A stretch of DNA of 64,000 bases from Sediminispirochaeta smaragdinae DSM 11293 (GCF_000143985.1 NC_014364.1:4030001-4094000); one strand, 5' to 3'; shown: positions 1-64,000, numbered from the stretch's first letter. The notes: a model not told the origin generated them from the letters alone. Translations and numbers: made by a program.

Positions 1-1956
1 CTCGGCCTGAAAGCGACGTCTGAGGGTCTCAACCTCCTGGAGGTTGTCGGTACGAATGAAATAGCGCAGCATACGAAAGAGGAATTCGTTTTGGATCCCG
101 TAATTGTTCATCAAGGCGGCAAGGGCAAAGCGGGCATCCTCCAGTTTGCTCGAATCATCCTTGCCCCACTCAAGGTTGATGTCGCTGGAAAGAAGAAGTG
201 CATCGTAATCGTCTATATGCTCTTCATCGGAAAGAAAGGTTTTGAGAATGGATGTGGCCTTGGGATAATTGGCAAGATCCTCATACTCCATCCGTGCATA
301 ATCAAGGGTTCCCTGTTTGTCCAGGCGATAACGGGAAAGAAGTCGTTCGTAGATGGCCTCGGCACGGGGCCACTGTCCGGCGCTCCTGTAGCCCTCGGCA
401 TAACGGTAGAACTGGCCTTTCATCGGCCAGATGTCCGTAGCCTGATCGAAATAGCTGCCGGACTGAGGGTACTCCTCGACACTCAGATGCTTGTAGCCTT
501 TCTGGTAGAGGGTATAAGCCTTCACCGGTCGGTAGATAAAACGATAGGAAAGAAAGATGACAAGAGCGAAGGCCGCTGCCGTCAACAGAGCCGTTCTGAT
601 AACGGGCAGGACATTTCGTCTGAAGCGATAGGAAAAGGAATCCCGCGCCTCTTCGAAGGCTGTACCGGTACGCTTTTCATACTCCCGAGGAATTTTGACC
701 CGTTTACCGGTGATTTTACCAACGAGGTTTGCGATATCTTTCGGAGAACGACCGCTTTTCAGACTCTCCAAAAGCTGTTTGAGTTCGTTACCGGAAAGCT
801 CCGCCTCACCGATCTGCTCCTCGATGAGCAACTTTAGGTTGAGAGGCAAAGAGCCGAGATGCTCTTTGACGTGATCGAAATCCTTATCTTCCAGGGAAAT
901 CTCTTGGACAGCGGATTCGAAGAACTCACCTTCACCTGCTTCGGCCGAGGGACCTCCGAGATCGAATCCCGGTGTCTCAGGAGTCTCTTCCAAAACGTCG
1001 AAATCTTGTCCGAGATCGCCCAGGCTGAACTCATCTAGTTCGAAATCCTCGTCTTCGATCTCCTGAAGCTCTTCAGCCTCTTCCTCGTCGCTAACATTGC
1101 CGAAATCGGGCAGCTCAAATTCTTCGCCTTCTTCCTCGAAGTCGGGCAGTGAAAAGGCATCTGGAGAAGCCTCTTCTTCACTTGCGGCGGCTTCACCGGA
1201 CTCCGAAGTCTCTTCGGCAAAGAGATCCTCGTCCATCTCCGGCAACTCGAGTTCCTCGGGCTCCTCGAGTTCAAAGGAGCTTTCAAGCTCTTCAGGCTCT
1301 TGTTCTTCCGCATGTTCTTCCGCAGATTCCGTTTCCTCTTCTTCCGGCTCCCACAGTGCCGGCTCTTCTTCCGCCGCTTCTTCCTCTCCGGCGGGCTCAC
1401 CGGCCGCCGGAGCCTCTTCGGCAAAGAGATCCTCGTCCATCTCCGGCAACTCGAGTTCTTCGAGTTCCTCGGTTTCGAAGGGGCTTTCAAGCTCCTCAGG
1501 CTCTTGTTCTTCCGCATGTTCTTCCGCAGATTCCGTTTTCTCTTCTTCCGGCTCCCACGGCGCCGGCTCTTCCTCCGGCTCCTCCCCCTCTGCGGCGGCT
1601 TCGCCGGCCTCCGGAACCTCTTCGGCAAAGAGATCCTCGTCCATCCCGGCGGCCTGTTCGTCAAAGGAAGCTAAAAAATCATCAAGGTCCGGTGTCTCTT
1701 CAGAGGCCGCCTCTTCGGTATCGAGGGGAATCTCAGCAGGCCCTTCTGATGTCTGGGTACGATCATCCTCCTGGCCAGATTCGATACCGAGTTCTTGATC
1801 AACCTCGTCGAGAAGAAGAGAAAGATCCTCACTCAAGCCCGATTCAGGAGCAGAGACATCCCGAACCTTCTCTCCTTTCCCGGCAAGGATAGAGGGTTCA
1901 CTACCGACAACGAGAAAATTGGATTTGAACTGTTCAATATCCTGGATTTCGGGCAT
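1..1956 (-). CDS. Acidic TPR membrane protein, possibly FlcA-like flagellar collar protein (3' end outside window)
   Basis: The reading frame is open from ATG at 1956 to base 1, giving at least 652 residues; an in-frame TAA lies just upstream and AAAGGAAG precedes the start. Residues 1-360 are very rich in Glu, Asp and Pro and contain tandem 68-residue repeats (about 113-248) marked by MDEDLFAEE. One transmembrane segment follows at about 455-475 (after the basic stretch SYRFRRN), then TPR-like helices to the edge. Known: spirochaetes have a long TPR protein, FlcA, that builds the periplasmic flagellar collar. The N-terminal, TM and TPR order fits, but the name is an inference. It is divergent from the secreted protein at 2080. 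Confidence 0.7.
   Translation of the reverse strand, partial: MPEIQDIEQFKSNFLVVGSEPSILAGKGEKVRDVSAPESGLSEDLSLLLDEVDQELGIESGQEDDRTQTSEGPAEIPLDTEEAASEETPDLDDFLASFDEQAAGMDEDLFAEEVPEAGEAAAEGEEPEEEPAPWEPEEEKTESAEEHAEEQEPEELESPFETEELEELELPEMDEDLFAEEAPAAGEPAGEEEAAEEEPALWEPEEEETESAEEHAEEQEPEELESSFELEEPEELELPEMDEDLFAEETSESGEAAASEEEASPDAFSLPDFEEEGEEFELPDFGNVSDEEEAEELQEIEDEDFELDEFSLGDLGQDFDVLEETPETPGFDLGGPSAEAGEGEFFESAVQEISLEDKDFDHVKEHLGSLPLNLKLLIEEQIGEAELSGNELKQLLESLKSGRSPKDIANLVGKITGKRVKIPREYEKRTGTAFEEARDSFSYRFRRNVLPVIRTALLTAAAFALVIFLSYRFIYRPVKAYTLYQKGYKHLSVEEYPQSGSYFDQATDIWPMKGQFYRYAEGYRSAGQWPRAEAIYERLLSRYRLDKQGTLDYARMEYEDLANYPKATSILKTFLSDEEHIDDYDALLLSSDINLEWGKDDSSKLEDARFALAALMNNYGIQNEFLFRMLRYFIRTDNLQEVETLRRRFQAE
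1211..1618 (-). repeat. Two tandem 204-bp in-frame repeats
   Basis: The block starting at 1211 recurs at 1415 and its start recurs again at 1619, an exact 204-bp period (68 codons). Each unit encodes MDEDLFAEE followed by a Glu/Pro/Ala stretch containing WEPEEE and SAEEHAEEQ. It lies within the acidic cytoplasmic half of the TPR membrane protein. Confidence 0.85.
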
Positions 1957-2079
1957 ATGCTTCCTTTAGTTAGTTTCGGTGCAAACCACCGGCCGCGTTA
2001 GTGTTATTTCTTTCGTCGCTGTAAGAGCTGCAAGAGCTTCTCAAGAACATGGCTTATCCTTCCGATAGACAAAGAGACA

Positions 2080-2883
2080 ATGAAAGGTAACATATTCCAC
2101 GCGCTACGGCTTCTATTTTCTTTCTTCCTCCTTCTATCTCCTGTGCTTGTATCATGGGCTCAGGAGGAGGCAACAAAGGGAAACGATATCGACATGGCAC
2201 TCCATGTATGGCTTCAAGAGCTTCGAAGTGCGGAGTCTCCAAAGATATATGGTGATTCCATTGTATTCACCTATGCCCCGAACCGTTTTTCGGAAAGACA
2301 GATTAGGTCGGTGGGAATAGCTTTCGCCCATGAATCCTACCAGACCATTCACCCTTTTCAAAGGGTCGTCGATACCGGAAAGGAAGAGGGAGCCGAAGAG
2401 ACAGGTGTCTTTTTCTGCCTCTTGCCTATTCCTCCGGGAGAAGAGGAGGTGAAGTATCGTCTCATTATAGATGGTCTGTGGATGGTCGATCCGGTCTCCA
2501 TTGCCACGGAGAGAGAACCCAGCGGTCTGGAAGTTTCGGTTCTTCCCCTTCCAAAGGGAAGTGTTCTTTCTTTCAAAAGCCCCGAGCTTAACAGAGAGGG
2601 GAAGGTCACCTTCCGTTACAGGGCAAGCTCAGGTTCCAGGATCTATCTCGCGGGAAGCTTCAACGATTGGGACCCTTTTATGTATCGAATGGCCGAGAGC
2701 CGGGATATACCCGGCCTTTTCACCATAACCTTACCCCTTCCAGAGGGAACACACTATTACGCCTTTATTCGCAATGGAATCTGTGTTGCGGATCCCATGA
2801 ATAACCGCATGGCATCAAAAAGTTCAGGAGAGCTCGTTTCTGTGGTACGAATCGGGGCAAAGCCTTCTATTGCTTCACGGTAA
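2080..2883 (+). CDS. Secreted protein with CBM48/E-set-like domains
   Basis: 267 residues with an N-terminal signal peptide (hydrophobic stretch about 9-25, likely cleavage after SWAQ). The C-terminal half has the AMPK-type glycogen-binding/E-set pattern: IYLAGSFNDWDPF, an aromatic-rich middle, then GTHYYAFIRNGICVADP. The first half (about 50-150) looks like a second diverged E-set domain ending in KYRLIIDGLWMVDP. No catalytic domain is present, so it is probably a periplasmic or surface carbohydrate- or protein-binding protein. Such domains occur at the N-terminus of branching enzymes and pullulanases; here they stand alone. Its 3' end overlaps the convergent nitrilase gene by 17 bp. Exact ligand unknown. 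Confidence 0.75.
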   Translation: MKGNIFHALRLLFSFFLLLSPVLVSWAQEEATKGNDIDMALHVWLQELRSAESPKIYGDSIVFTYAPNRFSERQIRSVGIAFAHESYQTIHPFQRVVDTGKEEGAEETGVFFCLLPIPPGEEEVKYRLIIDGLWMVDPVSIATEREPSGLEVSVLPLPKGSVLSFKSPELNREGKVTFRYRASSGSRIYLAGSFNDWDPFMYRMAESRDIPGLFTITLPLPEGTHYYAFIRNGICVADPMNNRMASKSSGELVSVVRIGAKPSIASR

Positions 2884-3796
2884 AAAGTAAAAAGCGTTCC
2901 TGCCCAGGATTGTCGGCACGCAGCACCGTTTCCACAGTTTTCGTTTCCTTTCGGTAGCGGGTGATCTCACTTGGCCCCTGCCAGAGCAGGCCGAAGAAGT
3001 TTCCGTTCAGGCAGGCGGTCACTCCCCATGGGAAGTGATACTCAGCCTGGCGGGATGGCAGAGCTCTGGAGAAAAGAGCCTCTGTCTCCTCTGTATAGAG
3101 CTCACCATTGGCCTTCAGATCTATCCACACCTGCGCCGATTCCATGAGATTGGCATAATCGTCGAAAAAGGTATCCCGGCAAATGGAAAATCCTAACTTT
3201 AATCCTCCGGCCGTGACAAGCCTGGCAGCCTGAGGAGATCCCGCATCCAATTCGACTATTCCGCGTTCAAAGGGCGTGAGATGGATCTTATCCTGCTCAT
3301 ACATCACCTCTCCATTCGGGCCGTAGAGTACCAGACGGTTAAAAAGCCGTCCTCCATCTTCGGCAAAGTAGGTCCCGGCAAGAATCATCAGGTGATGCAG
3401 TCGAGCCCCCTGCCCCCATACCCTATCCATGTGCTTCCTAACCATCGGTGAGCGCTTCAGAAAGAGGGTCTTCAAGTCCGGAAAGGGACGATCAGGGCCG
3501 GTGAGAAGGGCAAGGCCGTCTTCGATGGTGCGTACCCCCTCCAGCTGGTTTGCATCCGGAAGAAAAGCAAGCATCACATTTGCATACTCGGGAATGATAA
3601 GAAGATCGGCGCCGGAAGACTCGGCTCGGGTCATGATATCGTGTGCCTTGGCTTCAAAAGCCCCGACATCGAGATACAGTGTTTCGCTGACCTCGTATTG
3701 GCATACGGCAATGGTCAGAGTCCTTCCCTCTTCAGCGGCCGTAAAGGAAGGGAAGAAGAGAATGAGAAAGAAAAAGCCGAGCAGACGACGCTTCAT
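2867..3796 (-). CDS. Exported nitrilase-superfamily carbon-nitrogen hydrolase
   Basis: 309 residues. An N-terminal signal peptide (about 1-21) precedes a full nitrilase domain. The catalytic triad is visible: Glu70 in IIPEYANV, Lys170 in DKIHLTP and Cys206 in FSICRDTF. Known: this superfamily hydrolyses amides, nitriles or N-carbamoyl groups, or transfers acyl groups to lipoproteins. This protein lacks the multiple membrane segments of apolipoprotein N-acyltransferase, so an exported amidase is more likely; the substrate cannot be read from sequence. The start lies 3 nt after the stop of the hydroxyacid dehydrogenase, so the two form an operon. Confidence 0.8.
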   Translation of the reverse strand: MKRRLLGFFFLILFFPSFTAAEEGRTLTIAVCQYEVSETLYLDVGAFEAKAHDIMTRAESSGADLLIIPEYANVMLAFLPDANQLEGVRTIEDGLALLTGPDRPFPDLKTLFLKRSPMVRKHMDRVWGQGARLHHLMILAGTYFAEDGGRLFNRLVLYGPNGEVMYEQDKIHLTPFERGIVELDAGSPQAARLVTAGGLKLGFSICRDTFFDDYANLMESAQVWIDLKANGELYTEETEALFSRALPSRQAEYHFPWGVTACLNGNFFGLLWQGPSEITRYRKETKTVETVLRADNPGQERFLLFTVKQ

Positions 3797-3799
3797 GCC

Positions 3800-4789
3800 T
3801 TAAAAGTTATCCGGTCGAAATGTTTGGGAAAGATCCACGACAAAAGAAGCGGGTGCCTTACCCTGTAAAACGAGAAGGGCATTTTCCGCACACTTTTGTT
3901 TCAGCTCAACAATGGATTCCTCACTGTAATAGGCACAGTGATCGGTCAGCACCAGTTGCGGATAGGAGGAAAGCCTGGCGTCGCCGATAGGGGGTTCCTC
4001 TTCAAAGACATCGAGGCCTGCGGCAGACAGCTTTTCCTCTCGGAGAGCGGCGAGTAAGGCCTCCTGGTCTACGAGGGCCCCCCGAGCTGTATTGATGAGA
4101 ACAGCACCTGTTTTCATCTTCGAAAAGGCGTCTGCATCGATCAGGTGGTAATTCTCCTGCCGCATGGGGATATGGATCGAGATGATGTCCGATTGTGCAA
4201 GTAAGGTTTGAAAATCAACGATCTCCGCCTCTCCGACGGCCACATTGTGATGGTCGGCATGGTGGTCGCAGATCAACACTCGAGAAAAGCCCAATCCTGA
4301 CGCTTTTCGATGAAAACTTCTCCCCGTACCGCCGTAGCCTAAAATACCAAGAGATCTCCCGCTTAAACGCGGAATGGAAAGCGAGGAATGAATATTCCAT
4401 CCGCCTGAACGTACCTGCCGATCGAGCAAGGAGACCCTTCTGGTCACGGCTAAAAGCAAGGCAAGAGCGTGTTCGGCCACCTCATCATAACAGTAGTCGG
4501 GAACCCGCGCCACCCAGATTCCCTTCTCGGTAGCGGCCCGTACATCCACCTTCTCGTATCCGGTCCCGTACCGGCTGATGACACGACATCGACGAAGGCC
4601 GCTGATGAAATCGGCATCAAGAACCATCTGGTTGACCAGAATTGCATCGGCGTCGGCACACACGGCTCGTAAATTTTCCGTACCAAGCTCGTATCCGGCA
4701 ACAAGTTCTGCATCACAAGCTTCCAACACGCCAAGCTCAGGGGCATAATCTCCGGCAAATCGATCATCGGTAACAACTACGCGAAACAT
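3800..4789 (-). CDS. D-isomer-specific 2-hydroxyacid dehydrogenase, NAD-dependent
   Basis: 329 residues counted from ATG 4789, chosen over an upstream GTG (4795) because AAGGAG sits 6 nt before the ATG. The Rossmann motif GYGGTG is at about 151-156. The catalytic set is present: Arg236 in NTARGALVD, Glu265 in DVFEEEPP and His284 in LTDHCAYYSEES. It resembles the CtBP/phosphoglycerate dehydrogenase-like branch that reduces 2-keto acids with NADH. No ACT domain follows, so it is unlikely to be a regulated serine-pathway SerA. It is co-transcribed with the downstream exported nitrilase and divergent from the HAD gene. Substrate unknown. Confidence 0.88.
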   Translation of the reverse strand: MFRVVVTDDRFAGDYAPELGVLEACDAELVAGYELGTENLRAVCADADAILVNQMVLDADFISGLRRCRVISRYGTGYEKVDVRAATEKGIWVARVPDYCYDEVAEHALALLLAVTRRVSLLDRQVRSGGWNIHSSLSIPRLSGRSLGILGYGGTGRSFHRKASGLGFSRVLICDHHADHHNVAVGEAEIVDFQTLLAQSDIISIHIPMRQENYHLIDADAFSKMKTGAVLINTARGALVDQEALLAALREEKLSAAGLDVFEEEPPIGDARLSSYPQLVLTDHCAYYSEESIVELKQKCAENALLVLQGKAPASFVVDLSQTFRPDNF

Positions 4790-4798
4790 GCACACTCC

Positions 4799-4827
4799 TT
4801 GTCTCTTTTTTCATAACATGCTCTAAT
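4799..4827 (+). promoter_or_regulatory. Promoter of HAD gene, leaderless type
   Basis: TTGTCT (4799-4804), 17-nt spacer, TCTAAT (4822-4827). The ATG at 4834 begins 6 nt after the -10 box and no Shine-Dalgarno sequence is present. Confidence 0.5.
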
Positions 4828-4833
4828 CTGACT

Positions 4834-5466
4834 ATGCAGATATCCTATATCCTTTTCGATCTCGACGATACCCTCTACCCGTCGTCAAGCGGCCTTGCCC
4901 TCGCCTTTAAAGAGAACATTCTCTCTTTTGTATCCGATTATCTCAAGCTTCCCGTTGAGGAGGCAGAGGCTGTCAGAAAAGTAAAACGCAAAGAATACGG
5001 GACCACCCTCGAATGGCTCCAGAAAGAGAAGGGACTTGAGAATCCCGACTCCTACTTCGAAGCAATCCACCCAAAGGACGTCGGACGCTATCTGAAAAAG
5101 GATCCCGTGCTGGTCGAGTTGATCAAACGAATTCCTCAGCGTACATCGATTCTCACCAACAGCCCAATGGAGCATGCCGTCAGGGTATCCGAATTTCTTG
5201 AGATTCGCCATCTTATGGAACATATCTTCGATCTCCGCTCCAACAGCATGCTTGGGAAACCCGATTGGGGAGCATACAAGAGGGCTCTTGATACGATAAG
5301 ATGCCGGCCGGAAGAGGTTCTCTTTGTCGACGATATGCCGCGATACCTCTATGCGTTTCGGGAAATGGGCGGTCATGTGCTTCTGGTGGATGAAAGCGGC
5401 AGACATAAGGGGACAGACCTTGATACGGTCACGTCCATTCATCAAATCGAAACCGTTTTGCGATAA
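4834..5466 (+). CDS. HAD-superfamily hydrolase, pyrimidine 5'-nucleotidase-like
   Basis: 210 residues with all four HAD motifs: FDLDDTLYP (nucleophile Asp9, acid Asp11), ILTNSP, the Lys in LGKPDWG, and LFVDDMP. A helical cap of about 80 residues sits between motifs I and II (subfamily IA). Overall it resembles the SDT1/PHM8-type pyrimidine nucleotidases, which dephosphorylate small phosphometabolites; the substrate is inferred only from this resemblance. No ribosome-binding site precedes the ATG and the promoter lies directly upstream, so the mRNA probably starts at or within 1-2 nt of the start codon. Confidence 0.85.
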   Translation: MQISYILFDLDDTLYPSSSGLALAFKENILSFVSDYLKLPVEEAEAVRKVKRKEYGTTLEWLQKEKGLENPDSYFEAIHPKDVGRYLKKDPVLVELIKRIPQRTSILTNSPMEHAVRVSEFLEIRHLMEHIFDLRSNSMLGKPDWGAYKRALDTIRCRPEEVLFVDDMPRYLYAFREMGGHVLLVDESGRHKGTDLDTVTSIHQIETVLR

Positions 5467-5472
5467 GCTTAC

Positions 5473-5514
5473 AAAAAAAAGCGGCCGATCTCCATGGAGA
5501 CGGCCGTTTTTTTT
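5473..5514. terminator. Bidirectional rho-independent terminator
   Basis: CGGCCG (5482-5487) pairs with CGGCCG (5501-5506), with an inner palindrome CTCCATGGAG. It is flanked by eight A on the left and eight T on the right. It serves the convergent HAD gene (+) and oppF (-). Confidence 0.9.
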
Positions 5515-5516
5515 GT

Positions 5517-6584
5517 TCAATTGAGTTCCCGCCATCTGTGGCAGGCAACAAGATGGCCGCCTCCGGCATCCTCAAGCTCGGGAATGCGCTCTTTGCAAAT
5601 CTCCTTGGCATAGGGACATCGCGGATGGAAACGGCAACCGGACGGAGGGTTCAGAGGATTTGGAACATCCCCCGAAAGGATGATCTTTTCAATCTTGGTC
5701 TCAGGATCCGGAATGGGAATTGCAGAAAGCAGCGCCTTGGTGTAGGGATGCAACGGTGTCTTGAACAACTCAGGAGTCTGAGAGAGCTCCATCATCTTGC
5801 CAAGATACATTACGGCAATCCGCTGAGTGATATACTTCACCACCAGGAGGTGGTGGGTGACAAAAAGATAGGTAAGTTGGAATTCATCCTGAAGCCGCTT
5901 GAGCAGATTCAGGATCTGCGCCTGGACCGAAACGTCAAGGGCGCTGGTAGGCTCGTCCATCAAGATAAACTTGGGATTGGTTGCAAGGGCACGGGCCACG
6001 GCAATACGCTGCCGCTGTCCTCCGGAAAACTCATGAGGATATCGGCGCATGTGCTCACGGGAAAGGCCGACAGTGCCAAGCAGTTCGACTACCCGCTCTT
6101 CAACCTCTGCCGCACTGGAATAGACATGCTGGATTATCATCGGCTCACCGACGATATCCTTAATTAAAAGTCGGGGATTAAGGGAGTTTGAAGGGTCCTG
6201 AAAAACGATATTGATCTTTCGGCGGGCCTCCTTCATGGCTCTGCCCTTAAGGCGGGTAAGGTCCATCATCTTTCGCATGGCCTCGGCCTGTGCGACAGCC
6301 TCCGGTTTGTCGGAGGCAAACAGAGCCTCAAGCTCCTCGATCTTTTCTGCATCCTGATCGAGATAGACACGCCCGGCAGTGGCATCGTGAAGTCGTAAAA
6401 TGGCCTTTCCTAAGGTTGTTTTGCCACAGCCGGATTCTCCAACCATACCGAGACATTCGCCTCGTTTAATCTGGAAAGAGACATCGTCCACCGCCTTCAC
6501 ATCTGCGATATGCCGACGCATAACGCCCCCCTTTACGGGGTAGTATTTTTTCAGATTTCTGATATCAAGGATGTTATCGTTCAT
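5517..6584 (-). CDS. oppF: Oligopeptide ABC transporter ATPase, OppF-type
   Basis: 355 residues from ATG 6584, which lies inside the end of oppD (11-nt overlap). The motifs are complete: Walker A GESGCGKT (49-56), Q-loop VFQDP, signature SGGQ (188-191), Walker B FILMDEP, and the C-terminal peptide-importer extension with [10 protein letters not shown]. An extra charged, helical segment of about 35 residues (about 80-115) sits between Walker A and the Q-loop, where most OppF proteins have only a short loop. It is the last gene of the five-gene opp operon and ends at a bidirectional terminator. It energises peptide uptake together with OppD. Confidence 0.92.
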
Positions 6585-7875
6585 TATGCTTTTCCCCCGT
6601 GAAGAGATGACACGCGACAAAGTGATCCTTCGAATGCTCGATGGTGACCGGCTTTTCTTTCTTGCAGATATCCATTGCATAAGGACAGCGTGGATGGAAT
6701 CGGCAGCCTGTCGGCGGATGAATTAAATTAGGAACCGTTCCGGGAATGGTTTGTAGAGCTCCCTCCTGCTCAACCTTCGGAACCGAATTCATGAGCCCCT
6801 TGGTATAGGGATGAAGCGGATTCTTAAAAAGCTCTTTTACCTCCGCCGTCTCCACCGCATCACCGGCGTACATGACCGTAACCCGGTCACATACCTCGGC
6901 AACAACGCCGAGATCATGGGTGATAAACAGCACAGAAGAAATGAGGGTTTCTTTTAGCTTCTTGATGAGGTCGAGAATCTGAGCCTGAATGGTAACATCG
7001 AGATTACTTGTCGGCTCATCGGCAATCAACATACGGGGATGACACGCCAGAGCGATGGCTATGACGATACGCTGCTGCATACCGCCGGAAAGTTCATGGG
7101 GATATCGATCCACCACATTGTCGGGATTGGGAACCCCCAACTGCCGCAAAAGTTCGATCACATGAACCCTGATGGTAAAGGCAATCCGCTTCCGATAACG
7201 CTTGAAAAAAGGAACATGCGAGGCAAACTGCACCAAAGGATCCTTTTTACGAATATGCTCCCGGTGCCGTTTCAGAGCCTCCCGTTTTCTAATATCAGAG
7301 GCATCTGTGGCCTCTTCAAGTCGGTAGAGCTGTTCATCAATCTCAAGCACCAATCGATTGTGCCGTTCATATACCGCCCGTTCCCGCGCCATGAGACCAC
7401 GAATCATCTTCTTGTAGGGGACAAGCCCCTTTCCGGCATTGATATCTTCTGAAAGTCTTTTTTCCGTCTCTTCGAGCATCTGGGGCATACGGTGAAACTG
7501 AAAACTCTCTCCCACCTGTTCACCAATGGAAAGCACAGGATTAAGCGAGCTGGAGGCCTCCTGGAAGATCATGGAGATGTCGTTTCCCCGGATCGTCTGC
7601 ATAAAGGCTTCGCTACGACCCACGATATCGATCGCTTTGTCCCGCTGCTCTTCGCTGAAAAAGAGATGAATCTGTCCGCTTTCGATTCGGCCGGGAGCCT
7701 GTACAATCCGCATCATGGAACGGACGGTCACGCTTTTACCACATCCCGACTCGCCCACGAGGCCGTAGGTCTCCCCCTTGTTGACATGGATACTGACCCC
7801 GTTCAACGCTTTAACGACGCCCTCGAAAGTATAAAAATTGGTATAGAGCTCCTTCGTATCAGCAAGCTTTTCCAC
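6574..7875 (-). CDS. oppD: Oligopeptide ABC transporter ATPase, OppD-type with long insertion
   Basis: 433 residues, about 100 longer than usual. Walker A GESGCGKS (41-48), Q-loop IFQEASSSLNP (about 104-113), signature LSGGMQQR (about 262-269), Walker B LIADEP, and the C-terminal [10 protein letters not shown] motif are present. The extra length is a Lys/Arg/Glu-rich helical insertion at about 130-235, between Q-loop and signature, that is, in the helical subdomain that contacts the permeases. The start is GTG, sharing one base with the oppC stop (TAGTG), so the two are translationally coupled. It pairs with OppF as the ATPase dimer of the peptide importer. Confidence 0.92.
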   Translation of the reverse strand: MEKLADTKELYTNFYTFEGVVKALNGVSIHVNKGETYGLVGESGCGKSVTVRSMMRIVQAPGRIESGQIHLFFSEEQRDKAIDIVGRSEAFMQTIRGNDISMIFQEASSSLNPVLSIGEQVGESFQFHRMPQMLEETEKRLSEDINAGKGLVPYKKMIRGLMARERAVYERHNRLVLEIDEQLYRLEEATDASDIRKREALKRHREHIRKKDPLVQFASHVPFFKRYRKRIAFTIRVHVIELLRQLGVPNPDNVVDRYPHELSGGMQQRIVIAIALACHPRMLIADEPTSNLDVTIQAQILDLIKKLKETLISSVLFITHDLGVVAEVCDRVTVMYAGDAVETAEVKELFKNPLHPYTKGLMNSVPKVEQEGALQTIPGTVPNLIHPPTGCRFHPRCPYAMDICKKEKPVTIEHSKDHFVACHLFTGEKHNER

Positions 7876-8834
7876 TATTTTCTCCGCATCTTTGGATCGA
7901 AAACGTCACGAATGGCGTCCCCGAGAAGGTTCCATCCGAGTACAAACAGCGCGATGGTGAAGCCGGGAATCAACACCACATACCAAAAGGCAAGCCGATC
8001 ACCCGGAGGCCCGACAATCCAGTTTCTGCAAGTGGAAACCATCTGCCCCCAATCGGCATATTCGGCCCCGGATCCAAGCCCGAGAAAGGAAAGGCTCGCC
8101 GCAGAAAGGACCGTTGTACCTATCTGCATCGAAGCGACAATAATAACCGAAAAAACACTGTTGGGCATAACATGGCGGATGAGGGTCCAAAGATGCCCCG
8201 CTCCGCTCGCCTTTGCCGCCTGAACATAATCCATGTCCCGGACAACCAAAATCTCCGAACGAATAACCCGCGTATAGCTGGGCCAGTTCAAAATAATGAG
8301 CACAATAACAATCGACTGCAACCCTCGCCCGATGGCCACAACAAGGGCCATCGCCATGACAAGGAATGGAATCGAATAAAAGATGTCGGTTATTCTCATG
8401 ATGATCTCATCGACAATCCCCCCGAAATAACCGGCAAGGGCACCAAGAACAATACCCACGACCAAATTCGCAAGAACGACAAGAATACCAATCTTGAAGG
8501 CGTTTCGCGCGCCCCAGATGATACCGTAGAGAATGTCGTATTGTTGCGGCAGAGTACCGAGCGGGTTCTCCGCGGAGGGAGGCGACGGAGTCATCTTCCA
8601 GCCGTTGTGAGGCATCTTATAGGGATCATCCGGATACTCGGGTGGGGCCAGTAAAGGGGCAAAAATCGCCAGAACTGCGAAAAAGAGAATAATGGATACA
8701 CCAATGATGGTCAGAGGATTCTTGAAGAGCCGCTTCATCGAAAAACCGAACTCTTTCCATCGGGGATGGGCCGATCTTACTACCGGCTTAACCGCCTCGG
8801 CGTTGATGGTCTGCTGATTGTCGTTTGTCTGCAT
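7875..8834 (-). CDS. oppC: Oligopeptide ABC transporter permease, OppC-type
   Basis: 319 residues from ATG 8834, preferred because AAGGAG lies 9 nt upstream; a GTG at 8855 that overlaps the oppB stop (GTGA) is the alternative. An N-terminal membrane helix is followed by a periplasmic loop with LLAPPEYPDDP and five further helices. The inner-membrane permease EAA-like loop VVRDMDYVQAAKASGAGHL is present. Length and order fit OppC/DppC. It forms the translocation pore with OppB. Confidence 0.92.
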   Translation of the reverse strand: MQTNDNQQTINAEAVKPVVRSAHPRWKEFGFSMKRLFKNPLTIIGVSIILFFAVLAIFAPLLAPPEYPDDPYKMPHNGWKMTPSPPSAENPLGTLPQQYDILYGIIWGARNAFKIGILVVLANLVVGIVLGALAGYFGGIVDEIIMRITDIFYSIPFLVMAMALVVAIGRGLQSIVIVLIILNWPSYTRVIRSEILVVRDMDYVQAAKASGAGHLWTLIRHVMPNSVFSVIIVASMQIGTTVLSAASLSFLGLGSGAEYADWGQMVSTCRNWIVGPPGDRLAFWYVVLIPGFTIALFVLGWNLLGDAIRDVFDPKMRRK

Positions 8835-8851
8835 AACGTAAGGCTCCTTAC

Positions 8852-9886
8852 TCACCCAAGACGGATTCTCGGATCGATAGCCGCATAGATGATATCAACA
8901 ATCAGATTCACCGTAACAAAAACCATACCGAGAAACAGTACGTTGAACATGACTGCCGAGACATCAAGCTGGGTCGCAGCTCGTGCCATCCACCATCCGA
9001 GTCCCTTTCTGCTGAAGATGGTCTCGGTAATCACCATACCTCCCATCAAATTGGCAAACATGACACCACTGACCGTTATGACCGGCAACAGGGCATTTCG
9101 CCGTGCATGTTTATAGTTGATGGTCCGCCTGTCGGCACCCTTTGCAAGAGCGGTCCGAATATAATCCTGCCCAAGTTGCTCCAGCATGTTACTTCTCATG
9201 AGGCGCATAATCAGGGCCGAAGAGAGGATGACAAGATTGATAATAGGCAAAAGAAGATGCATGAGAGCATCTTTAAAAAGGCCCCACCGACCGTTGAGTA
9301 TGGCATCTATGGTGATAAGGGATGTGTAATGATGAAATCCCTGACTATATAATAGATCTTTTCCTTCATTGGAGAGGGTTCCGGGAGGGAAAATGCCGAG
9401 GAGCCCATAGAAAAGCATCAACAAAATAAGGCCGAGCCAGAAGGTCGGCAGAGAATAGCCGATAATTGCGAAAATTCTGGAACCATGATCGATGGGCGTA
9501 TCCTTGTGGATAGCCCCCAGGGTTCCAAGCCAAATCCCGAAAAGGATAATAAGAGGTGTTGCATAGAGGACAAGCTCGAAGGTAACAGGGAAATAGCTTT
9601 TAAAGGCCGAAAGGACAGGAGCCTCGGCAGTAGCCGAATAACCGAAGTCGCCCTTTAATACATTACCCATCCAGCGGAAATACTGAACCGGGGCAGGGTC
9701 GTCCAGGCCGTAGGTTCTGATAATATTTTCGAACTGATCGGGGGAGATCTTTTCGTTGGTGACATAGGCAGCCGCCCGCATACCGGGAGGAAGAAGCATC
9801 ATCACCGAAAAAACCAGGATGGAAACCCCCAGCAGAACAAAGATCATAAAGAATAGTCTTCGAATGATATAGTTAACAAGACTCAC
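8852..9886 (-). CDS. oppB: Oligopeptide ABC transporter permease, OppB-type
   Basis: 344 residues; GTG start with GGAG 7 nt upstream. The typical N-terminus (YIIRRLFFMIFVLLGVSILVF) is followed by about six membrane helices and the coupling loop GQDYIRTALAKGADRR. The large loop with GIFPPGTLSNEGKDLL matches peptide/dipeptide permeases. It is the second gene of the operon, 95 nt after the binding-protein gene, with a stem-loop in the gap. Confidence 0.93.
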   Translation of the reverse strand: MSLVNYIIRRLFFMIFVLLGVSILVFSVMMLLPPGMRAAAYVTNEKISPDQFENIIRTYGLDDPAPVQYFRWMGNVLKGDFGYSATAEAPVLSAFKSYFPVTFELVLYATPLIILFGIWLGTLGAIHKDTPIDHGSRIFAIIGYSLPTFWLGLILLMLFYGLLGIFPPGTLSNEGKDLLYSQGFHHYTSLITIDAILNGRWGLFKDALMHLLLPIINLVILSSALIMRLMRSNMLEQLGQDYIRTALAKGADRRTINYKHARRNALLPVITVSGVMFANLMGGMVITETIFSRKGLGWWMARAATQLDVSAVMFNVLFLGMVFVTVNLIVDIIYAAIDPRIRLG

Positions 9887-9933
9887 AGGTTTTCTCCGAA
9901 TCGTATATGAAAATCAATCGGAAGGAACAGCTC

Positions 9934-9951
9934 CCCGGTAAAAGAACCGGG
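9934..9951 (-). other. Intercistronic stem-loop between oppA and oppB
   Basis: CCCGGT (9934-9939) pairs with ACCGGG (9946-9951) around a 6-nt loop. No T-run follows on the minus strand, so it is not a standard terminator. Such hairpins often protect the abundant binding-protein mRNA from decay; this role is inferred. Confidence 0.5.
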
Positions 9952-9981
9952 AAGCCGTTATAGATTGATGGGAAGCCGATA

Positions 9982-11778
9982 TTAATACTCTTTTGTAAAC
10001 TGGCTGAAAATAAGGGGATGGTTCTCCATGGGATGGAAAACATAGCCCTTTACCCAGTCCTTAAAGTATCGGCGGGATACCGGCTGATGCATAACGATAC
10101 CGGGAGCATCCTCCAGCCATATGTCCTGTATGCGGTAGTAGATCTCTTTCGCCTTGGCAGGATCGGATTCGATGGCACCGGCTTCGAGGAGACGGTCCGC
10201 CTCGGGATTGTTGTAACCGCATCGACCACCGTAAACTCCCTGTGAGTGCATATAGGTTGTCATGAAGTTATCGGGATGGGGATAGTCTGCACCCCAACCG
10301 ATGTAGAAAAGGGGCAAGGTTTTGGCTCGCGTTGCCTGAACATAGCTGGCCCATTCGACTCCACGAACATTAATCTTGAATTTTGGATTGAGTTTCATGA
10401 TGTTTTCGGCCAGCATCTTGACGGAAGCCTCACGCACCTCGTTTCCGGTGTTGTAAAGGAAATCCATCTTAAAACCCTTGTCCCAAACCTGTCCGCCCCA
10501 GGCCTTCTTGAAGTACTCTTCGGCCTTTGCAGTATCATAGGGGATCCGCTTAAGGGAATCGTTTCGGTAGGGAAGTCCTGAAACATGGGGCGTCGGGCAG
10601 TCGATGCCGGCCCCGCTCAGGATGTCGGAGAGATAGGTGTCTTCATCCCAGCAGTAACTGAAGGCAAGACGAACATCTTTATCCGTGAAAAAGTCGGCAG
10701 GGATACCCTCACCGTCGAGTTTTCCACTGTAAATAGCAGGGTTGTCGACGGCATTGATTTTCTGGTTAAAGTTGATTGCACGAACACCAAGTTCCTTCAA
10801 ATCTTTAATAACGGTAATGCCAGTCTCTTTATCCATCTCATCGTAATACAGGGGATCAACCTCAACACAATCCGCATCGCCCTGAAGAAGCATCAACTTT
10901 CGGGTCGACCATTCGTCGACGACCTTGTAGATGGCCTTTGCAAGGACGGGCTTCTCACCGTGGAAATCCTCGTTTCGAGTCATAACGACCTCGACACCGC
11001 GTTCCCAGCGGTCAAGCTTGTAAGGGCCGGTACCGGAAGCGATATCGTTAAGGGTTTCTTCTCCATTGGCAGGTGCGTTGAAGCTCTTCCAGGTGGCCTC
11101 GGTGCCGTCCCAGCCACCGTTGGCAATAACGAAATCCTTATCCACAATTGCAGCCCAATAGCCCGAAAGAATCGCAAGGAATGGGGGGAAGGGGGCTTTC
11201 AGATTGAAAACCACCGAATCACCCTCAACCTGGATCGCATTCTGCAAATCTTCCCACTTTGCAACGATGTTTCCATCTCCGTCACGGCTTGAGTAGGTAC
11301 CGAAGAAGGGGAAATAGAGCATCCAAACAGGGCCGGCATCGGGATCGGTTACCATGGAACGGATAAAAGAGTACCGCACCACCTCAGGGGTGAGCTCATT
11401 TCCGCTATGGAATTTGATTCCTTTTTTGATTTTGAATGTATAGGTCTTTCCACCGTTGGTGATACCGCCGTTCTCAACCGTAGGGACCTCCTCACAGAGA
11501 ACGGGAACGAACTTGTCCACGGCAGAGCCGTCGAAGAAGACCAATGTCTCGTATAAATTCTGGATTACACCACCAGATACTTCATCATAGGCTCGGGCGG
11601 GGTCCAAGCTCTCTACGGTGCCATAACTGGCATACACAAAGGTATCCGGATTTTTGATTTCTTTCGCCGCAGGTTCCGACGTTTCTGCAGCTTCCTGTGT
11701 AGCTTCTTTCTTACCGCATCCAACAAATAGTGCAGATAAGAGAACAAGCACGAGGAATGGTGCAAAGATCTTTTTCAT
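9982..11778 (-). CDS. oppA: Peptide-binding lipoprotein of the Opp transporter
   Basis: 598 residues. A signal peptide with lipobox LFVGC (Cys21) is followed by an acidic linker and a family-5 solute-binding domain (SBP_bac_5): DPARAYDEVSGGVIQNLYETL near the N-terminus and TGPYKLDRWERGVEVVMTRN in the middle. It is anchored outside the cytoplasmic membrane, where it captures oligopeptides for OppBCDF encoded downstream. SD AAGGAG precedes the ATG after a run of T in the leader. Substrate range (peptides, sugars or nickel in relatives) is not decided by sequence, but the OppD/F-type ATPases make peptides most likely. Confidence 0.92.
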   Translation of the reverse strand: MKKIFAPFLVLVLLSALFVGCGKKEATQEAAETSEPAAKEIKNPDTFVYASYGTVESLDPARAYDEVSGGVIQNLYETLVFFDGSAVDKFVPVLCEEVPTVENGGITNGGKTYTFKIKKGIKFHSGNELTPEVVRYSFIRSMVTDPDAGPVWMLYFPFFGTYSSRDGDGNIVAKWEDLQNAIQVEGDSVVFNLKAPFPPFLAILSGYWAAIVDKDFVIANGGWDGTEATWKSFNAPANGEETLNDIASGTGPYKLDRWERGVEVVMTRNEDFHGEKPVLAKAIYKVVDEWSTRKLMLLQGDADCVEVDPLYYDEMDKETGITVIKDLKELGVRAINFNQKINAVDNPAIYSGKLDGEGIPADFFTDKDVRLAFSYCWDEDTYLSDILSGAGIDCPTPHVSGLPYRNDSLKRIPYDTAKAEEYFKKAWGGQVWDKGFKMDFLYNTGNEVREASVKMLAENIMKLNPKFKINVRGVEWASYVQATRAKTLPLFYIGWGADYPHPDNFMTTYMHSQGVYGGRCGYNNPEADRLLEAGAIESDPAKAKEIYYRIQDIWLEDAPGIVMHQPVSRRYFKDWVKGYVFHPMENHPLIFSQFTKEY

Positions 11779-11812
11779 CTTTCACTCCTTATAAAAAAAA
11801 AACTTGCTCTAT

Positions 11813-11841
11813 AGACTAAAACAGATATTAGCCTTTGACAA
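11813..11841 (-). promoter_or_regulatory. Promoter of the opp operon
   Basis: On the minus strand TTGTCA (11841-11836), 17-nt spacer, TAGTCT (11818-11813). The leader is about 30 nt and contains a T-rich stretch and SD AAGGAG. Confidence 0.45.
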
Positions 11842-11851
11842 GCACAGTAGG

Positions 11852-11869
11852 CAATGGTAATTACTATTG
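11852..11869. promoter_or_regulatory. 18-bp near-perfect palindrome upstream of opp promoter
   Basis: CAATGGTAATTACTATTG is palindromic except for one base pair. It is centred about 20 bp upstream of the opp -35 box and overlaps the last codons of the GNAT gene. The position suits an activator or regulator site; which protein binds is unknown. Confidence 0.4.
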
Positions 11870-12778
11870 TAAGCGTAAATTCACAAAACAACTTCGTCGA
11901 ACAGTGCTAAAGCCGGCCTCTTCCAGGAAAGGAAGCAAAACCGCACCATTACCCGGGATATCCAGCAGCAAACCAGCAGCGTCTCTTGCCGCAGCCTCTT
12001 CCCGTGCCTGTTCTATCAATAATTTTGCAAGGCCAAGTCCCCGAAAACGGGGATCCACGAAGAGCAGAGGCAGGCGAAACACAAAACCTTCTTCGGCATT
12101 GAATCCCGCCATGAGAGCAAAACCGGCACGCCCACCGTCAGGGGCGGCGGCAGACACCATTACCACCTCGTCTCCGTTTTCCAGCACAAGCATGCACTCC
12201 TCGACAAAACTACGAAAGAGAAGTTCCTCGGACTCCGGAAAAAGCCCTTGAAAACAATATTCCACCAGCTCCTCTTCCACCGGCTCCGGGAGGGGGTGTA
12301 TCTCAAGCGGGAAATCACTAAGCACAAGCTCGCCGGTCTCTTCCGGTTCCGGCCCAAGAGAGGCAAGATCCCGGGCCTCTTCATTCCTGTGAAACCAATC
12401 CCGCACCGTTTGCCGCATCTCATGTTCTTTAAAGGAGTACCACAACTTTTCAAGCGGACCATGATTCTTGAGAACATCCTTAAATCGCCGAAAAACCCCC
12501 TTTCCCCCGGCAAGGGCACGACTAAGCTCTTCCCGATACATGGGGTTATTCAGACTCGAAACGAATTTCTCCATGAGTCGAAAGCCATCGGCAGAGGACC
12601 AGCGCGGTATGGAAACCAGTTTTTCGGGTAGGGATTCACCTCCATCCTCCGTTTCAAAACCCGCAACAGGAACTACCTCAAGCTTTTCCATATGAAAAAG
12701 AAAGCTCTCTTCCTGGTTTTCCATGGCAAAAATGATTTGATCCACCACCTCGGATGAAAGGATGACCCGATGGCTCAC
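11864..12778 (-). CDS. UPF0158 domain fused to GNAT acetyltransferase
   Basis: 304 residues; GTG start sharing a base with the proS stop (TAGTG), so translationally coupled to proS. The N-terminal half (about 60-135) matches UPF0158: MYREELSRALAGGKGVFRRF, then WYSFKEHEMRQTVRDWFHR. The C-terminal part (about 195-300) is a GNAT fold with the acetyl-CoA loop RFRGLGLAKLLIEQA and the terminal strand GFSTVRRSCFV. Known: GNAT enzymes transfer acetyl groups to amines; UPF0158 has no assigned reaction. The acceptor is unknown. Linkage to proS may only be convenience or may point to a translation-related target. Confidence 0.85.
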   Translation of the reverse strand: MSHRVILSSEVVDQIIFAMENQEESFLFHMEKLEVVPVAGFETEDGGESLPEKLVSIPRWSSADGFRLMEKFVSSLNNPMYREELSRALAGGKGVFRRFKDVLKNHGPLEKLWYSFKEHEMRQTVRDWFHRNEEARDLASLGPEPEETGELVLSDFPLEIHPLPEPVEEELVEYCFQGLFPESEELLFRSFVEECMLVLENGDEVVMVSAAAPDGGRAGFALMAGFNAEEGFVFRLPLLFVDPRFRGLGLAKLLIEQAREEAAARDAAGLLLDIPGNGAVLLPFLEEAGFSTVRRSCFVNLRLQ

Positions 12779-14466
12779 TACGACTCCTCCCGGAGAGCCC
12801 TGACCACCGAGCGAATATCTGCAAGAGGCACGAGCCGCCGCCTATCCGCTCTTCTATCGTAGAGTTCGGCCCTTCCCTCTTCCAGGGTGGAAGCACTAAT
12901 TACGATCCGCCAGGGGATTCCCATCAATTCCGAATCTTTGAACTTAACACCGGGAGATTCGCTCCGGTCGTCGATAAGTGTATCTTCACTTATCGACGCA
13001 TAGAGTTGTTCCACTTCCCTCCTGACGGATGCGCCCTTGCCGATCCCCATCAGAAAGAAGCGGTAAGGGGCCAAAGAAGGCGGCCAAAGCAAACCACGCT
13101 CGTCTCTTTTCGTTTCGGCAATAGCGCCAAGAAGCCTGTCGATACCGATTCCGTAAGAGCCCATGTGGGGATAGAGCCTCTTACCGTTCTCCTCTCTAAA
13201 TACAAGCTCCATTCCCCTCGCATAGAAATCTCCAAGCTTGAAGATATTCCCCAGTTCGATGGCCCTAACCGCTTCGAGGGGGGTGCCGCATTGGATGCAT
13301 CGATCCGATTTCCTTATCATGGCGATATCGACAACGTGTTCGCTCTCAAAATCACGGCCGAAATTACAGTTCAGAATATGGGTATCGGGCTTCCCCCCTC
13401 CGGTGATGAGATTCACCGAACCTGCCACACTGTCGTCGACGACAACGGGCAACGAAGGGGGAGCGGACAGGGGGCCAAGATAACCGGGAACCAGCCCGAG
13501 GGATGCAAGTTCGGAGGGCCCGGCAAAGGCGATCAGGGGTTTGCCGAGATAGGCGGAAAGCTTTTCCTCGCTGATGTCGTAGTCGCCGCGAACGACCGCC
13601 ATGGCATATCCATCGGGAGTACGATAGACAATAGACTTCATGAGTGAAGAATTTTGTACACCGAGAAATTCGGAAACCCCGTCGATGGTTTGAATACCGG
13701 GAGTGGGAACCTCTTCCATGCGCCCAGGTACGCCCTGGCTGTACTGTTTTCGCCCCCGTGCCACATGGCGATTGGCCCGATAACCGCAAACCGGGCAGCT
13801 CATGACGACATCATCACCTAAGTTGCTGGGAAGCAGGAACTCATAGGCCTTTTCCCCCCGCATGTATCCGACTCCGGACTCTGCCGTGAGAATATCAAGG
13901 CCGCAGCGAGAAAAAATCCGCTCGTAGGCGGCAAACATCTTCGGAAAAAAATTATTGAGAGCCGTAGCGCTGCGATGAAATGAGTAGGCATCCTTCATTT
14001 CAAACTCTTTCAGTCGAACAAGCCCCTGACGCACCCGTTCCTCATCCCGGAATTTCCTTTGGAACTGGAAAAGAAGAACGGGAAAATCCCGATACGACCG
14101 AAGTCCGTAACGAGCCAATTCGACAAAGGCCTCTTCATGACTGGGAGAAAGGACATAGCGGCGTCCACTTCTATCGGAGAACCTGATCATAGCGCGGTCT
14201 ATCAGGTGTTCCCGGCCGGAACGCTTCCAAATATCGGCTGGATTCACCAGCGGAACCGAAACCTCCTGACCACCGAGACGATCCATCTCCTCTCTGATGA
14301 TCTTTCTCAGCTTTTCGACAACCTTGACACCAAGGGGAAGATAGGAATAAAGGCCATGCCCAAGCGGGCGTATAAAACCTCCGCGAAGCAAAAACGAAAG
14401 TCCCTCGCTCTTTACATCCTGCGGAGTACTTCTGAGTGTTTTACCGAACAGATGACGGTATCTCAT
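12778..14466 (-). CDS. proS: Prolyl-tRNA synthetase, bacterial type with editing domain
   Basis: 562 residues from ATG 14466 (MRYRHLFGKTLR). Class II motifs: motif 1 around RKIIREEMDRLGGQEV, motif 2 FQFQRKFRDEERVRQGLVRLKEFEMKDAYSF, and motif 3 GSYGIGIDRLLGA. The YbaK-like editing insertion lies at about 220-380 (GVSEFLGVQNSSLMKS), and an anticodon-binding domain ends the protein. The frame stays open far upstream across eno on the opposite strand, but the first residues of the family and the promoter fix the start at 14466. Charges tRNA-Pro in the cytoplasm. Upstream of the GNAT fusion in one operon. Confidence 0.96.
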   Translation of the reverse strand: MRYRHLFGKTLRSTPQDVKSEGLSFLLRGGFIRPLGHGLYSYLPLGVKVVEKLRKIIREEMDRLGGQEVSVPLVNPADIWKRSGREHLIDRAMIRFSDRSGRRYVLSPSHEEAFVELARYGLRSYRDFPVLLFQFQRKFRDEERVRQGLVRLKEFEMKDAYSFHRSATALNNFFPKMFAAYERIFSRCGLDILTAESGVGYMRGEKAYEFLLPSNLGDDVVMSCPVCGYRANRHVARGRKQYSQGVPGRMEEVPTPGIQTIDGVSEFLGVQNSSLMKSIVYRTPDGYAMAVVRGDYDISEEKLSAYLGKPLIAFAGPSELASLGLVPGYLGPLSAPPSLPVVVDDSVAGSVNLITGGGKPDTHILNCNFGRDFESEHVVDIAMIRKSDRCIQCGTPLEAVRAIELGNIFKLGDFYARGMELVFREENGKRLYPHMGSYGIGIDRLLGAIAETKRDERGLLWPPSLAPYRFFLMGIGKGASVRREVEQLYASISEDTLIDDRSESPGVKFKDSELMGIPWRIVISASTLEEGRAELYDRRADRRRLVPLADIRSVVRALREES

Positions 14467-14472
14467 TGCAGT

Positions 14473-14501
14473 ATTGTAGCTTCCCCGGAAAGAGGGGTCA
14501 A
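14473..14501 (-). promoter_or_regulatory. Promoter of proS, leaderless type
   Basis: TTGACC (14501-14496), 17-nt spacer, TACAAT (14478-14473), then 6 nt to the ATG at 14466. No Shine-Dalgarno sequence fits between promoter and start. Confidence 0.6.
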
Positions 14502-14508
14502 GCAGCCC

Positions 14509-14537
14509 TTGACTTGACCGGCTATTCATTGGATAGT
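14509..14537 (+). promoter_or_regulatory. Promoter of eno
   Basis: TTGACT (14509-14514), 17-nt spacer, GATAGT (14532-14537). It lies back to back with the proS promoter; the -35 boxes are only 7 bp apart and create an inverted repeat GGTCAAG...CTTGACC (14496-14519). Confidence 0.5.
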
Positions 14538-14541
14538 TTGA

Positions 14542-15873
<1,332 letters not shown>

Positions 15874-15895
15874 CATCCTAAACGATTTGTTTTAC

Positions 15896-15932
15896 AAAAA
15901 AAGCTGTCCGGTTCCCGCCGGGCAGCTTTTTT
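15896..15932. terminator. Bidirectional terminator between eno and acyP
   Basis: AAGCTGTCCGGT (15901-15912) pairs with GCCGGGCAGCTT (15917-15928) with wobble pairs. Seven A precede and six T follow, so it can stop transcription from both convergent units. Confidence 0.9.
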
Positions 15933-15969
15933 ATGGCATGTATGACAATTTCAATTTACTGGTGGCCCG

Positions 15970-16245
15970 TTAATAGCGAACGGAAAAGCCGCGTATGCCT
16001 TCGGGAGAAACTTCCTTTACACGCACAGTGTCGATTCTGGCCATCGACGGACCTTTTCTACACCATGCGATGAAAGTCTGACACGCTTTCAGACTTCCTT
16101 CAGCATAAAGAAGAACACTTCCGTCATATTCGTTGCGTACCCACCCATTGATTCGCGCACGATCGGCGGCCAGCTTTGCTGAGTAGCGAAAACCGACCCC
16201 CTGCACCCGTCCCGACACGGTAATTCGGTAGGCTGCCAAATTCAA
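15970..16245 (-). CDS. acyP: Acylphosphatase
   Basis: 91 residues, normal family length. The catalytic pair is visible: Arg20 in the loop GRVQGVGFRYSA and Asn38 in INGWVRNEYDGSV; the end GIRGFSVRY is typical. It hydrolyses carboxyl-phosphate bonds (acyl phosphates, and in vitro aspartyl phosphates). It overlaps the upstream response-regulator gene by 4 nt and is the last gene of a three-gene operon with two receiver-domain proteins, which suggests, without proof, a link to phospho-aspartate or acetyl-phosphate turnover. Confidence 0.95.
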   Translation of the reverse strand: MNLAAYRITVSGRVQGVGFRYSAKLAADRARINGWVRNEYDGSVLLYAEGSLKACQTFIAWCRKGPSMARIDTVRVKEVSPEGIRGFSVRY

Positions 16246-16610
16246 ACCTGCAATTCAGAATCGAGGGCGTCTCCCACCTTCTCCGCCAGTAACGCATAAT
16301 CGAAAGGCTTATAGATCACTTCAAAGGGGATACTGAATTCCGGTCGAAGAAATCCGCTCGTGATGAAGATACGTTTATCCTTGCAATAGGTATCAAGAAA
16401 TTTTATCCAGTAATCTCCGCCGAGAATATCCATACGATAATCGGTCACTATAACTTTTATGGCATGATCCAGAAGCTGCTTTATAGCTCCGACACCATCG
16501 GAAGCAACCAACACCTTAAAGCCTTTCTTCTGAAGATAGTCACGGAGGGTAAGGCGTATGGAATCCTCATCCTCCACAATTAAAACAAGGCCTTTTCGTT
16601 CCTCATGCAT
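16242..16610 (-). CDS. Single-domain response regulator (CheY-like receiver)
   Basis: 122 residues, receiver domain only. Acidic pocket VEDED (12-16), phospho-acceptor Asp57 in VTDYRMD, Thr84/Ser85 in FITSG and Lys101 in YKPFD are all present, so it should be phosphorylatable. No output domain. It starts 5 nt after the stop of the DNA-binding receiver protein and overlaps acyP by 4 nt. No cognate kinase is adjacent; candidates are orphan HisKA_2 kinases elsewhere, including those at 33.0 and 40.7 kb. Confidence 0.92.
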   Translation of the reverse strand: MHEERKGLVLIVEDEDSIRLTLRDYLQKKGFKVLVASDGVGAIKQLLDHAIKVIVTDYRMDILGGDYWIKFLDTYCKDKRIFITSGFLRPEFSIPFEVIYKPFDYALLAEKVGDALDSELQV

Positions 16611-16615
16611 GTACG

Positions 16616-17221
16616 CTACCCCCTGGCAGCCACAAGATCCTGAACGGCAGCAAGCAGTGAACCGAAATCAACAGGCTTGGCAAAAAAGGCGTCGGCACCC
16701 TCGCTGATAATCTTTTCTGACTCAGCCTCATCGTCCAGGCCGCTCACGGAAATGATAACCGGCGAACCGAGGCTCTCATCTTTTTTAATTTTGGTGCAAA
16801 GCTGGTGTCCGTTGACTCCCGGGAGATCGATATCCAAGATAACGATATCGGGTTTCTCCCGACTTAAAACGACACCGGCTTCAAAACCGTCAAAAGCCTG
16901 ACTAATCTGCCAATCGGGCATCTTGCGGGAAAAGAATTGTTTCAGCATATCATTCAGCTCTCGATCATCATCAATGATAAGGACCTTGTCTTGATCTTTC
17001 TGACGCTGCAGATCTTCAAGCTCTTCGGGGATTCGCATACCTCGCTCTTCGAGAAAAGAGAGCAAATCTTCGGCATAAATTCGGTATTGACCTCCGGGCG
17101 TGGTGAATGCCTTCAAATGATTGCTTTTTATCCAGTTTATCGCAGTTTGATTCACAACTCCACAAATATTGGCGACTTCAAGTGCGGAAAAAATCCTCAC
17201 TTTTTTCCCATTTTTGGCCAT
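16616..17221 (-). CDS. Response regulator with N-terminal excisionase-type HTH and C-terminal receiver
   Basis: 201 residues from ATG 17221 (AAGGAG 11 nt upstream; downstream of a good promoter). Residues 8-65 are a helix-turn-helix of the excisionase/MerR-like class (SALEVANICGVVNQTAINWI, then PGGQYRIYAEDLLSFL). Residues 78-200 are a receiver with DDD (84-86), Asp130 in VILDIDLPG and Lys182 in AKPVDFG. The order DNA-binding then receiver is the reverse of most regulators. Probably a transcription factor; it heads the operon with a second receiver and acyP. Confidence 0.88.
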   Translation of the reverse strand: MAKNGKKVRIFSALEVANICGVVNQTAINWIKSNHLKAFTTPGGQYRIYAEDLLSFLEERGMRIPEELEDLQRQKDQDKVLIIDDDRELNDMLKQFFSRKMPDWQISQAFDGFEAGVVLSREKPDIVILDIDLPGVNGHQLCTKIKKDESLGSPVIISVSGLDDEAESEKIISEGADAFFAKPVDFGSLLAAVQDLVAARG

Positions 17222-17261
17222 GGATTGTATATCTCCTTCGCCCGTTTTCTGAATATCCTTT

Positions 17262-17289
17262 ATTGTAACAAAAATATCTAAAAGGTCAA
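17262..17289 (-). promoter_or_regulatory. Promoter of the receiver/acyP operon
   Basis: TTGACC (17289-17284), 16-nt T-rich spacer, TACAAT (17267-17262). The leader is about 35 nt. The -35 box overlaps the end of recX. Confidence 0.55.
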
Positions 17290-17909
17290 TGCAAACCTTC
17301 CGAGGGACCAAAAAACTTCTCAACAGTCCGCATAACCTTCGATCGGGAAAATCCCTTTCGTGCCAGAGATGCCGCCATGGACTTCCGCGAAACACCATCT
17401 TTGCGAAACAGTTTTCGGGCGGCTTCTTCAAGAGCCGCTGTTTCCTCTTCAGGTCCTAAAAGGGTATCGACAACCGTTCGGGCAATGGTCCGATCAACCC
17501 CTTTCGACGCCAACCCCGCCAACAACTTCACTCTACCTTCAGGATGTCGGCGCATTCTCGATCCCACCCACATCTCGGAAAATCGCTTATCGTCGAGAAG
17601 GTGAAGTTCCTCCAAGCGAGCTATCACCGTATGAATCACTTGGTCGGAAAAACCGCGACGCGAAAGCTTTCCACGAAGTTCGAAAGCGCTATGTTCCCGT
17701 CTCCCGACAAGATCAAGGGCCTTGGTCCATGCCGAAAGCATACGAGACTGCTCTTCAATAGCATAGAACAACTCTTCGCCGATTTCCATTCCTTCTACAA
17801 GATGTAGGGTGAAAATACATTCACCCGGCACAAAAAAAGAGGAGCCGTCGGAAATGGTGAGATATACACCTCTTCCTTCGGCTCCCTTGCGTATGCTCTG
17901 AAGAACCAC
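17286..17909 (-). CDS. recX: RecX-family regulatory protein
   Basis: About 207 residues from GTG 17909, which begins 2 nt after the rpsI stop; the exact start is uncertain because no strong SD is present. The C-terminal two thirds carry the three-helix repeats of Rec[29 protein letters not shown]-type first repeat, [19 protein letters not shown], and a third ending [21 protein letters not shown]. Known: RecX binds RecA filaments and limits recombination. It is the third gene after rplM-rpsI, an unusual neighbour because recX usually follows recA. Confidence 0.82.
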
Positions 17910-17911
17910 GC

Positions 17912-18304
17912 TTACCGTTTGGAGAACTGGAATCTTCTCCGTGCTCCGCGCTGACCGTATTTCTTCCGTTCCACCATTCGGGGATCTCTGGTAAGAAAAC
18001 CGTTTGCCCGGAGTGAAGTCAGATTTCCTGCATCGTATTCTACAAGGGCTCTGGCAAGGCCATGGCGACACGCTCCGGCCTGGCCAGAGGGTCCACCGCC
18101 CTTAACATTGATAACAATGTCGAATTTACCTTCACTATCGGTCACTGCAAGGGGTTGTCTGACCACATAGACAAAAGAGGGATTATTGAAATAATCATCA
18201 ACACTCTTTCCGTTCACGGATACGGCTCCACTACCTTCCCTAAGGTAAACCCTGGCTACCGCTGTTTTTCTTCTACCTGTTCCTAATGAAAGATTCTTTA
18301 CCAC
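17912..18304 (-). CDS. rpsI: 30S ribosomal protein S9
   Basis: 130 residues. Starts [19 protein letters not shown] and ends [14 protein letters not shown], with the family motif [19 protein letters not shown] in the middle. The basic tail reaches the ribosomal P site. It follows rplM by 19 nt, the conserved L13-S9 pair. Confidence 0.98.
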
Positions 18305-18323
18305 CTATTTGCTCCTATCGCCG

Positions 18324-18752
18324 TTAGATTTCAAGGGTCTCGGGCTTCTGCGCCGTATGGGGATGATCCGCTCCAGCATAGACCTTTACGTGACGAAAAA
18401 GCTCTCTTCCGAGAGGACCTTTGGGAAGCATCCCCTTGATCGCATGCTCCATAGGAAAGGTTGGCTTACGCTGGACCATCTTATCGTAGCTTTCCATTGT
18501 GAGACCGCCGGGATAACCGGAGTGCCGGTAATAGAATTTCGCGTTTCTTTTGTTTCCACTCAAATCGGCCTTTGCCGCATTGAGAATTATGACATAATCA
18601 CCTGTATCCTGGTGATACAGGAATTCCGGTTTGTTCTTCCCACGCAGAACCCTAGCAACCTTCTCGGCAACTCGGCCAAGGCGCTTGCCTTCGGCGTCGA
18701 CCACATACCATTTTGTCTCCTGGTCGCCGCTTTTCTTCATGATCGTCTTCAT
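18324..18752 (-). CDS. rplM: 50S ribosomal protein L13
   Basis: 142 residues. Typical features: WYVVDAEGKRLGRVAEKVARVLRG, DTGDYVIILNA, FYRHSGYPGG-type segment (YYRHSGYPGGL) and AIKGMLPKGPLGRELF. It binds 23S rRNA early in large-subunit assembly. First gene of the rplM-rpsI-recX unit with a clear promoter 42-70 nt upstream. Confidence 0.98.
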   Translation of the reverse strand: MKTIMKKSGDQETKWYVVDAEGKRLGRVAEKVARVLRGKNKPEFLYHQDTGDYVIILNAAKADLSGNKRNAKFYYRHSGYPGGLTMESYDKMVQRKPTFPMEHAIKGMLPKGPLGRELFRHVKVYAGADHPHTAQKPETLEI

Positions 18753-18793
18753 TTATCTGCCTCTATTTCATTTTTACCGGAGAATTGGACGGA

Positions 18794-18822
18794 ATAATCC
18801 CATATCACGGGATTTCTGTCAA
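18794..18822 (-). promoter_or_regulatory. Promoter of rplM-rpsI-recX
   Basis: TTGACA (18822-18817), 17-nt spacer, GATTAT (18799-18794). The leader is about 35 nt with a weak AGAGG. The remaining part of the 18753-18950 gap is GC-rich with no other feature seen apart from the ferredoxin promoter. Confidence 0.6.
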
Positions 18823-18911
18823 GGCAGGGGGCCGGGGCTGTACCTCCTACTCCTTCATCCATCTTCTCTTCGCCGGAATTATCCGCTGTAACAAGAATAA
18901 CCAAATTACGC

Positions 18912-18940
18912 TTTACGTCAAGATGTCTCGATTGTATCTT
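18912..18940 (+). promoter_or_regulatory. Possible promoter of ferredoxin gene
   Basis: TTTACG (18912-18917), 17-nt spacer, TATCTT (18935-18940), then 10 nt to the ATG at 18951. GGAAG abuts the ATG directly, too close to act as a normal ribosome-binding site. Confidence 0.35.
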
Positions 18941-18950
18941 TTAACGGAAG

Positions 18951-19178
18951 ATGAAGTATCGTATAGAAATTGATAAGGATGTATGCATCGCCTGTGGCCT
19001 TTGCGAGCATCAGTTCCCCAATTATTTTACAATCGGCCGCAGCCATGCCGAGTATCTGGGATCTCAACCCCTTACCGTTGAGGACGAGGTGACGGCAGAG
19101 CGTTTGGATCGTCTTGGACAAGAATGTCCGACATCGGCGCTTCTTATCGTCTCCTCTTCTTCCACAGTGCTGCGATAA
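18951..19178 (+). CDS. Small [4Fe-4S]-type ferredoxin
   Basis: 75 residues. Cys12, Cys15, Cys18 (CIACGLC) and Cys59 followed by Pro (ECPTSA) form a single-cluster binding set as in Bacillus/Thermotoga-type monocluster ferredoxins. The C-terminal region folds back with PTSALLIV. It is an electron carrier; its partner is not encoded nearby. The 3' end overlaps the convergent membrane-protein gene by 35 bp. Confidence 0.9.
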   Translation: MKYRIEIDKDVCIACGLCEHQFPNYFTIGRSHAEYLGSQPLTVEDEVTAERLDRLGQECPTSALLIVSSSSTVLR

Positions 19179-19443
19179 ACCCGAGTGCAAGAAAGAGGAT
19201 CGGCAGATTTTCCAGTACCACCGATACGTGGAGCACCCCGGGAATGAGAAAAATCCCCTCACCGACCACGCCGAAAACTCTAAGGGTTTGATACATCACG
19301 TTACCATAGAAGAGAATGGCCGCCATGATAATCAACATCCACGCGCTGTCCCGGGTCGAAGACCAAAGCATGATGGCAAGGAACGTCGTCACCCCGCCGA
19401 GGGAAAGCCGTACCACAAGGGCCACCAGTTCATAGGTTTCCAT
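19144..19443 (-). CDS. Small integral membrane protein of unknown function
   Basis: 99 residues with about three hydrophobic segments (around 5-25, 32-52 and 70-92) and a basic tail WKKRRR. No family recognised. It overlaps the end of the aminotransferase-like gene by 14 nt and is the last gene of the long operon that starts at 28249. It overlaps the convergent ferredoxin by 35 bp. Confidence 0.7.
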   Translation of the reverse strand: METYELVALVVRLSLGGVTTFLAIMLWSSTRDSAWMLIIMAAILFYGNVMYQTLRVFGVVGEGIFLIPGVLHVSVVLENLPILFLALGFIAALWKKRRR

Positions 19444-20335
19444 GGAATTCCTCCTCTATCCGCAAAAAGGATTGTACCTCACCCTCGGTGGCAGAGAAAG
19501 GGATGATCGCAGGAACATCCGGTGAAGGAGGTAGAACGATCCTCCTTTTCAGGGCCGACGCACGAAATAGAGCATAGGAATCTCTATCCAGCTTCCAAAC
19601 GAGATAGGGTCCGATCCTTTTCCAAAGCAACGACGAGACAGCCTCTTCGGCAAAGGAAGGCCAAAGGGGTCCGGGCTCTTCCACCTTGCGCAGCAAATCG
19701 TGTACTGCCGTTGCGGTAAGCGCGGCAACAGAAGCAGAAATAGGGTCTTCATTGCCATAATCACAGGAAGGTGTTTCCTCGATGCGCCTCAGGGAGAAAA
19801 GGGCCCAGGGAGCAAAATCCCCCGGAACAGGGATCACAGGAACAATCCGCAGATCCTCCGGCATCTCGAGAGATTCATCACCCAGCAGTCGTTCCCAGAA
19901 GTCCGAAGCAAAGGGACGCCATAACAAAAGAGCGCCGCGCTCCACCGCAGAGCGGCATTCGGCAACGGAAAGGGTCATTGGGTCAACAAGCTTCGCCGAT
20001 GCACAAAAGGCAAGCAGGCGCTCCCTGTTTCTGAAAAGATGGACGGAAGGAGGAGCTTTATACCCCCGTTTGCCGGCCATGCCCGAAATCGGAACACAAA
20101 GCCTGGCAATCGCTTTTTTAAGCCTGGGGAGGTCCTTACCGGGAAACGCGGCCCAGAGGCCCTTTGCAGCCGAAGACTTCAGGCTCCGAAGCATGTGTTC
20201 GGGGCGGTGTCCGAGAATGGCAGAGCCGCCGTCAAGATACATATCGAAGAAACGCCTTCCCTCTGCATCGTAGAGACGGTAGCCTCTGGCCCTCCGGATG
20301 GGGGGCAGCGCATCATATCCGAGGTCACCACTCAT
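19430..20335 (-). CDS. Degenerate class-III aminotransferase-like protein
   Basis: 301 residues from ATG 20335, which lies inside the end of the helicase gene. The N-terminus resembles glutamate-1-semialdehyde/class-III aminotransferases (DALPPIRRARGYRLYDAEGR, then FFDMYLDGGSAILGHRPEHM). Beyond this the landmarks fail: I find no DE-V motif for the PLP ring and no Lys in a Schiff-base context, and the protein is about 130 residues shorter than active relatives. A non-catalytic or altered fold-type I protein is likely. The frame is intact and overlaps both neighbours, so it is not an obvious pseudogene. Confidence 0.65.
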   Translation of the reverse strand: MSGDLGYDALPPIRRARGYRLYDAEGRRFFDMYLDGGSAILGHRPEHMLRSLKSSAAKGLWAAFPGKDLPRLKKAIARLCVPISGMAGKRGYKAPPSVHLFRNRERLLAFCASAKLVDPMTLSVAECRSAVERGALLLWRPFASDFWERLLGDESLEMPEDLRIVPVIPVPGDFAPWALFSLRRIEETPSCDYGNEDPISASVAALTATAVHDLLRKVEEPGPLWPSFAEEAVSSLLWKRIGPYLVWKLDRDSYALFRASALKRRIVLPPSPDVPAIIPFSATEGEVQSFLRIEEEFHGNL

Positions 20336-22511
20336 CGCCGATCCTCTCCAATCCGCTATATCGGGGCAAAAACTCAGCCTCCCTCCCCGTCTCAAAACGG
20401 ACCGTCACAACAAGTTCCCCATCCCGCATCACGGCGGCAGTCACCTGGCCCCTGCCGTAATCATCGTGGTATACCATGGTTCCGGGGGGAAAGCCTTGGT
20501 AATCTTCCACATCTTCCCCATGTTCGGTTCCGGAGCCGAAAGAGGCCGTCTCCAGCCAGTAATCCCTGGTCGACAGGGCCCCGGAGGCGGCCGAGAGATT
20601 CTCAAAACCGCGTTCCTCTTCTATGACCTCTTTCGGCAATTCGCGTAGAAACCGCGAGGGAAGCCTCATTTCGGTCCGCCCCCAGATGGTACGGCGTCGG
20701 CAGCCGGTGAGATAGAGTTCATACCTTGCCCTGGTAATGCTGACATAAAAGATACGCCGCTCTTCTTCAAGCTCGTCTTCATCGTCTGCCCCCCTGCCTG
20801 GGAAAAGCCCCTCCTCCATACCCGTAATGATGACCCGATCGAATTCGAGCCCCTTTGTGTTGTGCATGGTGATAAGGGTTACTCCATTCTCATCCGATGG
20901 GTCCTGACCACCCAAACGGGAACGGTCCAGTTCAAGATCCTCAAGAAAGGCGGACAAGCCCTCTCTGCCTGAGGGGTATTCCGCCGCGGCAGCCACCAGC
21001 TGCTGGAGGTTTTCACTCTTCTGGCTCATGGCGATCTCATCCTGCATCCGATGATAATAATAATCGAGGAGTCCGGAGAGGCTGAGGGCCTCCTGCAGTG
21101 CCTGGGCAAGATCGGAGTGTTCGACGAGCCGTCCGATTTCCTCCATGACGGCAAAAAACTCTCCGGCCCCGCGGGCACCTTTGCCGGAAAGGAGGGTATC
21201 CGCCTGCGCACAGGCGGCCAGAAGATCCCCCGAACAGAACCGTCCTCCATGGTCACACAGCTTTGCCACCGACTTTGACCCGATTCCCCTGGTCGGCTTA
21301 TTGACGATACGTCGAAAGGCGACCTCATCCTTCGGATTCTGCAACAGGGCAAGCAGGGCGAGAGCATCCTTGATCTCTTCACGCTCATAAAAGCGCAGGG
21401 CTCCTACCACCTTGTAGGGAATTCCCCGACGGAGAAAACAGGTCTCAAAGGCGGCCGACTGGGCATTGGTCCGGTAGAGGATGGCCGTATCGTTGAGATT
21501 TCCATCGGAAAGCAAGCCTGCACAATACTCGGCTTCGTCATTTTGATCGGAAAGAAAGCAGAGGCGAACCTTAACCCCTTCCCCCTTTGTCGGCCGAAGG
21601 GTTTTGCCCAGCCTACTTCGATTATTGGAGACCACCTCCGAAGCGGCCTGGAGGATCCTTCCGGTAGAACGGTAGTTCTCCTCGAGCCGGATCACCTTTG
21701 TGCCTGGGAAGGTATCGGGAAAGGTAACGATATTCTTTACCTCTGCCCCTCGAAATCGATAAATGGACTGATCATCATCGCCGACCACACAGACCGCGGT
21801 GTCCGGTCCTGCCAATTCCCTCAGCAAATGGTACTGGGCAACGTTGGAATCCTGATATTCATCGACAAGGATGACCCGAAACCGCCCGTGAAAGCGATCC
21901 CGCACCTCGGGAAACCCCTGCAAAAGCCTCACAGGAAGAAGAATAAGATCCCCAAAATCAACATTTCCCATCTCCCGAAGCCGTTCTTCGTAGCTGTGAT
22001 AGAGACGAGGAAAATCGGGATCTCGGCTAAGGGATTCAAGTTCATCATCGGGAGACAGGGCATAGTCCTTGGCACGGCTTATAAGATGGGCATAGGGAGC
22101 AAGCTCCCGTCGTTTCTTCCCCTCTTCCAAAGCATGGAGCAGGGTAAGGCTGTCTTCGTCGTCGTAGATGGTAAAATTGGGATCAAGGTCCAGAAGTTTG
22201 GCATGCCTGCGGCAAAGCCAGGCACCGAAGGAGTGGAAGGTGCGGATCATTACCTTGGCACCGTCGGGAACCATTGCGGCAACCCTCTGGCGCATCTCCC
22301 CTGCCGCCTTATTGGTAAAGGTAACCGCAAGGATGGAATAGGGATCGTAACCGAGGCGATCGATCATGTAGGCGATTTTCGAGGTGATCACCCTGGTTTT
22401 TCCCGATCCGGCACCGGCAAGAATCAAAAGAGAGGGCCCTTCATACAGGACAGCCTCTTGCTGAGCCCGGTTCAGCGCATCAAGGTAGGCAGGAACATCC
22501 CCTTCACTCAT
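20325..22511 (-). CDS. uvrD: UvrD/PcrA-family superfamily I DNA helicase
   Basis: 728 residues. SF1A motifs in order: Q motif LNRAQQEAV, Walker A AGAGSGKT (32-39), Ia AVTFTNKAAGEMR, Walker B/II VILVDEYQDSN, III VVGDDDQSIYRFRGA, IV RLEENYRS, V ITMHNTKGLEFDRVIITG and VI EERRIFYVSITRA. The C-terminal tail ends in a Tudor-like stretch GTMVYHDDYGRGQVT, as in PcrA. A 3'-5' helicase for repair and conflict resolution. Start overlaps the rimO stop by 4 nt (ATGA). Confidence 0.95.
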   Translation of the reverse strand: MSEGDVPAYLDALNRAQQEAVLYEGPSLLILAGAGSGKTRVITSKIAYMIDRLGYDPYSILAVTFTNKAAGEMRQRVAAMVPDGAKVMIRTFHSFGAWLCRRHAKLLDLDPNFTIYDDEDSLTLLHALEEGKKRRELAPYAHLISRAKDYALSPDDELESLSRDPDFPRLYHSYEERLREMGNVDFGDLILLPVRLLQGFPEVRDRFHGRFRVILVDEYQDSNVAQYHLLRELAGPDTAVCVVGDDDQSIYRFRGAEVKNIVTFPDTFPGTKVIRLEENYRSTGRILQAASEVVSNNRSRLGKTLRPTKGEGVKVRLCFLSDQNDEAEYCAGLLSDGNLNDTAILYRTNAQSAAFETCFLRRGIPYKVVGALRFYEREEIKDALALLALLQNPKDEVAFRRIVNKPTRGIGSKSVAKLCDHGGRFCSGDLLAACAQADTLLSGKGARGAGEFFAVMEEIGRLVEHSDLAQALQEALSLSGLLDYYYHRMQDEIAMSQKSENLQQLVAAAAEYPSGREGLSAFLEDLELDRSRLGGQDPSDENGVTLITMHNTKGLEFDRVIITGMEEGLFPGRGADDEDELEEERRIFYVSITRARYELYLTGCRRRTIWGRTEMRLPSRFLRELPKEVIEEERGFENLSAASGALSTRDYWLETASFGSGTEHGEDVEDYQGFPPGTMVYHDDYGRGQVTAAVMRDGELVVTVRFETGREAEFLPRYSGLERIGDEW

Positions 22512-23833
22512 ACACAGACAGCCTCCAGATCAAATCCGTTGCTTCGTACAATTCGACAGGTCATCCAATCGCCGGCCTTAAGAGCGGGAGCGGAAACGAC
22601 CGTAGCCCCATCCACCTCAGGGGCCTGGAACCACGCCCGGCCAAGGGCTACATCCTCTTCTTTAACAGGCTCTTCAATCAAGACCTTTGTCTCGATGCCG
22701 ACCCGCAATGCGGCCCGTTCCATGCTGATGGATTCCTGAAGTTTCTGAAGGCGCCGAAGGCGTCTTTCGGCTGCCGGCATGGCAAGACGCTGCATCAGCG
22801 GCCCACGCAACAGAGCGGCTTTTGTGCCCTCTTCACGGCTAAACAGGAAAAAACCGGCCCAGTCGAGCCGTGCTTCGGCGATAAAGGACTCCAAAGCGGC
22901 GGCTTCCTTCCCCCCTTCTCCCGGATAGCCGAGAAGAAAGGTGGATCGTATTGTGGCATCGGGAAGTGCAGAACGGATCTCCCTGATCAAGGCAAGATAG
23001 CCTTCTGCATCTCCCCGGCGCCCCATGCTCGAGAGAATTTTAGGATGCGCATGTTGAAGGGGAATATCGAAATAGGGAAGAATCCGGGAATCGGCCTGCA
23101 GAATGGGGAAAATTTCTTTTGGGAAATGATCGGGATGTATGTACAGCATGCGAAGCCAAAAATCCCCCTCCAGGGAGGAGAGGCGTCTCAGAAGCTCGGG
23201 AAACAGGGAAGCTGTTCCCTGGTCCGTCCCGTAGGCGGCAAGATCCTGGGCCACGAGATTGATCTCTTTCACACCGTTCCTGATAAGCCGATCGGCCTCT
23301 TTCACGACCTGTTCCATCGGCACACTGCGAAGCGAGCCGCGAATGAGGGGAATGGCACAGTAGGAACAAAAGTGATTGCAGCCTTCGGAAATTCTCAAGT
23401 AAGAGCTGCCGGGAAAGGAAAAAAGCCGATTCCTGTTGCAGGCGAGTTTTGTCTCCTCAGGCAAGAGTACCGGCCGTTTATCCTCAAAAAGCGGTTCAAG
23501 AATATCCGTGATATCATCGACGGCGAAATTCCCGAAAACCCCGTCGATCTCGGTCATCTCTTCAAGGAGTCGGGCCCCATAACGTTGCGCCATACAACCG
23601 GCAAAAAGAATTCGAGCCTTCGGATAGTCGGCTCGGGCGGAAAGGGTCACATTAACCGCCTCCTGCCGTGCAGCTTCGATAAAACCACAGCTGTTTATGA
23701 TGATGAGATCTGCCGCTCCGGCATCCTCTACGTATTGCCAGCCTGCATCGTCAAGCCTTGCGGCGATTATTTCGGCATCAACCTGGTTCTTGGCACAGCC
23801 GAGTTTTTCTATATAGTAGCGTTTATGCGTCAT
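22508..23833 (-). CDS. rimO: Ribosomal protein S12 methylthiotransferase RimO
   Basis: 441 residues. N-terminal MTTase domain with Cys13, Cys49 and Cys80 (LGCAKNQVDAE, NSCGFI, AGCMAQR) for the auxiliary cluster. Radical SAM cluster Cys152/156/159 (CNHFCSYCAIP). C-terminal TRAM domain (about 375-440). The N-terminus LGCAKNQVDAE and PLIRGSLRS loop fit RimO better than MiaB. It adds a methylthio group to an Asp of ribosomal protein S12. Part of the seven-gene operon. Confidence 0.94.
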   Translation of the reverse strand: MTHKRYYIEKLGCAKNQVDAEIIAARLDDAGWQYVEDAGAADLIIINSCGFIEAARQEAVNVTLSARADYPKARILFAGCMAQRYGARLLEEMTEIDGVFGNFAVDDITDILEPLFEDKRPVLLPEETKLACNRNRLFSFPGSSYLRISEGCNHFCSYCAIPLIRGSLRSVPMEQVVKEADRLIRNGVKEINLVAQDLAAYGTDQGTASLFPELLRRLSSLEGDFWLRMLYIHPDHFPKEIFPILQADSRILPYFDIPLQHAHPKILSSMGRRGDAEGYLALIREIRSALPDATIRSTFLLGYPGEGGKEAAALESFIAEARLDWAGFFLFSREEGTKAALLRGPLMQRLAMPAAERRLRRLQKLQESISMERAALRVGIETKVLIEEPVKEEDVALGRAWFQAPEVDGATVVSAPALKAGDWMTCRIVRSNGFDLEAVCV

Positions 23834-23839
23834 CCAGAA

Positions 23840-24958
23840 TCAATAGACGGGTATCAACTTCAATTCGTAATTCCCTGATTCACTTCGCTCCCATCTGACC
23901 AATTTGGTCGAAACCTCGCCAGCCCCACCAAGATCCATTTCCTTTCCGGTAATCTTTGCAGTGACCAATCCCGCGTTGGAAACCCAAAGCCGAATCTCCC
24001 GATCAACATCGATCCGGAAAAGTTCGTCTTTGTGGAAATAACGTTCCTCACGTTGAGAGGAATCGGAAAGATAGCGAAAAAGGCAATAACCACGAAAAGA
24101 AAGCTCTACCTGAAAAGGATTAGGACGAGAAGCCGTGGTAATGGTAACAGGCTCCAAACGACGAGAAGCGACACTGCTTTCCCCTACAGCCGGGGTGGAA
24201 TCGGTCTCTTCAAGACCTTCACCGCCCCCCTCCAGCGGACGCTTGAGGAAACGGTCGAAACGAATCACAGCGCTTTTATCGGAAACAAGAATATCGTTCA
24301 CGAAAATTCTCAGATCGGCCTCACCATCGCCGTCGATATCCACCTGCCGATCCTCATCCATGGAGAACTCAAGATCACCGGCGGCCGTCCGCATTTCAAC
24401 CGTCTGGTCGACGGAGGTTATGGTAATTGGAACATCCCCGTTTTCCAGAGAGACAAAAACAACATCGTTGACGGAAAAGCGCTTTTCCAAGATCTCTTCT
24501 TCCAGAGGAAAGTGCTCGATCTGCTCATCAGGGGATACGGGAGCCGCGGCAGCTGCTGCCTCATCGCCGGCAGTGCCACTTTTTTCTTTTCCCAGCATTC
24601 CTGAAAAACCGATAAGATAAACACCTGCCGCGATAAGAGCAAGAACGACAAGAACGATTACCGCAGGCAAGACAGGTATTTTTCGCTTTCGGTCGAGAAG
24701 TTGCTCCATGGGCGCAGGCTGCTCCTGGAGCTTAAGATTTCTGTACAGCCCAACCAACTCTTCACTTTCAAGGCCGAGATAATCGGCATAGTTTCTGAGA
24801 AATCCGACGATATAGGGTTCTCCCGGAAATACGGAAAAATCCTCATTTTCAAGGGCGTCAATATATCGTCGAGCAATGTTGGTGTCCCTGGCAACCTGTT
24901 CAATCGAATACCCCCGCTCTTCACGGGTCTGCCGCAATTTGACTCCAATCGACTCCAT
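23840..24958 (-). CDS. RodZ-like HTH membrane protein
   Basis: 372 residues. Residues 1-75 form a RodZ-type helix-turn-helix (GVKLRQTREERGYSIEQVAR, ALENEDFSVFPGEPYIVGFLRNYA). One transmembrane helix at about 95-117 follows a basic stretch DRKRK. The periplasmic part (about 125-372) ends in a beta-rich domain like the C-terminal domain of RodZ, with a variable Ala/Glu linker. Known: RodZ couples MreB to the cell-wall machinery and shapes the cell. It lies 6 nt from rimO and directly after the LolA-like gene. Confidence 0.85.
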   Translation of the reverse strand: MESIGVKLRQTREERGYSIEQVARDTNIARRYIDALENEDFSVFPGEPYIVGFLRNYADYLGLESEELVGLYRNLKLQEQPAPMEQLLDRKRKIPVLPAVIVLVVLALIAAGVYLIGFSGMLGKEKSGTAGDEAAAAAAPVSPDEQIEHFPLEEEILEKRFSVNDVVFVSLENGDVPITITSVDQTVEMRTAAGDLEFSMDEDRQVDIDGDGEADLRIFVNDILVSDKSAVIRFDRFLKRPLEGGGEGLEETDSTPAVGESSVASRRLEPVTITTASRPNPFQVELSFRGYCLFRYLSDSSQREERYFHKDELFRIDVDREIRLWVSNAGLVTAKITGKEMDLGGAGEVSTKLVRWERSESGNYELKLIPVY

Positions 24959-24960
24959 TA

Positions 24961-25656
24961 TTATTCTTCCGGTTCAAACAGAAAATTTTCAATGACATAC
25001 GCAGAAGCGGGCTCATCATACTGAAAGCGCGCATCGGGTATCCCTTGGTTTACATCGACAGCATTAAAATCGAACTGAAACGATTCGTAATCGGCGGTAA
25101 TCCCTTTCATACGCCGAATTCGCAAGTCCTCATCCACAGAAATGATGATCTGGCGAAACCCCTCGTCGGTACTCCGCCAATGAAGGTTGAGATTACGGAC
25201 CAACAGATCGGAACCTTCGTCCAAAGGAACAGGATCGGGACCATCAAGAAAGGCGATACTATATCCCCGTTTGAGCAGAGCCAAGCCCTGACTACTGGCC
25301 ATTGAGGCCAAGGCTACCTGGCTATGGCGTTTGAGCTGCTGTCGGAGTACCACATTCTGCCTCGGGAGGTAAAGACTCATCTTTTCACCGTCAACGACAA
25401 TAGTCTGATCCTTCGGTTCGGTAAAATTGATCCGCAGGAGATTGGGGGATTTATAATAACAAACCCCTTCCATTGTGGTATCACCATGGTTGATGGTAAT
25501 CAAGGCCTCATAATCATCAACCTCTCCATAGGCATCGGAAACCGTGTTGAAAAAACGCTCGGCCGTAAGGATTTCCTGAGCCGACAAAGCGGCAGAAAGA
25601 AATACAAAGACGATAAGAGAAAAAGCCCGAAACAGGCGAGTTGTTTGCTGGTTCAT
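24961..25656 (-). CDS. LolA-like outer-membrane lipoprotein carrier/sorting protein
   Basis: 231 residues from ATG 25656 (a GTG three codons upstream is possible). Signal peptide with likely cleavage after LSAQ. The mature part has the LolA-type open beta-barrel pattern: FFNTVSDAYGEVDDYEALITI, YYKSPNLLRINFTEPKDQTIVVDGEKMSLYLP. It probably binds lipids or lipoproteins in the periplasm. The spirochaetal setting, with many lipoproteins in this window, fits a Lol-type role. It stands between the TPR/zinc protein and the RodZ-like gene, 10 nt and 2 nt away respectively. Confidence 0.8.
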   Translation of the reverse strand: MNQQTTRLFRAFSLIVFVFLSAALSAQEILTAERFFNTVSDAYGEVDDYEALITINHGDTTMEGVCYYKSPNLLRINFTEPKDQTIVVDGEKMSLYLPRQNVVLRQQLKRHSQVALASMASSQGLALLKRGYSIAFLDGPDPVPLDEGSDLLVRNLNLHWRSTDEGFRQIIISVDEDLRIRRMKGITADYESFQFDFNAVDVNQGIPDARFQYDEPASAYVIENFLFEPEE

Positions 25657-25666
25657 AACTCTCACA

Positions 25667-28249
25667 TCATACAGATCGGGGACCGTTTGTCAAGCTTGGT
25701 CCTTTCCGGCCGTCCTTTCCGGCCGAAACCAGATGCATGACAAGATAGCGAAGCCCTGCATCATTGAGCTTCAAGGGAACATTACAGACTGGGCAGTGAA
25801 ACCGTCCCTCCGAAAGATGTTCCATACCGCAGGCGACACAAAAAACAGCCCCGCAGGAGGGACATTTTCCCGCAGGAGCCTCGGCAGGAGGTTCCCCTTT
25901 AAGCCTCAGGCGATCGGGGGCCTCGGCATCCGCTGGAACCCACCAGCTGCGTCCGCAGCCTGCACAGCGGTATTCCTCTCCTCCTTCATCCCGAAGACGA
26001 CGACGGAGGGCCCCGATTTGGGGAAAATCCACACCGTCCGCCGCCCTTTCGGCGATGCTAAGCTGCTCATCCGCCTCACTATAGCGCCCCCGAACCATCA
26101 GCATCTCCGCCAGATCGGTCCGGCATAGGAGATCTTCCGGATCGCTTTCGACGGCGGCCTGAAAGGCGGAAAGGGCACGGGAATACTCTCCGGTTCTAAA
26201 GGCAGCCTGCCCGGTAAGCCGGTAGCGCAGGGCAGTAGGCTCTTCCTCGAGAAGACGGGCAAGAATCCGCTCCGCCTCGGGAACACGATCGGCAGCAAGC
26301 AGTGCAGCAGCGCCGTTCTCCCGCCAAAGAGGATTTGCAGGTTCATCCCGGGCAGCAGCAAGGTAGGCATCGGCTGCCTCGTCGTAGCGGTGTGAAGTAG
26401 AAAGGATATTACCCTTGCGATTGAGAAGCTGAGGAGAAGGGAGACGGGTAAGAACATCGTCGATACAGGATACGGCGGCTTTGCATCCCCGAAGACGGAA
26501 GAGGGCCTCGGAATAGTTGATTATCGGTTCCGGCTCTTCCGGCAAAAGCTGTTTTGCATGCTCAAAGAGATCCAATGCCTCAGCATCCTTTCTTTCATCA
26601 AGCAAAATCAGCCCCAAAAGATTCCAGTTCCAGCCGTTCTCCCGGTCCAGTTCGAGGGCCCGGCGGGCCTCCTCCTCATTTCCTTTGCCGGAAAGATAAC
26701 CTATCTCTGCCCGCTTAAAACGATAGAGGGGATAATCAGGTTCCAGGGCAAGCGCAGCATCTGTCAAAGTGGCGGCGGAGGCGAGATCATTCCTGCGCAG
26801 GTCGAGAAGAGCGCAAAGATAGTAGACCGCGCTGTCGCCGCACCCCCTTTCGACAAGGGGACGAAGCAGAGCCTCGGCACGATCCCAATTTCCATCCTCA
26901 AAAGCGATCTTGCCCTCAATGGCAAGGGCCTCGGGATCGTCGGGCGCATAGCGACGAATGGCGGCAATGGCCCGGTCGAGTTCGTCCCAGGCCTGTTGTC
27001 GATAAAGTTCACCGGCGGCCTTTCGATACATTGCAAGCGCCTCCGTGTTCTTCCCGCTTCGTTCAAAAGAGGCTGCAGCGTTCAGGGCAAACTGGCTGAC
27101 AGAGGGATCCCCCTCAAAGGCACGACGGTACAAGTCCGCGGCTTGGTCAAAGCGTCCCAGGGAAGAAAGGGCGTTACCACGAAGGTTGAGCAAAGCAGAG
27201 GGCAAAGGCTTTTGAGCTTCCATCGTATCGAGAAGCTCGAGAAGTTCATCGATACGCCCCTGGAGATAGAGAACCGCGGTCTTTTCCCTGAGAGCCTCTT
27301 CCATGTCCGGATCGCCTTCAAGAATTCGCTCTATGTGCAAAAGCGCAGAATCGTAAAAACCAAGAGAAAGATAGCATTCAGCCAAAAGCAGCTCTTCTTC
27401 GGGGAGGGGGGCACGTCCGGCAAAGGCACGTTTCAATTGGGTAAGAGCGGGCCCAAAGTTACCAAAATCGAAAAATCGACGGGCAAGAACAATCCGCTGC
27501 TCAGGGGAAGGCCTTATTGCACGGGTCCAGCGAAGATACTCAATCTCGACCTCCACCGGTCGTGATTCGACCAGCAGTGAGAGGAAACGGACCTCCCTTT
27601 GACCACCGTCTTGGGGAATAGGGGCATGATAACGCTGGGCAGCCAGGGCAATATAGCCGCTTCGTCCGCCGTCGTCCTCCACCTCTCCAGCCCACGCCCC
27701 GTCGATAAAGAAGGTAAAGGAGGTTCCTCTGGCAATCAACTTCAACGTCACCTTGCGAAAACCGGATGACCCCTCCTTTTCCGCAGCCCATGGCCCCCGG
27801 GGAGCGGCGGTCCAGGGAATCAACGTTCTCGGATGACCGTTAAACACGAAATCGAAACGGAACATTCCTGTATCGCTCACAAGAACATAGTAAAAAGAAT
27901 CCTCGGAAATTTTCCGTAATAGAAGACCGGCGGAATAGTTCATTCCTTCTCCACCGGAGGGAATGGCCATCTCGAGTTCCACAAGAACATCATCATATTG
28001 GTAGAGTTGATCCTGGGCCCAGGCGAAAAAATCCGGCTTATCCAGCTCAAGAGAAAAATACCCCTCCCTGTAGGCGGCCCGGTACCCTGCCCCTCCTCCA
28101 ACATCAAAGCGTCTATGAGCCTCCTTTTCCGAAAATGAGGTTTCCCAACGCTCCGTCACAATGCTTCCGGCTTCCGGCTTTCGAGAAAAGAGGCGCAAAA
28201 GCAGGCGGTTGGTTCTGCGTATGAGTTGTTCAAAGGGTCTGAGTGCCAT
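25667..28249 (-). CDS. Large TPR protein with N-terminal beta-sandwich and C-terminal eight-Cys zinc module
   Basis: 860 residues, no signal peptide. About 35-245: beta-sandwich resembling concanavalin/DUF1080-type jelly rolls (YSAGLLLRKISEDSFYYVLVSDTG). About 255-740: more than a dozen TPR units. About 762-822: CxxC-30-CxxC-4-CxxC-11-CxxC (Cys762/765, 796/799, 804/807, 819/822) with His811, a cross-brace-like zinc arrangement reminiscent of RING or double zinc-ribbon folds. Likely a cytoplasmic scaffold; no enzyme motif seen. First gene of the seven-gene operon; start codon lies 8 nt after its -10 box. Function unknown. Confidence 0.8.
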   Translation of the reverse strand: MALRPFEQLIRRTNRLLLRLFSRKPEAGSIVTERWETSFSEKEAHRRFDVGGGAGYRAAYREGYFSLELDKPDFFAWAQDQLYQYDDVLVELEMAIPSGGEGMNYSAGLLLRKISEDSFYYVLVSDTGMFRFDFVFNGHPRTLIPWTAAPRGPWAAEKEGSSGFRKVTLKLIARGTSFTFFIDGAWAGEVEDDGGRSGYIALAAQRYHAPIPQDGGQREVRFLSLLVESRPVEVEIEYLRWTRAIRPSPEQRIVLARRFFDFGNFGPALTQLKRAFAGRAPLPEEELLLAECYLSLGFYDSALLHIERILEGDPDMEEALREKTAVLYLQGRIDELLELLDTMEAQKPLPSALLNLRGNALSSLGRFDQAADLYRRAFEGDPSVSQFALNAAASFERSGKNTEALAMYRKAAGELYRQQAWDELDRAIAAIRRYAPDDPEALAIEGKIAFEDGNWDRAEALLRPLVERGCGDSAVYYLCALLDLRRNDLASAATLTDAALALEPDYPLYRFKRAEIGYLSGKGNEEEARRALELDRENGWNWNLLGLILLDERKDAEALDLFEHAKQLLPEEPEPIINYSEALFRLRGCKAAVSCIDDVLTRLPSPQLLNRKGNILSTSHRYDEAADAYLAAARDEPANPLWRENGAAALLAADRVPEAERILARLLEEEPTALRYRLTGQAAFRTGEYSRALSAFQAAVESDPEDLLCRTDLAEMLMVRGRYSEADEQLSIAERAADGVDFPQIGALRRRLRDEGGEEYRCAGCGRSWWVPADAEAPDRLRLKGEPPAEAPAGKCPSCGAVFCVACGMEHLSEGRFHCPVCNVPLKLNDAGLRYLVMHLVSAGKDGRKGPSLTNGPRSV

Positions 28250-28257
28250 TGCGCATC

Positions 28258-28286
28258 AGTATACGGAGCACAGCCGTTTCCGTCCA
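28258..28286 (-). promoter_or_regulatory. Promoter of the seven-gene operon, leaderless type
   Basis: TGGACG (28286-28281), 17-nt spacer, TATACT (28263-28258), then 8 nt to the ATG at 28249. No Shine-Dalgarno sequence precedes the ATG. Confidence 0.45.
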
Positions 28287-28306
28287 GCTGCTCCTTGTGG
28301 TATGAT
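28277..28306 (+). promoter_or_regulatory. Possible promoter of pyrH
   Basis: TTTCCG (28277-28282), 18-nt spacer, TATGAT (28301-28306). Its -35 region overlaps that of the divergent TPR operon promoter. The leader is about 22 nt with SD GGAGG. Confidence 0.35.
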
Positions 28307-28334
28307 AGGAGCAACGCAAAGGGATGGAGGAAGC

Positions 28335-29033
28335 ATGGCTGATGTAAAGGTGCTCTCGGTCGGTGGGTCGATTCTGGCCCCATCGGAACCGGATGTCCTG
28401 TTTATACGGAATTTTCTGGCGGTATTGCAGGAATATCTTGAAGAACAAGAAGAACGGCGACTGATTTTGGTAAGTGGAGGAGGTGCCCCGGCGAGGGTCT
28501 ATCAGCAGGCCTATCGACAGATTCTCCAGCCGAAGATCGGCAGCAGCGATGATCAGGATATGATCGGCATCGCCGCAACCCGGCTCAACGCACAGCTGCT
28601 TCGGGGTGTACTGGGGGATCTCTGTAAAGACGAGGTGGTCACCGATCCTTCCGCAGACTTTCCCTTTACCGGGAGGGTGCTTGTGGCGGCCGGCTGGAAA
28701 CCGGGCTTTTCAACGGATAACGATGCGGTGGTTCTTGCAAAGCGTTTTGCGGCCGACACCGTTGTAAACCTTTCGAATATCGCGAAAATCTACTCTGCCG
28801 ACCCCAAACTCGATCCTTCGGCTCGCCCCCTCGACAGAATCAGCTGGGCTGATTTTCGGAAGATGGTGGGCGACGAGTGGACTCCCGGTAAGAATCTTCC
28901 CTTTGATCCCGTCGCCGCAAAGCTCGGTGAGGCAATCGGTCTAAGGGTCATCACCGCCGAGGGAAGAAACATTGAGAATCTGAAGCACATCCTGGCAGGA
29001 GAGCCCTTCGAAGGCAGCATCATCGAGCCGTAA
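28335..29033 (+). CDS. pyrH: Archaeal-type UMP kinase (amino-acid kinase fold)
   Basis: 232 residues from ATG 28335 (GGAGG 4 nt upstream). Amino-acid-kinase motifs: VLSVGGSILAP at the N-terminus, VSGGGAPARVY, the nucleotide segment STDNDAVVLAKRFAADTVVNLSN and KIYSADPK. The short length and the SVGGS/GGGAPAR pattern fit the archaeal-type uridylate kinase subgroup rather than the hexameric bacterial PyrH with its GTP site. It phosphorylates UMP to UDP. Monocistronic, divergent from the large TPR operon. Confidence 0.85.
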   Translation: MADVKVLSVGGSILAPSEPDVLFIRNFLAVLQEYLEEQEERRLILVSGGGAPARVYQQAYRQILQPKIGSSDDQDMIGIAATRLNAQLLRGVLGDLCKDEVVTDPSADFPFTGRVLVAAGWKPGFSTDNDAVVLAKRFAADTVVNLSNIAKIYSADPKLDPSARPLDRISWADFRKMVGDEWTPGKNLPFDPVAAKLGEAIGLRVITAEGRNIENLKHILAGEPFEGSIIEP

Positions 29034-29041
29034 CAGAGGCT

Positions 29042-29962
29042 TCAGCAGTGCCAGACGGGTCGGGAAAAGGCCGAAGGAAAGGGATTATCTCTCGTAAAAT
29101 CGGGAATCCAGGGGCGTTCGTCCCCTGATTCCTGGATAAACCCCTCTTCGATACCAAGCTCGTCGAGGAAGTCCACAAGCTCATCGTACTGTGCTTCGTC
29201 GATCACCGGGCCGTCATCCCCCCCGTCGATATCCACAAACTGCACCATAAGCGAGAGCAGGGTCTTATCGGCAAGATGCTCCGCATACCAGCGAAGAAGC
29301 TCCTTGCTCTCCTCTATAAGGCCCGGCATCACGAGATGACGAACAATCACCCCCCGTACCAAACGGCCATGTTTATACTCGAGGGGATGGGAGCGGCTCA
29401 TGCGTTCGACGGCAGCCCTTGCGACGGCCGGATAGTCGGGGGCCCGGAAAAGGCGGCGGGCACGCTCGGAAGAGAGGGTTTTCAGATCGGGAAGATGGAT
29501 ATCGATAAGCGGCTCGATAAGGTCGAGCGTCGAAAGGCTCTCATATCCCGATCCGTTCCAGACCACAGGAATCTTTACAGAAGCCATCTCCAGGGCCGTG
29601 ACCACCGAAGGGGCGCAATGAGCGGCGGTAACGAGATCTATTGTCTCGGCCCCCTCCTTTTCAAGACGGGAAAAAAGTCCGGCAAGCTCCTCTACGGTAA
29701 GTTCTCCGCCATAGCCTCCGCTACTTATTTGCCTGTTCTGACAAAAATTACAGCCGAGCGAACAACCGGTAAAAAAGAGCGCACCGCTACCCTTCTCTCC
29801 GGCGATGGGAGGCTCTTCCCCGCGGTGCAGGACGGCACAGGCCGCCCGAACGACCACGCCCTCTCCGCAGATCCCGCGAACAAGGGAGCTCCGATCAACG
29901 CCGCAGTTGCGGGGACAGAGGTGGCAGTTACGATAATAAGCGGAAAGCTCTTCATCTTTCAT
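29042..29962 (-). CDS. Radical SAM protein, PflA-like activating-enzyme family
   Basis: 306 residues. Radical SAM cluster Cys67/71/74 in GCSLGCNFCQN. A second Cys set at the N-terminus (CHLCPRNC, Cys13/16/20, plus Cys32) is typical of the COG1313 group related to pyruvate-formate-lyase activating enzyme. The C-terminal half keeps the IHLPDLKTL and MPGLIEESKELLRWY motifs of that group. Probably activates or modifies a protein target, but no glycyl-radical enzyme is encoded here. Convergent with pyrH, 8 nt apart. Confidence 0.85.
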   Translation of the reverse strand: MKDEELSAYYRNCHLCPRNCGVDRSSLVRGICGEGVVVRAACAVLHRGEEPPIAGEKGSGALFFTGCSLGCNFCQNRQISSGGYGGELTVEELAGLFSRLEKEGAETIDLVTAAHCAPSVVTALEMASVKIPVVWNGSGYESLSTLDLIEPLIDIHLPDLKTLSSERARRLFRAPDYPAVARAAVERMSRSHPLEYKHGRLVRGVIVRHLVMPGLIEESKELLRWYAEHLADKTLLSLMVQFVDIDGGDDGPVIDEAQYDELVDFLDELGIEEGFIQESGDERPWIPDFTRDNPFPSAFSRPVWHC

Positions 29963-30042
29963 CGACTCCTACCATATCGAAAAAGCAGATTTCGGAACAG
30001 AGCGGCTCCCGGCAGAAAGAAGAGACAGAAAGGGAAAGAAGC

Positions 30043-30071
30043 TTGACCGAAGAGAAGAGGGCGCCTACACT
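30043..30071 (+). promoter_or_regulatory. Promoter of the PII-like/EIIA/antiporter operon
   Basis: TTGACC (30043-30048), 17-nt spacer, TACACT (30066-30071), about 44 nt of leader to the TTG start at 30122. Confidence 0.5.
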
Positions 30072-30121
30072 GATGCAAGAAGAACCAAGTCGAAAAGCCA
30101 AAGTGAGGGAGAGCCCTGTCG

Positions 30122-30490
30122 TTGAAATTGCTGGTTGTGGTATTGAACAAGGAAGAGTTACTCGACGAGGTACTCTCGGCCTATGTTGAAGCGGGTATCG
30201 ACGGCGCTACTATTCTCGATTCGGAGGGTATGGGAAGATTTCTCACCTACGAAGTGCCTTTGTTTGCCGACTTCAAGAGCTTTATGAAAGGAAACAAACC
30301 CTATAATAAAACCATCTTTTCCGTGGTCCGGAAAGAAGCGGCAATCGGACGCCTGCGAAAACTTCTCGATTCGGTGGTGGGGGGGCTTTCGGAGCCGGGG
30401 ACCGGTATCATGTTTACCCTTCCCGTCGACTTTGCAGCGGGTTTGGTTGGAATGGAGGAAACGGGTGAAAACCATTGCGACGATGCTTGA
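30122..30490 (+). CDS. PII-like regulatory protein
   Basis: 122 residues; TTG start with GAGGGAG about 12 nt upstream. The core matches a PII-type ferredoxin-like fold (KLLVVVLNKEELLDEVLSAY, GATILDSEGMGRFL, SVVRKEAAIGRLRKLLDSVVG) but the uridylylation-type T-loop is absent, as in PII-like proteins linked to transporters. Likely a small trimeric sensor that binds a nucleotide or metabolite. It overlaps the EIIA gene and heads the operon of five antiporter subunits, so control of ion transport is a reasonable guess. Confidence 0.75.
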   Translation: MKLLVVVLNKEELLDEVLSAYVEAGIDGATILDSEGMGRFLTYEVPLFADFKSFMKGNKPYNKTIFSVVRKEAAIGRLRKLLDSVVGGLSEPGTGIMFTLPVDFAAGLVGMEETGENHCDDA

Positions 30491-30926
30491 GGAAGGTGTC
30501 ATCGATCTTTCCCTGAAAGCAAGCCGAAAAAAACAGGCTATCAAAGAACTTGCCGCTCTTCTCGCCGGAACGGGAAAGGTTTCCGACTGTGAAAAGATTG
30601 CAAAAGCGGTGCTCGCACGGGAAAAGGTGGCATCCACCGGTATCGGCCATGGAATTGCAATTCCCCATAAGCTAAGCCCATCGGTACAAGAGACGGTGAT
30701 GGTCTTCGGACGAAGCAAAGAGGGAATTGCATTTGATGCAATCGATCGAAAACCGGCCCACTTGCTTTTTTTCATCGTCGGTCCTGAAAACTCGAGTGCA
30801 GATCATCTGAAACTCTTAAGCAGGCTCAGCAGGCTTTTGACCCAGGAATCCTTCCGCGATCAATTGATGGAGGCCCGATCGCCCGAGGAGGTCGTGGCTC
30901 TTTTCAGAAACAACGAGGAATCATGA
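30465..30926 (+). CDS. PTS EIIA-2/EIIANtr-like protein
   Basis: 153 residues from GTG 30465 (GGAGG about 7 nt upstream), overlapping the PII-like gene by 26 nt. EIIA type-2 fold with phospho-acceptor His68 in GHGIAIPHK. No EIIB or EIIC follows, so it is regulatory rather than sugar-transporting, like EIIANtr (PtsN), which in E. coli controls potassium transport. Its stop overlaps the mrpE start (ATGA). Inferred role: regulator of the cation antiporter encoded next. Confidence 0.85.
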   Translation: MKTIATMLEEGVIDLSLKASRKKQAIKELAALLAGTGKVSDCEKIAKAVLAREKVASTGIGHGIAIPHKLSPSVQETVMVFGRSKEGIAFDAIDRKPAHLLFFIVGPENSSADHLKLLSRLSRLLTQESFRDQLMEARSPEEVVALFRNNEES

Positions 30927-31435
30927 ACCTTTACCGTAAATGGTCCTTTGTCAGGATGCTCCTCACCAGCTTATATCTTTTTCCCGCCTGGCTCCTTTTT
31001 ACCTGGTCGATGGAACCAGCAAACCTTATTATGGGCGCTCTTTTCTCTCTCCTTATCGCGAGCCTTACCTATCCCCTTTTTATCGATCAGAGCGAGGCAG
31101 GGAGAAGGAGCCTTTTACCAAAGGTACCTCTATTGCTAATCTACCTTCTTCTGGTGGCCTGGAAAATGTATATCTCAAGTTTTCAGGTTGTCTGGAAGAT
31201 CATTCGGGGACGCTATAACCCAAGGATCGTCCACTTCCGTACCCGCCTTTCTTCGGATACAGCCCGTACCGTGCTGGCGAACTCCATCACCATGACCCCC
31301 GGAACCATCACCGTCGATATGAACGACGATCACCTAATCGTCCACTGGCTTGATGCTCCGACAACCCATTCCCGTTATGCCGGAGAACTTATCAAGGGAA
31401 ATATGGAAAGGCTCCTGCGCCGTATCTGGATATGA
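30923..31435 (+). CDS. mrpE: Mrp/Mbh antiporter subunit E (MbhA)
   Basis: 170 residues. N-terminal membrane segments (YLFPAWLLFTWSMEPANLIMGALFSLLIASLTYP) and the conserved MrpE core (LVAWKMYISSFQVVWKII, NSITMTPGTITVDM, LIVHWLDA). A small subunit of the multisubunit Na+/H+ antiporter module in the cytoplasmic membrane. Begins the run E-F-G-MbhD-B with overlapping or closely spaced genes. Confidence 0.93.
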   Translation: MNLYRKWSFVRMLLTSLYLFPAWLLFTWSMEPANLIMGALFSLLIASLTYPLFIDQSEAGRRSLLPKVPLLLIYLLLVAWKMYISSFQVVWKIIRGRYNPRIVHFRTRLSSDTARTVLANSITMTPGTITVDMNDDHLIVHWLDAPTTHSRYAGELIKGNMERLLRRIWI

Positions 31436-31444
31436 GGTGTTTCT

Positions 31445-31738
31445 ATGGATATTTTTGCTTCCGCCCCTCCTGTTTCGCTGCTTCTTGATCTCATGCTCGC
31501 CTTCCTGCTCGGCTCTGCTTTGATCAGCATGATAAGAGTCGTGATAGGTCCAAGTGCCGCAGACAGGATGATAGGTCTCAACCTGGTCAGCGGCCAGATT
31601 CTTGCCCTCCTGGTTCTTCTTGCCGTCAGAGGGGGGCATGGAATCTACCTCGACGTAGCCTTGGTCTACGACATCTTCGGCTTTGTCGGACTCCTGGCGA
31701 TTACCCACTACCTGCAGAGAAAAGGAGAAGGAGAGTGA
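31445..31738 (+). CDS. mrpF: Mrp/Mbh antiporter subunit F (MbhB)
   Basis: 97 residues, three membrane helices. Conserved RVVIGPSAADRMIGLNLVSGQ and VALVYDIFGFVGLLAITHYL. SD GAGGTG 5 nt before the ATG. Its stop overlaps the GTG of mrpG. Confidence 0.94.
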   Translation: MDIFASAPPVSLLLDLMLAFLLGSALISMIRVVIGPSAADRMIGLNLVSGQILALLVLLAVRGGHGIYLDVALVYDIFGFVGLLAITHYLQRKGEGE

Positions 31739-32040
31739 GCTGGATAACAGCGTTCTTTTTTCTTCTGGGCGCCCTCTTTGCCCTTATGGGGAATCTCGGG
31801 ACCCTCCTTTTTCCCGATGTCTATACGAGGCTCCAGGCCGCTTCTACCTGCAGCACCACCACGGTCTTTTCGATCATGGTAGGCTCCCTTTTCATAACAG
31901 GCTTTTCACTGATGGGCGGGAAGATTCTGGTTATCACCCTCTTTTTCATGGTATCAAGCCCCGTATCCGGCCATATCATTGCCCGCTATGCATGGCGTAG
32001 CGGACAGGTTCCTTGGAGGCGGCCGACATGGAAGCGATAG
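31735..32040 (+). CDS. mrpG: Mrp/Mbh antiporter subunit G (MbhC)
   Basis: 101 residues; GTG start with GGAGAAGGAG upstream. Three membrane helices; conserved GNLGTLLFPDVYTRLQAAS and the segment ISSPVSGHIIARYAW-like (VSSPVSGHIIARYA). The end overlaps the MbhD-like gene by 13 nt. Confidence 0.93.
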   Translation: MSWITAFFFLLGALFALMGNLGTLLFPDVYTRLQAASTCSTTTVFSIMVGSLFITGFSLMGGKILVITLFFMVSSPVSGHIIARYAWRSGQVPWRRPTWKR

Positions 32041-32288
32041 CAATAAGTGTCACCCTCGGGATGCTGGTGATCGTATCTATTACAGCCCTGCTGGCAAAGC
32101 GCCTTTTGGTTTCGGTGATTTTGATGTCGGTATTCAGCCTCCTTTCCGCCCTGCTTTTTTACCTTTGCGATGCACCCGACGTGGCAATAACCGAGGCAGC
32201 CGTCGGAGCAGGAGTCTCTACCTTCATCTATGTATGGGCGATTCATAAAACCAGCCACATCGATGATGACGGAAAGGAAGAATCGTGA
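32028..32288 (+). CDS. mbhD: MbhD-like antiporter subunit (DUF4040)
   Basis: 86 residues from ATG 32028 (GGAGG 8 nt upstream); a TTG at 32013 is less likely. Conserved core LLSALLFYLCDAPDVAITEAAVGAGVS is the MbhD signature. In most Mrp systems this segment is the C-terminal part of the large MrpA subunit; here it is a separate protein, as in archaeal Mbh modules. Overlaps mrpB by 4 nt. Confidence 0.88.
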   Translation: MEAIAISVTLGMLVIVSITALLAKRLLVSVILMSVFSLLSALLFYLCDAPDVAITEAAVGAGVSTFIYVWAIHKTSHIDDDGKEES

Positions 32289-32710
32289 GCAGCGGATTCA
32301 AGACCGACATTCTCGACACCGTCGGCAGAAAACTGGGCCCCTACGTTCTTCTCTTCGGTTGCTACATGATAAGTTATGGCCATGTAAGCCCAGGCGGTGG
32401 TTTTCAGGGAGGCGTGGTTTTGGCCTCGGGGGGGATGCTGATACTTCTTGGCTGTCGTGAGGACCGGATCGAGGGGGTGTTCCCTTTTCCGGTCTTAGGC
32501 CTTGCCGAGGCCTTCGGTTTTCTTATCTTCCTTGGCATAGGGATCTCAGGTATCCTTTTCGCTGGCTTCTTTTTAGCCTCACCCTTCGATTCCGCAGCCG
32601 AAAGCAAGAGTGTAATTCCCTGGTTTATCTATATGCTGAATATGGTGATAGGCATGAAAGTCGGAGCGGGAGTCGGTCTTATATGCATCGCCCTCCTTCA
32701 AAAAAGTTGA
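32285..32710 (+). CDS. mrpB: Mrp/Mbh antiporter subunit B (MbhF)
   Basis: 141 residues, GTG start overlapping the previous stop. MnhB core: YVLLFGCYMISYGHVSPGGGFQGGVVLASG, then WFIYMLNMVIGMKVGAGVGL. Four membrane helices. Last subunit of this locus; the partner subunits MbhE, C and D are 12 kb away. Confidence 0.93.
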   Translation: MSSGFKTDILDTVGRKLGPYVLLFGCYMISYGHVSPGGGFQGGVVLASGGMLILLGCREDRIEGVFPFPVLGLAEAFGFLIFLGIGISGILFAGFFLASPFDSAAESKSVIPWFIYMLNMVIGMKVGAGVGLICIALLQKS

Positions 32711-32723
32711 GACGAAATTGAAC

Positions 32724-32753
32724 TTGATAAAGATTACTGATGTGTGGTATGTT
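32724..32753 (+). promoter_or_regulatory. Possible promoter of tRNA-Leu
   Basis: TTGATA (32724-32729), 18-nt spacer, TATGTT (32748-32753), 11 nt before the first base of the tRNA. Confidence 0.4.
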
Positions 32754-32764
32754 TTCGAAAGCTT

Positions 32765-32848
32765 GCCGGCGTGGCGAAATTGGTAGACGCAGCAGACTCA
32801 AAATCTGCCGCCTTCACGGGTGTATCGGTTCGAGTCCGATCGCCGGCA
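32765..32848 (+). tRNA. tRNA-Leu (CAA)
   Basis: 84 nt. Acceptor stem GCCGGCG pairs with CGCCGGC (32841-32847) followed by discriminator A. The anticodon stem GCAGA/TCTGC encloses loop CTCAAAA, giving anticodon CAA (32799-32801), which reads UUG. D-loop TTGGTAGACGC, a long class II variable arm and GGTTCGAGTCC T-arm are visible. The 3' CCA is not encoded. Confidence 0.96.
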
Positions 32849-32930
32849 CTATACATCCCTTCCAGCTTGCCTATTTTCCCTGAAAAACCACTCTCAGAGC
32901 GTGAAATTTTTTTCGTACGATAAGCCTTGA

Positions 32931-32960
32931 TTGACGGTTGAATTCTACTGCCCCTATAAT
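32931..32960 (+). promoter_or_regulatory. Promoter of sensor kinase at 32997
   Basis: TTGACG (32931-32936), 18-nt spacer, perfect TATAAT (32955-32960). Expected start of transcription near 32967, about 30 nt before the ATG. This rules out translation from the in-frame TTG at 32931. Confidence 0.65.
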
Positions 32961-32996
32961 AGTGGCAGTATCGCAACCAGGGGTTGTATAAATTTA

Positions 32997-34445
32997 ATGA
33001 TGATCTGCAAAAGTTCTCTTTATGATTCGGCCGACTACACCAATGATATTCTGCTTGTCGAAGACGATAAGCAGGATGTACCAATCCAAGACTCCGGCCT
33101 CATTGGCGCTGGCTATCACATACGCCGAACCGCTTCCTGCCGCGAAGCACTTCGTATCGTAACCAGTCGTGATCGGGATTATTTGGTTCTGATGGCCACC
33201 GAACTCTCCAACGGCCAGGACCCCATCGAAACAACGCGGCAAATGCTTTCGGCCCGGCACGTTCCCGTCATTTTTCTGTCGAAGTATTCGGATGGCAACA
33301 CCCTGCAAAGGATTTCATCCGTCTCGCCCCGCTACGGCTTTGTATTGCGACAAAGTGAACCTTCGCTGTTACTGGCATCGGTTGATATCGCTTTCGAGCT
33401 TTATAGATCACGGACAACAGGGCAGGAGGAGACGTCACGGAAACGCTTTGCTTCCAACACAAGTCCTTCACATTTGTTTATCGAGAATGCAGTCGACGGA
33501 ATCATCATTATAGATGAGGAGGGAACCATTGTAGAGTGGAACCGGGCCCAGGAAGAGATCACTGGTCTTTCCGCTTCGAAGACGCTGGGTATGCACGTTT
33601 GGGATATCGAGCTGCTTCCCGAAACATCCACAGCAGCGATGCACCACTATGTTCAAAGGGGAAAGATTCCACAAGAGGCTTCCCTATCGGTGACGGATAT
33701 CATCCGTGCGGACAAGGCATCCAGAATTGTCGAAGTGGCAACCTTCGGATTTGCAACCGATTGCGGTCATGCCGCCGCCAGCATCACCAGAGATCTAACG
33801 GACCGTCTTGGTACTGATGCAAGGACACAAGGTTTATTGAAGGAGAAAGAGCTTCTCCTGAAAGAAGTACATCACAGGGTGAAAAACGACCTCGCCTTTG
33901 TCGGATCCATGCTGATGCTGCAACTCGGCATGGAAGAAAATGAAGAAGTAAGGCAATCCCTCACAAATGCACAAAAACGGATTGCCGTGGTCATGCAGGT
34001 ATATGAAGATCTCTATCGAAACGACAGCACAAAGCATGTGGACAGTCGATCGGTGGTGAAAAAAATTATCAGCGAAGCACATACGATAGCTCCGGGATGC
34101 TCCCCTCTCTTTTGCCTTGACATCGAATCGATAAAGCTTCCTCCCCGAACGGGAATAGCCTTTGGTACAATTCTAAATGAGTTACTGACCAACAGCATCA
34201 AATATCGAAGATCATTAACGGAAGGACCCAAAATCAGCATTACCCTCACTGCCGATAGGCCAAATTACATGAAACTGAAGGTAAGCGACGACGGAGTGGG
34301 TTTTCCCGATTCGGTCCTTGCCGGAAATTTCTCAGGCTTCGGCTTAACGGTTATCGATACACTGGTCAGGCAGTACGACGGCACCCTTGTTATGGAAAAC
34401 AGAAAAGGGGGCTTCGTTTCAATCGAGATGCGCATTTGCATGTAG
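32997..34445 (+). CDS. HisKA_2 sensor histidine kinase with pseudo-receiver and PAS domains
   Basis: 482 residues from ATG 32997 (a second ATG follows at once). About 15-135: receiver-like domain with the acidic pocket LLVEDD but Ala67 where the phospho-Asp should be (LVLMATEL). About 155-275: PAS domain (ENAVDGIIIIDEEGTIVEWNRA). About 285-350: HisKA_2 dimerisation domain with EVHHRVKNDL (His292/293). HATPase with N box NELLTNSIKY, G1 DDGVGF and G2 GFGLTVI. No membrane segment, so cytoplasmic. No response regulator adjacent. Confidence 0.88.
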   Translation: MMICKSSLYDSADYTNDILLVEDDKQDVPIQDSGLIGAGYHIRRTASCREALRIVTSRDRDYLVLMATELSNGQDPIETTRQMLSARHVPVIFLSKYSDGNTLQRISSVSPRYGFVLRQSEPSLLLASVDIAFELYRSRTTGQEETSRKRFASNTSPSHLFIENAVDGIIIIDEEGTIVEWNRAQEEITGLSASKTLGMHVWDIELLPETSTAAMHHYVQRGKIPQEASLSVTDIIRADKASRIVEVATFGFATDCGHAAASITRDLTDRLGTDARTQGLLKEKELLLKEVHHRVKNDLAFVGSMLMLQLGMEENEEVRQSLTNAQKRIAVVMQVYEDLYRNDSTKHVDSRSVVKKIISEAHTIAPGCSPLFCLDIESIKLPPRTGIAFGTILNELLTNSIKYRRSLTEGPKISITLTADRPNYMKLKVSDDGVGFPDSVLAGNFSGFGLTVIDTLVRQYDGTLVMENRKGGFVSIEMRICM

Positions 34446-34448
34446 CAT

Positions 34449-34478
34449 AAAAAGCCCCCTGCCGCCAGGCGGCAGGGG
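34449..34478 (-). terminator. Terminator of amtB-glnK
   Basis: CCCCTGCCGCC (34456-34466) and GGCGGCAGGGG (34468-34478) form an 11-bp perfect inverted repeat; on the minus strand it is followed by TTTTT (34453-34449). No T-run exists on the plus side. Confidence 0.85.
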
Positions 34479-34518
34479 TACACCCACACAGAAGGGAATA
34501 CTTTTTGTAATACAGCAA

Positions 34519-34860
34519 TCAGCCGATTGCTTCACTTCCTGTTTCCCCGCTCCGGATTCGAATGGTTTGCTCTATGGGAAGAACAAAAATCTTGCCGTCG
34601 CCGATCTCACCACTCCGGGCACCAGCGATGATCCCCTCTATTGTGGCATCAACAAAGGAGTCGTTGACGGCAATCGCGATCCGAACCTTTTTCAAAAGAT
34701 TCACCTCAATATCTACACCACGGTAGGATTCATGGTAGCCTTTCTGTTGCCCACATCCAAGGGCATTTGTAATTGAGAGCTTGTAGATCTCTCTGCTGTA
34801 CAATTCCTGCTTCACTGCATTCAGACTCTCCGGCTGAATGTATGCAATCACTAGTTTCAT
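34519..34860 (-). CDS. glnK: PII signal-transduction protein GlnK
   Basis: 113 residues. PII fold with T-loop GQQKGYHESYRGVDIEVNLLKKV and B-loop AGARSGEIGDGKIFVLPIEQ. The uridylylated Tyr51 of enteric PII (YRGAEY) is Ile here (YRGVDI), while Tyr46 is kept. So control by GlnD-type uridylylation at the usual site is not possible; ATP/ADP/2-oxoglutarate sensing could remain. It follows amtB by 13 nt and likely blocks the AmtB channel when nitrogen is plentiful. Confidence 0.94.
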   Translation of the reverse strand: MKLVIAYIQPESLNAVKQELYSREIYKLSITNALGCGQQKGYHESYRGVDIEVNLLKKVRIAIAVNDSFVDATIEGIIAGARSGEIGDGKIFVLPIEQTIRIRSGETGSEAIG

Positions 34861-34873
34861 CGCATACCCCCTT

Positions 34874-36217
34874 CTACTGGTTGGAAAAGATCTGGAATCC
34901 GTAATACGACTCCATTCCGTGCTCTTCGATGTCCAATCCGGATAGCTCCGCCTTTTCGCTTACCCGAAGGCCCATGGTAGCCTTGAGAGTACGGAAGAGC
35001 AGGAGAGCAAGAACAAACACCCAGACAAAGACCGAGAGGGCACCTAAGAGCTGAACTCCCAGCTGATGCAGCCCTCCGCCGTAAAAGAGACCGGTGACAT
35101 CACCGGCGCCGGTTCCGAAAAGGCCCACGGCCAAGGTTCCCCAAACACCGCAGACGCCATGAACAGAAATCGCACCAACGGGATCATCTATCTTGAGGAC
35201 CTTGTCGATAAACTCTACAGAGCCGACAACCAGCATTCCCGCGATGGCCCCTATGATAAGGGCACCTATCGGAGAAACAACGAAACAACCGGCAGTAATT
35301 CCGACAAGACCTGCAAGAGCACCGTTGAGGGACATACTGGGATCGGGCTTACCGAAGGCAATCCAGCTGGTACCCATTGCGAAAATCGCTCCGGTAGAAG
35401 CCGCCAAGGTAGTGGTAACGGCGATAAAGGCGATACTGGGGTCGGTACCGCTGAGGGTACTTCCGGCATTAAAACCGTACCATCCAAACCAGAGGATAAA
35501 AACTCCAAGGGCGGCCAGTGGCATATTGTGGCCTGGAATGGCCTTCACACCGACCACTTTCCCATTGGAACGGATATATTTTCCCGTCCTCGGGCCAAGA
35601 ACGATGGCACCGGCAAGAGCAGCCCATCCACCGACGGAATGAACAGCCGTAGAACCGGCAAAATCATGGAAGCCCATGCTGGCAAGCCAGCCCCCGTTCC
35701 ATATCCAGTGACCGGAAATGGGGTAGATCAGGCCCGAAATTACCACACTGTAGACAAGGTAGGATGCGAACTTCGTCCGTTCTGCCATTGCCCCGCTGAC
35801 GATGGTCGCGGCTGTTGCGGCAAAAACAACCTGAAACATCCAACTGGCAAAGTCGGAAAGCTCAAAACCAACAAGGAAAAACTGATCGGTTCCGACGAAA
35901 CCGCCGGCGGATGTCCCGTACATAAGGCCCCAGCCGATCGCAAAATAGATCACGGCACCGGCGGCAAAATCCATAAGGTTTTTCATCAGAATATTCCCCG
36001 CATTTTTAGCACGGGTCAGACCGGTTTCGACCATCGCAAAACCCGCCTGCATAAAAAAAACCAATGCCGCAGCGATCACCAGCCAGAGTGAATCGAGGGC
36101 ATCATATGCACCTTGTACGGACGGACCATCCCCCTCCGCAAAAAGTGCAACAGCACCGGACAGAAGTAAAAGTGTGGAAATTAGTGCAACCTTCCGGCTT
36201 TTTCTCCAGAGATGCAT
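34874..36217 (-). CDS. amtB: Ammonium transporter AmtB
   Basis: 447 residues. Signal-like first helix (about 10-28, FAEGDG), then 11 membrane helices. The twin pore histidines are in STAVHSVGGWAAL and AISVHGVCGVWGTL; FMQAGFAMVETGLTRAKN and FGWYGFNAGS are family hallmarks. Conducts NH4+/NH3 across the cytoplasmic membrane. SD AGGAGG 5 nt before ATG. Operon amtB-glnK with a sigma-54-like promoter 36-51 nt upstream of the start codon. Confidence 0.96.
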   Translation of the reverse strand: MHLWRKSRKVALISTLLLLSGAVALFAEGDGPSVQGAYDALDSLWLVIAAALVFFMQAGFAMVETGLTRAKNAGNILMKNLMDFAAGAVIYFAIGWGLMYGTSAGGFVGTDQFFLVGFELSDFASWMFQVVFAATAATIVSGAMAERTKFASYLVYSVVISGLIYPISGHWIWNGGWLASMGFHDFAGSTAVHSVGGWAALAGAIVLGPRTGKYIRSNGKVVGVKAIPGHNMPLAALGVFILWFGWYGFNAGSTLSGTDPSIAFIAVTTTLAASTGAIFAMGTSWIAFGKPDPSMSLNGALAGLVGITAGCFVVSPIGALIIGAIAGMLVVGSVEFIDKVLKIDDPVGAISVHGVCGVWGTLAVGLFGTGAGDVTGLFYGGGLHQLGVQLLGALSVFVWVFVLALLLFRTLKATMGLRVSEKAELSGLDIEEHGMESYYGFQIFSNQ

Positions 36218-36252
36218 ACACTCCTCCTAAAAAATGTTTCTATCCAACACAC

Positions 36253-36268
36253 TGCAGGAATTATGCCA
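36253..36268 (-). promoter_or_regulatory. Sigma-54-type promoter of amtB-glnK
   Basis: On the minus strand TGGCAT-N5-CTGCA: GG and GC are separated by exactly 10 nt, matching the -24/-12 consensus in nine of eleven defined positions. Expected transcription start near 36243, about 25 nt before the start codon. Confidence 0.65.
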
Positions 36269-36397
36269 TCTCTGAGCAATATGGCAAAAAAAAGATAAGT
36301 TTTTGTTAATTCCTGTAATTCGATAGAGTTAGAGAAGCCATTCAGGAATGAAAAAATGTACTAAAGGTTACACAGTGGTATAATTCGTGTATATCAA

Positions 36398-36441
36398 CTA
36401 CATTATTGTATGTTAAAAATAGTGTTCCTACATTTTTGTAT
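36398..36441. promoter_or_regulatory. Two palindromic direct repeats, possible enhancer sites for amtB
   Basis: CTACATTATTGTAT (36398-36411) and CTACATTTTTGTAT (36428-36441), 13 of 14 bases the same and 30 bp apart. Each holds TACA-N4-TGTA. They sit about 155-200 bp upstream of the predicted amtB start site, the usual position of sigma-54 activator sites. The rest of 36218-36440 is AT-rich with nothing else recognised. Confidence 0.4.
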
Positions 36442-37097
36442 CATAAAATGATTTTCCCACCGATAATGACCTTTGCCTCTTTAAATGGAAAATCAGAGCT
36501 GGTAAAGGAACCATACTTGTCACTATCGAATTCCACCGGACCTATCGAACCGTGGTACTGGAACTTTGTGTAGAAACCAATCCCTCTGAAATTCACTCCA
36601 AGGCCAAGGCCGAGAAAACAATATTCCCGAGTAAGAAAGGTAAACGGTTCATTCAGATCATAAGAGCTCCCGTCCCGTTCATAGCTATCGATGGAAGCGG
36701 TAATGGTTCCGAAACCTCCTTCGAAAAAGGGATCGAGGAAGGCTGTCGTTCCGAAAACATGGTAGCTGAGTGAAAGATTGACATCAACATCCATCATGTC
36801 GTAGGAGTAATCATCAGAAGAAAGGACATCATAATAGTCCCAGTTGTAAAAGCTAAAGTAGGTATAGAGTCCGAGAGCAAGCTTTTTGAAAAGCAATTCG
36901 GCGTTTACCCCGTAATAGACCCCCTCGCCGTCTGCAAAATGACTCCAGATATCTTCGCCACTTGAAGAGTCTATCTCTTCCCGATCCATGTACAACGCCC
37001 CTGAGAAGCCGAGGGAAAGCTTCAGAGCAAAGAGACCCGAGGTGCTCAAGGTCAACAGAAGCACGAAGATAGTAAACCGTATCCTCTTTACTGCCAT
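36441..37097 (-). CDS. Outer-membrane beta-barrel-like protein
   Basis: 218 residues. Signal peptide (about 1-24, cleavage near LFA), then alternating aromatic/hydrophobic strands: LALGLYTYFSFYNWDYYDV, VDVNLSLSYHVFG, GLGLGVNFRGIGFYTKFQYHG, ending in a strand KVIIGGKIIL. Length and pattern fit an 8-strand OmpA-type or similar barrel. No specific family recognised. Downstream of the pseudo-caspase gene on the same strand (94-nt gap), with SD GAGGAGG. Confidence 0.7.
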   Translation of the reverse strand: MAVKRIRFTIFVLLLTLSTSGLFALKLSLGFSGALYMDREEIDSSSGEDIWSHFADGEGVYYGVNAELLFKKLALGLYTYFSFYNWDYYDVLSSDDYSYDMMDVDVNLSLSYHVFGTTAFLDPFFEGGFGTITASIDSYERDGSSYDLNEPFTFLTREYCFLGLGLGVNFRGIGFYTKFQYHGSIGPVEFDSDKYGSFTSSDFPFKEAKVIIGGKIIL

Positions 37098-37191
37098 CGC
37101 CGCCCCTCCTCATGCAACGGTAGGTATAGAATATATAATACCGTACCAAAGGAACTTCTTCCAGTGATTGATCCTATTTATTCATTTATCT

Positions 37192-39861
37192 CTAAAACTT
37201 CCAGGGCATGATCGATGGTTTACCGTTGTTCGGGGGAATTCCCCGCCCCTCGTCACTCTGTCTGAGCAGGGCTTCGACATCCGTTCCAAAATCGGTAACC
37301 ATGGGAAGAAAAAGTTGGACGCGAAAATCTCCGGGAAACAATACCGGCGCCTCATTGCCCAGGCTCCACTCTTCCACCCGAGAGGCGACGCCGCGAAAGA
37401 GTTCTCTTCCATCGATGTGTCCATTTTTGTCTCGATCGGACTCGGCTGATACCAGCGTCTGCAGAAGTGCTTCGGCAAAAAGAGAGTTCTTCACCTTCGC
37501 GACTTCTTCGGCATCCGCTGCCGCTTCACGACGGTTTGCATCGAGGATGACGGCACCGGTGCGAGGGAAACAAGCCATGGAGTAGAAGCGGGCAGCCTCC
37601 CCTGCCACAGGATCGGAGAAAGAGGGAGCACCGTCTACATCTACCGCATCGAGCAAGAGCAGCCGTCGCCGGGCGGGAACAGCATCCAAAAGACGCCAAA
37701 ACTCCTGAAACGGGATCGAGACCTCCGGGGCCATCAAAAAGCGGCCATCACTATCCTTCGAAGAAGAAAGTGGCCCGGAAAAAAAGAGTACGACGGTATC
37801 ATCAGGGCTGGTATTCATCAGAAATCGATGCGCCTCCTGAAAGCTTTGAGGCGAAATCTGCGTATTGTTGTAGGATCTGTGGGTAACGGCAAAGGAACGG
37901 TCGAATACCACGTTATCGAAATAGATATGAAGATCTGAAGCATCCTTAGCCGCATAGCGAAGAGACGGTAGGGTACCTTTCGCACCGGATATGCCGAAGC
38001 CCACATAGTAGGTTTCCCCCGCTTTGGCCTTACGAACGGTCGCATAACGACAGCGGGGCAGCGATGTGATTCCCCTGATATCGGTGCAGCGTATCTCAAT
38101 CTTGTTGACCCGTTCAAAAAGCTCGATCTCCTCTTCGAAATGAAGAGAAGAATCCCTTTCCACCTTTTTTCCTTCTCCTGCATAGAGGGGGACACCATTC
38201 ACAGAAATTTGATAGCGATCAATCGGGGCCCCGCCAGGCAACAAAGAAAAAGAGAGGGATTCGGAAGCTTTCATGTCGGTGATACGATGGTTTTCAGCAG
38301 CTTCGATCACCACGCGCGGGGGGATTTCCGCCCAAAGGGCTTTCGCATCCGCCTCTTGTGTCGGCCCAATGTGCATATCGGGACGATTAAGAGGGTCTGC
38401 ATGCTGAGAGGCAAGCAACACTCCTTCTCGGCCTGCCACCCCGAACATGGTATCGGCATTGCGGCTCCCCGCAAAAAGCCCTCCGTCGGTAAAACTCACC
38501 CATTCCGATCCCCTTACGGCAAGACTCACAGGCGCTCCACATTGTGGCTTCTGCGGCTCTATCCGAATAAGGCCTTGCATATCGACCGAAAGCGAGAGAT
38601 CGGCACCGCTTCCCCACACGTTACCCTCCCGTGCAAGAGCGGATGCATCCCGGGGAATTTCGGAAAGCAGAGCCACAAGTATCCCGTGAAAATCCCGTTT
38701 TTCAATACGATCGGGAAAACGCAGGATCACATGGCGTCGCTCCCCATCGAGAAACGCCTCGAGAAGAGGGGAAAGCGATCCAGGAAGGCGGTCGAGATAG
38801 AGGCCCTCATCATCATCGTAAAGAAATAGATTCCCCCACTCTGCCTCCGCCGATGTGCCAAGGAGATTAAAAAGAAGGTAGCCGCTGGAAACCGAAAAAA
38901 AGGCAGTACTGGCCCTTCCCCGAATGGTGTGGTATAAGCGGGGGACCTGCTTTTCGTCCCTTGTCGAGAAACGATAGAGCTTGATCCGTTTCCCTCCGTA
39001 AATCACCATTCGATCCCCAGCTGTTTCCAGGCGAATCGCCTCTCCCTGATCAAGGTCGAGGCACCAAAGGCGGTGTAAAGCTAAATTCGTATCAATTGCC
39101 CAGGCCACACCCTTTCCTCGGTCGTCGTGTAACAGAAAACGATCAGGGCCCAACCACAGGCCGGATACGATCCTTCCCGGGCCGTCGCCTGGGGGAAAAT
39201 CAAGCAGAGAAGGAGATGATAATGAGTATCCACCTTCAAACGATAATCGAAAAAGGAGTACCGAAGAGCCCACAGGAAGAAGCAGGGACCTGCCGTCGAC
39301 GGAAAATGAGGGGGCTGAGGATGGTACAAGACCGGGAGGAAGAGGGGTTTCAAACACCTCTCCTTCGATAGCATCTATGAGTCGAAGCTGCTTCTTATCA
39401 TTTTCACCGGTAACAATGGGAAGAAGCGTTCCGAAACTACTTCCGAGAAAGGCTATCGGACTCTGCGCCTCAAAAAGAAGACGATCACTTCCTTCGACAC
39501 GCTTTGCCGCCATGAGGCCCCGCCGGTTCCTGGTAAGATAGACGAAATTCCCCTCCGATCCCAATGGGGCACATGCACCCGAGGAGGGAATTCTCCTGAG
39601 AATGCGTCCATCCTCATCCCATAAAAGCAGGAGTCCATCCCCCACTCCCGCCGTAAGAAACAAGCCTCCCGGAAGCGACACACCATCTGCTACGGGAGCG
39701 GCATGGGAGGCTTGAATAACAAAGGGAAGACGAGTGGAAGCAGGAGGGGTTTCCTGAACCTGTACGACCTCTATGGGAGCCGTCGTACAGGCAATCGAAA
39801 CGAAAACAGAAGAAAAAATCACCGATGCTGCCAAAAGATGTGCATAAAACGAGCCTTTCAT
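37192..39861 (-). CDS. Lipoprotein with beta-propeller-like region and inactive caspase-like domain
   Basis: 889 residues. Lipobox VSIAC (Cys25). About 40-480: WD40/propeller-like repeats (LLLLWDEDGRILRRI). About 618-850: caspase-like (C14) fold with YYVGFGISGAKG, AAKDASDLHIYF and the two catalytic strands. The catalytic His position reads FFSGP (Pro697, normally FFSGHG) and the Cys position reads LLLLDAVD (Val740, normally DACHS). Both catalytic residues are therefore missing. An EF-hand-like DRDKNGHIDGRE motif lies at about 809-820. Likely a non-enzymatic envelope protein; role unknown. Confidence 0.75.
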   Translation of the reverse strand: MKGSFYAHLLAASVIFSSVFVSIACTTAPIEVVQVQETPPASTRLPFVIQASHAAPVADGVSLPGGLFLTAGVGDGLLLLWDEDGRILRRIPSSGACAPLGSEGNFVYLTRNRRGLMAAKRVEGSDRLLFEAQSPIAFLGSSFGTLLPIVTGENDKKQLRLIDAIEGEVFETPLPPGLVPSSAPSFSVDGRSLLLPVGSSVLLFRLSFEGGYSLSSPSLLDFPPGDGPGRIVSGLWLGPDRFLLHDDRGKGVAWAIDTNLALHRLWCLDLDQGEAIRLETAGDRMVIYGGKRIKLYRFSTRDEKQVPRLYHTIRGRASTAFFSVSSGYLLFNLLGTSAEAEWGNLFLYDDDEGLYLDRLPGSLSPLLEAFLDGERRHVILRFPDRIEKRDFHGILVALLSEIPRDASALAREGNVWGSGADLSLSVDMQGLIRIEPQKPQCGAPVSLAVRGSEWVSFTDGGLFAGSRNADTMFGVAGREGVLLASQHADPLNRPDMHIGPTQEADAKALWAEIPPRVVIEAAENHRITDMKASESLSFSLLPGGAPIDRYQISVNGVPLYAGEGKKVERDSSLHFEEEIELFERVNKIEIRCTDIRGITSLPRCRYATVRKAKAGETYYVGFGISGAKGTLPSLRYAAKDASDLHIYFDNVVFDRSFAVTHRSYNNTQISPQSFQEAHRFLMNTSPDDTVVLFFSGPLSSSKDSDGRFLMAPEVSIPFQEFWRLLDAVPARRRLLLLDAVDVDGAPSFSDPVAGEAARFYSMACFPRTGAVILDANRREAAADAEEVAKVKNSLFAEALLQTLVSAESDRDKNGHIDGRELFRGVASRVEEWSLGNEAPVLFPGDFRVQLFLPMVTDFGTDVEALLRQSDEGRGIPPNNGKPSIMPWKF

Positions 39862-39924
39862 AGCCTATATATCGGAAAGCGGGTGACAAAACAGAAGAGA
39901 AAGCGAGCCACAGGCCTCCTTGTT

Positions 39925-39953
39925 TTGACAAAACAGCATAAGCGACGCATACT
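39925..39953 (+). promoter_or_regulatory. Promoter of binding protein/kinase pair (copy 1 of a shared promoter)
   Basis: TTGACA (39925-39930), 17-nt spacer, CATACT (39948-39953), then 9 nt to ATG. Twenty-five of 29 bases equal the promoter at 42073-42101, including most of the spacer. Confidence 0.6.
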
Positions 39954-39962
39954 GAAATTTGT

Positions 39963-40703
39963 ATGAGACGACTCCCTCTCCTTTTTATCTTTTTTCTCCT
40001 TATGTTTCCGATCTCGGTCGCCTCCCTCAGAGCGGAGTCACTTCCTCCTCTCATCCTATCGACGGCAGACACGCCCCCCTTTTCCAAGACAAACGACACG
40101 GGATATTACGATCTAATTATCAGAGAGGCTTTTACGCGTATCGGAAGACGTGTTACCATTCTCCACTTACCGAGCGACAGGTCCCTTGCCGAAGCCGCTT
40201 CGGGGAATATCGACGGCGAATACGCGAGAACCGACGGCATGGAAAAATTCCATCCACATCTTATCCTTGTTCCCGAAAAATTGAGTGATTTCAATTTCAG
40301 TGCTTTCACGTGTGATTCCTCTATTTCGATAGCTTCCTGGGACGACCTTGCGGCCTATCATGTCATCTTCATCAACGGATGGAAGATCTTCGAGGAGCAT
40401 GTAACCGATGCAAAAAGCATTGTTACGACATCAAATGAAACCTCGCTTTTTTCCATGCTTGTGGCGGGAAGGGCCGATATCATTCTTTACAACGATAAAC
40501 GAGGAGAGTATTATCTTCGAACGCACGACATCAAAGGAGTCAGAATTCTCTCTCCGCCCCTTGCCCAACGAGAAATGTATCTGTATCTGCATGATCGCCA
40601 TGCTTCCCTGGTAGAGCCTCTTGCCGAAGCTCTTGCCGCGATAAAGGAAGAAGGCCTTGCCGAACATTATGTGCACGCGGCCGTCGAATCACAGAACGAG
40701 TAG
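39963..40703 (+). CDS. Periplasmic binding-protein-like sensor component (SBP_bac_3 type)
   Basis: 246 residues. Signal peptide (about 1-24), then a type-3 solute-binding fold: PPLILSTADTPPFSKTNDTGYYDLIIREAF, LPSDRSLAEAASGNIDGEYAR, AGRADIILYNDKRGEYYL. No permease or ATPase nearby; the histidine kinase starts 5 nt after its stop, so it probably delivers a ligand signal to that kinase rather than to a transporter. ATG lies 9 nt after the -10 box without an SD. Confidence 0.8.
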   Translation: MRRLPLLFIFFLLMFPISVASLRAESLPPLILSTADTPPFSKTNDTGYYDLIIREAFTRIGRRVTILHLPSDRSLAEAASGNIDGEYARTDGMEKFHPHLILVPEKLSDFNFSAFTCDSSISIASWDDLAAYHVIFINGWKIFEEHVTDAKSIVTTSNETSLFSMLVAGRADIILYNDKRGEYYLRTHDIKGVRILSPPLAQREMYLYLHDRHASLVEPLAEALAAIKEEGLAEHYVHAAVESQNE

Positions 40704-40708
40704 AGTAG

Positions 40709-42067
40709 ATGCATCGGTATAAAGGAAAAATCTCCCGGCAATTTGCAGGATATATGGCCATTATCGCCCTCATCTCAACCATGGGCACGGCATTGATCAG
40801 CTTTCGGTACGAAAGTGCATATCAGCAACGACAGTGGGAACAGGACCTCAAGGCTGTCCAGGAAGAATGGCTGCCCCTTCTCTCCAGAGCAGCGTGGCTG
40901 CTTTCGACGGAAGACATCCATCTCATCCTACTCGCCGTTTCCCAAATACAAGAAGTGGATGGAGTGCGTCTCGATCTCTATGGGCAGCAAAGTTACCAGA
41001 TGTCCCGAAGGGCCATACACGAGCAACTGAGGTTCTCATGGCCTGTGACCTATAAGCGGGGAGGAAAGTCAATTGAAATCGGAAGGCTTACGCTCTTCAA
41101 GCGAACATTTTCTCTGGGCGAACGCATAGAGCGGCTTATACCAGGAAGATTGATCTGGGAAGGTCTGAAAATTGCACTCATCATTGTTCCCGTTTTTCTG
41201 TTGGTGCGTATCGTTGTGACAAACAAAATCGATACACTTTCGGAAGTATTAATCCGACGTACAAAAAATCTAAATGATGACACATACCGGGAAATAACGA
41301 TACCGGGTAGGAAAATTTTCTCAACGAAAGACGAATTCGACCAGCTCGTAGCCGCATTCAATCAGCTACTCAGGGAAATACGCAAGGAACGCGATATCAG
41401 GGAAAAGAATGAAACCACCCTCATTCGATTGCTCAAGGAGAAGGACGTTCTCCTCCGGGAAGTTCATCATCGAGTAAAAAACAACCTCCAGATTATTATC
41501 AGCCTGATAGGGCTTCAATCTGCGACAATGAATACGGAAGAAGGAAAGCAAGCGCTGGAGGAGGCGGAACGAAGGATCAAAAGCCTGGCGCTTGTTCATG
41601 AACAGCTCTATCTGGAGGACTCCATAGATACCGTCGACCTCCGCGCCTATATCGACTCCCTTCTGAACAATATCTCGCTCACCATGAATCGAGGCGGTCC
41701 CAATGCTGTCATGATCAGAACCTCGGGAGATCATGTGCACCTCTCCCTGGATCGGGCAATTCCCCTGGCACTCATCCTCAACGAGCTTTGCACCAACGCC
41801 TTTGAGCACGCTTTTCCCGACGGAACACAAGGACGGATCGAGGTTTTCGTTGCCGCAAAGGAAGCGTACTTTACGGTGACCGTCACCGACAACGGGAAAG
41901 GGTTCTCCGATCACATGCTTCAGGAACAAGCTACCGGATTCGGACTTACCATTGTACAGAAGCTGATTGAACAGATAGATGCAACACTCTCCAGAGAGAG
42001 TAAAGGCAAGGGGACCATCTTCTCAATGAGCATCCCCTATGACCGAAGTATACGCAAATCAGTATAG
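40709..42067 (+). CDS. Membrane HisKA_2 sensor histidine kinase
   Basis: 452 residues. Two membrane helices (about 10-30 and 147-170) flank a periplasmic sensor loop of about 115 residues. HAMP-like linker (about 172-225), then HisKA_2 domain with LREVHHRVKNNLQIIISLIGLQ (phospho-His in HHRV), and HATPase with NELCTNAFEH, DNGKGF and GFGLTIV. Pairs with the binding protein encoded just upstream. Response regulator not in the neighbourhood; the receivers at 16.2-17.2 kb are possible partners. Confidence 0.9.
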   Translation: MHRYKGKISRQFAGYMAIIALISTMGTALISFRYESAYQQRQWEQDLKAVQEEWLPLLSRAAWLLSTEDIHLILLAVSQIQEVDGVRLDLYGQQSYQMSRRAIHEQLRFSWPVTYKRGGKSIEIGRLTLFKRTFSLGERIERLIPGRLIWEGLKIALIIVPVFLLVRIVVTNKIDTLSEVLIRRTKNLNDDTYREITIPGRKIFSTKDEFDQLVAAFNQLLREIRKERDIREKNETTLIRLLKEKDVLLREVHHRVKNNLQIIISLIGLQSATMNTEEGKQALEEAERRIKSLALVHEQLYLEDSIDTVDLRAYIDSLLNNISLTMNRGGPNAVMIRTSGDHVHLSLDRAIPLALILNELCTNAFEHAFPDGTQGRIEVFVAAKEAYFTVTVTDNGKGFSDHMLQEQATGFGLTIVQKLIEQIDATLSRESKGKGTIFSMSIPYDRSIRKSV

Positions 42068-42072
42068 TCACT

Positions 42073-42101
42073 TTGACAAAATAGCATCTCGGACGCATAC
42101 T
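42073..42101 (+). promoter_or_regulatory. Promoter of AKR-phosphatase pair (copy 2 of a shared promoter)
   Basis: TTGACA (42073-42078), 17-nt spacer, CATACT (42096-42101), 6 nt to ATG 42108. No ribosome-binding site. Nearly identical to the promoter at 39925-39953. Confidence 0.6.
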
Positions 42102-42107
42102 ACAGAC

Positions 42108-42956
42108 ATGATTACAATAAGAGAAAGCGTGTCCCTCAATAATGGTGTCGTCATTCCCCGAATCGGCTTCGGAGTCTTCCGCATCACCGAACCGAAAGAG
42201 GGTGAAATTGCAATCGAAACAGCAATTGATGCAGGTTACCGGCTTATAGACACCGCATCGGTCTACGGGAATGAGGAGTTGGTGGGAAAAGTACTGAAAG
42301 CCTCGGGAATTCCGCGGGATGAATTCTTCATCACCACAAAGGCATGGAACGATGAACTTGGTGGAGAAAAGACCCAGAAGGCATTCGAGCAAAGCCTGAA
42401 ACGGCTTGCCACCGACTACATTGATCTCTATCTCATCCACTGGCCGCTGTTCGATCAGGCGATCGAGGCGTGGCAGACCATGGAGAGGCTGTTACGAAGC
42501 GGTAAGGTCAGGGCCATCGGGGTAAGTAATTTTACCCCGCACCATATAGAACGACTCAAATCGGTTTCCGATATCGTTCCCGCGGTAAATCAGGTGGAAT
42601 TTCATCCATATCTGGTCCAGTCCGACCTGAAGGCATATTGCGATCGACACGGTATCCAGCTCGAGGCATGGAGTCCCTTTATGCGTGGTAAGGTGCTTTC
42701 CGATCCCACGCTGCAACGCATGGCCGCAGAAAAGGAAAAAAGCACGGCCCAGATAGCCCTGCGGTGGTTATTCCAGAAAGATATCATCGCAATTCCCAAG
42801 TCGGTCACACCCGAACGTATCATTGCCAATAGTCGAATCTTTGATTTTCAGCTTTCGAACCAGGAGATGTCGGTCATCGACGGTCTGGACAAAAATGAAC
42901 ACCTCGGTGCCTCTCCCGATAATTTTATTGAGTATTTCAAAACAACCGGAGTATAA
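42108..42956 (+). CDS. Aldo/keto reductase
   Basis: 282 residues from ATG 42108; the frame is open upstream but the promoter and family N-terminus (LNNGVVIPRIGFGVF) fix the start. Catalytic tetrad present: Asp in YRLIDTASVYGNE, its Tyr, Lys in FFITTKAWN, and His in YLIHWP. NADPH site motifs GVSNFTPHH and IPKSVTPERI. Reduces aldehydes or ketones; relatives include 2,5-diketogluconate reductases and methylglyoxal reductases. Substrate not certain. Followed after 3 nt by the phosphatase gene. Confidence 0.93.
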   Translation: MITIRESVSLNNGVVIPRIGFGVFRITEPKEGEIAIETAIDAGYRLIDTASVYGNEELVGKVLKASGIPRDEFFITTKAWNDELGGEKTQKAFEQSLKRLATDYIDLYLIHWPLFDQAIEAWQTMERLLRSGKVRAIGVSNFTPHHIERLKSVSDIVPAVNQVEFHPYLVQSDLKAYCDRHGIQLEAWSPFMRGKVLSDPTLQRMAAEKEKSTAQIALRWLFQKDIIAIPKSVTPERIIANSRIFDFQLSNQEMSVIDGLDKNEHLGASPDNFIEYFKTTGV

Positions 42957-42959
42957 AAA

Positions 42960-43502
42960 ATGCCCGCTTTTCCAAGGATTGACTGTCTCGAAATAGAGGG
43001 ATCTTCATCCCTCTATCTTGGGGCTCACCCCTTTGAGGGGTTGGAGGAAGCGGCGGATGCAAACCAAAAATGTGAACGTCTGGAAGAGTACATCACGTTG
43101 GTCCGCTCGTTTTCCATTGAGACATTTGTCGTTCTGCTGCCGGAAACGGAATTACAAACCGCCAATCACGGCTGCAATCTATTGTACCAATACCGAAACA
43201 GAGGGTTGTCGGTCGTCTATTTCCCTATAGAAAACTTTGGGGTTCCGGACGCTATCGACAAATTCGACGAGTTGCTCAAAACCATTGCCGAACGGCTGAA
43301 ACAGGCCCCGGTTCTTGTTCACTGTCTTTCCGGCTGCGGAAGGACAGGTATGGTTGCATCCGGATTTCTTATTAGACTCGGAAGCAATGTCGAAGATGCC
43401 ATCGCCCGGGTAAACCGTGTCCACCCAAAAGCAAGCCATACAGTTAAACAGATCCTTTTTCTAAAAGAGTATAGGAAGTGGCTTAAACAGAGAAACGCAT
43501 AA
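42960..43502 (+). CDS. Dual-specificity/tyrosine phosphatase-like protein
   Basis: 180 residues. P-loop HCLSGCGRTG with Cys122 and Arg128 (CX5R), candidate general acid Asp97 in FGVPDAID. Core fold resembles atypical dual-specificity phosphatases. It may act on proteins, inositol phosphates or nucleotides; no target is visible. Starts 3 nt after the aldo/keto reductase stop, so the two share a promoter. Confidence 0.85.
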   Translation: MPAFPRIDCLEIEGSSSLYLGAHPFEGLEEAADANQKCERLEEYITLVRSFSIETFVVLLPETELQTANHGCNLLYQYRNRGLSVVYFPIENFGVPDAIDKFDELLKTIAERLKQAPVLVHCLSGCGRTGMVASGFLIRLGSNVEDAIARVNRVHPKASHTVKQILFLKEYRKWLKQRNA

Positions 43503-43507
43503 ACGGC

Positions 43508-43536
43508 TTGCCCCCCGTTCCTCCCTGCCCTAGAAT
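43508..43536 (+). promoter_or_regulatory. Promoter of degenerate kinase gene, leaderless type
   Basis: TTGCCC (43508-43513), 17-nt spacer, TAGAAT (43531-43536), 8 nt to ATG 43545. No SD upstream of the ATG. Confidence 0.5.
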
Positions 43537-43544
43537 AATAGTTG

Positions 43545-44597
43545 ATGCAAAACATAGTGGAGGGACGGGAAGCGATCCTCAACCAACTGCTAAAGAGTGT
43601 TACCCTTTGGGGGCTGTTGGCCTATATTCCCAGCATGTATGCATCGCTGAAAGAAGGGCTCTATGTTCTGGCCTTCATCGACACCCTTATCTATGCCATT
43701 CTTGCACTCATTATCCTGCATCCCAAGATGCCATATCGCTTTAAGTTGATTGTAATTGTTTCGATTACGCTGATACTGGGGGCCGTCGTTCTTTTTCAGA
43801 CAGGGAACAAGGGGGCCGGTTATATCTGGCTTCTCTTTTCCGTGGTCATATCGGCTCTTTTCGGTACAAGGAGAGGAATTGCAGCCTCCATCACCGCTTC
43901 GCTCATCATCCTTATCTTCTATTTTCTTCTCGGTCGTTCAGGGATAATCAGCGGCAGGCATACAGCTGTGGAAATAACGGTGATAACCTCCAATCTTATG
44001 CTCGTTTCGATCATACTTGCCATGATTATCCAAAGGTTACTGACAATACTTCAGAATGAGTTGGAGGAGAAGGACACATTATTGCAGCTACTTCACCACC
44101 GGGTAAAGAACAACCTTCAAATGGTAGACAGCCTTATTTCTCTCAACAGTGAATCAAAGGATCAAACAGAAGTGACGCTGGCAGCTCTTAGTAGTGAAAT
44201 TTCGGCAATATCGGCGGCAAACGAGATCCTTTTGTCCAATCCCGGAAAAAAAGAATTTGAGCTTTCTGATATCGTGAGGGCGCTTTGCAGAGCGGATCAC
44301 GACGAAGTTTTCGGCAACGGGATCCTGACCGCTTCCCCTGAACAGATAACGGAAATCGCCGTCGGCATAGCGGACCTCCTGTCACAGCTCGGTCGTACTA
44401 CCGACCTTTCCATACGGGTGGAGACAGATTACGCATCATCCCATATTCTCCTAAAAATAACGCCGCGGGCGGAACGGCACGAGAAAGACCTTTTCTCGGC
44501 ACTCTCCCTCCGAAGGCTCATCCTGCCTTCGGAACATATCCTTCGCTCGGAAAGAGGAAACGAGCTACTTGTGAGTATCCCTCAAAAGTCACATTGA
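43545..44597 (+). CDS. Membrane HisKA_2 protein with degenerate ATPase domain
   Basis: 350 residues. Five or six membrane helices (about 15-165), then HisKA_2 helix with QLLHHRVKNNLQMVDSLISL. The following ATPase-like region (about 230-350) lacks the N box (reads IAVGIADLLSQLG), the G1 DxGxG box and the G2 GxGL box. It probably cannot bind ATP normally but keeps the phosphorylatable His, so it may be a phosphotransfer or scaffold protein. Sits between the AKR-phosphatase pair and the second antiporter locus. Confidence 0.78.
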   Translation: MQNIVEGREAILNQLLKSVTLWGLLAYIPSMYASLKEGLYVLAFIDTLIYAILALIILHPKMPYRFKLIVIVSITLILGAVVLFQTGNKGAGYIWLLFSVVISALFGTRRGIAASITASLIILIFYFLLGRSGIISGRHTAVEITVITSNLMLVSIILAMIIQRLLTILQNELEEKDTLLQLLHHRVKNNLQMVDSLISLNSESKDQTEVTLAALSSEISAISAANEILLSNPGKKEFELSDIVRALCRADHDEVFGNGILTASPEQITEIAVGIADLLSQLGRTTDLSIRVETDYASSHILLKITPRAERHEKDLFSALSLRRLILPSEHILRSERGNELLVSIPQKSH

Positions 44598-44622
44598 CAC
44601 CCCCTCGGGGCCGGGTTAGCAT
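44594..44622 (+). promoter_or_regulatory. Promoter of mbhE-mrpC-mrpD
   Basis: TTGACA (44594-44599), 17-nt GC-rich spacer, TAGCAT (44617-44622). Leader about 29 nt with SD GGAGG (44646-44650). Confidence 0.5.
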
Positions 44623-44657
44623 GGTTCAGAATGCCTCATACCGCCGGAGGACAAAAT

Positions 44658-44924
44658 ATGAAAAGAATTCGACAAGGACTACTCCTGGTGCTTTGTACGC
44701 TTGTCGCCATTATATTGCTCCTCTCCCTTACCGAAGAGTCGGGATGGCCGCATGGACTACGAGATATCATTACGCAAAGAGGCCCACACGACACAGGAGC
44801 GTCGAATCTGGTGGCAGCCGTCTATCTTGGGTATCGGGCCCTGGATACGCTTGGGGAGACAGTTGTCCTTCTCCTTGCCGTCAGCGGATTACTCTTCGTC
44901 CTGAAAAATAAGGGAAAAGAATGA
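44658..44924 (+). CDS. mbhE: MbhE-like antiporter subunit
   Basis: 88 residues from ATG 44658 (GGAGG 7 nt upstream). Two membrane helices with the MbhE signature GPHDTGASNLVAAVYLGYRA and DTLGETVVLLLAVSG. In Mrp systems this forms the extreme C-terminus of MrpA or the N-terminus of MrpB; here it is free-standing, as in Mbh modules. Overlaps mrpC by 4 nt. Confidence 0.88.
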   Translation: MKRIRQGLLLVLCTLVAIILLLSLTEESGWPHGLRDIITQRGPHDTGASNLVAAVYLGYRALDTLGETVVLLLAVSGLLFVLKNKGKE

Positions 44925-45277
44925 CGGAACTCAATATTCTGCTCATAGCCCTGCTTTTTGCCGTCGGATTGTGGGGAACGCTTGCAAGGAAAAATATTAT
45001 AAAGAAGGTTATTGCTTTAAGTGTGCTCAACAGTTCTATAGTGGCACTCTTTATCGTCTGCGCCTCTGTTTCGGGGGAAAAAGCTCCCATCATCGACAAC
45101 TCGTCAGGAGGAGTATTTGTCGATCCTATCCCACAGGCCCTGATGCTGACCGCCATTGTCGTAGGGTTTTCCCTTACGGCCGTCGCGCTTGTCTTCGTCT
45201 GGCGTCTGTTCAAGGCATACGGGACACTCAATATCGATCACATCGAGTTAAGGACAAAAGATGATAACAACGCATAG
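44921..45277 (+). CDS. mrpC: Mrp/Mbh antiporter subunit C (NuoK-like)
   Basis: 118 residues, three membrane helices. Conserved: VIALSVLNSSIVALFIV, VDPIPQALMLTAIVVGFSLTAVALV. Homologous to NuoK of complex I. Its end overlaps mrpD by 17 nt. Confidence 0.94.
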   Translation: MTELNILLIALLFAVGLWGTLARKNIIKKVIALSVLNSSIVALFIVCASVSGEKAPIIDNSSGGVFVDPIPQALMLTAIVVGFSLTAVALVFVWRLFKAYGTLNIDHIELRTKDDNNA

Positions 45278-46976
45278 CCCCCTGCTGCCGACACTCATCT
45301 CTCTCGGCTGCGGCGGGGTGATGCTTGTGGTAAAAAACCTGGTTGCAATGGGAATAGGAAAAGAGACGGGAATTCATGTACTTACCCGGTTCCTTATCAT
45401 ATTCTGGGTGATATCAACCGGCTCAATTCTATTGTTCATAGGTTCCGACATAGTCTCGGAGTCAAGTATCGTGACGCTCTCTGTCGGAGGCTGGGCGGAA
45501 CCCCTTGGGATAGTCTTTGTCTTCGATCGTCTCTCGCTCTTGGCGACGCTACTCATTCTGATCGTCGGAACCGCCTCTTTACTGTATGCAGAGGGAGACG
45601 GAAGCTACAAGGCCGATTTCTTTTTCTTTGTCTGGTTTCTCCTGGCAGCCTGTGAGGGGATAACGGCAAGCAGGGACCTCTTTACCCTCTTTGTTTTCTT
45701 CGAAATTCTTGCCATATCCGCCTATATTCTCATCGCATACAAGCAAAAGCCGAGGGCCATACTTGCAAGTTTCCGCTATCTGATTCTTGCAACCGTCAGC
45801 ATATCCTTTTATCTTGTCGGAGTTTTTATCATTTATCGGGGAACGGGAAGCCTGTCGATAAGCGAGGCGGCCCGTTTGACCCCTTCAATAGGGCCGAAAC
45901 AGACGGCCCTCGCCCTTACCGCCCTCACCGTCGGTATTGGGACCAGAATGGCAATGGTGCCCTTTCACGGCTGGTTACCGGAAGCCCATTCCATTGCGGC
46001 CCACCCTGTATCGGCCCTGCTCTCGGGAATCGTCATAAAAGCACCGGTGATAGTGCTTTTCAGAATCGCCTCACTCTTCCCGTCCGCGGCCACCAAACCT
46101 CTGGGGATGATACTCCTTGGCTGCGGAGGCCTATCGGCGGTAACAGGGCTCTTCTTTGCCCTGCAGCAAAACGATGCGAAACGGCTATTGGCCTACCACT
46201 CGGTCAGCCAGATGGGATATATCGTGGGAGCATTCGCCCTTTCACTTATCTTACCGGCACCCTTGGCCTCGGTGGCAGCAGCGGCGGCCCTTTTTCACGC
46301 CTTTAACCACGGGCTTTTTAAGTCCCTTCTGTTTCTTTCGGTCGGAAGCAGCTGCGACATCGCAGGAAGCAGAAACGTCTACAAGGTCAGAGGTCTTTGC
46401 CGAAAGGCGGGCATCTGGTTCCCTCTTTTCCTTGTCGGGGCCTTTTCCATTGCAGCCGTACCCCTATTCAACGGATATGTGAGTAAATACCTCTTTTCCG
46501 TGGCAATGCACCACGTTCCGGCCGTCTATGCCCTCTTCCTGCTGGTATCGGCCGGAACCACAGCATCGTTTATCAAACTGGGGAGGATCTATTTCGGAGT
46601 ATCTTCTTCCGCTACTGCTCCCGAAGCAGATGGCGGCCTGCCTGTTGACAGGCCAGGTAACATTCCGGGAAAAGGAGGAGCAGTGCTCCTCGCCGCAGGC
46701 TGCCTCGGCCTCGGTCTTGCTCCCCTCGCCCTAATACGATCGGCGGTACTGCCTCAGGCCCTTCGTCCCCTTAGTGATCTTTTTTCTGCCTCGCCCCTCT
46801 TCAGCCAGACAATCGTTCTTGCCGCCGGAGTCCTGTTGTTTTTTATCGTCTCAAGCCCTCCCGGTCGCTCCCTCGCCCACCACATACGAGAACGGGCAGC
46901 AGGAACCGATGCGCTACTGGGTCTTATGATCGTCGGATTTCTTGTCATCTGGACTCTTTTGAATTTTCAGCTCTGA
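45261..46976 (+). CDS. mrpD: Mrp/Mbh antiporter large subunit D (NuoN/L-like)
   Basis: 571 residues, about 14 membrane helices. Proton-channel residues of the family are visible: Glu in FFEILAISAYIL, Lys/His region PFHGWLPEAHSIAAHPVSALLSG, and a later HAFNHGLFKSLLFLSVG. Only one large antiporter-like subunit occurs in the two loci, as in archaeal Mbh modules. The gene ends 26 nt from the convergent APC gene without a visible terminator. Confidence 0.94.
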   Translation: MITTHSPLLPTLISLGCGGVMLVVKNLVAMGIGKETGIHVLTRFLIIFWVISTGSILLFIGSDIVSESSIVTLSVGGWAEPLGIVFVFDRLSLLATLLILIVGTASLLYAEGDGSYKADFFFFVWFLLAACEGITASRDLFTLFVFFEILAISAYILIAYKQKPRAILASFRYLILATVSISFYLVGVFIIYRGTGSLSISEAARLTPSIGPKQTALALTALTVGIGTRMAMVPFHGWLPEAHSIAAHPVSALLSGIVIKAPVIVLFRIASLFPSAATKPLGMILLGCGGLSAVTGLFFALQQNDAKRLLAYHSVSQMGYIVGAFALSLILPAPLASVAAAAALFHAFNHGLFKSLLFLSVGSSCDIAGSRNVYKVRGLCRKAGIWFPLFLVGAFSIAAVPLFNGYVSKYLFSVAMHHVPAVYALFLLVSAGTTASFIKLGRIYFGVSSSATAPEADGGLPVDRPGNIPGKGGAVLLAAGCLGLGLAPLALIRSAVLPQALRPLSDLFSASPLFSQTIVLAAGVLLFFIVSSPPGRSLAHHIRERAAGTDALLGLMIVGFLVIWTLLNFQL

Positions 46977-47002
46977 TACGGCCGCAAAGGAAAAGGGATC
47001 GG

Positions 47003-48850
47003 CTAAAGCAACTCCGATTGCCCCCGGCGTCGGCCGCCGAGAAGCAGGAGATTTCGGATGCCCTCTCCTCCGCGCACCGCAAGCCACTTTTTTTCAAAGC
47101 CTTCCGAACCGCTAATCTGAGCAATGGCGGCAAGGGTTTGGAGGTGAAGATCCCGCCGGTCCATGGAACCGGCAAGAAAAAAGACAGCTTTTATCGCCGG
47201 ATGAACTTTGTCGAAGGCAATGCCTTCGGTACAGCGTACGGCCAGAAGGCCGAATCGCCCCTTTTCGCCGCATACCAGGTGGGGAATGGCAACAAAAGGA
47301 GAAAGAACGGTAGAACTTGCCGCCTCTCTATCCTCAAGCAAAGCCTCAAGCTCCGCCTGACTTCCGAAGCCTTCCTTCGCAAAATGCTCTGCGGCAAGGG
47401 AAAACAGGGTCTTTCGATCGGCACAGGAGCTAAGATCGAGACAGGAAGCCCCCCGGAACACCGCATCCACCCGGTCCTTGACCAGTTCGTCCCTGGTAAA
47501 CACGATCTCCACAAGCTCCGATTCCAGAACGGAATCGGTCAGACGTTTATCGGTCATTCGTTCCACAATATGCAGGAGCGCAAATTCACGCTTCATCTGT
47601 CGTTTCCCATAGAGGAAATAGAGCAGCAGACTCAAAACAATAAAAGAAAGGGTAACCTCGACCGCCTCAAAACCAAGATGTACGATAAGAAAGGCCACCG
47701 AAATAAGGGTTAGCAGCTGGGGCAACGGAAAAAACGGGGTACGAAAACTCGGACGGTAACTTTGAATCCGGCTTGCCCGTAGGATCATGACGGAAAGAGA
47801 AGCAAGGACGTAATTGAGCAGGATGACCGAAGATGCGGCCTTGACCAAGACCTCCAGCTCAAGGGTCAGAGAGCCGCCGATGAGCAGGGTTGTGGCAATC
47901 AGGGCGGGAAAAGGAGTCCCGGAGCGCTTGGAAACCCGGCCGAAAAAACCGGGTATCAATTTATCCCGGCTAAGCGCAACAGGGTAACGGCTGGCGGACA
48001 TGACTCCTGCATTTGCCGTTGTGATAAACGCAAGGACCGCAGCAGCAGTGATTGCGGCATAGCCGACAGCCCCGCCAAAGCCCCTTGCACTGTCGGCAAG
48101 GGGTGCAACAGAGGCGAGAAGCGTGGAGGGATCACTGGCCCCCACGGTTACGTAGAGCACGGCTCCGTAGAGAATGGTAATGGTGATGACGCTGCTTATC
48201 ATCCCCGCAGGAATATTCCGTTTGGGAGAGGCAACCTCTTCACTGATGGAAGAAACATTAATCAGTCCCCCATAGGAGACAAAAACGAAAGCGGCACCGG
48301 CAAGAAGGGCACTACGGCCGTGCGGCAAAAGAGGTTGAAAACGCAGAGGCTCCACCGCACCGTATCCAACCCCCACGTATGCCGCCAGGATTGCAAGAAG
48401 AAGAATCACCAAAAGGACCTCGAATCTGCTTGCGAGGTCCACCCCAAAAGCATTCAGAAGAAAAAAGAGCGTCAGAAGAATATAACCTGCAAGGTGCACA
48501 TTGACACCGAAAGCAAGGGTACAGAGTTCGGCAAGACCGAAAATCGCAAAAGCACTTTTCAGGGAAAGGGCAAACCAGCTCAGAACACCAGTAACGGTCC
48601 CTGCGAGGGGGCCCATACTGCGGGCAATAAAGAAGTAGTTGCCGCCTGCCTTAGGCATGGCGGTAGAAAGCTCGACGACGCTCAAGATACCGATTGCGGC
48701 TATCAGGCCTGCGAGCATATAGGCAAGGAACACTCCAGGTCCGGTAATGGAAAAAGCGATCCCGGGAAGAATGAAGATACCGGAACTAATCATTGCCCCC
48801 GAGCTGATTGCGTAGAGATCGAGAAATCGTAATTTCTTTTTTAGTTCCAT
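47003..48850 (-). CDS. APC-family amino acid permease with C-terminal EIIA domain
   Basis: 615 residues. About 1-425: twelve membrane helices of the APC superfamily (LYAISSGAMISSGIFILPG, GGNYFFIARSMGP). About 455-610: EIIA type-2/EIIANtr-like domain with candidate phospho-His524 in PFVAIPHL and the later TEGIAFDKVHPAIKAVFFLAG. The fusion suggests transport activity tuned by phosphoenolpyruvate-phosphotransfer status. The EIIA part resembles the separate EIIA gene at 30465. Substrate (amino acid or potassium) not certain. ATG lies 6 nt after the -10 box. Confidence 0.88.
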   Translation of the reverse strand: MELKKKLRFLDLYAISSGAMISSGIFILPGIAFSITGPGVFLAYMLAGLIAAIGILSVVELSTAMPKAGGNYFFIARSMGPLAGTVTGVLSWFALSLKSAFAIFGLAELCTLAFGVNVHLAGYILLTLFFLLNAFGVDLASRFEVLLVILLLAILAAYVGVGYGAVEPLRFQPLLPHGRSALLAGAAFVFVSYGGLINVSSISEEVASPKRNIPAGMISSVITITILYGAVLYVTVGASDPSTLLASVAPLADSARGFGGAVGYAAITAAAVLAFITTANAGVMSASRYPVALSRDKLIPGFFGRVSKRSGTPFPALIATTLLIGGSLTLELEVLVKAASSVILLNYVLASLSVMILRASRIQSYRPSFRTPFFPLPQLLTLISVAFLIVHLGFEAVEVTLSFIVLSLLLYFLYGKRQMKREFALLHIVERMTDKRLTDSVLESELVEIVFTRDELVKDRVDAVFRGASCLDLSSCADRKTLFSLAAEHFAKEGFGSQAELEALLEDREAASSTVLSPFVAIPHLVCGEKGRFGLLAVRCTEGIAFDKVHPAIKAVFFLAGSMDRRDLHLQTLAAIAQISGSEGFEKKWLAVRGGEGIRNLLLLGGRRRGQSELL

Positions 48851-48856
48851 GCGAAA

Positions 48857-48885
48857 ATGTAATCTATTCTCACTTAGACGGTCAA
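48857..48885 (-). promoter_or_regulatory. Promoter of APC-EIIA gene, leaderless type
   Basis: TTGACC (48885-48880), 17-nt spacer, TTACAT (48862-48857), 6 nt to the ATG at 48850. The -35 box overlaps the last bases of the araC-type gene. Confidence 0.45.
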
Positions 48886-49712
48886 GAATCGATTCCCTCG
48901 ATATTCTGACGATAACGCTCTCGGTAGCCCCTCGGACTCACCCCTACATACTGTTTAAAGGTCTTCGAAAAGTGAAATTCACTATAAAAACCGAGGGTTT
49001 CGGCTATCTGATACAAGGGCTGTGAGGTCCCGAGAAGATAGCCGGTGGCTGCTTCGATCTTCAATCGGGTAAAATACTTCATGGGGGTAATCTGCATCTT
49101 TTGACGAAAAAGCCTTATGAAATAGGACTCGTTCAGACCGACCCGCTTGGCAAGGGTGGGCAAATCGAGCTTCTCGGTCACCCTTCCCTGCATGATTTTC
49201 AACGCCTTCTCAATATGCTGATTACTTCCGTCTCCATAGTTAAAGCTGCCCGGTCCCTCGTTCAACATGTAGAGAAAGGAAACAAACTGATGGATACCCG
49301 AATTTCGCCTTGCACTACTTGAGGAAGCCACCTTTTCCTTCAGTTCTTCGAAAAAAAAGCGGTAGTTTGTTCCCACATGACGATACAAGCTCCGCGGCAA
49401 TCTGCCGGTCAGAAGCTCCCTAAGCTCGGCATCCGCCCCCTCATCCGGAGCAAAAAGAATGGCATAATAGGTAAGGGGATGATCGTTGCCGATGGTCTGA
49501 ATCGTATGAACCTCCAAAGGGGGACAAAGAAAGACCGATCCCGGTGAAATGCGATAGGTGGTACTTCCGACGCTGAAGCTTCCGCCGCCCTGGAGAAAAT
49601 AGTGCAGCTCATATTCATCCCGGCCATGGGCGTGGACCCTACTATGCCATCTAATCTTTTCTTCATCCTGAAGTTGATAGACAAACAGCGCTTCGCGAAT
49701 GTTTAAAACCAT
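48882..49712 (-). CDS. AraC-family transcriptional regulator, probable xylA activator
   Basis: 276 residues from ATG 49712. N-terminal cupin sensor (about 25-100: YELHYFLQGGGSFSVGS, ISPGSVFLCPPLEVHTI). C-terminal double helix-turn-helix (about 170-270): LDLPTLAKRVGLNESYFIRLFRQK and QIAETLGFYSEFHFSKTFKQYVGVSPRGYRERY. Divergent from xylA over an 89-bp gap holding two direct repeats, so control of xylA is the obvious inference; the ligand is probably a sugar. Confidence 0.9.
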   Translation of the reverse strand: MVLNIREALFVYQLQDEEKIRWHSRVHAHGRDEYELHYFLQGGGSFSVGSTTYRISPGSVFLCPPLEVHTIQTIGNDHPLTYYAILFAPDEGADAELRELLTGRLPRSLYRHVGTNYRFFFEELKEKVASSSSARRNSGIHQFVSFLYMLNEGPGSFNYGDGSNQHIEKALKIMQGRVTEKLDLPTLAKRVGLNESYFIRLFRQKMQITPMKYFTRLKIEAATGYLLGTSQPLYQIAETLGFYSEFHFSKTFKQYVGVSPRGYRERYRQNIEGIDS

Positions 49713-49718
49713 CGTTAA

Positions 49719-49745
49719 TGTCAATTATATACATCTTTTGTCAAT
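49719..49745. promoter_or_regulatory. Direct repeat TGTCAAT x2, possible AraC-type operator
   Basis: TGTCAAT at 49719-49725 and 49739-49745, 20 bp start to start, close to the two-turn spacing used by AraC/XylS activators. They lie in the AraC-xylA divergent gap. A TATAAT (minus strand, 49729-49724) for the regulator gene overlaps the first copy. Confidence 0.45.
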
Positions 49746-49772
49746 CTTCTCCATAGCAGAGTCGAAAAACAG

Positions 49773-49794
49773 CTCCTATATTTGGATATAGGAG
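49773..49794 (+). promoter_or_regulatory. Perfect 9-bp hairpin enclosing the xylA ribosome-binding site
   Basis: CTCCTATAT (49773-49781) and ATATAGGAG (49786-49794) are exact complements around a TTGG loop. The right arm contains most of the AGGAGG SD (49790-49795) six nt before the xylA ATG. The folded mRNA would hide the SD; the same DNA could also be an operator. Confidence 0.6.
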
Positions 49795-49801
49795 GAACCA
49801 C

Positions 49802-51142
49802 ATGAAAGACTATTTTATCGGCAATAAAGAGTATTTTCCGGGAATCGGAAAAATAGCGTATGAAGGAGCGGGAACCGACAACCCTCTCGCTTTTCGTTTT
49901 TACGATCCCGACAAAAAAATCGGAAACAAGACCATGAGGGAACACCTCAGGTTTTCCATCGCCTATTGGCACAGCTTCTGCGCAGGAGGCAACGACCCCT
50001 TTGGAGCAGATACCCACCACTTTCCCTGGGCAGTCAAGGCGGACCCCATGGAAGCGGCAAAGGATAAGGTAGATGCGGCATTTGAATTCATCACGAAGAT
50101 TGACGCCCCCTTTTACTGTTTTCACGACCGGGATCTTGCTCCCGAAGGGAAGAGCATTGCGGAAAGTGAAAAAAACCTGATGGAGCTGGCAGGCATGGCA
50201 AAGGAGCGCCAGGAGGCCACCGGTGTCAAACTTTTGTGGGGTACGGCGAATCTCTTCAATCATCCCCGATTCATGAATGGAGCGGCTACCAATCCCAATT
50301 TCGATGTCATTCCCTTTGCCGCGGCCCAGGTAAAGGCAGCCATCGACGCAACGATTCTCCTTGGCGGAGGAGGATATGTATTCTGGGGCGGACGAGAGGG
50401 CTACATGAGCCTTCTGAACACCGACATGAAGCGGGAAAAAGAGCACCTGCTCCGTTTTCTCACCGCTGCCAGGGATTACGGCCGCAAGGCAGGTTTCAAG
50501 GGAACCTTCATGATTGAGCCCAAGCCCATGGAGCCGACAAAGCACCAATACGACTACGATGCGGAAACCGTTGCCGCCTTCATCAAAACAAACGGTCTGG
50601 AAAAGGATTTTGCCATCAACATCGAAAACAACCACGCGACCCTCGCCGGCCACACGTTCTGGCATGACCTCCAGGTAGCTGCAGACAACGGCCTCCTCGG
50701 CAGTGTCGACGCGAACCAGGGAGACTATCAGAATGGCTGGGACACTGACCAATTTCCCTCGAATGTCTATGAGACGGCAAGGGCAATGATGGTGATCCTC
50801 GAAAACGGTGGATTCACCTACGGAGGCCTCAATTTCGACGCCAAGCGCCGGCGAAACTCCACCGATCCAGCAGACCTCTTCTATGCCCATATCGGCGGAA
50901 TGGACGCCTTTGCTCTCGGTCTGGAAATCGCCTACAACATCAATACAAAAAGCGAATTGCCCAAGCGCAAAAGCACGCGCTACGCCTCCTTCGATTCGGG
51001 TAAGGGAGCGGAATTCGAGGCGGGAAAGCTCTCCCTTGAAGAATTGCGCAACATCGCTCTTGACGCCAGGGAGCCGGAAACCATCAGCGGAAATCAGGAA
51101 CTTCTGGAAAATATCCTGAACCGCTACATGTTCGTGCGCTGA
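49802..51142 (+). CDS. xylA: Xylose isomerase
   Basis: 446 residues, long class II type. Catalytic His in [11 protein letters not shown], metal ligands in [42 protein letters not shown] and GWDTDQFP. N-terminal FAIAYWHSF-type motif ([18 protein letters not shown]). Interconverts D-xylose and D-xylulose in the cytoplasm. No xylulokinase or xylose transporter is adjacent. Regulated, by inference, by the divergent AraC protein and by the hairpin over its SD. Own terminator. Confidence 0.97.
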
Positions 51143-51164
51143 CCCTCTCCTCCGGGAGAGCTTC

Positions 51165-51198
51165 GGCCGTGGGGCCTGTCAGGTCCCACGGCCTTTTT
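51165..51198 (+). terminator. Terminator of xylA
   Basis: GGCCGTGGG (51165-51173) pairs with CCCACGGCC (51185-51193), with an inner CCT/AGG pair, followed by TTTTT (51194-51198). Confidence 0.9.
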
Positions 51199-51223
51199 AT
51201 CTTCCGTATCGCCACAAAACAGC

Positions 51224-51252
51224 TTGATTAAGCATAAAAATTGTCGATTAAT
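51224..51252 (+). promoter_or_regulatory. Promoter of cyclase-fold pair
   Basis: TTGATT (51224-51229), 17-nt spacer, ATTAAT (51247-51252). Transcription would start near 51259, so the in-frame TTG at 51224 cannot be the translation start. Confidence 0.45.
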
Positions 51253-51271
51253 AAGTAACTGTGGTAGGTTT

Positions 51272-52201
51272 GTGAAACGAATAGGAAGCGCATTAATCAA
51301 CACTAGTTCAAAGGCCCTCGCCCAATCCATGACCACGAAGACGATGGTGGTCCTTGCCAAAAAGGTCTTTCCCAATTACGACCTTTATGCAAGAACGGGA
51401 TTCCCCTCGAGTATGCCAATTCCAAATAAAGAAGCCGCACGACAAATCGTCCACGACATGGTCAAGGCCGATCGCTTTCTCGATTTCGTCCTGCTTCTGG
51501 TCGAGATCGGAGACAAGGGGCTCATGGGGCGAAGATACACCGTTCCCTACATGCGCGACATCATTTCCGGAGTCTTTGAGCTCGGCTATCTCTACGACAC
51601 AACAAACCAGCTCTTTGTCGAGAACCCTCAATATAGTATTACAAGAAACTGGGGCGCGCTAAAAACGGCGAAGGAATATACCCTCACCTTTCTCAGGATC
51701 GACATCGTCGGCAATTCGGTTATTGTAAGAGAAAATCAGGAAGAGCAGGTCGGTGCAGCCTATGAAGCCCTCCGGGAAATCTGTCAGAATGCCGTCCTTA
51801 AACGCAACGGCAGGATATGGAGCTGGGAGGGAGACGGAGGCCTGGCCACCTTCTTTTTCAATAACAAAAACCAGAGTGCCGTCATGGCAGGCCGGGAAAT
51901 CCTTCACGAACTCTTTTTTTACAACAAAATATCCTGTCCACTGAAATCGCCTCTCAACATCAGAGTCGCCATTCATAGCGGACCCTTCGATTACACACCG
52001 GACGAAGAAGAACTAAAATCCTGCGAAACCATAAAGCGGATCATGGACATTGAATCCCGTATGACATTACCTGACAGCATGACCATCAGCTCGGTGGTAA
52101 AGCTCATGCTTGATGCGATCTCTTCCACCGACCTCGAACCCTTTACAGGGAAAGATCAGCTTGAATACTACCGTTACACCCTCAAACTGGAGAAGCCGTG
52201 A
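51272..52201 (+). CDS. Class III nucleotidyl cyclase-fold protein
   Basis: About 309 residues from GTG 51272 (weak SD TAGG; ATG 51329 is an alternative). N-terminal helical part (about 1-125) of unknown fold, then a cyclase-like domain (about 130-309). The metal-binding Asp positions seem kept: LTFLRIDIVGNSVIV and IWSWEGDGGLATFF. The remaining substrate-specifying residues are unclear, so activity is not assured. Cytoplasmic, no membrane helix. Its stop overlaps the next cyclase-fold gene by 4 nt. Confidence 0.7.
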   Translation: MKRIGSALINTSSKALAQSMTTKTMVVLAKKVFPNYDLYARTGFPSSMPIPNKEAARQIVHDMVKADRFLDFVLLLVEIGDKGLMGRRYTVPYMRDIISGVFELGYLYDTTNQLFVENPQYSITRNWGALKTAKEYTLTFLRIDIVGNSVIVRENQEEQVGAAYEALREICQNAVLKRNGRIWSWEGDGGLATFFFNNKNQSAVMAGREILHELFFYNKISCPLKSPLNIRVAIHSGPFDYTPDEEELKSCETIKRIMDIESRMTLPDSMTISSVVKLMLDAISSTDLEPFTGKDQLEYYRYTLKLEKP

Positions 52202-53196
52202 AACTCTTTGTGATCAGCGATCAAAAAAAGATTACGGACCATTTCTCGGCAATCGAGCGAAGCCGCAAAAACAGCATAGAGCTACTTCCCAGAAAGGAAT
52301 ACCGCTCCCGGTTAAAAGACGAAACGGGAACCTGCCTTGTCTATTACGATATTAGTCAGCAGGAAGAGAAAGCCTACGGCAAGGAACTACGTTTTCTCCT
52401 AAAACTTCCCCATGTATGTACTGCGGTCATAGATAGCAAAGATGCGATGGAAGACCCCGCACTTTTTTTTCGTCAGGGAGGGGTCGATTACCTTGGGAAA
52501 AAGCTCTTTCAACGTGGTTTTCAGACAAAACGCTTGAAAGAGATTGAAGATTTTCTCGGTACATCAATAAGTAACGAAAAAACGGCCAAGCCTGGGACCT
52601 GCCCAGATCCCCTCGCCTTTCCGCAGGAATGTATCATTCCCGGGGGAGAATGGAAGCACGTCAAACAGGGGAAAAACTATCTGTTTTGTATGCTGTTTGC
52701 TGAACTTGATGCAACCAGCGAATGGAAACGAAGTTCAGGACAGGATCACCTCAAGGCTGTAAAAGATAGGTTTCAGGGGTTTATACGCAAGAATTTCGAG
52801 CAGATAAACGGCCGCATTTGGATGTGGAACGAATTCGGCGGTCTTCTACTTTTCCCTTATAACGGAAGCTCGTTTCCCATGGTCCTCGCCGCCTGCAAGC
52901 TTATGATGAATAGAGCCATTGCCAGTTGCGAGGATTTCCCCTTCGGAACACCAATCTCCTACCGCCTTGGAATCCATATCGGAGAAACCGTTTACAAAGA
53001 GCGAGGCAATACCGGAACCATTGTTTCGGACGCGATCAACTTCATTTTTCACCTTGGCACAAAATATGCCGCTCCCGGAAACCTCTATATCACCAGGCAG
53101 GTATATGAAACGACCCATCCGGGGCTTAAAGAGCTCTTTCTCGAAGAGGGAGAGTTTGAAGGAAAGAAAATCTTCAGGATGCGTCGTGTACTTTAA
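52198..53196 (+). CDS. Second cyclase-fold protein, probably catalytically altered
   Basis: 332 residues, GTG start (GTGA overlap). About 1-120: receiver-like or unclassified alpha/beta domain (KLFVISDQKKITDHF, LPHVCTAVIDSKDAM). About 150-332: cyclase-like domain with LFCMLFAELDATSEW, IWMWNEFGGLLLFP and TGTIVSDAINFIFHLGTKYA. The second metal Asp (GDG in its partner) is replaced by Glu-Phe-Gly, so a non-catalytic or heterodimer partner is likely. It shares the INGRIWxW pattern with the upstream protein, pointing to a duplicated pair. Confidence 0.65.
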   Translation: MKLFVISDQKKITDHFSAIERSRKNSIELLPRKEYRSRLKDETGTCLVYYDISQQEEKAYGKELRFLLKLPHVCTAVIDSKDAMEDPALFFRQGGVDYLGKKLFQRGFQTKRLKEIEDFLGTSISNEKTAKPGTCPDPLAFPQECIIPGGEWKHVKQGKNYLFCMLFAELDATSEWKRSSGQDHLKAVKDRFQGFIRKNFEQINGRIWMWNEFGGLLLFPYNGSSFPMVLAACKLMMNRAIASCEDFPFGTPISYRLGIHIGETVYKERGNTGTIVSDAINFIFHLGTKYAAPGNLYITRQVYETTHPGLKELFLEEGEFEGKKIFRMRRVL

Positions 53197-53211
53197 AAAA
53201 ACTCCCTCTCA

Positions 53212-53240
53212 TTGTCCAAACGGCGAAGCTTCGCTATAGT
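53212..53240 (+). promoter_or_regulatory. Promoter of VanY-type gene, leaderless type
   Basis: TTGTCC (53212-53217), 17-nt spacer, TATAGT (53235-53240), 7 nt to ATG 53248. The -35 box is itself an in-frame TTG that could be mistaken for the gene start. Confidence 0.55.
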
Positions 53241-53247
53241 GGCTGGC

Positions 53248-54087
53248 ATGAGCACAATACATCAAAAAATTAGTATCCTGTTGCCGCTTCTTGCCGCCTT
53301 CATTCTCCTGAGTTCCTGTGAAGATGCGACAGCGGAAGAAGAAAAATCCCCTGAAATTGTATATCTCCATCCGGAGTTCACCATGACAATAGAGGATCTC
53401 GAAGAGATGACGGCACCCCTGCCGGAAGCCATTCGTCAGGCAATCCTTGCCAAACCGCAGGATTTTCTCGAGCTGGTTCTTAAGGTTAGTGAGGAACCGG
53501 AAATCCTGACAATCCTTGTGGATAAAAACCATGCCCTTCCCGAGGAGTGGGAACCGGAAGATAGGGTTTCGCTGAACGATTACCCCCTGGCGGTAAGTCG
53601 AAAGGACCTTTCCCTCAGCAAGGCCGTCATGCCCCATGTTTTGGCCCTGAATGATGCCGCAAAGGCGGATGGTGTCACCCTGCTTTTTTCCTCGACCTTT
53701 CGTTCCTGGACCTATCAGCAGGGCCTGTATCAACGTTATGTAAAAGCCGATGGGCAGGAAGCCGCCGACCGCTATTCGGCCCGGCCCGGCCATAGCCAAC
53801 ACCAGCTTGGTACCGTGATCGACTTCGGAAGCATTACCGAGGCCTTTGCCGACACAAAGGCGGGAAAATGGATGAAAGAGAACGCCTGGAAGTACGGGTT
53901 CTCCCTCTCATTTCCCGAAGGGGAAGAAGCGGTGACCGGTTACATGTGGGAGCCGTGGCACTTTCGATACATCGGCCCCGATGCCATGGCACTTCAGCGG
54001 GACTTTTTCGGCGACAGTCAGCAGCGCACTCTAGAATTTCTGCATGACAATAAGGCACGGATAGAGGCCTTCAGGGTTCAGAAGTGA
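53248..54087 (+). CDS. VanY-family D-alanyl-D-alanine carboxypeptidase lipoprotein
   Basis: 279 residues from ATG 53248. Lipobox LLSSC (Cys24). C-terminal peptidase M15B domain (about 115-260) with zinc ligands in HSQHQLGTVIDFG (His and Asp) and EPWHFRYIG (His), plus FRSWTYQQGLY. Trims D-Ala from peptidoglycan stem peptides in the periplasm. Monocistronic; ends next to the convergent glycosidase gene. Confidence 0.9.
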   Translation: MSTIHQKISILLPLLAAFILLSSCEDATAEEEKSPEIVYLHPEFTMTIEDLEEMTAPLPEAIRQAILAKPQDFLELVLKVSEEPEILTILVDKNHALPEEWEPEDRVSLNDYPLAVSRKDLSLSKAVMPHVLALNDAAKADGVTLLFSSTFRSWTYQQGLYQRYVKADGQEAADRYSARPGHSQHQLGTVIDFGSITEAFADTKAGKWMKENAWKYGFSLSFPEGEEAVTGYMWEPWHFRYIGPDAMALQRDFFGDSQQRTLEFLHDNKARIEAFRVQK

Positions 54088-54930
54088 TTACCCCTGCCCC
54101 GAAAGGACGATGAAATAACAGGGAAGGCGGCGCCGCTTTCCCCTATAATAGTGGAGAGCCTTTTTCCCGCCATCGTCTATAAAGGCGATGGCAGCGGCAT
54201 CACCACCGTCCAGATTTATCCCCTCCGTGGCCCCGTAATGGCTCAAGATTCCGGCAGTTTCCCGGCTTGTGAGCCCCGGCTGAAACAGTGAATCGCCTTC
54301 AACAACAAGGACAAACAGAGAGGCGGAAGCCTTGCTGCCTCCGATACCGAAGGCGGTACGGGCGTGCCGCCGGCCATGTATGCCGATAGTATCCCCGGAT
54401 TTCAATATGGGCAAATAGGTTCCGACAAGCCAGTGGGGGTGATCCGGAACGTCCCCACCGGCAGAGACTATTCCATAGCCTGTTTCATCACGAAAAAGCA
54501 CGCCCCACTGCCGCTGCCTTGCCCCATACTCCCGGCCATCCACCAACCAAGAACCAATGGCCTCAAGCCTCTTCGATCCAGCCCCTCCCACGCTCACGAA
54601 GGGAGCACCGGTAAAGGCGGCAACGGCTTCGGGACGCTGGGAAAGAGCCGAACGAAAGGCCTTTGCAACATCCGTTCCATGGGGAAAGGGAGCAAGAGGA
54701 AGGACCTGGGCACCCTGCGAGGGGACTATAATCAAAAGATGGAATGGCGGAAAGCCCTTTTTCCCTTGGTAGGAAAGGTACGAAACCCCCGTTCCGAGAG
54801 ATCGCGCAGAGGACAAGAGGGGCAGATCCTGCGGTAGTCCGACCTCTTTCGGCCGTCCGGAAAAGCTGGCACAGGAAGAGAGAAGCAGCAGGCACACAAG
54901 CAAGGCGGTCGTACATCCTCGCCTCATCAT
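54088..54930 (-). CDS. NAGPA-like phosphodiester glycosidase lipoprotein
   Basis: 280 residues. Signal peptide with lipobox LLSSC. The C-terminal half carries the phosphodiester glycosidase (NAGPA/DUF2233) motifs HARTAFGIGG and TEGINLDGGDAAAIAF. Known: the human family member removes N-acetylglucosamine from a phosphodiester; bacterial ones cleave sugar-phosphodiesters in the cell envelope. Third gene of an operon after two glycosyltransferase-like genes; start overlaps the previous stop by 4 nt (ATGA). Confidence 0.85.
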   Translation of the reverse strand: MMRRGCTTALLVCLLLLSSCASFSGRPKEVGLPQDLPLLSSARSLGTGVSYLSYQGKKGFPPFHLLIIVPSQGAQVLPLAPFPHGTDVAKAFRSALSQRPEAVAAFTGAPFVSVGGAGSKRLEAIGSWLVDGREYGARQRQWGVLFRDETGYGIVSAGGDVPDHPHWLVGTYLPILKSGDTIGIHGRRHARTAFGIGGSKASASLFVLVVEGDSLFQPGLTSRETAGILSHYGATEGINLDGGDAAAIAFIDDGGKKALHYYRGKRRRLPCYFIVLSGQG

Positions 54931-56660
54931 AGCACGCTTATCTCCTGTGCAAGCCTCTGCAAGCTAGGCCAGGCATCAAGGGACGCAGCATAACGTCCCA
55001 GCCAATCGGCAAAAACGGGAGGAAGGGCAGCGGCAGGCTCCTGTTTCTCACGAAGCATCGATTCACGATAGGCCCTAAGATCGTCGGCCCACCAAGCAGG
55101 TTCGCCATGATAGCGATCGAGCAACAGATCAACGCTCCTAAGCCTCGCATCGATATACGCCTCGGCAAGATGGCGCAGATAAAGCCGAAAAGCGGAACCC
55201 GGCAATCCTGCAATCTCTCTCAACGCCCTGACGAGCTCGCCCCTTCGTTCGGCAGCGGATTCTGCAAGCAGGCGGCCTCCGAGGTCGTCGACAATCAGAA
55301 GAAACAGTCTCCCGGGGCCAAGGTCTGAATCCCAAAGCGCCCGGCCAAAGGGAAGTTTATGCGAGGGATCATGGTAAAGGGCGACGGGAAGATGACAAAA
55401 AAGAAGATCAGGATCAAGGGCTCTGAAGATGTGGGCAAAGGATTGATCCTCGTGGCGGTCGAGAGGGAAAAAGGGAGGGGCCCCGCTGTTCGCCGCCAAG
55501 GCGAGGGTTCCTCCCTGAAGGAATGAGGAATCACTTGCAACCATGCCGTCGGCAAGCGTAAGATTGAGGCCGTTTTCCGCTATTGCCTCATAATTCTTCT
55601 TTTCAAGAAAATAATTGTCATTGCAAAAAAACCTCTGGAGAGCAGGAAAACAGGGAAAAGAAAACCAGCGGGCCCCTGCGTATCCAGCACTTATCGCACC
55701 GATGCGGACACTCCTGCATTCCAGAATCGCAGCTAAAGAAGGAGAAAGTGCTTCGAGAGACCAGTCACCCACCTTCTGGGGAGAAGAAAACAAGCGCATG
55801 GCCACTGCGGGAAGGTCATAGTCGGCAAGATGAGCCAGCCGTTCCTGTAGCGCCTCGATCGTGGGGAAGAAATTCATGTTCGGCCGAAAATCGGAAACAA
55901 AAGAAGGGGAAAGGGCCTCTGCATGTGCAGAGGTATAACAGCGGTAGAGCAGATCGTCGTCACTTATCAGCAGATGATCTCCCGCAGCAAGGAGCATGGC
56001 AAGGTTTCGATTTGCCCCAACAGTCGATAAGTCCGCCCTTTCGGCAGGGCCTTCCACAAGGAATTCCACCACCTGTCGATCGATCCCCGCCTTATCAGCC
56101 GATGCCGAAAGCCGCTCGGCAAAACGCCGCCGTTCATCCCTTCCAATATAACGAATTGTTCCCGGATAAGCTGCCCCCAAAGCCTCGGCAAGGCGTCGAT
56201 TCTGCCCAGAGGCAGAGGCATCACGATTATCGTCGCATATAAGAAAAGGAATTTTTCGGTCGGCAAAGGCCGGTGAAGCGATTCGACTCTCGAGCCACGG
56301 CCGTAGCGTCTCAGGCCCCCGTGCAGTCACCACCGCCGCCGTCAGCGCTGCCTCATCTCCCGGTTCTGCAGAAACCGCTGCAGAAGGATGGTGCAAAAGC
56401 TTCTCGGGGCGCAGAAGTCCTGCGGCTATCCAACACCGAAGCCGATCGGCCACGGCAGAAACGGGAAAGCGCTCTCCGGTGCTTCGAACCAGGAAACCAA
56501 TATGCTCATCCACGTTCCGGCAGCCCCGCAAGGCAAGAAAGAGCCTCGATTCGAAGGGCGAGGCCCGATACACGGAATTATCATTGAGATTGAGAAGCAT
56601 TACCGTCGAAGAGGAGGCAGAAAAAGCCTTACAGTGCGCAGGAAAATAGCGATCGCTCAT
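54927..56660 (-). CDS. PqqD-like domain fused to glycosyltransferase-like domain
   Basis: 577 residues from ATG 56660 (4-nt overlap with the upstream stop). About 15-92: a PqqD-like winged helix, the peptide-binding RRE fold (VMLLNLNDNSVYRASPFES, then AVADRLRCWIAAGLLRP). About 108-420: GT-A-like fold with AAVVTARGPETLRPWL, VGANRNLAMLLAAGD and the metal motif ISDDDLLY. The C-terminal 150 residues are helical. Similar to the upstream protein in the GT part only. Acceptor unknown; the RRE-like domain suggests a peptide or protein substrate. Confidence 0.6.
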   Translation of the reverse strand: MSDRYFPAHCKAFSASSSTVMLLNLNDNSVYRASPFESRLFLALRGCRNVDEHIGFLVRSTGERFPVSAVADRLRCWIAAGLLRPEKLLHHPSAAVSAEPGDEAALTAAVVTARGPETLRPWLESRIASPAFADRKIPFLICDDNRDASASGQNRRLAEALGAAYPGTIRYIGRDERRRFAERLSASADKAGIDRQVVEFLVEGPAERADLSTVGANRNLAMLLAAGDHLLISDDDLLYRCYTSAHAEALSPSFVSDFRPNMNFFPTIEALQERLAHLADYDLPAVAMRLFSSPQKVGDWSLEALSPSLAAILECRSVRIGAISAGYAGARWFSFPCFPALQRFFCNDNYFLEKKNYEAIAENGLNLTLADGMVASDSSFLQGGTLALAANSGAPPFFPLDRHEDQSFAHIFRALDPDLLFCHLPVALYHDPSHKLPFGRALWDSDLGPGRLFLLIVDDLGGRLLAESAAERRGELVRALREIAGLPGSAFRLYLRHLAEAYIDARLRSVDLLLDRYHGEPAWWADDLRAYRESMLREKQEPAAALPPVFADWLGRYAASLDAWPSLQRLAQEISVL

Positions 56661-58066
56661 AAGCAGGCCCGTCCTTCCCATATCTCAGGCCAGGCACAGA
56701 GTAGCTCTCCACAGGAACCTACAAATCGTTGAAAGGCGGATTCAGCCTCGTCTCCCAGGTGATGAAATTCACGGGGACGGCTGGGTGTAGAGGCTGGAAG
56801 CTCGTCGAGATAGCGGTCAAGGAAGGATCGAAGATCCTTCGCCCAGAATCCTGGTTTTCCACCGGATTGCTCAAGATCGGCTTCAAGCCTCGCAACCATG
56901 GCCCCTTCATGCTTCAGATGAAGCTCTAAAAGGAGGTGTTTCCATTGCCGCAGCGGGAGGGATGCAGCCCCGGAAAGCCGCATGCCCAGGGCAAGAAGCC
57001 GATCGCCGGCTTCGGGAGCCTTTAGTTCATCGGAAAAGAAGGAAAGCAAACGCTGCACGACAGTTCCCGCTCCAATACCGGAACATCGGTGTTCCGACCG
57101 AAAGGGGGGATGGATTCCCCTCTTATGTTCGAAAGCAAAAGGCAGATGGGCAATGGGAGCATCGGGATAAGAAGCGCGGAGAAGAAAGGCCCATACCCCA
57201 TCCTCATTCCGGATATGCGGGAAAAAGGGAGGCAGAATCTCGGAAGCATCGAAACCGTAACAAGAGGCAATGAAAAAGGGATGGGAGGTGTAGGAGAGCT
57301 CTGGAGCAAGAAGAAGGGCGACGGGATCGCTACCAGCCCTCCGATAACTGCGCCTGTTGGGCCATGCCCGCTTTCGAAGAAATGGCTGGGTATCAAAAAG
57401 CGCAAGGGGAGATGAAAACCACCGGTCCCCGCAAATGCCGGCCATGGCCGCACGAACCGGGCTATGCAGGTCCGCTGCTGCCTCGCTGTCCCCTTCCGCC
57501 ATACCATCACATCGGGGCGTCCGTCCCAAAACCGAGTCGAACAATTCGAAACAGCGGACTGCACCGGAAACAAGAGGTCTCGAGACAGAATCGGGAAACG
57601 ATTCTGTTCCTGAAGCGGCAAATGCAAAGGGAAGCGGTGATCCTTCTTCCATAGCAAAACGAGGCTCTCGCAGTAAAAATCGAATATCATCGTCGAAAGA
57701 GAGGACTTTTTTTCCGACAGAGGAAAGGAGAATCGCATTACGGGCGGCCCCAGGCATTGCAGGAGCATGAGGAAAGGGGAGAAGGCCGAGGGCAAAGGCT
57801 GATTGCTTCTGTGCCGGCCCTTCCGGGGAGATGGTTTCTGTCGTCCCATAGGAAAGCGCAAGACCGCTTTGGGCGGCAAAGGAGTGAACAATCGATTCGT
57901 TGACACTCCGGACAGAAGCTTCCCGGCTATCGTCGTAGACCGTGATCGGGCCTATAGGAACACCTTCCGTCTCCGCCGATAAAGAGTCGAGTGCCCCGCG
58001 TAAAACCTCGGGACGCCCGCAGGTTAGCATGGCAAGGCTCTGATGGCTATGTGACGAAGATCCCAT
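56657..58066 (-). CDS. Glycosyltransferase-like protein (GT-A type)
   Basis: 469 residues from ATG 58066, placed 7 nt after the -10 box. GT-A-like core: SLAMLTCGRPEVLRGALDSL, PITVYDDSRE, PGAARNAILLSSVGKKVLSFDDDIRF (DxD-type metal motif). Paralogous to the GT part of the next gene (GA-RN-A-LL pattern and D-D-D motif) but without the PqqD-like domain. First gene of the three-gene operon ending in the glycosidase lipoprotein. Donor and acceptor unknown. Confidence 0.65.
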   Translation of the reverse strand: MGSSSHSHQSLAMLTCGRPEVLRGALDSLSAETEGVPIGPITVYDDSREASVRSVNESIVHSFAAQSGLALSYGTTETISPEGPAQKQSAFALGLLPFPHAPAMPGAARNAILLSSVGKKVLSFDDDIRFLLREPRFAMEEGSPLPFAFAASGTESFPDSVSRPLVSGAVRCFELFDSVLGRTPRCDGMAEGDSEAAADLHSPVRAAMAGICGDRWFSSPLALFDTQPFLRKRAWPNRRSYRRAGSDPVALLLAPELSYTSHPFFIASCYGFDASEILPPFFPHIRNEDGVWAFLLRASYPDAPIAHLPFAFEHKRGIHPPFRSEHRCSGIGAGTVVQRLLSFFSDELKAPEAGDRLLALGMRLSGAASLPLRQWKHLLLELHLKHEGAMVARLEADLEQSGGKPGFWAKDLRSFLDRYLDELPASTPSRPREFHHLGDEAESAFQRFVGSCGELLCAWPEIWEGRACL

Positions 58067-58073
58067 TGCTCTT

Positions 58074-58103
58074 ATTAACACGGAGAACGGTAGGGGAAGT
58101 CAA
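58074..58103 (-). promoter_or_regulatory. Promoter of glycosyltransferase operon, leaderless type
   Basis: TTGACT (58103-58098), 18-nt spacer, GTTAAT (58079-58074), 7 nt to ATG 58066. No SD. Confidence 0.45.
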
Positions 58104-58147
58104 GGGGAACGATAGCAGTATGAAAGGCATTGTTCGTTCGAATTCAT

Positions 58148-58648
58148 CTATCCTTCTGCATGATTAATGAGCTCAACAGCAATGGTGGATGTTTCACCCG
58201 GATTAACGGTAAAAGCATCTGAAACCCCGGCGTAGGCAGCGAAACCATTATAATCATCGCTTACATTATGAGCCTCAAGCAAAAGACGGTATCGCATTGG
58301 AGGAATCGACGAAATAGTCATTATTCCCGACCCTGTCAAGGTGTCGATATAATCGACCCACAGCATATCGGGGTCAGGTAAACTAATGGTATAATAATAA
58401 TAAAACTCAGCAGTAGTCGCAACATACCGAATGGTGGGTTCATCACCGGCAAGAAGATCGTCCATCACATCAGCGTCGTAGAATTTTGCCACCAGATAAT
58501 AACCATCTCCCGAATCACCTAAATCACCCTTACTTGAAATTGTCAGGCTTACCACATTATCACTTGTTACCGTCTCCGAATAGCACCCGCCGAAGATAAG
58601 GATAAGCAGAGGGGCCAAAAGCGGTATTAGATATGTATTTATTTTCAT
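58148..58648 (-). CDS. Small lipoprotein B, paralogue of 58841-59335
   Basis: 166 residues from the second of two ATG codons. Lipobox IFGGC. Shared with its neighbour: VSLTISSKGDLGDSG, YLVAKFYDADVMDD, YRLLLEAH and DAFTVNPGET. Probably all-beta and displayed in the envelope. No family recognised. Follows the paralogue after a 189-nt gap that contains a stem-loop but no clear promoter. Confidence 0.75.
   Translation of the reverse strand: MKINTYLIPLLAPLLILIFGGCYSETVTSDNVVSLTISSKGDLGDSGDGYYLVAKFYDADVMDDLLAGDEPTIRYVATTAEFYYYYTISLPDPDMLWVDYIDTLTGSGIMTISSIPPMRYRLLLEAHNVSDDYNGFAAYAGVSDAFTVNPGETSTIAVELINHAEG
58458..58500. repeat. 43-bp exact repeat shared by the lipoprotein paralogues (copy 1)
   Basis: Identical to 59145-59187; it encodes the LVAKFYDADVMD segment of both lipoproteins. 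Identity at silent sites implies recent duplication or gene conversion. Confidence 0.85.
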
Positions 58649-58781
58649 CATCTTTCATCATTGCTCCTTTTTTCACATCCCCGACCGTAACTCCGATAAT
58701 TCATGAAATCGGTGCACTCTTGCTACAGTCTAAGGCAACAGTCGGTCCGAAAAAGGGACCTCATATCATTTTTTTATAAAC

Positions 58782-58815
58782 GCGGGTACCCCGTATAAAA
58801 AGCCGGAGCACCCGC
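58782..58815 (-). other. Intercistronic stem-loop between the lipoprotein genes
   Basis: GCGGGT (58782-58787) and ACCCGC (58810-58815) with further wobble pairing inside. On the minus strand no T-run follows, so termination is doubtful; it could limit read-through to the second lipoprotein gene. Remainder of 58652-58840: nothing else seen. Confidence 0.4.
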
Positions 58816-58840
58816 AGACCAAAAGCGAAATCGCTGATTA

Positions 58841-59335
58841 TTAACAAATATATAATAATTCAACAGAAACAGAGGAGGTCTCTCCGGCATTCACCGTGAA
58901 AGCATTGGAAAGGCCAGCATACCAAGGACCGGAAACACCATCTCCCTCAGAATACTCATACTCTTCCAGAAGCAGTCGGTAACTCTTCGGAGTTAGAAAA
59001 GGCACGGTAAAAGAACCGGAACTTCCCATGGAAAAATTCTCAATATAATCGGCATATCGAAGTGATGGAGTTGGGAAAGAGGCAGGAGTATAGATAATTA
59101 TGCCAGACGGTTCATCGACGGTAATAGTTTCATTAGTTTCAAGCTCGTCCATCACATCAGCGTCGTAGAATTTTGCCACCAGATAATTACCGGATCCTGA
59201 ATCACCGATATCACCTTTACTCGAGACCGTCAGGCTCACCGAGCCGTCGCTTGTTGTCGCTTCCGAATAGCATCCGCTAAAGAAAAGGATGAGTAGAGAG
59301 GCCAGAAGCGGCACCAGATATCTATGTAATTTCAT
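58841..59335 (-). CDS. Small lipoprotein A
   Basis: 164 residues. SD AAGGAG 6 nt upstream of ATG. Lipobox FFSGC. Sequence closely follows its downstream paralogue at both ends (VSLTVSSKGDIGDSG, NAFTVNAGETSSVSVEL) while the middle differs. Starts 21 nt after the FecR stop, so it belongs to the FecR/outer-membrane-protein operon. Confidence 0.75.
   Translation of the reverse strand: MKLHRYLVPLLASLLILFFSGCYSEATTSDGSVSLTVSSKGDIGDSGSGNYLVAKFYDADVMDELETNETITVDEPSGIIIYTPASFPTPSLRYADYIENFSMGSSGSFTVPFLTPKSYRLLLEEYEYSEGDGVSGPWYAGLSNAFTVNAGETSSVSVELLYIC
59145..59187. repeat. 43-bp exact repeat shared by the lipoprotein paralogues (copy 2)
   Basis: Identical to 58458-58500. Confidence 0.85.
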
Positions 59336-59356
59336 GTTCGCTCCTTCTTCAGTTGC

Positions 59357-60040
59357 TTATTGAGGACTACTATAGGTCCAATTAATCGTGACGCTTCCCG
59401 TCGATGTTAAATCTAACGAGGGAAGGAGACTTTCCAGCTGCTCTTCGATCTGCGATGTGTTGATGGAAACATTGAACATCTGCTCCAGGGCTTCGACACC
59501 TTCGGGAGGAAGGCTAAAGCCGTCGGTGGAGGAGTTTTCACCGGCTGCCACACGGGCGACCTGATTGAGGGTGTTGGTGAGGGCCACAAGGCCGGTAAAA
59601 ACTTGAAGGTTTGAACCGTCGAAGGAGAAGCTCGTGCCTCTAACCGCAGCGGTGGAAACGGGACTTCGCAGGCGGAAATCCTGCTGGAGCCCCTCGGTGT
59701 GTTTTACCTCGGTTTTAACCCGGCCGACCCGAAGAAAAAGATCGGTTTTGACAACCCCTTCCTTCTGAATGAGTTCGTCGAGGCGCATGCGGGTAAGCTG
59801 TTTGACCTCGAGGGTCGCAGCACCGATCTGCAGGAGGGCTTCGGAACGGAAACCGGTGGAGATGGTTGCCCCCAGGGGAATCTCATCTCCGGCAGAAAGA
59901 GCCTCCCAGCTTCCTCCATTCTTTTGCAGTTCGACCTTTCCGGAAACCTTTTCGACGACGGCGTTCTCCGCGGAGAGGGCCGTTACCGTAAAAAGCAACA
60001 TAGAGAGCGAAAGTAGAATAATACGAACGATGGATTTCAT
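59357..60040 (-). CDS. Exported FecR-domain protein
   Basis: 227 residues from ATG 60040 (AAGGAGG 5 nt upstream); an in-frame start 11 codons earlier is less likely. Signal peptide (about 1-24). FecR domain (about 30-140): VVEKVSGKVELQKNGGSWEALSAGD, IPLGATISTGFRSEALLQIG and RSPVSTAAVRGTSFSF. No sigma factor is nearby, so this is the stand-alone periplasmic type rather than an iron-signalling anti-sigma factor. Operon with the outer-membrane protein upstream and lipoproteins downstream. Confidence 0.85.
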   Translation of the reverse strand: MKSIVRIILLSLSMLLFTVTALSAENAVVEKVSGKVELQKNGGSWEALSAGDEIPLGATISTGFRSEALLQIGAATLEVKQLTRMRLDELIQKEGVVKTDLFLRVGRVKTEVKHTEGLQQDFRLRSPVSTAAVRGTSFSFDGSNLQVFTGLVALTNTLNQVARVAAGENSSTDGFSLPPEGVEALEQMFNVSINTSQIEEQLESLLPSLDLTSTGSVTINWTYSSPQ

Positions 60041-60054
60041 CGATACCTCCTTTG

Positions 60055-61233
60055 TTACAGACCGAGTGAGCACTCGACGCGAAGAAGAGCCCGGGTATCC
60101 CCTTCATCGGGAACCCAGAGTCCGCCGGTAAGCGACATGCCGAAATCCGAAGTGGGGCGAATGGTGAGACCACCCTCCAACTCGGTTCCTGTGTAGCTGT
60201 AGTCGTCGCTGGGAACGAGGTAAAACCGCCCCGCTGCAAGGAACTGAAGATTCTTTAAGGCCGGCGAGAATAGATCCTGCCAGGGACGTATGGAATAGGC
60301 AATGTCGAGCCTGAAAAGATCCGCCTCATCCGGCGAATAGATTAAGCCGAGGGTCGGCTCGGAAACGGTAAAGAAATCCTCACCGGTGTACATCATACCA
60401 GCCGATATCCTCGAATGAAGAAGCTGCTGCGCGTAGTAGTTCAGATCGGCAAGAACCATCACATCATCGAGATCGTCGGAGGTATTCCAGGCTCCGGTGG
60501 CGGAAAGGGTATAGTAGAGGTTGCCCACGATCGCACCGTCGGCTTTCGCCGTAGCGTGGATGCTGTTGAGTTTATCTTCATCGTCACTACGCAAATCCTG
60601 CTGGAAAAGCCCTTCAACGGTTAGGTTCTGGCGGGGCAGGTAGGAAGGGAAAGAGACGGAAGCCATTTCAAATAGACGCTTCGGAGCAAAATGAATATCG
60701 TCGTCATCATCATCGCTGATATCGGCAGTGCTCATATTTACACTTGAAACGGGCTTCAGACGAAGTCCGGTATAGCCCATCCCTGTTTTTACGATATACC
60801 TTGAAAGGTCCAGGCCTGCGGAAAATCCGTCGGCTATATGCGAAAGCACCAGACTCGTCGAATCGGAAAAGGGGAATCTGCCGACCGAGAGATCAAGGAC
60901 CTCGTTTCCGCCGAACAGCTGCGGCCGTTTCATCTTGAACACAAGAAGATCGCTTTCAAAGAGATAATCGACATCATCGCTGCTCTCTTCATCGCTGTAG
61001 AGATAGTAGCCGTTGAAAAGAAATGAATAACGGCTATTGTCTTCCCCGGACCAGAATTCCTCCATCCAAAGAGAAAGCTTCTCCCGTTTCTGCCACTGGT
61101 TATCTTCGTCCCCGCCGAATTCGTAGCCGAGGCGACTATAGGAGGTGACTCCCCAGTCGAAAGCGAAAAGCGAAGTGGTAAAGGGCAACAGAAATAGCGT
61201 AGCAAAGAATGTGCAACGGACAAAACGCTTCAT
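60055..61233 (-). CDS. Putative outer-membrane beta-barrel protein
   Basis: 392 residues. Signal peptide (about 1-24, cleavage near LFA), then many alternating beta strands rich in Tyr, Phe and Asp (YSFLFNGYYLYSDEE, LYYTLSATGAWN), ending with a short strand LLRVECSLGL. No recognised family; a 14-16 strand barrel is a fair guess. Overlaps the upstream exported-protein gene by 4 nt and precedes FecR by 14 nt. Confidence 0.7.
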   Translation of the reverse strand: MKRFVRCTFFATLFLLPFTTSLFAFDWGVTSYSRLGYEFGGDEDNQWQKREKLSLWMEEFWSGEDNSRYSFLFNGYYLYSDEESSDDVDYLFESDLLVFKMKRPQLFGGNEVLDLSVGRFPFSDSTSLVLSHIADGFSAGLDLSRYIVKTGMGYTGLRLKPVSSVNMSTADISDDDDDDIHFAPKRLFEMASVSFPSYLPRQNLTVEGLFQQDLRSDDEDKLNSIHATAKADGAIVGNLYYTLSATGAWNTSDDLDDVMVLADLNYYAQQLLHSRISAGMMYTGEDFFTVSEPTLGLIYSPDEADLFRLDIAYSIRPWQDLFSPALKNLQFLAAGRFYLVPSDDYSYTGTELEGGLTIRPTSDFGMSLTGGLWVPDEGDTRALLRVECSLGL

Positions 61234-61661
61234 GAATGCACCTCCAGCTTTTCAAGGGCGCGGCCGAGAATCCGCAGGGCCCCCTCACCGGAAAGCGGGG
61301 TTGCGGGATGTGCCTTCATTTGAATGATGCCGAGGAACCGGAGGTCCCGTAGGGCATATCTGGGAGACGGGTAGACCAACGAGCCAAGACCTTTTGGAAG
61401 ATCAAGATTCTCCTGCAGGAGAAGGGCGAACTCTCCTACACTGATACTCTCTCCCAAATCGGCGAATTGATCCGATAGCGATGCCAGCGCCTCTTCCATG
61501 CTAGCAGGGGCCTGATTCCCGTCGGAAAGGCTTGCAAGAAGATAGGCGGCAGCGGCCGGGCTAAGTTGCGGTTCGGCAAGAATTTCGTCGATGATTTCGT
61601 TCGACTGGCCGAAAAGCGCTGCCGCAGCGAAAAAAAACACAACGGCAAGAAAATGCTTCAT
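61230..61661 (-). CDS. Small exported protein of unknown function
   Basis: 143 residues with a signal peptide (cleavage near LFGQ). The rest is helical and Ala/Leu-rich (SPAAAAYLLASLSDG, SVGEFALLLQENLDLPKGLGS), a pattern seen in small envelope proteins. No family recognised. SD AGGAGG 4 nt before ATG. First gene of the operon with the outer-membrane barrel and FecR; divergent from the adenylate cyclase over a 181-bp gap in which only a TATACT (61803-61808) without a good -35 box is seen. Confidence 0.65.
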   Translation of the reverse strand: MKHFLAVVFFFAAAALFGQSNEIIDEILAEPQLSPAAAAYLLASLSDGNQAPASMEEALASLSDQFADLGESISVGEFALLLQENLDLPKGLGSLVYPSPRYALRDLRFLGIIQMKAHPATPLSGEGALRILGRALEKLEVHS

Positions 61662-61842
61662 AACTCCTCCTAAGATGACAATTCTGGATATTATGGATAT
61701 TCAAGAGATAAAAAACAGTAAATCGTTACCAAGCATATCATTACCCTGCTCAGTATAGTACATTTATTGCATTGATTCCAAGCAAAATGGGCAAAATCAG
61801 TCTATACTTAGAGCCGATTACCCCTGTCTCGGAGGTTCATTC

Positions 61843-64000
61843 ATGCGAAAGAATAGCGTCTTTCGACTTTACTATCTTATTCCGCTTATCGTTGCCGCCC
61901 TGGTAACATCTGTGATGTTACTGCCGCAGATGCAGAACGGCGACAGGCGCATTTTCGATCTTTTTATGCATATCAAACCGGCTGTGAAAGAGGATAATTC
62001 GATTTTGCTCCTCGATATCGATGATCTCGCCATTGCCCAGGTGGGAACCTGGCCATGGAGCAGAAGCGTGGTAGCGGACGGGCTGATCCTTCTCAGCGAA
62101 TTCGATGCCGAAGCGGCGGTTTTCGATATCGAGTATGTAGACAAAAGCCCCCTGGGAATCGACTCCCGCTATCTCGAGCAGAAAATTCCCGCCCTGTTTC
62201 AAGAAAACTTCTCGGTTCTCGGAGAAAACGTCACTGCCTTTTTTACGGCCCTGGTCAACGGCGATATTCCCCTCAACGGGGCTGAAAGCTATATTTCCGA
62301 TCTGAAGGGCATCAACCAACAGGTAATGAAACTGCTGCTGGATGCGGTTCGTTCCGTTTCCCGGGACAACGACGCATACCTCGGCGAGGCTCTCAACTTT
62401 TTCGGGAACGGCTGGATAACGGTAAATATGCTGCCCAACGAGGTTGAGCTGGCAAAGGTCAGCGATGACCTGAAAAGCTATGTGAAAGAGCATGTGAGCC
62501 TGAAAAACGTCCGTGTAGAAGGAACCTATGCCCCCTCTTTGCAGGGCCCTTCAGTCCAGCCGGCGATTATGAAACTTCTATCGAAGGCGGCAGGGGCCGG
62601 TTTTCCCAATGTTGTGGTTGACAACGATGGTGTACGGCGGAGAATCGATCTCTTGGCGGAATATGATGGAAAGTATTTCGGTCAGCTCGCCTTTGTCCCC
62701 CTGCTGAAGCGGCTTGGGAATCCGCAGATCATCGCGAAGCCGGGAAGCATCACCCTCAAGGGGGAGAAAAAAAGTGTCACGATCCCCTTTGATGGCAAGG
62801 GAAGGATGCTTATCAATTGGCCGCCGAAAATTTTCGACGACAGTTTTCGACATCTCTCCTATAACAACCTGGTGGTACACGGCCGTCTGGAAGAGCAGAT
62901 CGTTGCGAATCTGAAGATTATGGAAGAGGCAGGATATCTCGATTTTTACAAGGGCCAGGCGCCCCCCATGGATCTTTATCGCTATGCGGAACAGCTGAAG
63001 GAAGATCTGCTCGCCGAAGCGGGCAAGGAGGGTATACAAGATCGCTCAAAGGTCGACGAATATCGAGAAGTTCGCAAGCAGTTCTTTGAGGAATGTACGG
63101 CCCTCATAGCCGGAGACACAGAGCGTGCCATCATAGGTGAAATCGATCGACTCCTTTCCTCCGGCCAGCTGAACGAAGAGCAGAAGAAGGAATACGAGGC
63201 GATCAAGGTGGAAGTTACGGACTCCTTTGCCGCAATAGCGACCGATATTTCAAAGCTATCGGAGATACGGGAGAGGCTTTCGCACGAGCTCTCAGGGGCC
63301 TTCGTCATCATCGGTCACACCGGAATATCGACCACCGATATCGGCGTAAACCCCTTTGCGAAGGAGTATATGAACGTCGGAACCCACGCGGCCGTCGTCA
63401 ATACGATTTTGCAGGAGGACTTTCTCCGGGAACTGCCGCTTTCGGCAGGAGTGGCCATAGCACTGCTTTTCACCCTGCTGCTTTCCCTTATCATCAGACG
63501 TCTCTCGCCGCTGCCTTCCATTCTCGTGGGGATCGCCTTCATACTTGGAACCTTCGGTGCGGGGCTCATCCTCTTTCTTAGCCTCGGTTGGTATCTTCCG
63601 CTCCTAACACCCTTGTTGATGATTTCCATCACCTTCCTCTCGATTTCCCTCATCAAGTTTTTAAAAACCGAGGGCGAGAAGAGCTTTTTGCGAACAGCCT
63701 TCGGCCATTATCTGTCGAACGAAGTAATCAATCAGCTGATTGCCGAACCGGAACGGCTCAACCTCGGGGGAGAAAAGAAACGACTCACAGCCATGTTCAC
63801 CGATATCAGAGGATTTTCCACGATCAGCGAACAGCTTGATCCGACCGAACTGGTAACCCTGCTCAACAATTATCTGACCGGTATGAGCAATATTATTTTG
63901 GAGCAGTTCGGAACCATTGACAAATACGAAGGAGACGCCATCATTGCCTTTTTCGGAGCGCCTGTCGATTATCAGGACCATGCGTGGAGGGCCTGTCACT
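61843..64000 (+). CDS. CHASE2-domain adenylate cyclase (3' end outside window)
   Basis: At least 719 residues; ATG with CGGAGG 7 nt upstream. N-terminal membrane anchor (about 8-27), large extracytoplasmic CHASE2 sensor (about 35-510, starting FDLFMHIKPAVKEDNSILLLDIDD), three helices (about 525-605), then a class III cyclase domain. Metal ligands Asp654 (MFTDIRGF) and Asp698 (EGDAIIAFFG) and Lys694 (purine recognition, DKYEGD) are visible, favouring cyclic AMP. Divergent from the FecR/outer-membrane operon. Confidence 0.92.
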   Translation, partial: MRKNSVFRLYYLIPLIVAALVTSVMLLPQMQNGDRRIFDLFMHIKPAVKEDNSILLLDIDDLAIAQVGTWPWSRSVVADGLILLSEFDAEAAVFDIEYVDKSPLGIDSRYLEQKIPALFQENFSVLGENVTAFFTALVNGDIPLNGAESYISDLKGINQQVMKLLLDAVRSVSRDNDAYLGEALNFFGNGWITVNMLPNEVELAKVSDDLKSYVKEHVSLKNVRVEGTYAPSLQGPSVQPAIMKLLSKAAGAGFPNVVVDNDGVRRRIDLLAEYDGKYFGQLAFVPLLKRLGNPQIIAKPGSITLKGEKKSVTIPFDGKGRMLINWPPKIFDDSFRHLSYNNLVVHGRLEEQIVANLKIMEEAGYLDFYKGQAPPMDLYRYAEQLKEDLLAEAGKEGIQDRSKVDEYREVRKQFFEECTALIAGDTERAIIGEIDRLLSSGQLNEEQKKEYEAIKVEVTDSFAAIATDISKLSEIRERLSHELSGAFVIIGHTGISTTDIGVNPFAKEYMNVGTHAAVVNTILQEDFLRELPLSAGVAIALLFTLLLSLIIRRLSPLPSILVGIAFILGTFGAGLILFLSLGWYLPLLTPLLMISITFLSISLIKFLKTEGEKSFLRTAFGHYLSNEVINQLIAEPERLNLGGEKKRLTAMFTDIRGFSTISEQLDPTELVTLLNNYLTGMSNIILEQFGTIDKYEGDAIIAFFGAPVDYQDHAWRACH

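Follow-up and report, generated by a model that had tools for sequence, protein, structure and literature searches.

RRE domains bind a stretch of peptide and deliver that peptide to the enzyme to which they are fused. Among the best comparisons for the protein described here, named B, are the RREs of the RiPP enzymes TbiB1, LynD, TigE, CteB and ThcOx, which share the fold and topology of its N-terminal domain. In contrast to these enzymes, the RRE of B is fused to a GT-A domain, is accompanied by no short precursor among ORFs of at least 60 amino acids, and has as its candidate substrate a lipoprotein of 160-550 amino acids. Fusions of an RRE with a glycosyltransferase are already on record and stand without explanation (RRE-Finder, PMC7470986; PMC12710340). 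Like B, the fusions described there join an RRE to a glycosyltransferase (PF00535 in PMC12710340) outside any known pathway. Unlike the present locus, they are linked in the text searched neither to lipoproteins nor to spirochaetes.

Further systems resemble single aspects of the locus. PMC12710340 describes a DUF2063 RRE whose DUF2282 precursors carry Sec signal peptides, and this provides a precedent for an RRE that acts on an exported polypeptide; the enzyme there is a different one, and the lipoproteins considered here have type II signal peptides. MftF (TIGR03965), the mycofactocin glycosyltransferase, likewise belongs to the GT-A enzymes and acts on the product of a RiPP pathway, but there it assembles a chain of glucan, and does so on a redox cofactor of small size (PMC7491314). 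Enzymes of families GT55, GT81 and GT27 (MpgS, GPGS and GalNAc-T1, respectively) share the overall fold and catalytic positions of B; they differ in having no RRE and are only 8-16% identical to it, and sequence gives no family assignment. No relevant paper on a link between lipoprotein, glycosyltransferase and RRE, or on glycosylated spirochaete lipoproteins, was found in a search outside which most subscription journals lay. The RRE-glycosyltransferase fusion is thus known, while a description of the lipoprotein link was not found.

Gene layout and distribution

The window is the whole stretch of DNA analysed, 64,000 nucleotides that correspond to bases 4,030,001-4,094,000 of the single-contig genome of Sediminispirochaeta smaragdinae DSM 11293 (4,653,970 bases). 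An earlier note on this DNA had described an operon of two GT-A-like proteins and a NAGPA-like enzyme at 54088-58066, and the minus-strand ORFs, their overlaps and the conserved order bear this out. The operon and the genes upstream of it are as follows, with positions counted from the first nucleotide of the window:

61230..61661, minus strand: exported protein of 143 amino acids, first gene of the conserved cluster (synteny)
60055..61233, minus strand: predicted outer-membrane-type "barrel" protein, by appearance only, kept in the cluster (profile matches in 191/390 genomes of the class)
59357..60073, minus strand: FecR-domain exported protein, kept in the cluster (PF04773, 3.9e-6; synteny)
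58841..59335, minus strand: small lipoprotein 1, 164 amino acids, lipobox FSGC-Y, candidate acceptor
58148..58651, minus strand: small lipoprotein 2, 167 amino acids, lipobox FGGC-Y, directly upstream of C, candidate acceptor
56657..58066, minus strand: protein C, RRE-less GT-A glycosyltransferase-like protein, about 469 amino acids, ATG at 58066, with conserved DDD, xED and C-His positions
54927..56660, minus strand: protein B, RRE-GT-A fusion, 577 amino acids, conserved ATG at 56660
56403..56660, minus strand: predicted RRE/PqqD-like domain of B, residues 1-86 of the 577-residue form (model, Foldseek, VIA-align, hhalign)
54088..54930, minus strand: protein A, NAGPA (phosphodiester glycosidase) lipoprotein, lipobox present (PF09992, 6.2e-9)

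The conserved start of B creates a 4-nt ATGA overlap with C, likewise in a sister species of the same genus (L014), and A in turn overlaps B by 4 nt. An earlier in-frame ATG at 56681 would extend B to 584 amino acids (ORF 54927-56681), and an in-frame GTG at 58081 is an alternative start of C. Paralogy is seen twice, between C and B (27% identity) and between the two small lipoproteins (52%). The 143-residue exported protein has no Pfam match.

In the sister species, A, B and C are 90-94% identical and lie in the same order. The C-B tandem also occurs, in unchanged order, in the distant family of G033, G008 and G068, from which A is absent. Sequence conservation shows that the genes are real, the identity of C and B being 90-92% in the second species and 28-37% in the distant family. 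The NAGPA enzyme, which the earlier note had counted as part of the system, neighbours the operon only within the genus; as a core component it was rejected, being a lineage-specific addition absent from the operon elsewhere.

Profile searches place the glycosyltransferase family in 30/395 genomes of the class, and it occurs in further classes of the phylum. The relatives belong to the Spirochaetia, and one locus of a related family is that of Candidatus Marispirochaeta associata. Their gene calls are mechanical ORFs. In the window and in four families (f6, f43, f12 and f40, within the limits of their contigs), the genes run in the order 143-residue protein, barrel-like protein, FecR protein, one or more lipoproteins, glycosyltransferase and RRE-glycosyltransferase. 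Other families have a lone RRE-glycosyltransferase after a different lipoprotein, often one with a choice-of-anchor D domain. Scans of genome contigs yielded no locus in the first scan and one in the second; the viral contigs scanned for the family contained none, and a plasmid search with the divergent relative L068 also found none.

Domains of the two paralogues

The N-terminal region of B was modelled as three strands (10-14, 20-24, 30-33) followed by three helices (35-46, 50-61, 67-80), a bbb-aaa topology with an extra short strand at 4-7 and a pLDDT of 68, rising to 70-85 over the core. In a Foldseek search of the PDB, ranks 1-14 were all RRE-bearing RiPP enzymes (E 0.006-0.13, probability 0.89-1.00), among them TbiB1, LynD, TigE, CteB, a lasso B1 protein and ThcOx, and a gap separated these from the next match at E 0.6. 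VIA-align gave similar neighbours, with TigE at Z 10.6 (rmsd 2.7, 83 residues aligned) and TbiB1 at Z 10.2. Independently, hhalign was used to compare a profile of 15 N-termini with one of 10 PqqD-type proteins from Spirochaetia; over 75 columns this profile-profile comparison gave a probability of 89 and a P of 2e-6. Single-sequence searches with PqqD (PF05402) yielded a weak match in 1 of 15 members (E 0.093). Because a profile of the domain retrieved from PDB sequences only chance repeat and helical matches, TAL effectors first, the RRE is invisible by sequence alone. Fold and profile-profile evidence combined make the predicted RRE fold secure, each single measure being moderate. The winged-helix folding that the earlier note had proposed as a check, and the PqqD/RRE-like domain that it assigned to one protein, hold by modelled fold; a sequence relation to PqqD is suggested by the profile-profile comparison.

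The remainder of B fits a GT-A fold. Structure models were built on 2-4 sequences each and are of modest confidence, that of B, from four sequences, having a pLDDT of 61 and a pTM of 0.68. When this model was compared by VIA-align, many GT-A enzymes aligned at Z 10-15, including MtdL (14.9), MpgS (13.5), GPGS (12.6) and GalNAc-T1 (10.7); Foldseek returned no match with E below 0.001. Behind the GT-A domain lies a helical region about 130 residues long.

The hallmarks of GT-A enzymes are the DxD motif, the G-loop, xED and C-His (PMC7185993). Conserved positions of B (584-residue numbering) were mapped to these by order and context: DDD241-243, G333/G336, E411-D412 and H437. Across 12 aligned members D241-D243, G333, G336 and H437 are invariant, and D412 is nearly so. 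Since the catalytic positions are kept in both proteins, B and C both look active as glycosyltransferases, as far as sequence can indicate. The GT-A-like nature that the earlier note had given to the pair therefore stands, for B by modelled fold and for both by these motifs. In database searches with sequence alone, B and C have no match in Pfam or NCBIfam, B has none among PDB sequences, and a scan of 12 family members against Pfam and NCBIfam gave a single match, to Glycos_transf_2 (E 4.8e-6). Membership of the MftF family was rejected for both, as neither matched above the cut-off; the best match in the genome reached 67 bits, with the cut-off set at 280, and the matches listed lie at other loci.

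Association with lipoprotein genes

A simple lipobox rule identifies a lipoprotein gene as the immediate upstream neighbour, on the same strand, for 18 of 24 readable operons and 12 of 16 families; L064, which is among the 18, and some readings close to contig edges were decided by eye. The background, drawn from the ORFs of the loci rather than from whole genomes, is 38/279 (13.6%), or about 8% once the adjacent lipoproteins are left out. At 13.6%, so frequent a link would arise by chance with a probability of 1e-11 when operons are counted and 4e-8 when families are, values that are optimistic given the relatedness of the loci. Seven loci made up a later test set; L124 came from the already-seen family f36, and the remaining six from other classes or families. 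Four of the seven (L118, L119, L120 and L123) have the upstream lipoprotein (chance 0.008 at 13.6%); in L124 it is two ORFs away, L121 is cut by a contig end and L122 is without one. A clear upstream lipoprotein is missing in three to six operons, including L060, L066, L068 and L122; L019 is divergent.

The adjacent lipoproteins are of unrelated kinds, namely the GCY type of the window, the choice-of-anchor D type, the GPGM type and the NHL-repeat type, and the link therefore follows lipoproteins as a class. No acceptor motif shared among them was found. Four operons with a single glycosyltransferase have no RRE (L019, L054, L063 and L124), which indicates that the RRE is not essential to the lipoprotein link.

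The GCY family of the window has an invariant G-C-Y at its lipobox. Strong matches occur in 6/390 genomes, all of which bear the glycosyltransferases, and all nine copies lie in the glycosyltransferase operon; weaker matches elsewhere are C-terminal only and fall in longer ORFs. The barrel protein is far more widespread than the glycosyltransferases, so adjacency may partly reflect insertion beside a ready-made envelope operon. Because the GCY family, unlike the barrel protein, gives strong matches only in genomes with the glycosyltransferases, these seem to be an accessory that has joined a common envelope operon and is tied to the lipoprotein gene in particular. The envelope-protein acceptor that the earlier note had suggested fits these data, and can be sharpened to the lipoproteins encoded upstream.

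A candidate glycosylation route and its alternatives

With a GT-A domain in the fused enzyme and a lipoprotein as the constant neighbour, the simplest reading is that the prolipoprotein is glycosylated before Sec export. The locus would then be a cytoplasmic system that glycosylates lipoproteins encoded beside it, with the RRE docking the prolipoprotein, a proposal for which the chances appear about even. In the cytoplasm, the RRE of B would bind part of the still unfolded prolipoprotein, as RREs bind RiPP leader peptides, and the GT-A domain would attach a sugar to a side chain, that of Ser/Thr or another. The RRE-less paralogue C may be a partner or the enzyme of a second step. Sec export and lipidation of the glycosylated lipoprotein would come next, and it would take its place in the envelope alongside the FecR protein and the barrel-like one. 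The lipoprotein as acceptor, its binding by the RRE, a cytoplasmic reaction and the order of steps are what we infer from this arrangement. Against the proposal speak the operons with no clear upstream lipoprotein, those whose single glycosyltransferase has no RRE, the failure to find a common acceptor motif, possible insertion beside an existing envelope operon, and the fact that an RRE can be vestigial (PMC7470986).

The wider view, in which RRE-directed protein glycosylation in Spirochaetota uses full-size lipoproteins as ribosomal substrates, with lipoproteins that vary by lineage and perhaps sugars that vary too, is tentative and falls slightly short of even confidence. If it is true, RRE-guided modification extends from small RiPP peptides to envelope lipoproteins of ordinary size, and free-living spirochaetes would have a cytoplasmic route of lipoprotein glycosylation, of which no description was found. 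RRE-glycosyltransferase fusions, so far without a substrate, would gain a concrete candidate. The prediction is simple to check, as the mass of the lipoprotein should change once B and C are removed.

An unlikely alternative is that the glycosyltransferases build an envelope glycan or glycolipid, with its binding, display or export left to the lipoprotein and to the FecR and barrel proteins, and that the RRE is vestigial or docks the enzyme to a protein partner. The VIA-align neighbours include GT55, GT78 and GT81 enzymes, families that act on phosphate-linked acceptors (PMC7185993). A polysaccharide context, which the earlier note had named as evidence against its proposal, was checked in the relatives and none is dominant; the lone exception is the divergent L068, which sits in a capsule-type ABC-transporter cluster and agrees with this alternative. 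So does a lone sugar-DXD protein near L018 (PF04488, E 0.0038). However, no flippase, polymerase or nucleotide-sugar pathway recurs in the loci read, an RRE is unexpected in a polysaccharide glycosyltransferase, and unrelated lipoprotein families in the same position would not be expected of a specific glycan-binding partner.

Improbable, too, is a pathway of the RiPP kind, in which a small precursor would be encoded elsewhere or lack annotation and the lipoprotein would be incidental. It would account for the RRE and agrees with a radical SAM gene beside one RRE-glycosyltransferase, and PMC7470986 and PMC12710340 list RRE-glycosyltransferase fusions as possible new RiPP classes. The earlier note had seen neither a precursor nor a radical SAM gene next to the operon. 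This holds in so far as no short ORF recurs among neighbours of at least 60 amino acids in the loci read, a result that argues against the pathway; it does not hold for L018 (G037), where a radical SAM gene lies directly downstream of the RRE-glycosyltransferase, and two lipoprotein genes had been overlooked. The neighbour that does recur is a full-size lipoprotein. That B and C are GT-A-fold nucleotide-sugar mutases of the MtdL kind, or other non-transferases, is very improbable: VIA-align does rank MtdL first for B, at Z 14.9 with the next family at 13.5, but GT55 and GT81 enzymes follow closely and the model is a modest one, the only good Pfam match in the family is Glycos_transf_2, and 12 members gave no RGP match.

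For lipoprotein glycosylation as proposed, further neighbours offer hints, each as a single or double case, and the radical SAM gene downstream in G037 is one of them. A UDP-glucuronate decarboxylase is encoded beside the glycosyltransferase in two families (E 1e-111 and 1e-80 to a solved enzyme), which points to UDP-xylose as the suspected donor there. For the genome of the window this donor is not supported, as it has no close UXS homologue (best 26-27% identity). In two genomes of one genus, the RRE-glycosyltransferase is accompanied by extra lipoproteins and an HGSNAT_cat acyltransferase, an enzyme type that could acylate the sugar after export.

Envelope proteins of the cluster and a neighbouring gene pair

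The barrel-like protein of the window (60055-61233, minus strand) belongs to a family that matches no Pfam family. Members occur in 191 of the 390 Spirochaetia genomes searched, often with several copies per genome, which makes this a widespread, undescribed protein predicted to lie in the envelope. In the lipoproteins of the FecR-type cluster, the lipid-bearing cysteine is immediately followed by tyrosine (GCY, SCY, TCY), a residue unusual at this position, which could act as a sorting signal. This Cys-Tyr pair occurs in both small lipoproteins of the window (58148-58651 and 58841-59335, minus strand) and in those of the related loci L015, L016, L017, L051, L052, L054 and L055. Elsewhere in the window, two neighbouring, overlapping genes (51224-52201 and 52198-53196) look like divergent members of the class III nucleotide cyclases, with no Pfam matches.

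Enzyme genes beside the glycosyltransferases

Several relatives carry enzyme genes close to the GT or the RRE-GT, its paralogue with an N-terminal RRE/PqqD-like domain.

Enzyme genes (locus-internal coordinates)
L063 8847-9782; L066 71-775: UDP-glucuronate decarboxylase (UDP-xylose synthase), adjoining the GT in two families
L119 5692-6804; L120 4170-5351: HGSNAT-type acyltransferase, flanked on one side by the RRE-GT and on the other by arrays of paralogous lipoproteins
L018 888-1871: radical SAM protein, 15 bases downstream of the RRE-GT

The decarboxylase genes offer a clue to the donor sugar in those families. The cysteine residues at the C-terminus of the radical SAM protein look SPASM-like.

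Unusual arrangements

In L017, the genes for the 143-aa type, barrel and FecR proteins are duplicated in tandem (677-3002 and 3713-6020) as near-identical copies, reflecting either a recent duplication or an assembly effect; the two lipoproteins of the duplicated cluster differ from each other. A divergent RRE-GT adjoins a capsule-type ABC transporter in L068, whose contig may be foreign to the spirochaete genome with which it was binned.
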